IMG/VR virus record: IMGVR_UViG_3300020171_002230 | Coordinates: 1 to 25,288 of that record | Direction: 5' to 3' (one strand) | Origin: a virus | Length of the DNA stretch: 25,288 bases | In this document: positions 1 through 25,288 of the stretch, piece by piece | How positions within the stretch are numbered: the first letter of the stretch is position 1 | Layout of the letters: every line of letters begins with the position of its first letter | Program-made: the position numbers and the translations under genes | Notes under the pieces: generated by a model | Seen by the model: the letters and a program-made list of their open reading frames with translations, nothing else | What the model was told of the DNA's origin: nothing | The model's database searches: none

Positions 1-402
1 ATGATTATCAAGACGCTGTTTTGGCTGGCACTGACCACGTATCACGAGGCCAGGGGCGAAAGCGATCCCGGCCAGAAGGCTGTGGTCAAGGTGATCCTCA
101 ACCGGGCCAAGGCCAAGGGCTGGCCGGTCGCTGATATCGTCAAGGCCCGCAAGCAATTCTCTTGCTTCAATAACGGCCTGAAGGACCCGGCGGTGTGGAT
201 CAAGGATATCCAGGCCTTCGCCTCGGTCATGGAAAACGTCCATGACGCCCACGAGGAATGGCTGGCGGGCGATACCCTGCACGGAGCCACCCACTATTAC
301 GCCATCCGGGGCATGGTCGGCAACAAGCCGCCCTACTGGGCCGCGTCCATGACCTTTGTCATGGAAGTCGGCAACCACCGTTTTTTAAGGGAAGGCAAAT
401 GA
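1..402 (+). CDS. SleB-type cell wall hydrolase (phage endolysin)
   Basis: A 133-aa protein of the SleB/Hydrolase_2 family, which cuts peptidoglycan; here it is most likely the endolysin that lyses the host. The family signature is clear: YHEARGES near residues 14-21 carries the likely catalytic Glu, followed by GQKAVVKVILNRAK (residues 24-37) and a QFSCFN motif (52-57), in the usual order for SleB catalytic domains. No signal peptide is visible, so it would need a holin for release. The stop overlaps the next start (ATGA at 399-402), which places it first in a tight lysis cluster. The ATG is the very first base of the window, so an upstream start cannot be excluded, although the length is normal for a bare catalytic domain. 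Confidence 0.85.
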   Translation: MIIKTLFWLALTTYHEARGESDPGQKAVVKVILNRAKAKGWPVADIVKARKQFSCFNNGLKDPAVWIKDIQAFASVMENVHDAHEEWLAGDTLHGATHYYAIRGMVGNKPPYWAASMTFVMEVGNHRFLREGK

Positions 403-527
403 AAGGCTGGAATAGACGATGGAAAATCACCAGCCGCTACGCCACCGAACCCATCCAGTATGCGCCAAAGATCAAGCGGCTTTTCGATCAACTCACCACC
501 AGGGAGAAGGGCAAATGCAAGGACTGA
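399..527 (+). CDS. Small basic hypothetical protein (42 aa)
   Basis: This short reading frame starts at the ATG that overlaps the endolysin stop by four bases and encodes a 42-aa basic protein (MKGWNRRWKITSRY at the N-terminus). A purine-rich GGGAAGG lies about six bases upstream and serves as ribosome binding site. Its 3' end overlaps the start of the next membrane protein by 13 bases. There are no membrane helices, cysteines or motifs that I recognise. Its position between endolysin and holin candidate, with translational coupling on both sides, is the main reason for calling it real. Function unknown. Confidence 0.5.
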   Translation: MKGWNRRWKITSRYATEPIQYAPKIKRLFDQLTTREKGKCKD

Positions 528-691
528 CAACATGGCTGACATCCACATGGCTGGTAGCTGCTGGTGTGGCCGTGCTGGGCGCAGTGGGTATTGCCTTGTT
601 GTCTTATGGTTATAGGGACACCGGCACGCTGGCCTTAGCTCTGGCCCTGACCGGACTTGCCCAGCAGCTGCTGTGGAAATGGCGGCTGTAG
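515..691 (+). CDS. Small two-helix membrane protein, holin candidate
   Basis: This is a 58-aa hydrophobic protein with two predicted transmembrane helices (about residues 10-30 and 37-54), separated by a short polar turn (SYGYRDTG) and ending in a basic tail (WKWRL). Size, topology and the position just after the endolysin fit a small class II-type holin, which would make the inner-membrane lesion for endolysin release. The start at 515 is chosen because GGGAGAAGGG lies just upstream; the earlier in-frame ATG at 419 would give an N-terminus that duplicates other coding sequence out of frame. No family-specific motif is visible, so the holin role is inferred from context. Confidence 0.6.
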   Translation: MQGLTTWLTSTWLVAAGVAVLGAVGIALLSYGYRDTGTLALALALTGLAQQLLWKWRL

Positions 692-904
692 ATGGCGGAT
701 CAGTTTGACCGTGCCCAGGAGCTGGACGCCTACTACCGGCGGCAGGCCCTGGCGCAGCATAAAGAGCGGATGCCCAAGGGCGATTCCCGCACCCATTGCC
801 TGGAGTGCGGCGGTGAGATCCCCGCGGCCAGGAGAACATATTTACCCGGCGTCCAGCACTGTGTTGGATGCGCCGAACAACTTGAACGTCAGAGGAGACC
901 TTAA
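692..904 (+). CDS. TraR/DksA-type C4 zinc finger protein
   Basis: This 70-aa protein has the layout of the phage/plasmid TraR family: a helical, charged N-terminal half (MADQFDRAQELDAYYRRQAL) followed by a four-cysteine zinc finger, C-L-E-C around residues 36-39 and C-V-G-C around 57-60. TraR-type proteins are short relatives of DksA that bind RNA polymerase in its secondary channel and change promoter output; members are common in Mu-like and P2-like late regions. It starts immediately after the previous stop codon and its own stop shares one base with the next start. Zinc binding is supported by the residues seen; the effect on transcription is inferred from the family. Confidence 0.8.
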   Translation: MADQFDRAQELDAYYRRQALAQHKERMPKGDSRTHCLECGGEIPAARRTYLPGVQHCVGCAEQLERQRRP

Positions 905-1308
905 TGGACCCAGCGGTAATCACGGCAATTGCCACATTCTTTACGGCTGCAAACGGCTGGACCGTGGGCACGGTGCTGCTCTGCATCTTTGTAGTGCCGC
1001 CGATCCTCGGCCTGGTGGCGGTGCTCAAGGTAGTCGGGGTGATGTCAGCCCTGAAGGACGAGATCAGGTCCAAGAACGAACAGGACAACAGGCGCTTCGA
1101 GGCGATGGTGGCGATGTTCAACCAGCAGCACGCCGAGTTTGCGACCAAGTATGACAACAACGTCTATCTCGTCAAAAACTGGGAGAATACAGCCGGCGAC
1201 ATGACCAACCTGGTGTATCTCAACACCCAGGCGGTGACCAGTCTCTCCCACAAGTTCGACCAACTGATCGGCATCTGGACTTCAGACCGCAACGGGAGAA
1301 AGCAATGA
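904..1308 (+). CDS. Membrane-anchored coiled-coil protein, lysis region
   Basis: A 134-aa protein with a strongly hydrophobic segment near residues 18-46 (GTVLLCIFVVPPILGLVAVL in its core), followed by about 85 mostly polar residues rich in Asn, Gln, Glu and Lys that look helical or coiled-coil. It would be anchored in the inner membrane with a long soluble tail. In this position of Mu-like genomes one finds holins, antiholins and i-spanin-like proteins; the single anchor and helical tail could suit any accessory lysis protein, but no lipoprotein o-spanin partner is visible nearby. It overlaps the preceding gene by one base and the next by four. Function not identified. Confidence 0.6.
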   Translation: MDPAVITAIATFFTAANGWTVGTVLLCIFVVPPILGLVAVLKVVGVMSALKDEIRSKNEQDNRRFEAMVAMFNQQHAEFATKYDNNVYLVKNWENTAGDMTNLVYLNTQAVTSLSHKFDQLIGIWTSDRNGRKQ

Positions 1309-1559
1309 GTTTTGATACTGAAAGATTGACCGTCCGCGGTCGTCTGGCGGAAAAAGAACAGGAGGCCAGACGCCTGGAGATGTCAATCTACGGCGATGTC
1401 TCGGCCGTGCGGACGATGCTTCCGCCCTTTGCCAAGATCGAAGAAATGCAACCCCAACAGGCTGCCGTCCAGGCCGTGGAGCTGGCCGCCAAACATACCG
1501 ACTATCTCGGCCTGATCGGTGAGATCGCCGCGATGAAGAAGGCCTTGGGGATCACATGA
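1305..1559 (+). CDS. Mu gp26-position hypothetical protein
   Basis: This 84-aa, Ala/Glu-rich, probably all-helical protein (RLAEKEQEARRLEMSIYGDV near residues 13-32) sits directly before the small terminase, with ATGA overlaps at both ends. In phage Mu the equivalent slot holds small genes (25 and 26) of unclear role before terminase gene 27. I see no enzymatic motif. The tight coupling implies co-production with the terminase subunits, perhaps as a packaging accessory factor, but that is inference. Confidence 0.6.
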   Translation: MSFDTERLTVRGRLAEKEQEARRLEMSIYGDVSAVRTMLPPFAKIEEMQPQQAAVQAVELAAKHTDYLGLIGEIAAMKKALGIT

Positions 1560-2179
1560 GTCCCGAGGCCTACTCATGGGAGGTCCGCGAAGCCGCCGAG
1601 GAGCTGTATATCATCGACGGCCGCACCTTTGAGCAGGTGGCCGAGACCACCGGCGTCTCCATCTCCCAGCTCAAACGCTGGGGCCTGGACAGCGTGCCTG
1701 CCTGGTCCGACCGCCGCCGTGAATATCGCCAGGCCCAGACCTCGGTCAGGCGCGGAGTGATGCTGGCCAAGGCCAAGCTGATCGAATCGGTGATCAATAC
1801 CGAGGATGCGCAGAAGGCATATGCCTTCTCGGCGTTGGTGAGCTCGGCCAGGACTATCGATCAGGAGGCGCGGGAGCGCAGCCAGGAAGGTCAGGCCCAG
1901 GATACAAAGGCAGTGGCAGAACCATCCACGGTTATCAGAACTTCTGCCGATGCCGTTAACGCCCTGCAGCTGGCCGTCCAGAGCAAAATTAACAACATGC
2001 TGACGCGGCCCGGCGATCTTTCCTTCGCGGCCATCAAGGACACCAAGGCTGCTCTTGAGATGATCGAACAGCTGCAGAGCAAATATGTCCCGGCAGATGA
2101 AGCAACCGTAGGCAAAGGTGGTCTGTCGGATGACGCGGCGGAAGTGATTCGCCGCCAGATCCTGGGGTTGAAGAACTGA
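1556..2179 (+). CDS. Small terminase subunit, Mu gp27-like
   Basis: This 207-aa protein precedes the large terminase and shares one base with it. The N-terminal part (about residues 8-48) reads as a helix-turn-helix: a helix, then RTFEQVAETTGVSISQLKRW, typical of small terminases and of transposase-like DNA-binding domains. The rest is helical and Ala/Gln-rich, as expected for an oligomerisation region, and the C-terminus (SDDAAEVIRRQILGLKN) could contact the large subunit. Small terminases recognise phage DNA and regulate the motor; in Mu-like phages packaging starts at the left phage end and takes host DNA at the right. The assignment rests on position plus the HTH, not on a strong family signature. 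Confidence 0.75.
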   Translation: MSPEAYSWEVREAAEELYIIDGRTFEQVAETTGVSISQLKRWGLDSVPAWSDRRREYRQAQTSVRRGVMLAKAKLIESVINTEDAQKAYAFSALVSSARTIDQEARERSQEGQAQDTKAVAEPSTVIRTSADAVNALQLAVQSKINNMLTRPGDLSFAAIKDTKAALEMIEQLQSKYVPADEATVGKGGLSDDAAEVIRRQILGLKN

Positions 2180-3675
2180 TGGCCGGTTACCTCAAAGAAG
2201 ACAGATCGAAACGGGCGCCGATGGCCTTGCTGCCTTACCAGCAGCGCTGGCTGGAAGATGACAGCCCGGTAAAGCTCATGGAGAAATCGCGGCGGATCGG
2301 CATATCATGGGCAGAAGCTGCCGACGATGCGCTCCTTTCCGCCAGCAAGAGCGGCATGGACGTCTGGTATATCGGCTACAACAAGGACATGGCTCAGGAG
2401 TTTGTCGAGGACTGCGGCGACTGGCTCAAGCATTACCAGAAAGCCGCCTCGGCGGTGGAAGAGTTCGTTCTCAAGGATGAAGACAAAGATATCCTGGCCT
2501 TTCGTATTCGCTGCGCCTCGGGCTTCAAGATCGTCGCTCTCTCCAGCCGGCCCTCAAACCTGCGCGGCAAGCAGGGCAAGGTTGTGATCGATGAGGCGGC
2601 TTTCCATGACAACCTGGGCGAGCTGATCAAAGCCGCCATGGCCCTGCTGATGTGGGGCGGCAGGGTGGTGATCATCTCCACCCACGATGGCGACGCCAAT
2701 TATTTTAACGAGATCATCAACGATATCCGCGCTGGGCGCATTCCTTACAGCCTGCATCGGGTGGACTTGGACGATGCCCTGGGGGAAGGGCTGTATGAGC
2801 GGATCTGCCTGCGACTCGGCAAGGAATGGAGCCAGGAGGCGGAAGATGCATGGCGGGCGACAATTATCGCCCAGTATGGCAGTGGCGCGGACGAAGAGTT
2901 GTTTTGCATACCGTCCCAGGGCTCCGGCACCTACCTCACCAGACCGATGATCGTGGGCTGCATGTCGGCAGATATCAAGGTGATCCGCTACAAACAGACC
3001 GACGAGTTCAACGAGAAAAGCGATGCGTATCGCTACTCGCTAGTGGAGGAATGGTGCGGGGATACCCTCGGCCCGCTCCTGGTCGGCCTTGATCCGAAGA
3101 GACAGACGGTTTTCGGTGAGGACTTTGCCCGGACCGGTGACCTGACGATCATGCTGCCCGCTCAAGAGACACAGGCCGCCAGCTGGCGTGTGCTGTTCTC
3201 TCTTGAGCTGCGCAATATGCCGTTTCGGCAGCAGGAGCAAATTTGTTTTTTCATCATCGACAGGCTGGTGAGGTTCCACCACGGGGCATTCGACGCCAGG
3301 GGTAACGGTCAGTATCTGGCCGAGCGGGCGATGCAGAAGTACGGCCCAAAGAAGATCTCCCAGGTGATGCTTACAGAGACCTGGTACCGGGAGAATATGC
3401 CGAAGTATAAGACTGCCTTTGAGGATAAGAGCTGGATGCTGCCCTTGGATGCCGATGTCATTGAGGATCACAGGGCCTTCAAGATCATCAAGGGCGTGGC
3501 CAAGCTGCCGGAGACCAAGAACACCGGGCAGGACAAGACGAAGAGGCACGGTGATACCGGTGTAGCCGGAGCTATGGCCTGGTACTCAACATACCAGGAA
3601 GGCGGTGGCGATGGATGGACCTTCATGCCGGAGAGCGCATCCGTCCCGGCCAGCAGAGTAGTAAGAGGGTATTAA
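2179..3675 (+). CDS. Large terminase subunit, Mu gp28-like (ATPase and nuclease)
   Basis: This 498-aa protein is the DNA packaging motor. The N-terminal ATPase shows a Walker A-like stretch EKSRRIGISW (residues 35-44), a Walker B VVIDEAAF (135-142) with catalytic Glu, and a coupling motif ISTHDG (166-171). The C-terminal RNase H-like nuclease has acidic clusters GLDPKRQTVFGEDFARTGD (303-321) and FDARGNG (371-377), consistent with metal-binding Asp residues. Length and motif order fit Mu gp28-type terminases. The stop is followed by an A-rich six-base gap before the portal gene. It acts at the portal vertex of the prohead with the small subunit encoded just upstream. Confidence 0.92.
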   Translation: MAGYLKEDRSKRAPMALLPYQQRWLEDDSPVKLMEKSRRIGISWAEAADDALLSASKSGMDVWYIGYNKDMAQEFVEDCGDWLKHYQKAASAVEEFVLKDEDKDILAFRIRCASGFKIVALSSRPSNLRGKQGKVVIDEAAFHDNLGELIKAAMALLMWGGRVVIISTHDGDANYFNEIINDIRAGRIPYSLHRVDLDDALGEGLYERICLRLGKEWSQEAEDAWRATIIAQYGSGADEELFCIPSQGSGTYLTRPMIVGCMSADIKVIRYKQTDEFNEKSDAYRYSLVEEWCGDTLGPLLVGLDPKRQTVFGEDFARTGDLTIMLPAQETQAASWRVLFSLELRNMPFRQQEQICFFIIDRLVRFHHGAFDARGNGQYLAERAMQKYGPKKISQVMLTETWYRENMPKYKTAFEDKSWMLPLDADVIEDHRAFKIIKGVAKLPETKNTGQDKTKRHGDTGVAGAMAWYSTYQEGGGDGWTFMPESASVPASRVVRGY

Positions 3676-3681
3676 AAAAAT

Positions 3682-5178
3682 ATGAACAACGACGAATTGC
3701 TCCGCCAGATAGCCGACCATACCAGCGACCCAAACTTTGTCCTCGGCTTGTCGGCCCTGCCGAACCCCGATGAGGTCTTGCGCAAGGCCGGGCTCAGTCA
3801 TCTGGTCTATGACCAGGTGATGACCGATGGCCATGTGATCAGCAAGGTCATCGACCGGCGGTCCGGTATGTTGCGGCGGGAGTGGGTTGTGGATGCCGGT
3901 GGCGATTCGGCCCTGGAGAAGCGGGCGGCGGAGCTCTGTACCCTGGCGCTGGCGGCGATGGCCGAGCATGAAGAGTATCCGCTGGAGAACAGCCTTGGCT
4001 GCCTGCAGGAAGCGGCGCTGCGCGGCCACCGGGCGCTGGAGGTTGTCTGGCAGTACAGGGACGGCAGTTGGCTGCCCGAGTTCCTGCGCGATATCCCCAA
4101 CCGGCGCTTGATCCATACCGGTATTGAATGGCGGTTGCTGACGACCGAAGATCAAGGTTACGGCGTCCCCTTCCCGGCTCGGAAGGTGTTGATGGCCACC
4201 CATATGGCCAGCACCGACAACCCTTATGGCGAGGCGCTGCTGTCCCGCTGCTACTGGCCCTACCTGTTCAAGCACAATGGCTTCAAATGGTGGGTGACGC
4301 TCGGTGAAAAATACGGCATCCCCTGGGTCATCGGCAAACTCGGCGGCAACGCCGAAGAACCCCAGCGCCGGGATTTGTTGAACAAACTGGTGGCGCTGGT
4401 GATGGACGCGGCAGCGGTTTTGCCCAAGGATGCCGAGGTCGATATTAAAGGGCTGGAGGGGGCGACCCCCGATGTCCATGCCGGGCTGATCACCGTCTGC
4501 AATGCCGAGATCAGCAAGGTCCTGGTCGGCCAGACGTTGTCCACCGAGCTTGATCAGAAAGGCGGCTCTCGGGCGGCCACCGAAACGCACAGCGAGTTGC
4601 GCGGCGAGATCGTCGAGGCCGACAGCAAGCTGGTGGCTCGGGTCATGAACCGGCTTTTCGCCTGGATCACCGAGCTCAATGTCGGGGCTCAGATAGTTTC
4701 TCCCAAGTTCAAGTGGGTGGATGAGGACGTTCCGCCCACCGCCTGGGCGGAGGTAGCCGACAAGGCCATCAAGGCTATGCCCGGCCAGGTGCCACGACGC
4801 TGGGCCTGGGAGAAGTTCGGTATCCCGGAGGAGATGGCCGGGGAAGAGATGATTCCGGTTCAGCTGGATAATGGAGTCAGCGGACAGACGACGGAACGGC
4901 CTGCGGCCTTTGCGAGGGACGATGAATTCACCGAAGAACAGCAGGCGCTTGAAACGCTCGCGGAAAAGGTAATCAAAGAGGCGGTATCGGCCCTTGCCGG
5001 TAACGAAGAGAAGATCATGGCGGCGGTGCAGGACGCATCCTCATACGAGGAGGCCATGGACAAGCTGCTGGCCCTCTATCCCGGGCTGGATGTCGTCGGA
5101 CTGGAAGAGGTACTGGCGAGGACTCTCTTAGCCGCAGATCTGTTCGGCAGACACACCGCCCAGGAGGAAAGCAAGTGA
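3682..5178 (+). CDS. Portal protein, Mu gp29-like (DUF935)
   Basis: This 498-aa protein matches the DUF935/Mu gp29 portal family in length, position and several stretches: VISKVIDRRSGMLRREW (about residues 53-69), the EVVWQYRDGSW segment (about 119-130) and WVTLGEKYGIPWVIGKL (about 206-222). Twelve copies would form the ring through which DNA enters the head and to which the tail attaches. The C-terminal 90 residues are acidic and helical, as in portals with a barrel or crown extension. The gene overlaps the MuF gene by four bases. Its ribosome binding site is modest (AGAGGG about 12 bases before ATG). Confidence 0.92.
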   Translation: MNNDELLRQIADHTSDPNFVLGLSALPNPDEVLRKAGLSHLVYDQVMTDGHVISKVIDRRSGMLRREWVVDAGGDSALEKRAAELCTLALAAMAEHEEYPLENSLGCLQEAALRGHRALEVVWQYRDGSWLPEFLRDIPNRRLIHTGIEWRLLTTEDQGYGVPFPARKVLMATHMASTDNPYGEALLSRCYWPYLFKHNGFKWWVTLGEKYGIPWVIGKLGGNAEEPQRRDLLNKLVALVMDAAAVLPKDAEVDIKGLEGATPDVHAGLITVCNAEISKVLVGQTLSTELDQKGGSRAATETHSELRGEIVEADSKLVARVMNRLFAWITELNVGAQIVSPKFKWVDEDVPPTAWAEVADKAIKAMPGQVPRRWAWEKFGIPEEMAGEEMIPVQLDNGVSGQTTERPAAFARDDEFTEEQQALETLAEKVIKEAVSALAGNEEKIMAAVQDASSYEEAMDKLLALYPGLDVVGLEEVLARTLLAADLFGRHTAQEESK

Positions 5179-6431
5179 CCGTCGCCCTCGATCCTCTGCC
5201 CATGGAGGCAGCCGCCGAGTTCTGGCGCAACAAGGTCCAGCTCGGCCCGGCAGAGTTCGCCAAAATTGCCGACGAAGCGAAGATCCGCGCCTTCGGCATC
5301 TCCGGCATCGCCAAGGGTGACGAGCTGGCCACGGTCTTCAACTCCCTGCAGGCGGCGATCGACAAAGGGATCAGCTACGGCGAATTCAAGAAAGAGTGCG
5401 CCGGGATCTTCGAGCGCCGTGGCTGGACCGGCAAGCGGGAGTGGCGGGTGCAGAACATCTTTCGCACCAACATACAGACCGCCTACAACAGCGGCCGCTA
5501 TAAGACGCAGAAGGAGAATGCCGAGGCCTTCCCCTATCTCCAGTACAACGCGGTCAATGACCGGCGGACCAGGCCGACGCATGCGGCCATGGACGGCAAG
5601 GTCTTTCCGCTCGATCATCCCTTCTGGGACACATGGTATCCGCCGAACGGCTACCGCTGCCGGTGTTCGACCCTGTCGCTCACCGGGCGGCAAATGGAGC
5701 GGATGGGCCTGAAGGTCGAGACGTCCGATCCAACCGACAGTCCGATTGAGATCCCCAACCAGGTCACCGGGGCGAAGATGACCGTGCAGCAGCTGCTGCC
5801 GGATTCGGGATTTGATCATCATCCCGGCAAGGTGGTCTGGGGCGGGATGGGCGAGTGGCGGGATCGTGGCATCTATCAGGCCATGGATGGATTGCCCGGG
5901 CCTGCCGATTATCGTCGGCGGACGCTGGCCAATGTCCAGCCAGCAAAAGTCTCGGACCTGGACGAATCGGCATTGCTGCCGACCGGCAGGGACGATGCGT
6001 TTTACAAAAGCGAGTTTGTCCAGCGGTACGGTGAGGAGACTGTCCTCCGTGATGGAGCAGGCGAGCCGGTGATAATGACCTTGCGGAGCTTCCTGGTGGA
6101 TAAGACGCCGGGTGCTGCCGAGGCATGGAAGTTTGCCAAGGGCGGGCACGGTGAGGCTATCCCCCTGTTGCAAGAGATGATCGAGACCCCGTATGAGATC
6201 TGGTTGACCCCGCAGCAGGATCGACAAACCGGGCGGGTTCGCCTGAGCAAGCGCTATGTTTCGCTCTGGAAGACTGAGGATAAAAAGACGATTGCCGGGC
6301 TGGCGGTGTTTGAGGTGGTGGACGGGGTGTTCCAGGGAGTGACGGCCTTTATCCCCATGAAAAAGGGTGGAGCCGATTTGACTTATGCCGAGCGGCAGCG
6401 GCTGGGACTGCTGCTCTATCCGAAGCGCTGA
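5175..6431 (+). CDS. MuF head morphogenesis protein with C-terminal PBECR-like nuclease domain
   Basis: A 418-aa protein starting at GTG (AGGAGG lies at 5162-5167 and no better ATG exists). Residues about 55-170 are the MuF/gp30 head morphogenesis domain: helices followed by RTNIQTAYNSGRY, the RRTRPTHAAMDG segment and the NGYRCRCS cysteine motif. Residues about 270-418 form a second domain: EMIETPYEIWL (334-344), a basic strand SKRYVSLWK (358-366), and a C-terminal RLGLLLYPKR. This pattern resembles the PBECR2 domain (phage Barnase-EndoU-ColicinE5/D-RelE-like nuclease) known to be fused to MuF proteins. MuF is a minor head protein, so the C-terminal domain may be carried in the virion. The MuF call is firm; the nuclease call is from pattern memory. 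Confidence 0.88.
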   Translation: MTVALDPLPMEAAAEFWRNKVQLGPAEFAKIADEAKIRAFGISGIAKGDELATVFNSLQAAIDKGISYGEFKKECAGIFERRGWTGKREWRVQNIFRTNIQTAYNSGRYKTQKENAEAFPYLQYNAVNDRRTRPTHAAMDGKVFPLDHPFWDTWYPPNGYRCRCSTLSLTGRQMERMGLKVETSDPTDSPIEIPNQVTGAKMTVQQLLPDSGFDHHPGKVVWGGMGEWRDRGIYQAMDGLPGPADYRRRTLANVQPAKVSDLDESALLPTGRDDAFYKSEFVQRYGEETVLRDGAGEPVIMTLRSFLVDKTPGAAEAWKFAKGGHGEAIPLLQEMIETPYEIWLTPQQDRQTGRVRLSKRYVSLWKTEDKKTIAGLAVFEVVDGVFQGVTAFIPMKKGGADLTYAERQRLGLLLYPKR

Positions 6432-6699
6432 CCGGCCAGGCGCACTGACCGGTACGCATGCATCTGTTGCGGCAGGGTGGCCCCCTCGATGCACGCGCCT
6501 AAGGATGTCACGAAGACATACGAAAAATATAAACCACGGCGGACAAAAAAGCAAGTTTGGTCAGTTGCAGGCAAAAACGCCGAGAATGCCCTGTAAGCGA
6601 TTTTTATGGTGGTCCGGCTCATTGTCCGGCGCCGGGGTGGACCGAAAGGCACAGAGAAAATTAAACGGGTTTTAAACACCCTTTTGAGGTGGCGCATAG
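6432..6699 (+). other. Non-coding gap in the head operon
   Basis: This is the largest gene-free stretch inside the otherwise packed head region. It contains a GC-rich inverted repeat (GGTCCGGC at 6611-6618 against GCC at 6631-6633 and GGACC at 6639-6643, with a small bulge) and a near-palindrome GGGTTTTAAACACCC at 6667-6681 followed by TTTT, which could be a weak terminator or processing site. The middle part (about 6505-6600) is AT-richer than its neighbours. Short reading frames of 35 and 56 codons exist, but neither has a convincing start signal. It may be the remnant of a lost gene or a regulatory gap before the gpG-like gene. Confidence 0.5.
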
Positions 6700-7242
6700 A
6701 TGAGCATCACGCTGACCATAGACAAGTCCGGTTTTGACGAGACGATAGCCAGGCTGCTCGCCGGAGTCGAGGACTTCAGTCCGGTCAGCGGCAAGATTGC
6801 CCAGCTGCTCGAAAATTCGGTGCGCCGGAACTTCCGCGAGGGTGGCAGGCCGGACAAATGGACGCCCTCAAAACGGGCGGATGGGGACGCCGGGTACGGC
6901 AACAAATCGGGGCAAACCCTGGTCGATACCGCCCGGTTGATGAATTCCATCGTCGGTGTGGGTGATCGCGACGAGGTCCGGGTCGGCACCAATGTCGCCT
7001 ATGCCGCCGCCCACAACTTCGGCATCGACAAGGAGATCACCCAGCAGGTGCGGGAGCATGTGCGGCGGATCACCCAGGCCTTCGGCAAGCAGATCGCGAT
7101 GAAGGCGGTCACGGTCAAGGCCCACAGCCGCAAATTTCATATGGACCTGCCGGCGCGTGAGTTCATGCTGGTCCAGGAAGAGGACTGGGAAGATATCTCC
7201 GATGTCATCACCGGCAACATCAACAAACTCATGAGAGGATGA
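6700..7242 (+). CDS. Phage virion morphogenesis protein, Mu gpG-like (tail completion)
   Basis: This 180-aa protein belongs to the Phage_tail_S / virion morphogenesis family (Mu gpG, P2 gpS relatives). Diagnostic stretches are SVRRNFREGGRPDKWTPS (about residues 44-61), LVDTARLMNSIVG (about 74-86), VRVGTNVAYAAAHNFG (about 93-108) and LPAREFMLV near the C-terminus. Members act at the head-tail junction during assembly. The start is supported by GAGGTGG ten bases upstream. It follows the non-coding gap and is separated from the protease gene by only one base, so it heads the second head block. Confidence 0.88.
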   Translation: MSITLTIDKSGFDETIARLLAGVEDFSPVSGKIAQLLENSVRRNFREGGRPDKWTPSKRADGDAGYGNKSGQTLVDTARLMNSIVGVGDRDEVRVGTNVAYAAAHNFGIDKEITQQVREHVRRITQAFGKQIAMKAVTVKAHSRKFHMDLPAREFMLVQEEDWEDISDVITGNINKLMRG

Positions 7243-7243
7243 A

Positions 7244-8128
7244 ATGAAATTAACGGCAGGGGCATGGACCGAGATCTTCCGGGCCGGAGACTACGGGGCC
7301 AAGGGGACATACGGCGCGGATGATCTGGACAAGATGGTTGCCAACTTCAATACCTCCGACCAGGTGCCGATTGTGGTTGGCCATCCCGAGACCGATTCCC
7401 CGGCCTGGGGCTGGCTGGCCGCAGTGAAGCGGGTGGGGGATGTGCTGACGGGCAAGGTTGGTGAGCTGCATAAGGATTTCGCCCAAGCCCTGGCCGAGAA
7501 CAAATTTCGCAACCGGTCGGTGCGGATCGCGAGGACCGCGCAAGGACCAAAACTTCTTCATCTGGGATTCTTGGGGGCCACCCTGCCCCAGGTGGAGGGA
7601 CTGAAACAGACGGCACAATTCGCCGGCGACGGTGATCGTGTCGACTATGGCTTCGACCTGCCAGGGCAGGTCGATAACCCCGGCAACACTAAGGAGAAAA
7701 CGACGATGACGGAAGAAGAAATTGCAAAGCTGCAGGCAGACCTGAAAAAAGCCCAGGATGACCTGACTGCCGAGAAAGCAGGCAGGTTGACCGACAAGGA
7801 AGCTGCTGACAAAAAGGCCGACGAAGCCAAGGGGGCTGAGTTCTCGGCCTGGGTGGAGACGGAAATGGTCGCCACCGGCAAGCTCCCCGCCGCACGCAAG
7901 GATGAGGTAACGGCGTTCATGCGCAGTCTGCCGGACGGCGATACCGCCGATTTCAGTTTTGCGGACGATGGGTCCACCAAGTCGGTGCAACCGGTGGCCT
8001 GGTTCAAGGATTTCGTCAAGGGGCTGGCTGCAGCCGAGTTTACCCGAGATCTGCCGGTTGGAGCGGTGAAGGATTTTGCTCGCAAAGGCGAGAAGGGTAA
8101 GCTGGTCGACCTGTCCCATAAGGTTTGA
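7244..8128 (+). CDS. Head maturation protease/scaffold, Mu gpI-like
   Basis: This 294-aa protein matches Mu gene I-type prohead proteases. The N-terminal half carries the family signature VPIVVGHPETDSPAWGWL (about residues 42-59) and NKFRNRSVRIA (about 86-96), which lie in the protease domain. From about residue 150 the sequence changes abruptly to a Lys/Glu/Ala-rich helical scaffold (TEEEIAKLQADLKKAQDDL), ending in a basic C-terminus. In Mu the protease is made as a fusion with a scaffold region, cleaves scaffold and itself, and the products leave the prohead. An AGAGG ribosome site precedes the start. The scaffold part also appears to have its own start (listed separately). Confidence 0.85.
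   Translation: MKLTAGAWTEIFRAGDYGAKGTYGADDLDKMVANFNTSDQVPIVVGHPETDSPAWGWLAAVKRVGDVLTGKVGELHKDFAQALAENKFRNRSVRIARTAQGPKLLHLGFLGATLPQVEGLKQTAQFAGDGDRVDYGFDLPGQVDNPGNTKEKTTMTEEEIAKLQADLKKAQDDLTAEKAGRLTDKEAADKKADEAKGAEFSAWVETEMVATGKLPAARKDEVTAFMRSLPDGDTADFSFADDGSTKSVQPVAWFKDFVKGLAAAEFTRDLPVGAVKDFARKGEKGKLVDLSHKV
7706..8128 (+). CDS. Nested scaffold protein, in frame within the protease gene (Mu Z-like)
   Basis: An internal ATG at 7706, residue 155 of the protease, is preceded by AAGGAG at 7691-7696 with a nine-base spacer, a better ribosome site than that of many genes here. It falls exactly where the sequence switches from protease-like to coiled-coil scaffold. Initiation there would yield a separate 140-aa scaffold, TEEEIAKLQADLKKAQ onward. 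In Mu a scaffold protein, Z, is made from an internal start in gene I, and lambda Nu3 in gene C is similar. The sequence evidence is the ribosome site and the domain boundary; the product itself is inferred. Confidence 0.75.
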   Translation: MTEEEIAKLQADLKKAQDDLTAEKAGRLTDKEAADKKADEAKGAEFSAWVETEMVATGKLPAARKDEVTAFMRSLPDGDTADFSFADDGSTKSVQPVAWFKDFVKGLAAAEFTRDLPVGAVKDFARKGEKGKLVDLSHKV

Positions 8129-8134
8129 AAAGAC

Positions 8135-8163
8135 AATTACGAATTACGAATTAGAAATTACGA
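8135..8163 (+). repeat. Heptamer repeat R1 (single arm)
   Basis: Tandem GAATTAC units (AATTACGAATTACGAATTAG and a diverged unit) lie between the protease stop and the decoration gene. There is no opposite arm. The sequence after it (ACAACCATTAACAAGGAG) closely resembles the leader after R2. Confidence 0.85.
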
Positions 8164-8188
8164 CAACCATTAACAAGGAGTAACGATC

Positions 8189-8737
8189 ATGCCATTTAAC
8201 GCAGTGCTGGGCAGCCAGCAGTTTTCAGATGTACAGATCATCGACCGGACCCATCCGGCCATCATCCGGGGCGCAGCCTTCCGGCAGGACGGCCGCGTGC
8301 TCCCCAGGGGCCGGGTTGTGGCCAAAGACAGCAACGGGGCCATGGCCGCGTATGAGCCGGGCCTGGCCGCTGCCGTAGCCTGGGTTGCGGCAACAGTCTA
8401 TGCAGCCGGAGCCCTGGCGCTGCCGACGGTGGCTAACGGCCATTACTACCGCTGTGCCACGGGCGGAACATCCCATACCGCCGAACCGACCTGGCCGACT
8501 ACGGCAGAGGCGACGGTCACCGATGCCACGGCAGTCTGGGAGGAAGCCGGCCTGATCGGTGTTGACGACCTGGCCGGAGGCGGCGTCCTGGCCGAGGCCA
8601 TCGATACCGCAGTCGAAGGAGTGGGGCCGGTGCTGAGGCACGGCACGGTGGTGGCCGATAATCTCGATGTGGCCGGGGCGGCTGCAGCGACGGCGGATAT
8701 TGCCGCCCTGGAAGCGATCGGCATTTACGCCATCTAA
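8189..8737 (+). CDS. Head decoration protein (lambda D-like) with inserted carbohydrate-binding-like module
   Basis: This is a 182-aa protein directly before the major capsid gene. Residues 30-58 (RVLPRGRVVAKDSNG within it) and 122-182 (GGGVLAEAIDTAVEGVGPVL, then LRHGTVV and IAALEAIGIYAI) fit the head decoration protein family that trimerises on the shell of lambda-like capsids. Between them, residues about 61-121, lies a different unit: AWVAATVYAAGALA, then NGHYYRCATGGTSHTAEPTW, then TAVWEEAG. Its W-x5-Y-x2-G ... NG-x-Y ... P-x-W ... W pattern is that of a small beta module common in phage tail proteins and similar to chitin-binding type modules. AAGGAG precedes the ATG. The family call is fairly sure; the binding role of the insert is inferred. 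Confidence 0.78.
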   Translation: MPFNAVLGSQQFSDVQIIDRTHPAIIRGAAFRQDGRVLPRGRVVAKDSNGAMAAYEPGLAAAVAWVAATVYAAGALALPTVANGHYYRCATGGTSHTAEPTWPTTAEATVTDATAVWEEAGLIGVDDLAGGGVLAEAIDTAVEGVGPVLRHGTVVADNLDVAGAAAATADIAALEAIGIYAI

Positions 8738-8743
8738 AAAGAC

Positions 8744-8812
8744 AATTATGAATTACGAATTACGAATTACGAATGAACTGCGGTTCTTTTTATAATTCTC
8801 AATTCGTAATTC
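8744..8812 (+). repeat. Heptamer palindromic repeat R2
   Basis: The left arm has four GAATTAC-type units (8744-8774) and the right arm has reverse-complement units (8793-8812, AATTCTCAATTCGTAATTC), with a short spacer. GAATTACGAATT pairs exactly with AATTCGTAATTC, so the transcript can form a hairpin between the decoration and capsid genes. The right arm is nearly identical to those of R4 and R5. Confidence 0.9.
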
Positions 8813-8842
8813 AAGCGAACCATTTAACAAGGAGAACCAATC

Positions 8843-9820
8843 ATGCAAGTGAACATTCGTCAGTACTTTACTCCGGCAGCGGTGGCCCAGCATCTTGAGG
8901 CCCTGCCGGTCCTGGAAACCTTTATCATGGACCTGATCTACGGCAACCGGATCACCCATCCCCTGCCGGTACTCGGCGTCGATGAGCTGCTCAGCATCAC
9001 CGGCAACGTCCCGGTGGTCCGGCGTGGCACCGCGGCTTACCCGTTGTCCGGAGAGAGCAAAGGTATCACCTACCTGGAGCCCCAGCCGGTGGATGTGTCC
9101 AGCTTCCTCGGGGCGGTCGACCTTAACAACCTCAAGCTGCTTGGCGATCAGGGCATCGAATACTGGGTGCGCGGCAAGGTCGACACCCAGCGGCGGGCGG
9201 TGCGGTCGACAACCGAGGCCATGGCCTGTCAGAGTCTGTCCGGGTCCATCGCCTATCCGATGAAGACCGATTCGGGCCTTGACACCTACTCGGTCAATTT
9301 CGGCTCGATTCTCAGCCAGACCATCACGGTCAAGTGGGACCATGTCGACAAGACCCTGGCCACTATCCTCCTGGATCTGATAGCCATGGGCAATGTCATC
9401 AAGCGCGCCTCCGGCTACGGCTCCAAAATCGTCTACCTGGCGGGTCAGGATGTCTACATCGCCGTCGCCAACAAGATCCTCGGCGTCCAGGATGCCAAGA
9501 TCAACGCGCAGGTCACCGAAAAGGGCATCACCATCGCCGGCTTCACCATCCTGCTCGCTACCGGCGGCTATAAGGACCTGGCCAACGCCGGGGCCTGGGT
9601 GCCGTCGGTTGCCGATGACAAGATTGTCGCCGTGGCCGTCGATGCCCCGTTCAAATTGTTCTACTGCGCACTCGATGATCTCGATGCCAACCTTTTGCCG
9701 ATGCCGTTTTTCAGCAAGCCGGTGAAGATGGACAACCCCAGCGGCTACAACATTATCGGCATGTCCAAGCCGGTGCCGGTACCGGTACCGAAGGCCATCT
9801 GCGCGGGAACTGCTATTTAA
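8843..9820 (+). CDS. Major capsid protein (lambda gpE family)
   Basis: This is a 325-aa protein, close in length to lambda gpE (about 340 aa), in the usual place just after a decoration protein. The N-terminus, IRQYFTPAAVAQHLEALPVL, and the following PVVRRGTAAYPLSGES and LGDQGIEYWVRGKVDTQRRA segments fit the Phage_cap_E family with an HK97 fold. The C-terminal part ends with a short PVPVPVPK run. It forms the icosahedral shell; the lambda E plus D pairing differs from phage Mu itself, whose capsid protein T belongs to another family. A strong AAGGAG site lies 12 bases before ATG. High expression is expected. Confidence 0.87.
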   Translation: MQVNIRQYFTPAAVAQHLEALPVLETFIMDLIYGNRITHPLPVLGVDELLSITGNVPVVRRGTAAYPLSGESKGITYLEPQPVDVSSFLGAVDLNNLKLLGDQGIEYWVRGKVDTQRRAVRSTTEAMACQSLSGSIAYPMKTDSGLDTYSVNFGSILSQTITVKWDHVDKTLATILLDLIAMGNVIKRASGYGSKIVYLAGQDVYIAVANKILGVQDAKINAQVTEKGITIAGFTILLATGGYKDLANAGAWVPSVADDKIVAVAVDAPFKLFYCALDDLDANLLPMPFFSKPVKMDNPSGYNIIGMSKPVPVPVPKAICAGTAI

Positions 9821-9823
9821 GCC

Positions 9824-10252
9824 ATGGCTTATTCAACCATAGATAATCTGCTGGCGCTGCTGCCGGCAGCGGCCCTGATCAAGCTATCCAACGATCAGGC
9901 CGGAGCGACCGCCGTCGATATGACCACCATCGCGGCGGCGATCGCCCAAGGCGACACAGTCATAGACGGCTATGTCGGAGTGCAGCGCCAAGTGCCCCTT
10001 GATCCGGTGCCTGGCCTGATCGGGACGATCTCGGCCAACCTGGCGATCTACAATCTCTATCGCCGCCGGAACCAGGTGCCGGAGATCTGGGAGAGCCAAT
10101 ATAAAGCCGATATCGCCGTCCTGCTGAAGATCAGTACCGGATCGATCAGCTTCGGCAGCGATGTCAAACCGTCCGCCCCGCCGCAACAGGCCCTGGCCCA
10201 TGCAAGCGGAAAGATCCTGTCCGGCCCTGGCGGTCTCCTGGAGGGCTTTTAG
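9824..10252 (+). CDS. Head-tail connector, Mu gp36-like (DUF1320)
   Basis: A 142-aa protein with the hallmarks of DUF1320/Mu gp36: N-terminal YSTIDNLLALLP, the segment IAQGDTVIDGYVGVQRQVPL (about residues 45-64), and ISANLAIYNLYRRR (about 72-85). These proteins are adaptor-type connectors fixed below the portal. The C-terminal 35 residues are Pro/Gly/Ser-rich and probably extended. The start is three bases after the capsid stop with no strong ribosome site, so it may be translationally coupled to the capsid gene. It abuts the next gene without a gap. Confidence 0.82.
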   Translation: MAYSTIDNLLALLPAAALIKLSNDQAGATAVDMTTIAAAIAQGDTVIDGYVGVQRQVPLDPVPGLIGTISANLAIYNLYRRRNQVPEIWESQYKADIAVLLKISTGSISFGSDVKPSAPPQQALAHASGKILSGPGGLLEGF

Positions 10253-10678
10253 ATGGCGGCGATCCTCAGTCTGGCCCAGCAGCTTGAGGCCCTCATTGCC
10301 AGGATCAAGGCTGAGGTGGTGGGCCTGAAATCAGTAGTCGGCCTGGAGGAACTGGAAGAGGCCATGGAAACAGCCGAGCTGCTGCCGGCGGCAGTGGTAA
10401 TCTACTCCGGTGACTATCCGGAGAAGCCGGCTGCAGGGCTCAGCAATTATGCCGGGCAGAAGATCAACCGCTACTGGTCGGTGATAGTCGTCCTGGAGCT
10501 GACTGCCGGGCCGGGTGAAGCCCTCGATCTGATAGAGGCGGTGGAGAAGGCCGGAGTCGGCTGGCAGCCATGCCGGGGGGCGAGGTTCCTGGCGGCTGCG
10601 GGGAAAAGGTTTGTCGCAAAATTCAATCAAACACGGGTCGTTTACGAGGTTCGCTTTACGACCATGACCACAACTTAA
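10253..10678 (+). CDS. Tail terminator/completion protein, Mu gp37-like
   Basis: This is a 141-aa alpha/beta protein with a helical start, a central strand-rich region (KINRYWSVIVVLELTAG, about residues 73-89), a helix (LDLIEAVEKA) and closing strands (QTRVVYEVRFTTMTTT). Size, order after the gp36-like connector and this layout fit Mu gp37/DUF1834 or the broader tail-terminator group that caps the tube and joins it to the head. GGAGGG lies eight bases before ATG. I do not see a decisive motif, so the family name is a contextual call. Confidence 0.68.
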   Translation: MAAILSLAQQLEALIARIKAEVVGLKSVVGLEELEEAMETAELLPAAVVIYSGDYPEKPAAGLSNYAGQKINRYWSVIVVLELTAGPGEALDLIEAVEKAGVGWQPCRGARFLAAAGKRFVAKFNQTRVVYEVRFTTMTTT

Positions 10679-10687
10679 GGAGATATC

Positions 10688-11437
10688 ATGGGAGCACCAT
10701 TTTCGTTTATAGGCGAGGCTGATGCCTACGTCGACATACTGAGCGACACCGGTGTACGCACCGGCCTGGAGCTGAAAGGCAACTGCAGCGAGTTTACGCC
10801 GAAGCCGGACGCCGAGAGGAAAGAACAAACCTCGAACGGCCGGGGCAAGACCGGTCAGGTTATCGCCTCGGTCACCCTGCCGAAGCCGATGACTTGCACC
10901 GTGAAATTCAACCAGCTCGACCAGGCGCTCTTTGCCGCCGCCTTCTTCGGGACTAACTCGATACTGACTCAAGCAGCCGGGGCTGCTGCCGAGCGGGATG
11001 TGACGACCATTGAGGATAAGTGGGTGGAGATAGGCGGGGTCATGCTGGCGTCCGCCGTGGTGACAGATCCCACCGGCTTAACCACCTACGTCCTCGGCAC
11101 CGATTATGAGCTCAATACCCGGTTGAGCATGATCAAAGCCCTGGCCACCGGGAGTATTCCGAGCGGCGAGATATGCAAGGTCACCCCCACCTATGCGGCG
11201 GTAAACGGCGTCGAGATGAAGGCGATGACCAAGAGCAACGTGCGGATCCGCGTCAAGCTCGATGGTCAGAACTTTGCCGACGGCCGTGATTTTATCACCG
11301 ACGTCTATATGATGCGCCTCAACCCGACCAGCAACTTCAGCTTCATCGGCACCGAGTTCGCCGAGGTCACCTTCGACGGCGTCCTCGAAACACCGACCGG
11401 CTTCGATGAGCCAATGAAACATACCTGGCTGAGCTGA
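10688..11437 (+). CDS. Major tail tube protein
   Basis: This 249-aa, strand-rich protein follows the terminator and precedes the chaperone, the standard slot of the tail tube protein. N-terminal FIGEADAYVDIL and KPMTCTVKFNQLDQALFAAA resemble tube proteins of transposable siphophages and related phages. Residues about 120-180 hold an inserted beta domain with the pattern YVLGTDYELNTRLSMIKAL that recurs in many virion proteins. The final part (FSFIGTEFAEVTFDGVLETP) closes the barrel. A strong AAGGAGATATC ribosome site sits just before the ATG. No sheath gene precedes it, which supports a non-contractile tail. Confidence 0.78.
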   Translation: MGAPFSFIGEADAYVDILSDTGVRTGLELKGNCSEFTPKPDAERKEQTSNGRGKTGQVIASVTLPKPMTCTVKFNQLDQALFAAAFFGTNSILTQAAGAAAERDVTTIEDKWVEIGGVMLASAVVTDPTGLTTYVLGTDYELNTRLSMIKALATGSIPSGEICKVTPTYAAVNGVEMKAMTKSNVRIRVKLDGQNFADGRDFITDVYMMRLNPTSNFSFIGTEFAEVTFDGVLETPTGFDEPMKHTWLS

Positions 11438-11448
11438 TCGGCTTAATC

Positions 11449-11473
11449 AATTACGAATTACGAATTACGAATT
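11449..11473 (+). repeat. Heptamer repeat R3 (single arm)
   Basis: Three perfect tandem GAATTAC units, AATTACGAATTACGAATTAC and on, lie in the gap between the tube and chaperone genes. There is no inverted arm. The ribosome site GGGGGATT of the next gene follows directly. Confidence 0.9.
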
Positions 11474-11484
11474 TGGGGGATTAA

Positions 11485-11853
11485 ATGCGGAAAAGCAAAA
11501 TTATCAACGTCGAAGGTCTCGGCGAAGTGACGGTAAAGGAAATCAGTCCCTTTGCCGTCTACAAAGCGATGTCATCCGGTCAAACAGGCCCGGAGCTCCT
11601 GGCCCTGGCGTTGGACTGTATCAGCCTGCCACTGGAGAAGGTGGAGCAACTCTATCCCTCCGAGCTCGAACAACTAGTCAACACCTTTATGGAGGTGAAC
11701 AGCTCTTTTTTGGCAATAGCGGCCAAGGTCGGCCTCAAGCAAACCATAACCGGCATGGTGGAGCAGCTCTCAAAAACCTTGCCGCAAGTGTTTGCCGACT
11801 CATACAAGCTGGCCATGTTGGTGCCTGGCATTACGGGTGGCACTTCTTCCTGA
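11485..11853 (+). CDS. Tail assembly chaperone, unshifted (gpG-like) form
   Basis: A 122-aa helical protein between tail tube and tape measure. It begins with a short strand region (IINVEGLGEVTVKEISPFAV, residues 6-25), then helices rich in Leu/Glu, fitting the gpG-type chaperones that coat the tape measure protein before tube assembly. Inside the gene (11706-11712) is T_TTT_TTG in the correct phase for -1 slippage, so this is the shorter of two expected products. The unshifted C-terminus ends GITGGTSS. GGGGGA precedes the ATG. Function rests on gene order and on the frameshift architecture typical for this gene. Confidence 0.8.
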   Translation: MRKSKIINVEGLGEVTVKEISPFAVYKAMSSGQTGPELLALALDCISLPLEKVEQLYPSELEQLVNTFMEVNSSFLAIAAKVGLKQTITGMVEQLSKTLPQVFADSYKLAMLVPGITGGTSS

Positions 11854-11882
11854 TCGCGCTTGAGACTTTGAACGGTAAATAG
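11485..11882 (+). CDS. Tail assembly chaperone, -1 frameshifted (gpGT-like) form
   Basis: Reading 76 codons from 11485, slipping back one base at T_TTT_TTG (11706-11712) and continuing from 11712 gives 56 further codons to TAG at 11880-11882, three bases before the tape-measure ATG. The extension begins with a Gly/His/Asn-rich linker and ends in a conserved-looking segment: LAASVCRLIQAGHVG, then WHYGWHFFLIALETLNGK. Aromatic motifs of this kind occur in T domains of tail chaperones. In lambda and most long-tailed phages the ratio of G to GT is set by such slippage. The slippery site, phase and open frame are seen directly; use of the site is inferred. Confidence 0.78.
11706..11712 (+). promoter_or_regulatory. 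Programmed -1 ribosomal frameshift site (T_TTT_TTG)
   Basis: Six T followed by G, in phase as TCT-TTT-TTG, form a canonical X_XXY_YYZ heptamer. It is the only perfect heptamer I found in the chaperone gene, and the -1 frame stays open from here to 11882. Confidence 0.78.
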
Positions 11883-11884
11883 GC

Positions 11885-14800
11885 ATGAACCCCAATAATC
11901 GCTTGGAAATGTTCCTCACCCTCAACGCTGAGGCCTTCAAAAAAGGCCTCAGCGCTGCCGGTACCGGCGTGCGCAATATGGCCGGTGGGGCCAATGCGGC
12001 CTTCTCAACGACCAAAGCCAGGCTGCAGGAAAATCTAGTTGCCGTCAAAAAATACAACGCCGAACTGCAACAACAGAGTGGTATTGTCCAGGGTTTAAAG
12101 GGCCATGTCACTGCCCTGGTCGGGGCCTACCTCGGCTTTCAGTCGATCATCGGGGTCGTCGGCTTGTTACGGTCTGCCGATTCTGCGGCCTTCTCCTTGG
12201 AGGCATCGCTGCGGGCGGCAAATCGCGAATTCACCAATATAGGCAATGCCGACTCTTGGACGGCGGCTATCGGCCGGATGGCCGGAGAGCTGCGGATATA
12301 CTCCAAGTCGGAATTGAAAACGGCAGTGGCCTCGACCATCGACATGACCAAGCGCCTCGGTTTTTCTGCCGAGCAGATGGAAGTCCTCATTAAGAGGACC
12401 GCCGACCTCAGTGCCGGTAAGACCGACCTGAATGGCGGTATCGAGCGGGTAACCGCGGCGATGCGCGGCGAAGCAGAGGCTTCTGAGTATCTGGGCCTGA
12501 CCCTGAATGAGAACTACGTCAAGGCCTGGCATGAAGCCCATAACGCTCACAACAAGGCCTGGAAAGATCTGACAGATCTGGAAAAGGCCCAGATCCGCTT
12601 CAACGTCTTTCTGGAACAGGCAACCCCCCTTACGGGCAAAGCTGCCGATTCGGTCACTACCCTGTCCGGTGCCTATGCCCTGGTCGGGGCCAATATCTTA
12701 GATGCAGTAGAAGGCAACCGGAACGCAGTTGAAGCCACCAAACAGCTGTCGACATTTATCGCCGAAAACGCCGACAAGATCGGCGAGCTCGCGACCATCC
12801 TGATCACTGCTGCCACGGCGACCATGCAGTTCGTCTTGAATAATAAAGAAGCGGTGGCGGCAGTAGGTCTCGTGGTGCTCGGTGCCGGGACTTTATCTTT
12901 TGCCATTTCTTCGCTGACCACGGTATGGCGGGCGCTGAATGTGGTGATGCTGGCGACTACAGGCCAGCAGTTTGGTCCTTGGGCGGCATCAACAGTCACC
13001 GCTATCAAGTCGGTCAATCTGGGGGCGATGACGCTTAAGACCACGATGGGGGCACTCGCAGGATTGCTGCTGGCCTGGGAGGCAGGCAAGTGGTTTGGCG
13101 GACTCATCGGCCAGATCGACATTGTGCAGACGGCCATGGTGGGCCTGATCCACAAAGCCGATCAAGCGCGCCTGGCTGCTCAAAAGATGTGGGCGCAGCT
13201 CACCGGCTCGGATGCGGATGTCAAGGCCATTGATGACAAAATCGCTATCAGCAACACAGTCTATAAAGAGATGCTTGCCGATATCAAGGCTGGCAAGGGC
13301 GCAGGGGAGAAGAAAAACACCGCGCCGGAGAAGCAGCCGGAAGCCCCTGAAAACCCTAAACAATCCGACACTCCGGATGCGCAGAAAAAAGCTGATGTCG
13401 GTTACCGCACCCCTGAATATCTCGATCAGCTTGATGAGGCGGTCTTGTCGCCGGAGGAATTGGAGGACCGCAAGAAGCGCTGGGCCGAACGGGAGCAGCA
13501 AGAAAAGCAGCTTAACGACGAGAAGAACACCAGGCTTGACGATGTGGCCAAGGCCAACGCCGAGAAAGATGGCAAGCGGGAGAAGATCAGGCAGGCGGAC
13601 CACAACCGCAAGGTTGATCCGAATAGCTCTAATTACGACCGAGAATATGCGAAAAACTATGCGGCAAAGCAGCGGAGAATTGCGGCTGAAAAGGCGGCAG
13701 AAGAGGCCCGCAAACATCCGCCACAAAGACAAGGAGAACAACAGTTATCCGAGGTAGAGCCGGAGGAAGAACCAGAAAATGACCGGGAGACAGAGGCCGG
13801 CAAGAAGTCGAAAAAGGTGATATCCAGATCCGGTGGATCTGCCGGGGCCAGCCTGATCAGCGAAGAGATCAAGGAGATCGAGACCGAACGCAAGGCCGAG
13901 CGCAAAGAGTTGTTCCAGGGCATGGCCACCCTCGACCATATCGACCAGATGAACGCACAGGTCGATATGGCTGCCGCCTCCAAATATGCAGCCAAGGCCT
14001 CTGAGCGCAAGCGGCAAATATTCGACGCGCTCCAATCTGAAAACGAGCGCAACCGGCAGGCCGAGGAAGACGCCGCCGCCAAGGGCGAAACAGTTGTCAC
14101 CAAGCGGGCGACGGCTACATATGATCCGGCCATTGCCGCCCTGGAGGCCGCAGCCAAAGAGAACGAGTTGCGGGCCAAGCAGATGAAGTCCGGGACATTG
14201 TCGGCAATGGCGAAGAGCCTCGCAAATGTGGAGGCCGAGCGCCAGGCGTTCGCCAAGGGTGCAGAGGCCAAGAAGGCGCAGATCGAGGCGGATCAGGTTG
14301 CGGCAGAAAAAGAGTATCAGACCAAGCTGCGCCTGGCTGAGCTGGACAAAGGCCTGCACGAAGAGGCGGTTAAACGCAACGAAGATCTGGCCGAGTCGGC
14401 TGAACAATCCGCCGCCGCGCGGATCAAGGCCGAAGAGGACGCCACCGGTAAGGCCAAGTCTGTATTTGAAAAATATGCCGCCCGCGTCAAGGAGTTGCAG
14501 GACGAGATCGCAGGTCGTGAGCGCTCCCTGGCCGACGAACTGAGCGACCTTGATCCCCATGCCACCGAGGAGCAGCGCTGGCGAAGAAAGGCCAAGGCCG
14601 CCGCCGATTACGAAAAAGCAGCCAAGGCAGCCATGGCAGCCGGTAGGCTCGATGAAGCCAGAGAATACGCCGATCAGGCCAAGACCACCTACGCCGGGCT
14701 GAAAGACGGCAGCGGCCGGATCAGCGACAAGCTCGCCGGTCGCACCGCCTTCTCCGGGGTCAGCTCTGCCGGCAACCTGGGCCTGGCGATCAGCAAGATG

Positions 14801-15046
14801 ATGACCGATGCCGCCGGCAAGGCCGCAAAATCAGGGCTTATGGGGATTGATGGACTAAACACCCGTATTTCATCGCAGTTACAGAAGGCCATGGGCGCCC
14901 TGGCCGATGCCGCCCCTACCGGACCCGGCAAACAGCAAGCGGCGCAGGTGCATGAGATCCGCCTGGGGAATGCCAGGTTGCAGGGCTCGCCGAACGATGT
15001 AGCTGATTTTATCAAGCAGTTGGAACTGGCGGGGATGCGCGCATGA
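11885..15046 (+). CDS. Tail tape measure protein
   Basis: This 1053-aa protein is the longest head-to-tail spacer gene before the tail-tip genes. The N-terminus, RLEMFLTLNAEAFKKGLSAA, is typical for tape measures. Three hydrophobic stretches follow (about residues 60-90, 310-345 and 375-405), then some 450 residues rich in Glu, Lys, Ala and Arg that read as long coiled coil (about 430-880). The C-terminus ends in a helical region with SPNDVADFIKQLELAGMRA. It sets tail length and may help DNA cross the inner membrane. At the usual rule of about 0.15 nm per residue the tail would be near 150-160 nm. Start-site ribosome signal is weak (AAATAGG), consistent with coupling to the frameshifted chaperone stop. 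Confidence 0.9.
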   Translation: MNPNNRLEMFLTLNAEAFKKGLSAAGTGVRNMAGGANAAFSTTKARLQENLVAVKKYNAELQQQSGIVQGLKGHVTALVGAYLGFQSIIGVVGLLRSADSAAFSLEASLRAANREFTNIGNADSWTAAIGRMAGELRIYSKSELKTAVASTIDMTKRLGFSAEQMEVLIKRTADLSAGKTDLNGGIERVTAAMRGEAEASEYLGLTLNENYVKAWHEAHNAHNKAWKDLTDLEKAQIRFNVFLEQATPLTGKAADSVTTLSGAYALVGANILDAVEGNRNAVEATKQLSTFIAENADKIGELATILITAATATMQFVLNNKEAVAAVGLVVLGAGTLSFAISSLTTVWRALNVVMLATTGQQFGPWAASTVTAIKSVNLGAMTLKTTMGALAGLLLAWEAGKWFGGLIGQIDIVQTAMVGLIHKADQARLAAQKMWAQLTGSDADVKAIDDKIAISNTVYKEMLADIKAGKGAGEKKNTAPEKQPEAPENPKQSDTPDAQKKADVGYRTPEYLDQLDEAVLSPEELEDRKKRWAEREQQEKQLNDEKNTRLDDVAKANAEKDGKREKIRQADHNRKVDPNSSNYDREYAKNYAAKQRRIAAEKAAEEARKHPPQRQGEQQLSEVEPEEEPENDRETEAGKKSKKVISRSGGSAGASLISEEIKEIETERKAERKELFQGMATLDHIDQMNAQVDMAAASKYAAKASERKRQIFDALQSENERNRQAEEDAAAKGETVVTKRATATYDPAIAALEAAAKENELRAKQMKSGTLSAMAKSLANVEAERQAFAKGAEAKKAQIEADQVAAEKEYQTKLRLAELDKGLHEEAVKRNEDLAESAEQSAAARIKAEEDATGKAKSVFEKYAARVKELQDEIAGRERSLADELSDLDPHATEEQRWRRKAKAAADYEKAAKAAMAAGRLDEAREYADQAKTTYAGLKDGSGRISDKLAGRTAFSGVSSAGNLGLAISKMMTDAAGKAAKSGLMGIDGLNTRISSQLQKAMGALADAAPTGPGKQQAAQVHEIRLGNARLQGSPNDVADFIKQLELAGMRA

Positions 15047-15441
15047 CCACAATCACCCTGACCGACAGTACTACCACCATCACCCTGCCCGATGACACTT
15101 TATGGCGGGATGAGCTGGACTGGAGCCCGGTGGATCAATCCATCGAATATATGCTGTCCGGGGCGCTGGATATTCAAGGCGGTACCCGGCTGGCCGGTCG
15201 ACCGATTACCCTGGGCGGCGATGAATCATCCAGTTGGCTGGCTCGGGTCACCATCCTGGCCCTGATGACTTGGGCCGGGATTGCCGGTCAGAGTTTGACT
15301 CTGGATTACCATGGTCGGATCTTCACCGTCATGTTCCGCCACCAGGACGCCCCGGCTGTTGATGCCAAGGCCGTGCTCGAGCAGGTGCCGCCGGCGGATG
15401 AGGACTGGTACTGGTTTACTATAAAATTAATGGCAGTCTAA
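15043..15441 (+). CDS. Tail protein following the tape measure
   Basis: A 132-aa, strand-rich protein overlapping the tape-measure stop by four bases. N-terminal TITLTDSTTTITLPDDTLWR suggests beta hairpins, followed by a helix-containing middle and the aromatic C-terminus DEDWYWFTIKLMAV. In long-tailed phages the gene just after the tape measure encodes a small distal-tail or tip-initiator protein; this one could fill that role in the D3112/B3-like layout. I recognise no specific family motif. The next gene is separated by repeat R4. Confidence 0.65.
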   Translation: MTTITLTDSTTTITLPDDTLWRDELDWSPVDQSIEYMLSGALDIQGGTRLAGRPITLGGDESSSWLARVTILALMTWAGIAGQSLTLDYHGRIFTVMFRHQDAPAVDAKAVLEQVPPADEDWYWFTIKLMAV

Positions 15442-15445
15442 ATTA

Positions 15446-15520
15446 AATTACGAATTACAAATTACGAATTACGAGGTCGTTTCCTTTAATTCGTAATTCG
15501 TAATTCTCAATTCGTAATTC
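15446..15520 (+). repeat. Heptamer palindromic repeat R4
   Basis: The left arm (15446-15474) has GAATTAC units, with one variant CAAATTAC; the spacer is GGTCGTTTCCTTT; the right arm (15488-15520) has the reverse complement. The stem AATTACGAATTACGA pairs with TCGTAATTCGTAATT, giving a long hairpin. It is followed by CAGCGAACAAAGAGAGCGACA, almost the same leader as after R5. Confidence 0.92.
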
Positions 15521-15542
15521 AGCGAACAAAGAGAGCGACACA

Positions 15543-18500
15543 ATGCCAGTAACAACCGATGATATAAAGATCCGCGCCAGTCAGCGACTCACCGATGAGA
15601 CGGACGGTGGCGGCTTCATGACCGCAACCGAGATCGTGGATGGGGCGATCAACAACCTGCATGACGATATCAGCCGTCTCGACCGGACCATTGGCCGGGT
15701 CTCGCTGCGCAAATTCTTCGTGCATGTCGACACCGCCGATACTGACGCCTATTACGGGGCGCACGTGATAGTCAGCGAGCGCACCGCCGATCCGGGTGTC
15801 AGTGTGGTCTTGATTGCCTCCGAGTCGGATGCGGAAGACCGGGCCGGGGCGGTGAATAGATTAGAAAGCTATGTAGCGCGAGGCCCCAAGTATCAGGGAT
15901 GGCTGTGGGGAGACCAACTGGCAGGCAGTCGGGCCATCCTCCTGTTTCAAAAACGGGGACTGGCCGTGCCGAAGGTCGGATCAGTGTTCTTTTTCATCAA
16001 AGACGAAGGCCTGGCCGGCGAGGTGTCGCAATATGTGCGGGTATCAAAGGTCGAGAGCAGCGAACAGGAGTTTACGACCACCGCCTCATCAACTGAATAC
16101 GGCGAGATAGCTCAGTCGTTTAATCGCACCGTGGTGACCATGACTATCTCAGATCCGCTGCGCTATACCTTCCCCGGGATTGCCATTACCACCAACGACG
16201 CGGTCACCGGCGGGGATATCTACACCACCGTGGTGGCGGATTCCGCCAAATACTACGGGGCCATGCCGGTCACCGAGGCGATCCCCAACAGCGCCGTGGT
16301 GCTAAACGTGGAGAGTATTTATGCCCAGATAGTGCCGACCTCGCAAGGCGAAGCGCCCATGGTTGACCTCTCCGTTGGTGAGGCCGGACCGGTGATCGGC
16401 AGCGGAATAGCGCGCGCCATTACTGTGCCGAGTTTCCCGATGAGCAGCGGCTGTACCCTCTATTTCGGCATGGGTTTGAAGCCCGGTTCCCTCGCGGTGG
16501 ACCACAACGGCCACACCTACACCGACACCGGCGGGGCTGGCATCATCTACGAGGGAGCCACCCAGATGGGCACAGTGGATTATTCCACCGGCCATATCTC
16601 CTTTGCCGGGGTGGCCAGCGCCACCGCTACCGCTACCGTTACCGCCATCGCCGGGGCCGAATCCCCCCGAGTCAATGACACCTTCATTATCCCGGTGGAG
16701 CTGAGTAACCGGGGGTATAATTTTACCGCTCTCCTCAACCCGCTGCCGTCCCCCGGAACGCTGGTGGTTGACTACATGGCCCAGGGCGAATGGTATCGTC
16801 TGCGCGAAAGAGCAGGCAATCTGGTGCCTGATATCGCCGCCACCGGGACGGGCACGGTAAACCTGGCCACCGGCTCAGTTATACTGACCTGCGCCGCCCT
16901 GCCGGATGTCGGCAGCGGGATCCTGTTCTCCTGGGGATCGCCCCTGGAGCTGGTCGATTTGGCAGGCTCGGTCACCATTGACGCCGCCCAGATCGATCAC
17001 ACCGTCGCCGAGGCCCCGGTCAAGCCGGGATCGCTGACTATCTCCTGGATGTCCGGCGGCAGCACCGTCACCGCCACCGATAACGGCTCCGGATTTCTGA
17101 CCGGGGCCGCCACCGGAACCATCAACTATGCCACCGGTCGCATGCTGTTCGAACCAACCCTGCTACCCTCTCCCCAGACCACCTACGAGCTCAATTACCA
17201 CAAATACCCCTGGCTCACTGAGGCGATGGCGATAACCACCACGGCGGGGATCGCCACCGCCACCCTGAGCCAGGCACCCCTTAAGCCGGGGACGCTGGAT
17301 TTGCGGGTGATGGTGGGGTTTGCTGCCGGTTTCGGTCATATCTACGAGTTGCGCGACGACGGCGCAGGCGGCCTGAGCGCCGGGGGATTCAGCGGCATTC
17401 TAGCCATGAGCAGCTCAGGATCGTCCGGAGGGATGACCTACGGCTGGGACTTTGAGGTAACGCCCTCGCTGACGACCTCCACCAGCTCAACCATTGTAGA
17501 GGTGAGCGGGGTAACCGGCTCGATAGATTACCTCACCGGGGAAATATCGCTGAACGTCGGGGCCATCAGCGGTACCAAATCAGCGATCAGCGAGACCTAC
17601 ACTGTAGCGGAATATAACTCGGCATCCGCGACTCACTCCGCGCCGATCACCAGCTATACGCAGACTATCACCGCTATATCCGGTGGGACGACCTCCGAGC
17701 TGATCTCCACCTATACCCTGAGCGCCGCCGCCGAAGTAGCGGCCACCGAGACCACGCCGGTCAAGCCGGTGATCATCGACCTTACCCGTGATATCAGCGG
17801 CAAAGTTCTGGTGCCGAGCTCGGTGGCGTTTCTGCTCGATGGCGTGCGCCATGTTGACCGGTTGGGTCGGGTGTACAGAATAGCGTCCATGATTACCGGC
17901 ATGGCCGTTGACGTGGGGACGATCAACTATACCACCGGCGAGGTGATCCTGGATCTGTACGAGGGCGGGTCTACCGCCATTGAAGTCACCTCCATGCTGG
18001 GCCGCTTCGGCCATCAGTTCATGTCCGGCTGCACATTCCGCACGCCGGGCGCGCCGATCAGGCCGGGCTCCATCCAGATTCAGGGGGTTGCCAATGATGG
18101 CCGGGCGATTTCCGGGACATCGGGATTTGATGGGACGATCTCCGGCCAGCTCTGCCGGGGGTTGGCCAATTTTGAGACGGGGGTGGTGTCGGTGGAATTC
18201 GGCGAGCTGGTGGACGCTATCGGTAACGAGGGTGAGTCATGGTACGATATTGACCTGGTCGATATCGATGGCCAAATATTCAAGCCGGTGCCTGCTTTTT
18301 GCGAGACGCTGACCTATGCCTGCGTTGTTTATTCCTTTATTCCGCTCGACGCTGAGCTGTTAGGCATCGATCCGGTGCGGCTGCCGGTGGATGGCCGGGT
18401 TCCGATCTGTCGGAGCGGTGATGTGGCCGTGGTACACAATACTCAAGCGCTGACCCTGTCGCCGGATCCAACGGCGGGTTATGTCTACACCCTGCCCCGC

Positions 18501-19223
18501 GCCGCTGATTCGGTGGAGATCTATGACAGCAGCGCCGGTATTCCGCTGCGCGTCCCTACCACCATGTACGCCCACGAGGAGGGCGGGACCACCATCACCA
18601 TCGACCTGGTGAACAGCGACTTCACCGGCTATATCATGCCGCTGGTGGCCATGCACAAGATTGAGGACATGGTGCTGGTGTCGGCCACCCAGATCAACGG
18701 TCAGATCAATTTGAGTAGGGGGGTGACCAAGGACTACCCGGTAGCGGGGACACTGGTCAGCTCGGCCCTGCTCTTCGGCGATCTGCGCGCGCGGGCATAC
18801 GGGTTGTTCGATCAAAAAACATGGACGAATGTCTTTTCCGACGATCTGATCGGCGATCCGGCCACCGCCACCTATAACGAGATTGATTATCCGCTGACGG
18901 TGACCAATCGGGGTTGCGTGACTGAGCGCTGGGCGCAGGTTTTTGACAGCCCCGATCATTTCTATTTGATCGGCGAGAAGCGCGGCATTGTGGCCTCAGG
19001 CTATATCACCCAGGATTTCAGCCCGATCAACCAGGCCACCGGCAATGCCTATTTTTTCCAGGATTATCGCGGTTTCGGTTCAGGATACGTGGCGGGAAAC
19101 GTCAACCGTTTTAACACCACCGGAGCCGCTCCTGGTGCCTGGTCGGTGCGTACCACACTGCAGGGTCCGGAGACCGAGCCGGAAGATCATTTCACCATCC
19201 AGCCGCGGGGTGATGCGAGATAA
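15543..19223 (+). CDS. Large tail protein with six internal beta repeats
   Basis: This 1226-aa protein is the largest gene here. The N-terminal about 280 residues form one domain (ITASQR-like start region, then LRKFFVHVDTADTDAYYGAH). From about residue 310 to 890 there are six diverged units, each with a KPGSL-type strand and a GTINYATG-type hairpin: GTVDYSTGHISF (near 16568), GTVNLATGSVIL (16852), GTINYATGRMLF (17115), GSIDYLTGEISL (17516), GTINYTTGEVIL (17915) and GLANFETGVVSV (18157). The last about 330 residues form a distinct domain ending WAQVFDSPDHFYLIGEKRG and GNVNRFNTTGAAPGAW. The family is a virion structural protein of transposable siphophages; a central tail fibre or tip scaffold is likely. 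Enzymatic motifs are absent. A frameshift or break is not seen. Confidence 0.75.
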   Translation: MPVTTDDIKIRASQRLTDETDGGGFMTATEIVDGAINNLHDDISRLDRTIGRVSLRKFFVHVDTADTDAYYGAHVIVSERTADPGVSVVLIASESDAEDRAGAVNRLESYVARGPKYQGWLWGDQLAGSRAILLFQKRGLAVPKVGSVFFFIKDEGLAGEVSQYVRVSKVESSEQEFTTTASSTEYGEIAQSFNRTVVTMTISDPLRYTFPGIAITTNDAVTGGDIYTTVVADSAKYYGAMPVTEAIPNSAVVLNVESIYAQIVPTSQGEAPMVDLSVGEAGPVIGSGIARAITVPSFPMSSGCTLYFGMGLKPGSLAVDHNGHTYTDTGGAGIIYEGATQMGTVDYSTGHISFAGVASATATATVTAIAGAESPRVNDTFIIPVELSNRGYNFTALLNPLPSPGTLVVDYMAQGEWYRLRERAGNLVPDIAATGTGTVNLATGSVILTCAALPDVGSGILFSWGSPLELVDLAGSVTIDAAQIDHTVAEAPVKPGSLTISWMSGGSTVTATDNGSGFLTGAATGTINYATGRMLFEPTLLPSPQTTYELNYHKYPWLTEAMAITTTAGIATATLSQAPLKPGTLDLRVMVGFAAGFGHIYELRDDGAGGLSAGGFSGILAMSSSGSSGGMTYGWDFEVTPSLTTSTSSTIVEVSGVTGSIDYLTGEISLNVGAISGTKSAISETYTVAEYNSASATHSAPITSYTQTITAISGGTTSELISTYTLSAAAEVAATETTPVKPVIIDLTRDISGKVLVPSSVAFLLDGVRHVDRLGRVYRIASMITGMAVDVGTINYTTGEVILDLYEGGSTAIEVTSMLGRFGHQFMSGCTFRTPGAPIRPGSIQIQGVANDGRAISGTSGFDGTISGQLCRGLANFETGVVSVEFGELVDAIGNEGESWYDIDLVDIDGQIFKPVPAFCETLTYACVVYSFIPLDAELLGIDPVRLPVDGRVPICRSGDVAVVHNTQALTLSPDPTAGYVYTLPRAADSVEIYDSSAGIPLRVPTTMYAHEEGGTTITIDLVNSDFTGYIMPLVAMHKIEDMVLVSATQINGQINLSRGVTKDYPVAGTLVSSALLFGDLRARAYGLFDQKTWTNVFSDDLIGDPATATYNEIDYPLTVTNRGCVTERWAQVFDSPDHFYLIGEKRGIVASGYITQDFSPINQATGNAYFFQDYRGFGSGYVAGNVNRFNTTGAAPGAWSVRTTLQGPETEPEDHFTIQPRGDAR

Positions 19224-19227
19224 AGAC

Positions 19228-19301
19228 AATTACGAATTACGAATTACGAATTACGAGGTTTTGCCTTTAATTCGTAATTCGTAATTCAAAATTCGTAATT
19301 C
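19228..19301 (+). repeat. Heptamer palindromic repeat R5
   Basis: The most perfect copy: four GAATTAC units in the left arm (19228-19256), spacer GGTTTTGCCTTT, and right arm 19269-19301, reverse-complementary to it. It is followed by CAGCGAACGAAGAGAGCGAC, which is also the leader and weak ribosome site of the next gene. Confidence 0.93.
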
Positions 19302-19320
19302 AGCGAACGAAGAGAGCGAC

Positions 19321-20283
19321 ATGATACCAATAGTTTACCGATGGGACGATTCCAACGCGCCGGTGGCGAGGGGCGAGAGACGCAGCTTATGCGATATTTT
19401 ATACGCCTGCCTGGTCACCGGCTACGGCACCAAACTCCCGGCGGGCTGGACGCGGGAATATGTCAATGCCACCTTTGACAAGGCAGCGTTCCGCAACAAT
19501 CCAGATACGGGCACGGGGTTTTATCTGCAGGTTGATGGGGCCGGGGCGACGTATGCCTATCAATCCAAAATAATGGGCTACGAGGTGATGACCAATGTTG
19601 ATGCCGGGCTGTTTCCTTTTTCGTCAACAGCTCTAGGTGAGTGGTATATATCGAACGCCGCAGGCACTACGGCGCGGCCGTGGGTGCTTGTAGCTGATGA
19701 AAGGGCTTTTTATTTTACCTGTTGGAGGTTTGCGTCTGCTGCCGTAACTCCAACTAACGCAGATATAAATAAAAATGAGATTTTTTTTGGCGACATAATC
19801 AAGTGGTCTCCGGATGATAACTACGCCTGTTTGCTCAACGCAGGTGTTTCTCTTAACACTTATGGGCTTGGATTGGATATTTCATTAAGAATTCAGTCAA
19901 CGTCGTCAGGAAACGGAACCATCAAAATGCCCAGAAAGGCTAATGGCTCACCAGGATCAATAGTGCCTGCGATTATTTGCGGTGGAGGACCTGGAGCAGA
20001 AGGAAACGTAAGTACAAATAACATAAACACGCCAGGTGTAGTAGGCATGCCTTTTGTTAATGGCGATCCTATTTTAATATCTCGGCCCTATATTAACGAT
20101 AGCGCGGCCTATACATTAAGAGGCTGGCTCCCAGGGTTTTATTATCCATGCCACAACTCGGCATCATTCCAGCAGCTATCTACCCAAACAGTCGATGGGA
20201 AGAGTTATCTTGTTATAAATGGATATCTTAATGCCGGATATGTCGGCGGCTATTTCATCTCGCTCGATGACTGGAGGGCATGA
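19321..20283 (+). CDS. Tail structural protein of the 'VYRWDDSNAP' phage family
   Basis: This 320-aa protein has a conserved N-terminal two-fifths that recurs in many phage tail modules: IVYRWDDSNAPVARGERRSL, then LCDILYACLVTGYGTKLPAG, GWTREYVNATFDKAAFRNN, IMGYEVMTNVDAGLFPF and PWVLVADERAFYF. The family has no assigned activity that I know of. From about residue 130 onward the DNA is clearly AT-richer, and the sequence (Gly/Asn/Ser-rich, with IIKWSPDDNYACLLNAG and GGGPGAEGN) departs from the rest of the tail genes. This suggests a swapped or fast-evolving outer domain, possibly a surface or receptor-contact part. The start follows R5 and overlaps nothing; the stop overlaps the next gene. Confidence 0.7.
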   Translation: MIPIVYRWDDSNAPVARGERRSLCDILYACLVTGYGTKLPAGWTREYVNATFDKAAFRNNPDTGTGFYLQVDGAGATYAYQSKIMGYEVMTNVDAGLFPFSSTALGEWYISNAAGTTARPWVLVADERAFYFTCWRFASAAVTPTNADINKNEIFFGDIIKWSPDDNYACLLNAGVSLNTYGLGLDISLRIQSTSSGNGTIKMPRKANGSPGSIVPAIICGGGPGAEGNVSTNNINTPGVVGMPFVNGDPILISRPYINDSAAYTLRGWLPGFYYPCHNSASFQQLSTQTVDGKSYLVINGYLNAGYVGGYFISLDDWRA

Positions 20284-20579
20284 TGCTCTTTGATTTTATC
20301 CGCTCAGGGGCTCCACCCTTCAGAACCGACCGACACCGCCTGGCGGGAATCTGCATGGTTGACGGTGTGCCCGGAAAAAAACTGGTCTGCGTGCTGCTGC
20401 GCGACTCGTGGACGCTGGTAGCTGCGAAATACAGCGACCCGGTTACCGGGGCCTTCGAGTTCCTCGGCCTGCCCGAATACCCTCTGGCCTCCCTGCTGGT
20501 GGTGGGGCTGGATGAGCTGGGCGGGCAGGACTATAACGCCGCACCGGCTGATTTTATCAGCCAGGTAACGGGGGCTTGA
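20280..20579 (+). CDS. Small transthyretin-like beta-sandwich tail protein
   Basis: A 99-aa protein between two tail-tip genes, starting at ATGATG (20280 or 20283) after GGAGG. It reads as a small seven-strand sandwich: HRLAGICMVDGVPGKKLVCVL, then DPVTGAFEFLGLPEYPLASL and a conserved D-YNAAPAD end. The pattern of an altered-property strand followed by TGxFxFxxLP and Y/NAxxxD is found in small phage tail proteins related to carboxypeptidase-regulatory or transthyretin-like domains. The likely role is a structural or adhesion accessory at the tail tip; it has no catalytic residues. Confidence 0.68.
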   Translation: MMLFDFIRSGAPPFRTDRHRLAGICMVDGVPGKKLVCVLLRDSWTLVAAKYSDPVTGAFEFLGLPEYPLASLLVVGLDELGGQDYNAAPADFISQVTGA

Positions 20580-20580
20580 T

Positions 20581-22404
20581 GTGGTCTATATCCCGCCTGC
20601 CGGTGATGCCCTTCAGCTGGATTTCACCGGCGGCTATACGCCTCCGGCCGGGGATGGGATTATCCTCTCTTTCGGCATCCAGGCAGAGCCCCTGCCTCTG
20701 CCTGCCTACGGCGGAGCCAAGCGGATCGCCTGGGGCAAGCTGCGCCGGGTTGATCGCGGCTGCGCCATCCCCTGGAAGGGCATGGACCGGACTGATCGCA
20801 GCCTGCGCTCCAACTTTGCGGCGGTGGCTGCGCACCTGCAGAAGGAGGTGCGCGCACCCTGGAGCGAGACGACCAAGACGGACAGGCTGCCTGTCTCCAT
20901 GGCCTGGCAATCCGGCGCGGCTGCGGATCATACCCGCCGTCTGCCCTGGGTTAACCCGGCTGCTTGCCAACGGACGGTGGGAATGGCCTGGGGAGCTTTT
21001 GACCGCCATGACCGGCGCGTGGTGGTGCCGTTTATCAACCGTTGCCGCCCGCTTGATCCGCAGCATCGGCTGGCCTGGGAGGGCATGGTGGTACGGGACA
21101 CCCGGCATGTGGTCCCCTGGATCAACAGCCTGCCGCGCTGGGATAAACTGCAGCGGGTCTACTGGGGCCGGGAACTGTACGAGCGCATCTGTCTGCGCGG
21201 CTATGAGCCGCCTGCCGGGGATGCCATCGTGCTCCATATGGACACCAATATCTCGCAGGTTAATGACGGGGCCGATATTCGCCTCTACTTTGACCGGATG
21301 TCCTATGATCTGCGCTGTAAACAGCGGGAGCCCGGCGGCTGGCGTGATCAGTATATTTATCTCCCGCCGGTCACCTGGCCGCGTGCGGCAAAACTGGAGG
21401 TGCTGTACACCATGAACTCGGCTCTGCTCACCCGCGTCAGCGACCGTGCCCCGGTGGAATTCCACAGGGTTGAGGTGGCGGCGGATATTGACTCCTGGTG
21501 CTGGAGCTTTTCCGCCAGGGTGCCGGAGGCGAGTCTTGCCCTGGTCATGCCGCTGGCCGAGCCGGTGGAGGTGGAGGTCGAGATCAACGGCTTTCAGTGG
21601 GTGGTGCTGGTGGAGAGTTGGAGCGAATCGGCATCGTTCGGCAAACGGGAATATCAGCTCCGGGGACGGTCCGTTTCGTCGGTGCTGGCTGACCCTTACG
21701 CTGTACTGCAATCCGGGAGCAACACCCTGGCCGCCAATGCCCGGCAGCTGGCCGAAGAACAGTTGCTCTATACCGGCTGGACCATTAACTGGGGCGTGGT
21801 GGATTGGCTGGTGAGCTCCGGGGCGCTGAGCTACAGCAACAGCTCACCGATCAAGACCATCCAACGGATTGTTGAGACCGCCGGGGGAAGGCTGCTCAGT
21901 AACCGCACCGCGAAAGAGCTGCTGGCCATCCCCCGCCTGCACTCCCTGCCGTGGACATGGGGAGCGGCCACCCCGGATCTCGGTATCTCTGATTATGTGG
22001 TGCGCAGACTGAGCCGGGACTACGTCAACAGTCCAGCTTTTAACGCGGTTTTTGTATCCGGAGAGGCCCAGGGCGTGCTGGCCAAGGTCTTCCGCACCGG
22101 CACCGCCGGCGATATTGTCGCCCCCATGGTCACCGACGCGCTGATCACCGCCACTGAGCCGGCCCGTGAACGAGGCAGGGAGATCATCGGACGGTCAGGC
22201 AAGTGGAGTAAAGAAGGCTTGGAGCTGCCGCTGACGGTCTCCGGTTCCTTGCCCGGACTGCTGGAGATCGGCCAACTGATTGAGATGTCCGAGCGGGGAA
22301 TAGATTGGCGGGGCCAGGTGGTAGGGGTGCGAGTGGCTGCTGATAGGAGCCTGGGCCTGAGAGTGTCACAAGATATCGACGTGGAGCGCTGGTATGGCGA
22401 TTAA
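20581..22404 (+). CDS. Tail tip/hub protein with PPAGD and Trp-Arg-Asp repeats
   Basis: This 607-aa protein starts at GTG (20581); the overlapping ATG at 20579 is in another frame. Residues 5-30 hold two copies of a PPAGD motif (PPAGDALQLDF, YTPPAGDGIILSF), with a third near residue 208 (PPAGDAIVLHM). Between them about 150 residues are low-complexity, with repeated Trp-x-x...D-R-x-x-x-x-P-W units such as RLAWEGMVVRDTRHVVPW. The second half (about 280-607) is a regular domain that looks like a tail hub: EFHRVEVAADIDSWCWSFSA, REYQLRGRSVSSVLADPYAV, then a helical part TIQRIVETAGGRLLSN. Hub proteins plug the tail end and carry fibres. The fold call is from pattern and position; other tip functions are possible. 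Confidence 0.75.
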   Translation: MVYIPPAGDALQLDFTGGYTPPAGDGIILSFGIQAEPLPLPAYGGAKRIAWGKLRRVDRGCAIPWKGMDRTDRSLRSNFAAVAAHLQKEVRAPWSETTKTDRLPVSMAWQSGAAADHTRRLPWVNPAACQRTVGMAWGAFDRHDRRVVVPFINRCRPLDPQHRLAWEGMVVRDTRHVVPWINSLPRWDKLQRVYWGRELYERICLRGYEPPAGDAIVLHMDTNISQVNDGADIRLYFDRMSYDLRCKQREPGGWRDQYIYLPPVTWPRAAKLEVLYTMNSALLTRVSDRAPVEFHRVEVAADIDSWCWSFSARVPEASLALVMPLAEPVEVEVEINGFQWVVLVESWSESASFGKREYQLRGRSVSSVLADPYAVLQSGSNTLAANARQLAEEQLLYTGWTINWGVVDWLVSSGALSYSNSSPIKTIQRIVETAGGRLLSNRTAKELLAIPRLHSLPWTWGAATPDLGISDYVVRRLSRDYVNSPAFNAVFVSGEAQGVLAKVFRTGTAGDIVAPMVTDALITATEPARERGREIIGRSGKWSKEGLELPLTVSGSLPGLLEIGQLIEMSERGIDWRGQVVGVRVAADRSLGLRVSQDIDVERWYGD

Positions 22405-22627
22405 CCTGTGGCGTAGATTCGAGAGCCTGATCAAACCGGCGGCGGAAGAGGTGGTGACTATAACCGCCATCCACGCCGACGGCACGGTGACCGCCACCAC
22501 GATGACAAATGGCGTCGTGCGCCTGCGCTGTGCGATTGAGTTGGTAGTTGGCGATAAAGCCTTTGCCGCTGATGGGGCTATTATCGGCAAGGCCCCGAGT
22601 TTAACCTATTACGAATTGGAGGTGTAA
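22394..22627 (+). CDS. Small tail-associated beta protein
   Basis: A 77-aa protein overlapping the hub gene by 11 bases. It starts INLWRRFESLIKP, then strands with a DGTVTATTMTNGVVRLRC segment, then GAIIGKAPSLTYYELEV. This layout, with an NLWRR-like start and G-x-I-x-G-x-AP-x-L end, is familiar from small proteins that follow hub genes in transposable siphophages. The function is unknown; it is most likely a virion or assembly component closing the tail operon. The following gene has a much better ribosome site and marks a change in base composition. Confidence 0.7.
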   Translation: MAINLWRRFESLIKPAAEEVVTITAIHADGTVTATTMTNGVVRLRCAIELVVGDKAFAADGAIIGKAPSLTYYELEV

Positions 22628-22630
22628 GAA

Positions 22631-22798
22631 ATGCCCCTGGCCTGTCTTGAAAAATGCCCGATGGCAAAATGTCGCAGATTTTTTCAGTGTGAAGAGCACT
22701 GGAACGGGGATGAATTGGAAGAGATGCAGCCGGATCCACCGGCCAAACGACCGGACTGGGTTGAACCTGAACTGGAAAACGATGAGGTGAAGAAATGA
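22631..22798 (+). CDS. Cys-rich 55-aa peptide
   Basis: This short gene starts at ATG 22631 behind GGAGGT (22618-22623) with a seven-base spacer, and its TGA overlaps the next ATG (ATGA, 22795-22798). It encodes 55 residues with four closely spaced cysteines (ACLEKCPMAKCRRFFQCEEH) in a CX3C-X4-C-X5-C pattern, then an acidic, Pro-rich tail. The cysteines suggest a metal site or disulphides. The ribosome site and coupling make it a real gene despite its size; I recognise no family. Confidence 0.68.
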   Translation: MPLACLEKCPMAKCRRFFQCEEHWNGDELEEMQPDPPAKRPDWVEPELENDEVKK

Positions 22799-23238
22799 AA
22801 CGAGTTTTTTTGTTGATGATGTTGGCGATTATTCTCTATCCATTATGTTCATTTTCCCGCACCTATGAAATAGGTGATGAGATCAATGGCGTCTCTTTTA
22901 CTCCGCAGCTCACCTATAAAACGACATCGACAGAGTGGACTGATTGGAACACGTTTTGGTTTGGTGGGGCTATAACAATGTACGGGGTAGGTGATCTTGG
23001 ATCCACTTATCTGGGGATAAACTCAGGACATGCAAAAGAGGCAAATCCTATATGGGGTAATCCACCTAATTATCTTCTGATGGGATTATCTAAAATTTTG
23101 GTGCTGGGATGTGCTTACTACTATATCGAGTACATCCTTAATCCTGCCGATCGGCAAACGTATCGGAACTGGACGTATGGAAGTTTGACTGTTTTGGGGG
23201 GAATTGTCACCGGCAATAACCTGATGGTGGCAAGATGA
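22795..23238 (+). CDS. Membrane protein with signal peptide, DUF5658-like
   Basis: A 147-aa protein with a classical signal/anchor (KRVFLLMMLAIILYPLCSFS), an exposed segment, and two or three further hydrophobic helices (about residues 50-70, 95-115 and 125-140). The motif GDLGSTYLGINSGHAKEANP resembles the D-x3-T ... G-x-x-E-x-NP signature of DUF5658-type small membrane proteins. Base composition is more AT-rich than the tail genes, which suggests an added cargo gene. It overlaps its neighbours by four bases on both sides, so the cargo genes form one operon. The role is unknown; a superinfection or envelope function would be a guess. Confidence 0.65.
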   Translation: MKRVFLLMMLAIILYPLCSFSRTYEIGDEINGVSFTPQLTYKTTSTEWTDWNTFWFGGAITMYGVGDLGSTYLGINSGHAKEANPIWGNPPNYLLMGLSKILVLGCAYYYIEYILNPADRQTYRNWTYGSLTVLGGIVTGNNLMVAR

Positions 23239-23435
23239 AAAAGAAAAAATACACCTGCCCCGAGTGTAAAAAAGTATGTGTCAGAAATCATGATGGCGGG
23301 GTTATCTGTGTAGCCTGCAATAAGGTGTATGCACGGACAGCGACCGAGGCATATAAGCTGCTGGATATTCGCCAGCAAGATGGCAGGAAGGATGTCAGCA
23401 ACCATAGAACTCAAAAAAAAGAGGTGATGAAATGA
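23235..23435 (+). CDS. Small zinc-ribbon protein
   Basis: A 66-aa basic protein with two CxxC-type knuckles: TCPECKKVC (residues 7-15) and ICVACNKVY (25-33), a standard zinc ribbon, followed by a charged tail. It begins KKKKYTC. Such proteins bind nucleic acid or protein. Phage Mu encodes a small zinc-finger protein, Com, upstream of its DNA-modification gene mom; this ribbon and the adenine methyltransferase about 1 kb downstream make a loose parallel, but the sequence is not clearly Com. It overlaps the flanking genes by four bases each. Confidence 0.7.
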   Translation: MKKKKYTCPECKKVCVRNHDGGVICVACNKVYARTATEAYKLLDIRQQDGRKDVSNHRTQKKEVMK

Positions 23436-23974
23436 AGCAAGGAATTGTTATGATGTTGGCTATGGCGTTGATGCTGGGTGGATGTGCCGGTGGTGATTAT
23501 GCGGACTATTCCACTGCCCTGCAGACGCACTCAAATGCGGAATCAACCAGAATTGCTGCCCAGAGTCAGGCCATCTCCACCATGGTGGCGTCTGCCAGAC
23601 CCTCTACCCCTATGGAGGGGACTTTACTGGCAGTGATCGGCATGATGCAGGTAGAACGACTGCAGCCGGTACCACTTGGTATCGCAAAACCGACTACCGG
23701 CATGGACGTCCTTAATACTGTGGCCGGTCAGCTTCCCATGGCCGTTATGGGTATGACATCCTGGGGCATAGCAAAGAGTCTATCGCAAGTGGCCGGTGAT
23801 ACCAATACTTTCAACGGCGATGCCACCCTGACCGACTCAATGAATAAGTCGTACAGCACTCAGCTGACTACTGCCGGGGGCTCTATTTACCCGACCACGT
23901 CCACCAGCGTCACTGCCAGCGGTGACGGAACAACGGCAACCAACACCAACCCGACTCCGGTGGTTGTTCAGTGA
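23432..23974 (+). CDS. Putative lipoprotein
   Basis: A 180-aa protein with a typical lipoprotein signal peptide: a basic start (MKQG), hydrophobic core (IVMMLAMALML) and lipobox LGGC with Cys at residue 18, followed by AGGD. The Asp at position +4 and the Gly at +2 do not give a clear inner-membrane retention signal. The mature part is Ala/Met/Ser-rich and the C-terminal about 50 residues are Thr/Ser-rich and probably disordered (TTSTSVTASGDGTTATNTNP). It has no known family that I can name. Prophage-encoded lipoproteins often alter the host surface; it could also be a spanin-like subunit, although it is large for that and far from the lysis genes. Confidence 0.72.
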   Translation: MKQGIVMMLAMALMLGGCAGGDYADYSTALQTHSNAESTRIAAQSQAISTMVASARPSTPMEGTLLAVIGMMQVERLQPVPLGIAKPTTGMDVLNTVAGQLPMAVMGMTSWGIAKSLSQVAGDTNTFNGDATLTDSMNKSYSTQLTTAGGSIYPTTSTSVTASGDGTTATNTNPTPVVVQ

Positions 23975-24366
23975 AATACTATAAAGGCTATAAGTACGTG
24001 GTCGCTGAGACGTTTTCGCTGCAAACAGCGATTCTTGGCTTTACGGTTCAGGATAAGCTCACGAATATCCAACCTGACGGCACGTTAACTGTTCAGCAAT
24101 GGTATCCGTGGGACGGCAACAGCGGTCCGGTCCTGGATGTTAAATCCTCACTCGAGGCGAGTTGTGGGCATGATGTTCTCTGTGACTATATTAATATGGG
24201 GTGGCTGCCTGGCTACCTGCAGCCGCTAGTGGATCAGGAATATTATCAGATAGCCGTTGCTAAAGGCATGTGGTGGCGGAGAGCGCGGGCCAGGATGCTG
24301 GCTATCAGATGGTATATGACCGGCAAGGGCGCAAAACGATTTACAAGGAAGGTTCTTGAAGCGTAG
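23971..24366 (+). CDS. DUF1353 family phage protein
   Basis: A 131-aa protein with the DUF1353 core: GPVLDVKSSLEASCGHDVLC near residues 50-70, then a helical tail with a D-x-E-Y pattern, and a basic C-terminal (WWRRARARMLAIRWYM). In the family the usual core is SxxxAsxxHDxLY; here the final Tyr is a Cys. The first 45 residues have strands. DUF1353 genes are frequent in phage late or cargo regions, without a known function. It overlaps the lipoprotein stop by four bases and ends the cargo operon; a structured non-coding leader follows. Confidence 0.75.
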   Translation: MKYYKGYKYVVAETFSLQTAILGFTVQDKLTNIQPDGTLTVQQWYPWDGNSGPVLDVKSSLEASCGHDVLCDYINMGWLPGYLQPLVDQEYYQIAVAKGMWWRRARARMLAIRWYMTGKGAKRFTRKVLEA

Positions 24367-24377
24367 GAAGACGGAAC

Positions 24378-24478
24378 GGGGATGTTAACGCATCCCCCAA
24401 CCACTCGACCGTGAAGAGACACGGAAGGGGCCGACAGGCTTCACCTGCTTAGTCCCGAATGCTGGGTTAGCACGCAGG
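24378..24478 (+). promoter_or_regulatory. Structured leader upstream of the methyltransferase (three stem-loops)
   Basis: Three inverted repeats follow one another in the 124-base gap: GGGGATG/CATCCCC (24378-24384 with 24391-24397, loop TTAACG), GTGAAG/CTTCAC (24411-24416 with 24439-24444), and CCTGC/GCAGG (24444-24448 with 24474-24478), with an inner CCC/GGG. The last two share one base and would stack. No U-run follows the first stem, so it is not a standard terminator. It could be a 5'-UTR control element of the downstream gene or a small RNA. The pairing is seen; function is unknown. Confidence 0.45.
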
Positions 24479-24490
24479 ATGTTGTAGCAG

Positions 24491-25288
24491 ATGAAGCTGC
24501 AAATGGAAAGGCAAAAAAAAATGAAAGGAGTTATACCTTATTTCGGCGGCAAATCTCGGCTGGCAAAAACCATCATTGACAAGATTCCTGAACATACCTG
24601 CTATGTCGAGGTATTTGCGGGGGGAGCAAGTGTCTTTTTTGCCAAAGAACCATCACCAGCAGAAATCCTCAATGATCTTGATAAAGACCTGGTTACATTG
24701 TATCGGGTGATCAAGCATCATCCCGAAGAACTTTATAAGCAGTATAAATTTAGTCTGGTTTCTCGCTCTGAATTCGACAGAGAACAACAGGTCAACCCTG
24801 ATACTCTTACTGATGTTCAAAGGGCAGCCAGATATCTCTATCTGCAGAAGAATGCCTTCGGCGGTCATATAACCGGCCAAACCTTCGGCACGAGTACTAC
24901 CGGCAAGCCGCGTTTAAACCTGCTGACGCTTGAAAACACCATCGAAGATGCCTGGAAGCGGATGATCCATGTGACCATAGAATGCAAGGACTTTCGCGAC
25001 CTGATCACCAGGTACGACCGGCCGCATTCGTTTTTCTTCCTGGACCCTCCATATTGGAACATTCCAGGCTATAAATATGATTTTGCTGATCAGGACTTTT
25101 ATGACCTGCTGGATATCCTGAAAGACATTAAAGGCAAGTTTCTTATGACTATCAACGATACGCCTCAAGTCAGAGAAATATTCTGTGGTTTTTCGATTGA
25201 GGAAGTTACCCTGAAATACTCATGCTCCGCATCAAAAGCGAGCAGGGCAAAGTTAAGGACTGAGCTGCTGATTTCGAACTATAAATAG
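24491..25288 (+). CDS. D12-class N6-adenine DNA methyltransferase (Dam-like)
   Basis: This 265-aa enzyme would transfer a methyl group from S-adenosylmethionine to adenine N6 in DNA. Motifs are in alpha-group order: PYFGGKSRLA (residues 16-25), SAM-binding VEVFAGGASVFF (39-50), the LNDLDKDLV segment (60-68) and catalytic DPPY (in FFFLDPPYWNIPGY). The target-recognition part lies between them (residues about 70-170). Size fits the D12 family. Two starts are possible: 24491 (weak AGGA) and 24521, behind AAAGG plus an A-rich spacer and beginning KGVIPYFGG, which is closer to the usual family N-terminus. The gene is AT-richer than the tail genes. In phage Mu this position carries the mom modification gene, so host-restriction evasion is plausible. 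No partner endonuclease is visible within the window. Confidence 0.92.
   Translation: MKLQMERQKKMKGVIPYFGGKSRLAKTIIDKIPEHTCYVEVFAGGASVFFAKEPSPAEILNDLDKDLVTLYRVIKHHPEELYKQYKFSLVSRSEFDREQQVNPDTLTDVQRAARYLYLQKNAFGGHITGQTFGTSTTGKPRLNLLTLENTIEDAWKRMIHVTIECKDFRDLITRYDRPHSFFFLDPPYWNIPGYKYDFADQDFYDLLDILKDIKGKFLMTINDTPQVREIFCGFSIEEVTLKYSCSASKASRAKLRTELLISNYK

Follow-up and report, generated by a model that had tools for sequence, protein, structure and literature searches.

GAATTAC heptamer hairpins in a Mu-like prophage as probable gene-less relatives of elements built around PF05635 (S23/IVP) genes

Members of the protein family PF05635, the S23 or 23S-rRNA intervening-sequence proteins (IVPs), are four-helix bundles for which, to our knowledge, no catalytic activity or catalytic domain has been recognized. 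They are common, and we know of no function for them outside the intervening sequences (IVSs) of rRNA. The 23S IVS of Coxiella contains an S23p open reading frame (ORF), with upstream GACAGAT heptamers and 28-bp terminal inverted repeats, is excised by RNase III, and is suspected of being a former mobile element (PMC4990558). The repeats analyzed here, which came to attention in a 25,288-nucleotide stretch of prophage DNA (the window), share with the IVSs of Coxiella and Leptospira (PMC4990558) the same protein family, terminal inverted repeats that form a long stem, tandem heptamers (in Coxiella just 5' of the ORF), and a sporadic, horizontally spread distribution. They differ in that IVSs lie within helices of 23S rRNA whereas these elements are dispersed between protein genes and in phages, in that the heptamer arrays are themselves the inverted repeats, and in that the copies in the window are gene-less.

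Tandem heptamers have also been described as TAACTGA in Beggiatoaceae, Cyanobacteria, and Bacteroidetes (PMC4679880), as GGGNATC in Xanthomonas and Nostoc (PMC4692102), and as four copies of GGACCGG in Geobacter (PMC2700814). Like the present arrays, these are often of four units, mostly intergenic, and patchily distributed across phyla. In the available text of these papers, roles in translation, G-quadruplex formation, or regulation are proposed and no cognate gene is named, whereas the arrays discussed here are inverted pairs linked to PF05635. Searches of open-licence papers found neither the exact repeat string GAATTACGAATTA nor any account of heptamer inverted repeats as a general feature of PF05635 genes. 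Comparison with MITEs is also apt, as short gene-less copies share terminal inverted repeats with a gene-bearing element, lie between genes, and in one case are accompanied by a short direct repeat; unlike MITEs, the parent element has no known transposase, its ends are tandem heptamers of variable length, and no regular target duplication is established. REP/REPIN elements served by RAYT proteins are likewise palindromic, intergenic, and non-autonomous, whereas here the arms have a period of seven and no link to a Y1 transposase is seen. The elements are placed here next to rRNA IVSs and MITEs; that they form a mobile-element class of their own is possible.

The window is the late part of a Mu-like prophage on contig C154 of a 4.2-Mb genome (G000). 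Its genes run from early lysis-type genes through terminase, portal, Mu F-like protein, protease, decoration, and major head genes to connectors, major tail, and tail and fibre-side genes, followed by a DNA methyltransferase gene (phrog_56; 24491–25288) at the end of the window, 3' of the tail assembly chaperone. GAATTAC occurs 18 times as an exact match, compared with 1.54 +/- 1.21 expected from shuffles, and all 18 matches are confined to five gaps of the head/tail operon, in clusters that start at 8135, 8744, 11449, 15446, and 19228. As an earlier examination of the letters alone (the sequence-only reading) had claimed, each cluster lies after the stop codon of one ORF and before the ribosome site of the next, and three of the copies (8744, 15446, and 19228) are full palindromes while two (8135 and 11449) are single arms. 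The features are as follows:

8135–8163, + strand: single heptamer arm (AATTACG AATTACG AATTAGA AATTACG) between the head maturation protease and decoration-protein genes; the preceding stop codon ends at 8128 and the following ATG is at 8189
8744–8811, + strand: full hairpin with loop GAACTGCGGTTCTTTTTAT, between the decoration and major head protein genes
8812–8842, + strand: tail CAAGCGAAC and AAGGAG ribosome site, 5' of the head-protein ATG; this tail type is also found in phage L050
11449–11473, + strand: single heptamer arm (AATTACG three times, then AATT), 3' of the major tail protein gene
15446–15519, + strand: full hairpin with loop AGGTCGTTTCCTTT, between a 132-aa ORF and the gene of a 1226-aa structural protein
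15520–15542, + strand: tail CAGCGAAC and GAGAG ribosome site, repeated together with the hairpin
19228–19300, + strand: full hairpin with loop AGGTTTTGCCTTT, between the 1226-aa and 320-aa protein genes
19301–19320, + strand: tail CAGCGAAC and GAGAG ribosome site, repeated together with the hairpin

The conserved spacer and shared tail that had been ascribed to the palindromes are found in part: two copies have the tail CAGCGAAC exactly and the third has CAAGCGAAC, and beside the spacers GGTCGTTTCCTTT and GGTTTTGCCTTT the third copy has GGTTCTTTTTAT. Positions 15480–15551 and 19261–19332 match at 89% over 72 nt, so that the repeated unit takes in the downstream Shine-Dalgarno region. No ORF lies between the arms of any copy in the window, and every copy is situated between phage protein genes, none in a 23S rRNA gene.

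The GAATTAC repeat is not specific to phages. About ten array sites, mostly intergenic, are found on the chromosome of G000 (contigs C19, C42, C78, C80, C88, C122, C159, C163, C181, and C183), and two further arrays lie in C145, a contig that has MuA/MuB-like early genes and probably represents the remaining half of the window's prophage. Equal density throughout host DNA, which the sequence-only reading had named as a result that would count against it, is not what is found, as about seven sites fall in 35 kb of prophage contigs and about ten in the other 4.17 Mb of the genome. A phage of a congener (G016:C1) carries 12 within 30 kb, and a viral contig (L049) nine within 9.9 kb. The array is present in most genomes of the host genus, in 0 of 43 genomes from other genera of the host family, and in scattered families of the host order; a reversed control pattern is absent from all genomes scanned. 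The hairpin AATTACGAATTACG-N(1-30)-CGTAATTCGTAATT, in which arms of four or five AATT blocks are commonest, occurs in at least 117 stretches of GTDB genomes, from Bacteroidota, Cyanobacteria, Acidobacteria, Chloroflexi, Planctomycetota, Desulfobacterota, Patescibacteria, and one ANME-1 archaeon. The same heptamer hairpin in Pseudanabaena, Nostoc, and Planktothrix bears out the comparison with cyanobacterial repeats made in the sequence-only reading.

A gene-bearing form of the repeat is found at one locus in five congeners (G001, G002, G007, G008, and G014), where a 122-aa gene between moxR-type ATPase and DUF58-type genes (both named from sequence here) is flanked on both sides by inverted GAATTAC arrays. 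The encoded protein belongs to PF05635, 23S_rRNA_IVP (E 2.6e-28), and its best PDB match, 2rld (E 3.3e-34), was deposited as five chains. The five sites in the window are probably gene-less, MITE-like copies, three as hairpins and two as single arms, of a mobile-element family whose complete form is one PF05635 gene inside two inverted arrays of about four to six tandem heptamers. The window copies have the inverted tandem heptamer arrays of the cognate-clade type and no PF05635 gene between their arms, the gene being found there in the GAATTAC element of the congeners, with which the gene-less copies share their ends.

This association of gene and arrays extends across phyla. An inverted repeat (at least 17/20 between two 200-nt flanks) joins the flanks of 81 of the 103 distinct PF05635 genes with enough flanking sequence, compared with 9 of 400 mismatched flank pairs and 0 of 605 control ORFs; the other 22 genes have no clear inverted repeat. 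Period-7 arrays stand on both flanks of 37 of the 103 genes and of none of 636 control ORFs, with period 8 found in five genes and all remaining periods in none, and 33 of 41 array pairs are inverted. The sample includes 50 genomes taken in for carrying the hairpin; among PF05635 relatives that were not chosen for heptamers, the inverted repeat is present in 21 of 28 and period 7 on both sides in 8 of 28. The 7-mers vary by gene (AGTAAAT, CAAGTAT, ATGAGCC, AGAGTTG, GGTCGAT, and others), and the median array is 5.4 units long, the detection window setting a lower limit of four. PF05635 is present in 46 of the 50 hairpin-bearing genomes and in 54 of 97 relatives, among which its presence fails to separate repeat-bearing from repeat-free genomes.

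Several individual loci show the range of these arrangements. On a 119-kb viral contig (L223, IMGVR_UViG_2845860650_000005; 600–1040), a PF05635 gene is bordered by GAATTAC arrays whose orientation is opposite to the usual one. Two adjacent PF05635 genes with GAATTTC arrays (L290, G010:C171; 1343–1919) are each preceded by CAGCGAACCGCAGAATATC, which resembles the phage hairpin tail CAGCGAAC. In Thermoflexus and in a Chloroflexi MAG (L303 and L305), long GAGCCAT arrays lie on one side of S23 genes and fold back on themselves. The family extends to CPR bacteria, as seen in Gracilibacteria (L100/L315, G226), where PF05635 genes contain six or seven in-frame TGA codons, as expected where TGA encodes glycine. 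Among the congeners, G001 has a partial duplication of the end of its S23 gene and right-hand array and a broken reading frame (L275, G001:C198; 1360–1912), and the gene of G014 has an internal TAG, so that the complete element is decaying in some of them.

Another regularity is that the type of heptamer follows the protein. More closely related PF05635 proteins have more similar heptamers (Mantel r -0.22, 0 of 2000 shuffles as low; after 80% redundancy reduction, r -0.10, 15 of 5000 shuffles), and each clade tends to have its own 7-mer. One 100/100 clade contains the GAATTAC-type genes found in the host genus, in Pseudanabaena, in a Bacteroidota bin, and in G067, along with a few genes whose heptamers differ; the tree is built on few columns and its deep forks are not firm. 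Identity among the GAATTAC-type proteins of the host genus, Pseudanabaena, and Bacteroidota is 66–81%, and gene and repeat appear, from these comparisons, to have travelled together between phyla. Loose GAATTAC arms at other PF05635 clades (L311, L334, and L337) are one-sided, have up to two mismatches, and were treated as chance.

Empty sites provide a further line of evidence. The 1226-aa protein (15543–19223) has relatives at 36–61% identity in viral contigs and in other genera; for the major capsid protein, no relatives were found in the phage collection. The gaps that flank its gene measure 101 and 97 nt in the window and mostly 0–17 nt, repeat-free, in the relatives whose neighboring genes were read, with somewhat longer gaps, still repeat-free, upstream in L181 and downstream in L169. 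Most relatives have no gap at the position of the 19228 copy and a short repeat-free gap at that of the 15446 copy, the empty-site phages being L168, L181, L193, L183, L169, and L170. A comparison of the same gaps in related phages lacking the repeat, which the sequence-only reading had called for, thus finds the genes nearly contiguous. No target duplication is evident at the phage sites, where the relatives are too diverged to define an edge.

On the chromosome, the C122 site lies between a gene ending in ...ELAEKGF and a trpG-like gene (MLVIIDNYDSFTYN). Five congeners have an empty site there, ...GGAAAAGGGGTTTTAGATCATG or a close variant; G001, G004, and G007 have related copies. The hairpin of G000 stands between two copies of an 11-bp direct repeat, GGGGTTTTAGA, which is single in the empty site of the congeners; at this one site, the pattern resembles a target duplication followed, in some lineages, by precise loss of the element. 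At the moxR/DUF58 site no direct repeat was found at the edges of the element, and the guaB–guaA gap (C163) is uninformative as an empty-site comparison, most congeners having unrelated sequence there. The other chromosomal sites are mostly common to the congeners and old, with array lengths that change quickly, which, together with the restriction of the direct repeat to C122, counts against mobility. So does the lack of any PF05635 gene found in G000, where the element would now be immobile unless helped. From the sequence comparisons as a whole, we infer that the element is nonetheless probably mobile.

Some of the same gaps hold other repeats. In congeners, a trpE–trpG type gap that corresponds to the gap of the GAATTAC element in G000 contains hairpins of a different family, GGTGCCGTTACTCACAGAGCAAGG...TTACGGCACC, singly or in several copies (L235–L238 and L241), and a similar hairpin is found at the C19 orthologue of G014 (L434). 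At moxR/DUF58, the place taken by the S23 element in other congeners is filled in G004, G015, G016, G000, and G011 (L391–L394 and L396) by another hairpin, GAATGGCGTCGCGCAAAGGCCC...GGGCCTTTTCGC, which makes this gap a repeated insertion site. Gaps are preferred rather than required, as arms lie in frame inside ORFs for a Gp16-like protein (L049) and for a 197–202-aa protein with the motif ...ELRITNYELR... (L049/G016:C1); the statement that the repeats are placed only in gaps describes the window and not the family.

In the best surviving alternative, the S23 gene has the arrays as its operators or processing sites, and the lone hairpins are S23-bound regulatory sites, such as mRNA stabilizers or RNase III sites, rather than mobile DNA. 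Their intergenic placement suits such a role, as do arrays of about four to six units next to a gene whose PDB relatives have five chains and the stable RNA hairpins predicted at 8744 (-24.5 kcal/mol, z -4.6), 15446 (-28.5 kcal/mol, z -5.3), and 19228 (-34.1 kcal/mol, z -6.8); for the single arms at 8135 and 11449 no RNA fold is predicted. Comparison of phages points the other way. L050, which has one weakly similar late protein in common with the window, carries hairpins whose loop (GGTTCTTCCTAT) is almost identical to that in the window and whose tail and ribosome site (CAAGCGAAAGGAGAGAGC) are similar, in units 84–91% identical to those of the window over 77–120 nt. Over much of their lengths the DNA of L050 and that of G016:C1 agree at about 77%, yet the two phages differ in which gaps GAATTAC occupies and in the form of the element, other hairpin families filling the same gaps. 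Such differences disfavor a conserved role in expression ratios, and the earlier suggestion that the hairpins set the ratio of virion proteins is unsupported in that sense. The empty sites, the in-frame copies, the absence of an S23 protein from hairpin-bearing G000, and neighboring genes that share no common function likewise make regulatory sites an unlikely explanation.

Somewhat similar in standing, though improbable, is a neutral origin by polymerase slippage and template switching, in which 7-nt units expand and palindrome-templated mutation matches the arms with no mobilizing protein. Arm length does vary among orthologous copies, and 7-mers are the commonest long simple sequence repeats in many bacteria (PMC4679880). 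The arms also partly converge, with 11 of 34 complementary triplets compared with 4.1 expected. As 7 of the 11 are a single Acidobacteria-type triplet, covariation of the arms was set aside as proof of selection, although the signal is present. Slippage leaves unexplained that members of one protein clade from different phyla have the same 7-mer, that PF05635 genes lie within inverted arrays, and that empty sites are clean.

Movement by a Y1 (RAYT/IS200) transposase, as for REP/REPIN-like elements, would account for palindromic, intergenic repeats, and all genomes of the host genus carry Y1_Tnp genes; these genes are equally present in the repeat-free G003, G005, G009, G013, and G015, and no Y1 gene was seen linked to heptamers as PF05635 genes are, so that Y1 was rejected as the mobilizer and this origin is very improbable. 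That the hairpins serve the phage operon as ordinary intrinsic terminators or as attenuators, as their position after stop codons might suggest, is hardly credible, since a terminator scan made no call at any of the five window sites, the stems are A+T-rich with no T-run following, two of the five sites cannot fold, and at C19 on the chromosome a genuine terminator stands apart, downstream of the copy. An Rfam search of the window gave no family above the gathering score.

The reading of the window copies as gene-less members of an S23 element family thus retains one of three earlier ideas, that of a non-autonomous mobile element, which best fits the chromosomal copies, the empty sites, and the gene-bearing form in congeners; for the third idea, recombination seams for module exchange, no positive evidence was found. 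A possible mechanism begins with recognition of the heptamer arrays by the S23 protein, perhaps one unit per subunit. The protein would drive the spread of the gene-bearing element and, in trans, of gene-less copies. Gene-less derivatives would then have colonized the phage, where they may have multiplied as hairpin-tail-ribosome-site units, as the 72-nt segments that are 89% identical suggest. By analogy with RNase III excision of the Coxiella 23S IVS, cleavage of the long hairpins in phage mRNA is a reasonable expectation, and this cut, together with the new ribosome site supplied by the tail, could make intergenic insertion tolerable. Genes beside a full copy would lose translational coupling, any effect on expression being a by-product.

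How far the pattern reaches is a broader question, on which a more tentative proposal, with somewhat less than an even chance of being correct, can be made. Many bacterial tandem-heptamer repeats may be the ends of one unrecognized class of mobile element, in which a pentameric S23/IVP four-helix bundle would recognize about five clade-specific 7-mers and mobilize gene-bearing and gene-less copies without a classical transposase, the 23S rRNA IVSs being the members inserted in rRNA. The heptamer repeats of cyanobacteria, Beggiatoaceae, Xanthomonas, and Geobacter have been described singly and lack a known cause. With the repeat linked to PF05635 and matched to its clade, their origin and the function of S23/IVP proteins become one testable problem. 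The link would also account for the scatter of hairpins in phage operons and would offer a small mobile system with no recognizable transposase. A poorly understood class of bacterial repeats is thereby tied to one protein family, in an element that is widespread and probably mobile.

Follow-up and report, generated by a model that had tools for sequence, protein, structure and literature searches.

The stretch of DNA analysed here (hereafter the window; 25,288 nucleotides) derives from a prophage with Mu-like head genes, members of the portal, gpF and gp36 families among them, and a tail operon of the long non-contractile type. A match to the phage capsid-E family (PF03864) was obtained for the capsid protein, and the Mu gpF-like protein (5175-6431) has a PBECR2 nuclease-like domain at its C terminus (PF18810, E 9.3e-19). 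Between the genes of the major tail protein and the presumed tape measure lies a gene in which a second open frame is, very probably, reached by a programmed -1 frameshift of the lambda G/GT type. The features concerned are the following.

10688-11437, plus strand: major tail (tube) protein, Ig-like, directly upstream of the chaperone gene (phrog_807, E 1.6e-36)
11485-11853, plus strand: zero-frame chaperone (G-like protein), 122 aa, based on the ORF, PHROG matches and predicted fold
11691-11696, plus strand: Shine-Dalgarno (SD)-like GGAGGT, putative 5' frameshift stimulator, 9 nt before the heptamer
11706-11712, plus strand: slippery heptamer T_TTT_TTG, in phase, with the T run conserved in homologues and phage F10
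11712-11882, plus strand: -1 frame extension (T-like), 56 codons and TAG, an open frame conserved in homologues
11712-11774, plus strand: linker segment of the extension (residues 1-21), for the most part under zero-frame constraint judging by substitution periodicity
11775-11879, plus strand: conserved extension core, NLAASVCRLIQAGHVGAWHYGWHFFLIALETLNGK, with -1-frame periodicity that continues beyond the zero-frame stop
11885-15046, plus strand: presumed tape-measure protein, 1053 aa, directly downstream, based on length and position

The tape-measure ORF has no match in Pfam or PHROG, and we therefore name it from its size and from synteny with phages F10 and D3112. The zero-frame protein, which runs from ATG 11485 to TGA 11851-11853, weakly matches phrog_1442, a tail assembly chaperone family (E 0.0094); six of 20 family members match the same PHROG (best 3.5e-6), and all 20 match the unnamed phrog_7608. 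A phrog_7608 search of relatives was empty, as were its controls, and is thus uninformative, and a PDB sequence search with the zero-frame profile returned nothing. When the predicted model (mean pLDDT 74) was compared with 130 chains, all of which scored below Z 8, the top three were 3klu (YqbN; Z 5.7, 3.1 A over 75), 2ob9 (Z 4.4, 4.3 A over 71; the tail assembly chaperone of phage HK97) and 3fgx (Z 3.1, a score shared with an unrelated lectin); YqbN and 3fgx are tail-chaperone relatives as well. Foldseek against 2ob9 gave E 0.41, and several of the leading BFVD hits are labelled as tail assembly chaperones. These scores are modest, and the predicted fold is best called chaperone-like.

The first T of the heptamer TTTTTTG occupies codon position 3 (TCT TTT TTG), which places the heptamer in the X_XXY_YYZ phase required for tandem slippage, as the first-pass annotation had claimed. 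The -1 frame starts with GGC at 11712, remains open for 56 codons and ends at TAG 11880-11882; it includes RLIQAGHVG and WHYGWHFFLIALETLNGK, again in agreement with that annotation, which had, however, counted three bases from the TAG to the tape-measure ATG at 11885, whereas the gap is two bases (GC). The predicted fusion has 76 + 56 = 132 aa. From a single sequence such a site and frame prove little, since TTTTTTG occurs 10 times on the two strands of the window versus 2.3 expected, and the -1 frame stays open to the zero-frame stop in 41% of codon shuffles of this sequence alone. The latter figure is what might be expected if conservation of the zero-frame protein had left the -1 frame open by chance and nothing were made from it, and it is the homologues that decide the matter.

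Homologues were drawn from viral contigs, a single genome contig and a set of related genomes, and 21 non-redundant sequences, chosen as those carrying the T run, were used; one homologue that reaches as far without the run (L033) was left out. An in-phase TTTTTT(G/A/C) is present at the equivalent codon in all of the sequences used (21/21). Given the amino acids and codon usage, the joint probability of the T run in the 21 is ~1e-32, a naive value that ignores shared descent, and because the homologues are related, the true probability is less extreme. L033 retains the extension motif and has no T run at the usual place, the only in-phase candidate being A_AAC_CCT; conversely, L032 has the heptamer and lacks the -1 motif, and its zero-frame tail looks disordered or frame-disrupted. 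The isolated phages were reached via distant family members, a tblastn search of them with the window's own zero-frame protein having given no match. Four distant homologues (L027, L028, L030 and L031) possess a longer -1 extension of 74-122 codons with an extra C-terminal segment. Phages PCA1, MuM16-1 and ACPWH encode a related tube protein, and no more than 66-119 nt separate its gene from that of the tape measure (L008 4669-4736, L009 4717-4837 and L010 4759-4851), so no chaperone gene is present at that place.

Is the -1 frame itself under selection? It is open past the zero-frame stop in 20 of the 21 homologues (mean 5.1, maximum 11 in 2000 synonymous randomisations that do not model shared descent), and the GH..YG core motif is encoded in 19 of 21 (mean 1.8, maximum 6 in 2000 synonymous randomisations). 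Because the randomisations ignore shared descent and identity in the +1 frame is also high (0.42 vs 0.476 in the -1 frame), the identity-based dual-coding test is taken as support only, and the argument rests on periodicity and stop counts. Within the overlap, the alignment of 13 close homologues shows 28 stops in the +1 frame and none in the -1 frame. Pairwise differences among the same number of close homologues, sorted by codon position, follow the zero frame upstream of the slip site (0.357, 0.249 and 0.551 at positions 1-3) and still do so in the first part of the extension. From extension residue 22 onwards, the third position of the -1 codons becomes the freest, both within the overlap (0.198, 0.205, 0.318) and past the zero-frame stop (0.327, 0.369, 0.607), and synonymous differences in the zero frame drop from 0.478 upstream to 0.216 within the core of the extension. 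Since the periodicity switches at residue 22, we place the conserved domain at ~11775-11879 and regard the preceding residues as a linker read from zero-frame sequence; -1 identity is 0.70 in the core versus 0.23 in the linker.

The zero-frame constraint on the linker is also what an open frame left by chance would show. Across the homologues, however, the stops, the motif and the periodicity contradict this explanation, the conservation runs on beyond the zero-frame stop, and phage F10 keeps the core despite a much earlier zero-frame stop, which makes a by-product without a product extremely unlikely. The codon-level conservation that the first-pass annotation had proposed as a check is thus found, with periodicity, stops and motif in agreement, and its central claim of a tail chaperone with -1 slippage and a real extension product is supported by gene position, heptamer, -1-frame conservation and the chaperone-like fold. 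The extension frame is open and, judged by these substitution patterns, subject to protein-coding selection.

A further reading is a -1 domain translated separately from an internal start, to which the SD-like element might in principle bring ribosomes. In none of 20 homologues does the -1 frame offer an ATG, GTG or TTG from the slip site to the core, and the sole candidate in the window is TTG 11868, near the extension end; a fusion is therefore the simplest route. The change of frame might alternatively reflect a sequencing error or a decayed gene, but the same arrangement occurs in independent assemblies and isolated phages, which excludes sequencing error. We give almost no credence to either version, internal start or damaged frame, and retain the frameshift fusion.

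Another important question is what would promote slippage at this site. The anti-SD pairing energy has its minimum at offset -17, with a mean of -9.5 kcal/mol in the 21 homologues (profile mean -1.45, sd 1.56); no 16S rRNA was detectable in the assembly, and the standard anti-SD was therefore assumed for the host. The minimum is partly a consequence of the conserved Glu-Val-Asn. Nevertheless, among the 20 sequences that retain Glu, 19 encode it as GAG, versus 56% in the other genes, an excess with a probability of ~1e-4 by our own arithmetic if the sequences are treated as independent. By analogy, GGAGGT probably acts as a stimulator of slippage here. A downstream RNA structure was considered for the same role and rejected, being no better than shuffles: a search limited to pseudoknot-free folds detected neither a stable nor a conserved 3' structure in 20 homologues (mean z -0.89 and -0.78) or in the window itself (z 0.0 and -0.7; separate estimate -0.40), and an Rfam scan of 11400-12000 gave chance-level matches only.

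In E. coli dnaX, A_AAA_AAG is accompanied by an upstream Shine-Dalgarno-like stimulator and a 3' hairpin (PMC3711429). The tandem heptamer with an SD-like element ~10 nt upstream recurs here as GGAGGT with a 9-nt spacer, whereas the 3' stem-loop of dnaX has no conserved counterpart, and the signal thus resembles the 5' half of the dnaX cassette. This arrangement also bears on whether the fusion might arise through RNA polymerase slippage on the T run, a possibility to which the six-T run in every homologue used lends itself. Bacterial transcriptional slippage has been described on runs of nine A or T (PMC5009743), but here the run ends at six, every homologue used preserves the tandem phase, and the SD-like element stands at a fixed spacing, features that make sense only for ribosomes. 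We consider slippage by the polymerase very unlikely and prefer ribosomal frameshifting.

The lambda G/GT system goes back to reports by Levin (1993) and Xu (2004, 2013) that PMC5009743 cites. As here, the lambda gene lies between tube and tape measure and yields one chaperone in a short and a -1-extended form. Slippage in lambda takes place at GGGAAAG, 5 codons short of the end of G, and appends 144 codons, in contrast to the T_TTT_TTG in the window, which is located 46 codons before the zero-frame stop and adds 56, so that most of the extension is dual-coded; lambda also has no SD-like element at the corresponding spacing. The lambda tape measure is the binding partner of G, both free and within GT, and the tube protein that of T, with a ratio of short form to fusion of about 30:1 (PMC5009743), and two tail-chaperone frameshifts assayed by others reach 6-7% (PMC3711429).

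In the proposed model, most ribosomes would produce the 122-aa zero-frame chaperone, and a minority, probably retained at the site through base pairing between 16S rRNA and the internal GGAGGT, would slip back one base on T_TTT_TTG and produce the fusion of the first 76 residues with the 56-residue -1 segment, whose conserved core is predicted to be helical. A division of labour like that of lambda is most likely by analogy: many copies of the short form would coat the tape measure, and a few fusions would recruit tube subunits via the -1 domain. Slippage, its rate and these binding roles are inferred. The chaperone family may further represent a compact, dual-coded variant of the lambda arrangement, in which the G:GT ratio is set by an SD-like 5' stimulator and the heptamer without a 3' structure and nearly the whole extension domain is packed inside the end of the zero-frame gene; we rate the chances of this broader proposal as even.

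Close isolated relatives include the tail chaperones of Pseudomonas phages F10, MD8 and LESphi2, with a homologous zero frame and extension, T_TTT_TTC, and an SD-like AGAGGTGA at the same offset as GGAGGT in the window; they differ in that the zero-frame stop lies 13 codons past the slip site. F10, which was held out of profile building, is matched by the zero-frame profile at E 6e-17 and by the extension profile at E 2.6e-11, and in the records of all three phages only the zero frame is annotated. The D3112/PaMx73 group shares the Mu-like head, the long flexible tail and a -1 extension ending ahead of the tape measure, but the zero-frame and extension profiles match it marginally (E 0.012 and 0.19), and a strong SD-like element is lacking. 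For the Mu-like siphophage PaMx73, T_TTT_TTC ~43 codons before the zero-frame stop was published in 2014 (PMC4378225), and the D3112 sequence shows such a site directly. Phage P2 E/E+E', compared here by its published description, likewise has a T6G slippery sequence (PMC3931495) but possesses a contractile tail, and its E' overlaps E by a mere 37 nt.

No homology to lambda T is recognisable in the extension. The extension profile has no significant match to lambda T (best E 0.17) or to the D3112 extension, and a fold search with the extension model yielded nothing meaningful. The first-pass annotation had described aromatic clusters typical of T domains; an aromatic motif does define the extension in this family, but the wording "typical T domain" is unsupported.

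Programmed frameshifting is described as general among tail chaperones (Xu 2004, as related in papers citing it), and the present case is an unusually well-supported further example of a well-known lambda trick, not a new kind. It stands out by an SD-like element that is conserved and by an overlap that is almost complete. The view that a Mu-like background with a lambda-type G/GT arrangement is informative for tail evolution was overstated, as the D3112/PaMx73 group has already been reported to combine Mu-like heads, lambda-style tails and a T_TTT_TTC tail frameshift (PMC4378225), and little new is added on that point; the general picture of tail assembly is unchanged. The analysis adds a missed protein product to a prophage family and to public phages such as F10, and the extension motif together with the heptamer allows others to find and annotate such fusions. 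The SD-like element at fixed spacing offers a simple testable case of setting tail-chaperone ratios without RNA structure.

Two repeat features were also observed around the gene. Five intergenic gaps of the late operon are filled by 7-nt AATTACG repeats (8135-8157, 8744-8811, 11449-11471, 15446-15519 and 19228-19300), the third of which directly precedes the chaperone gene, and three of the five form strong hairpins (-23 to -34 kcal/mol). Eight of the 18 genome-wide exact matches to AATTACGAATTACGAATT are located on this contig, and none was found in the other fetched loci. Just past the frameshift gene, at the start of the tape-measure gene, an inverted repeat (11918-11962) has 20-nt arms that are 85% complementary and a 5-nt loop.
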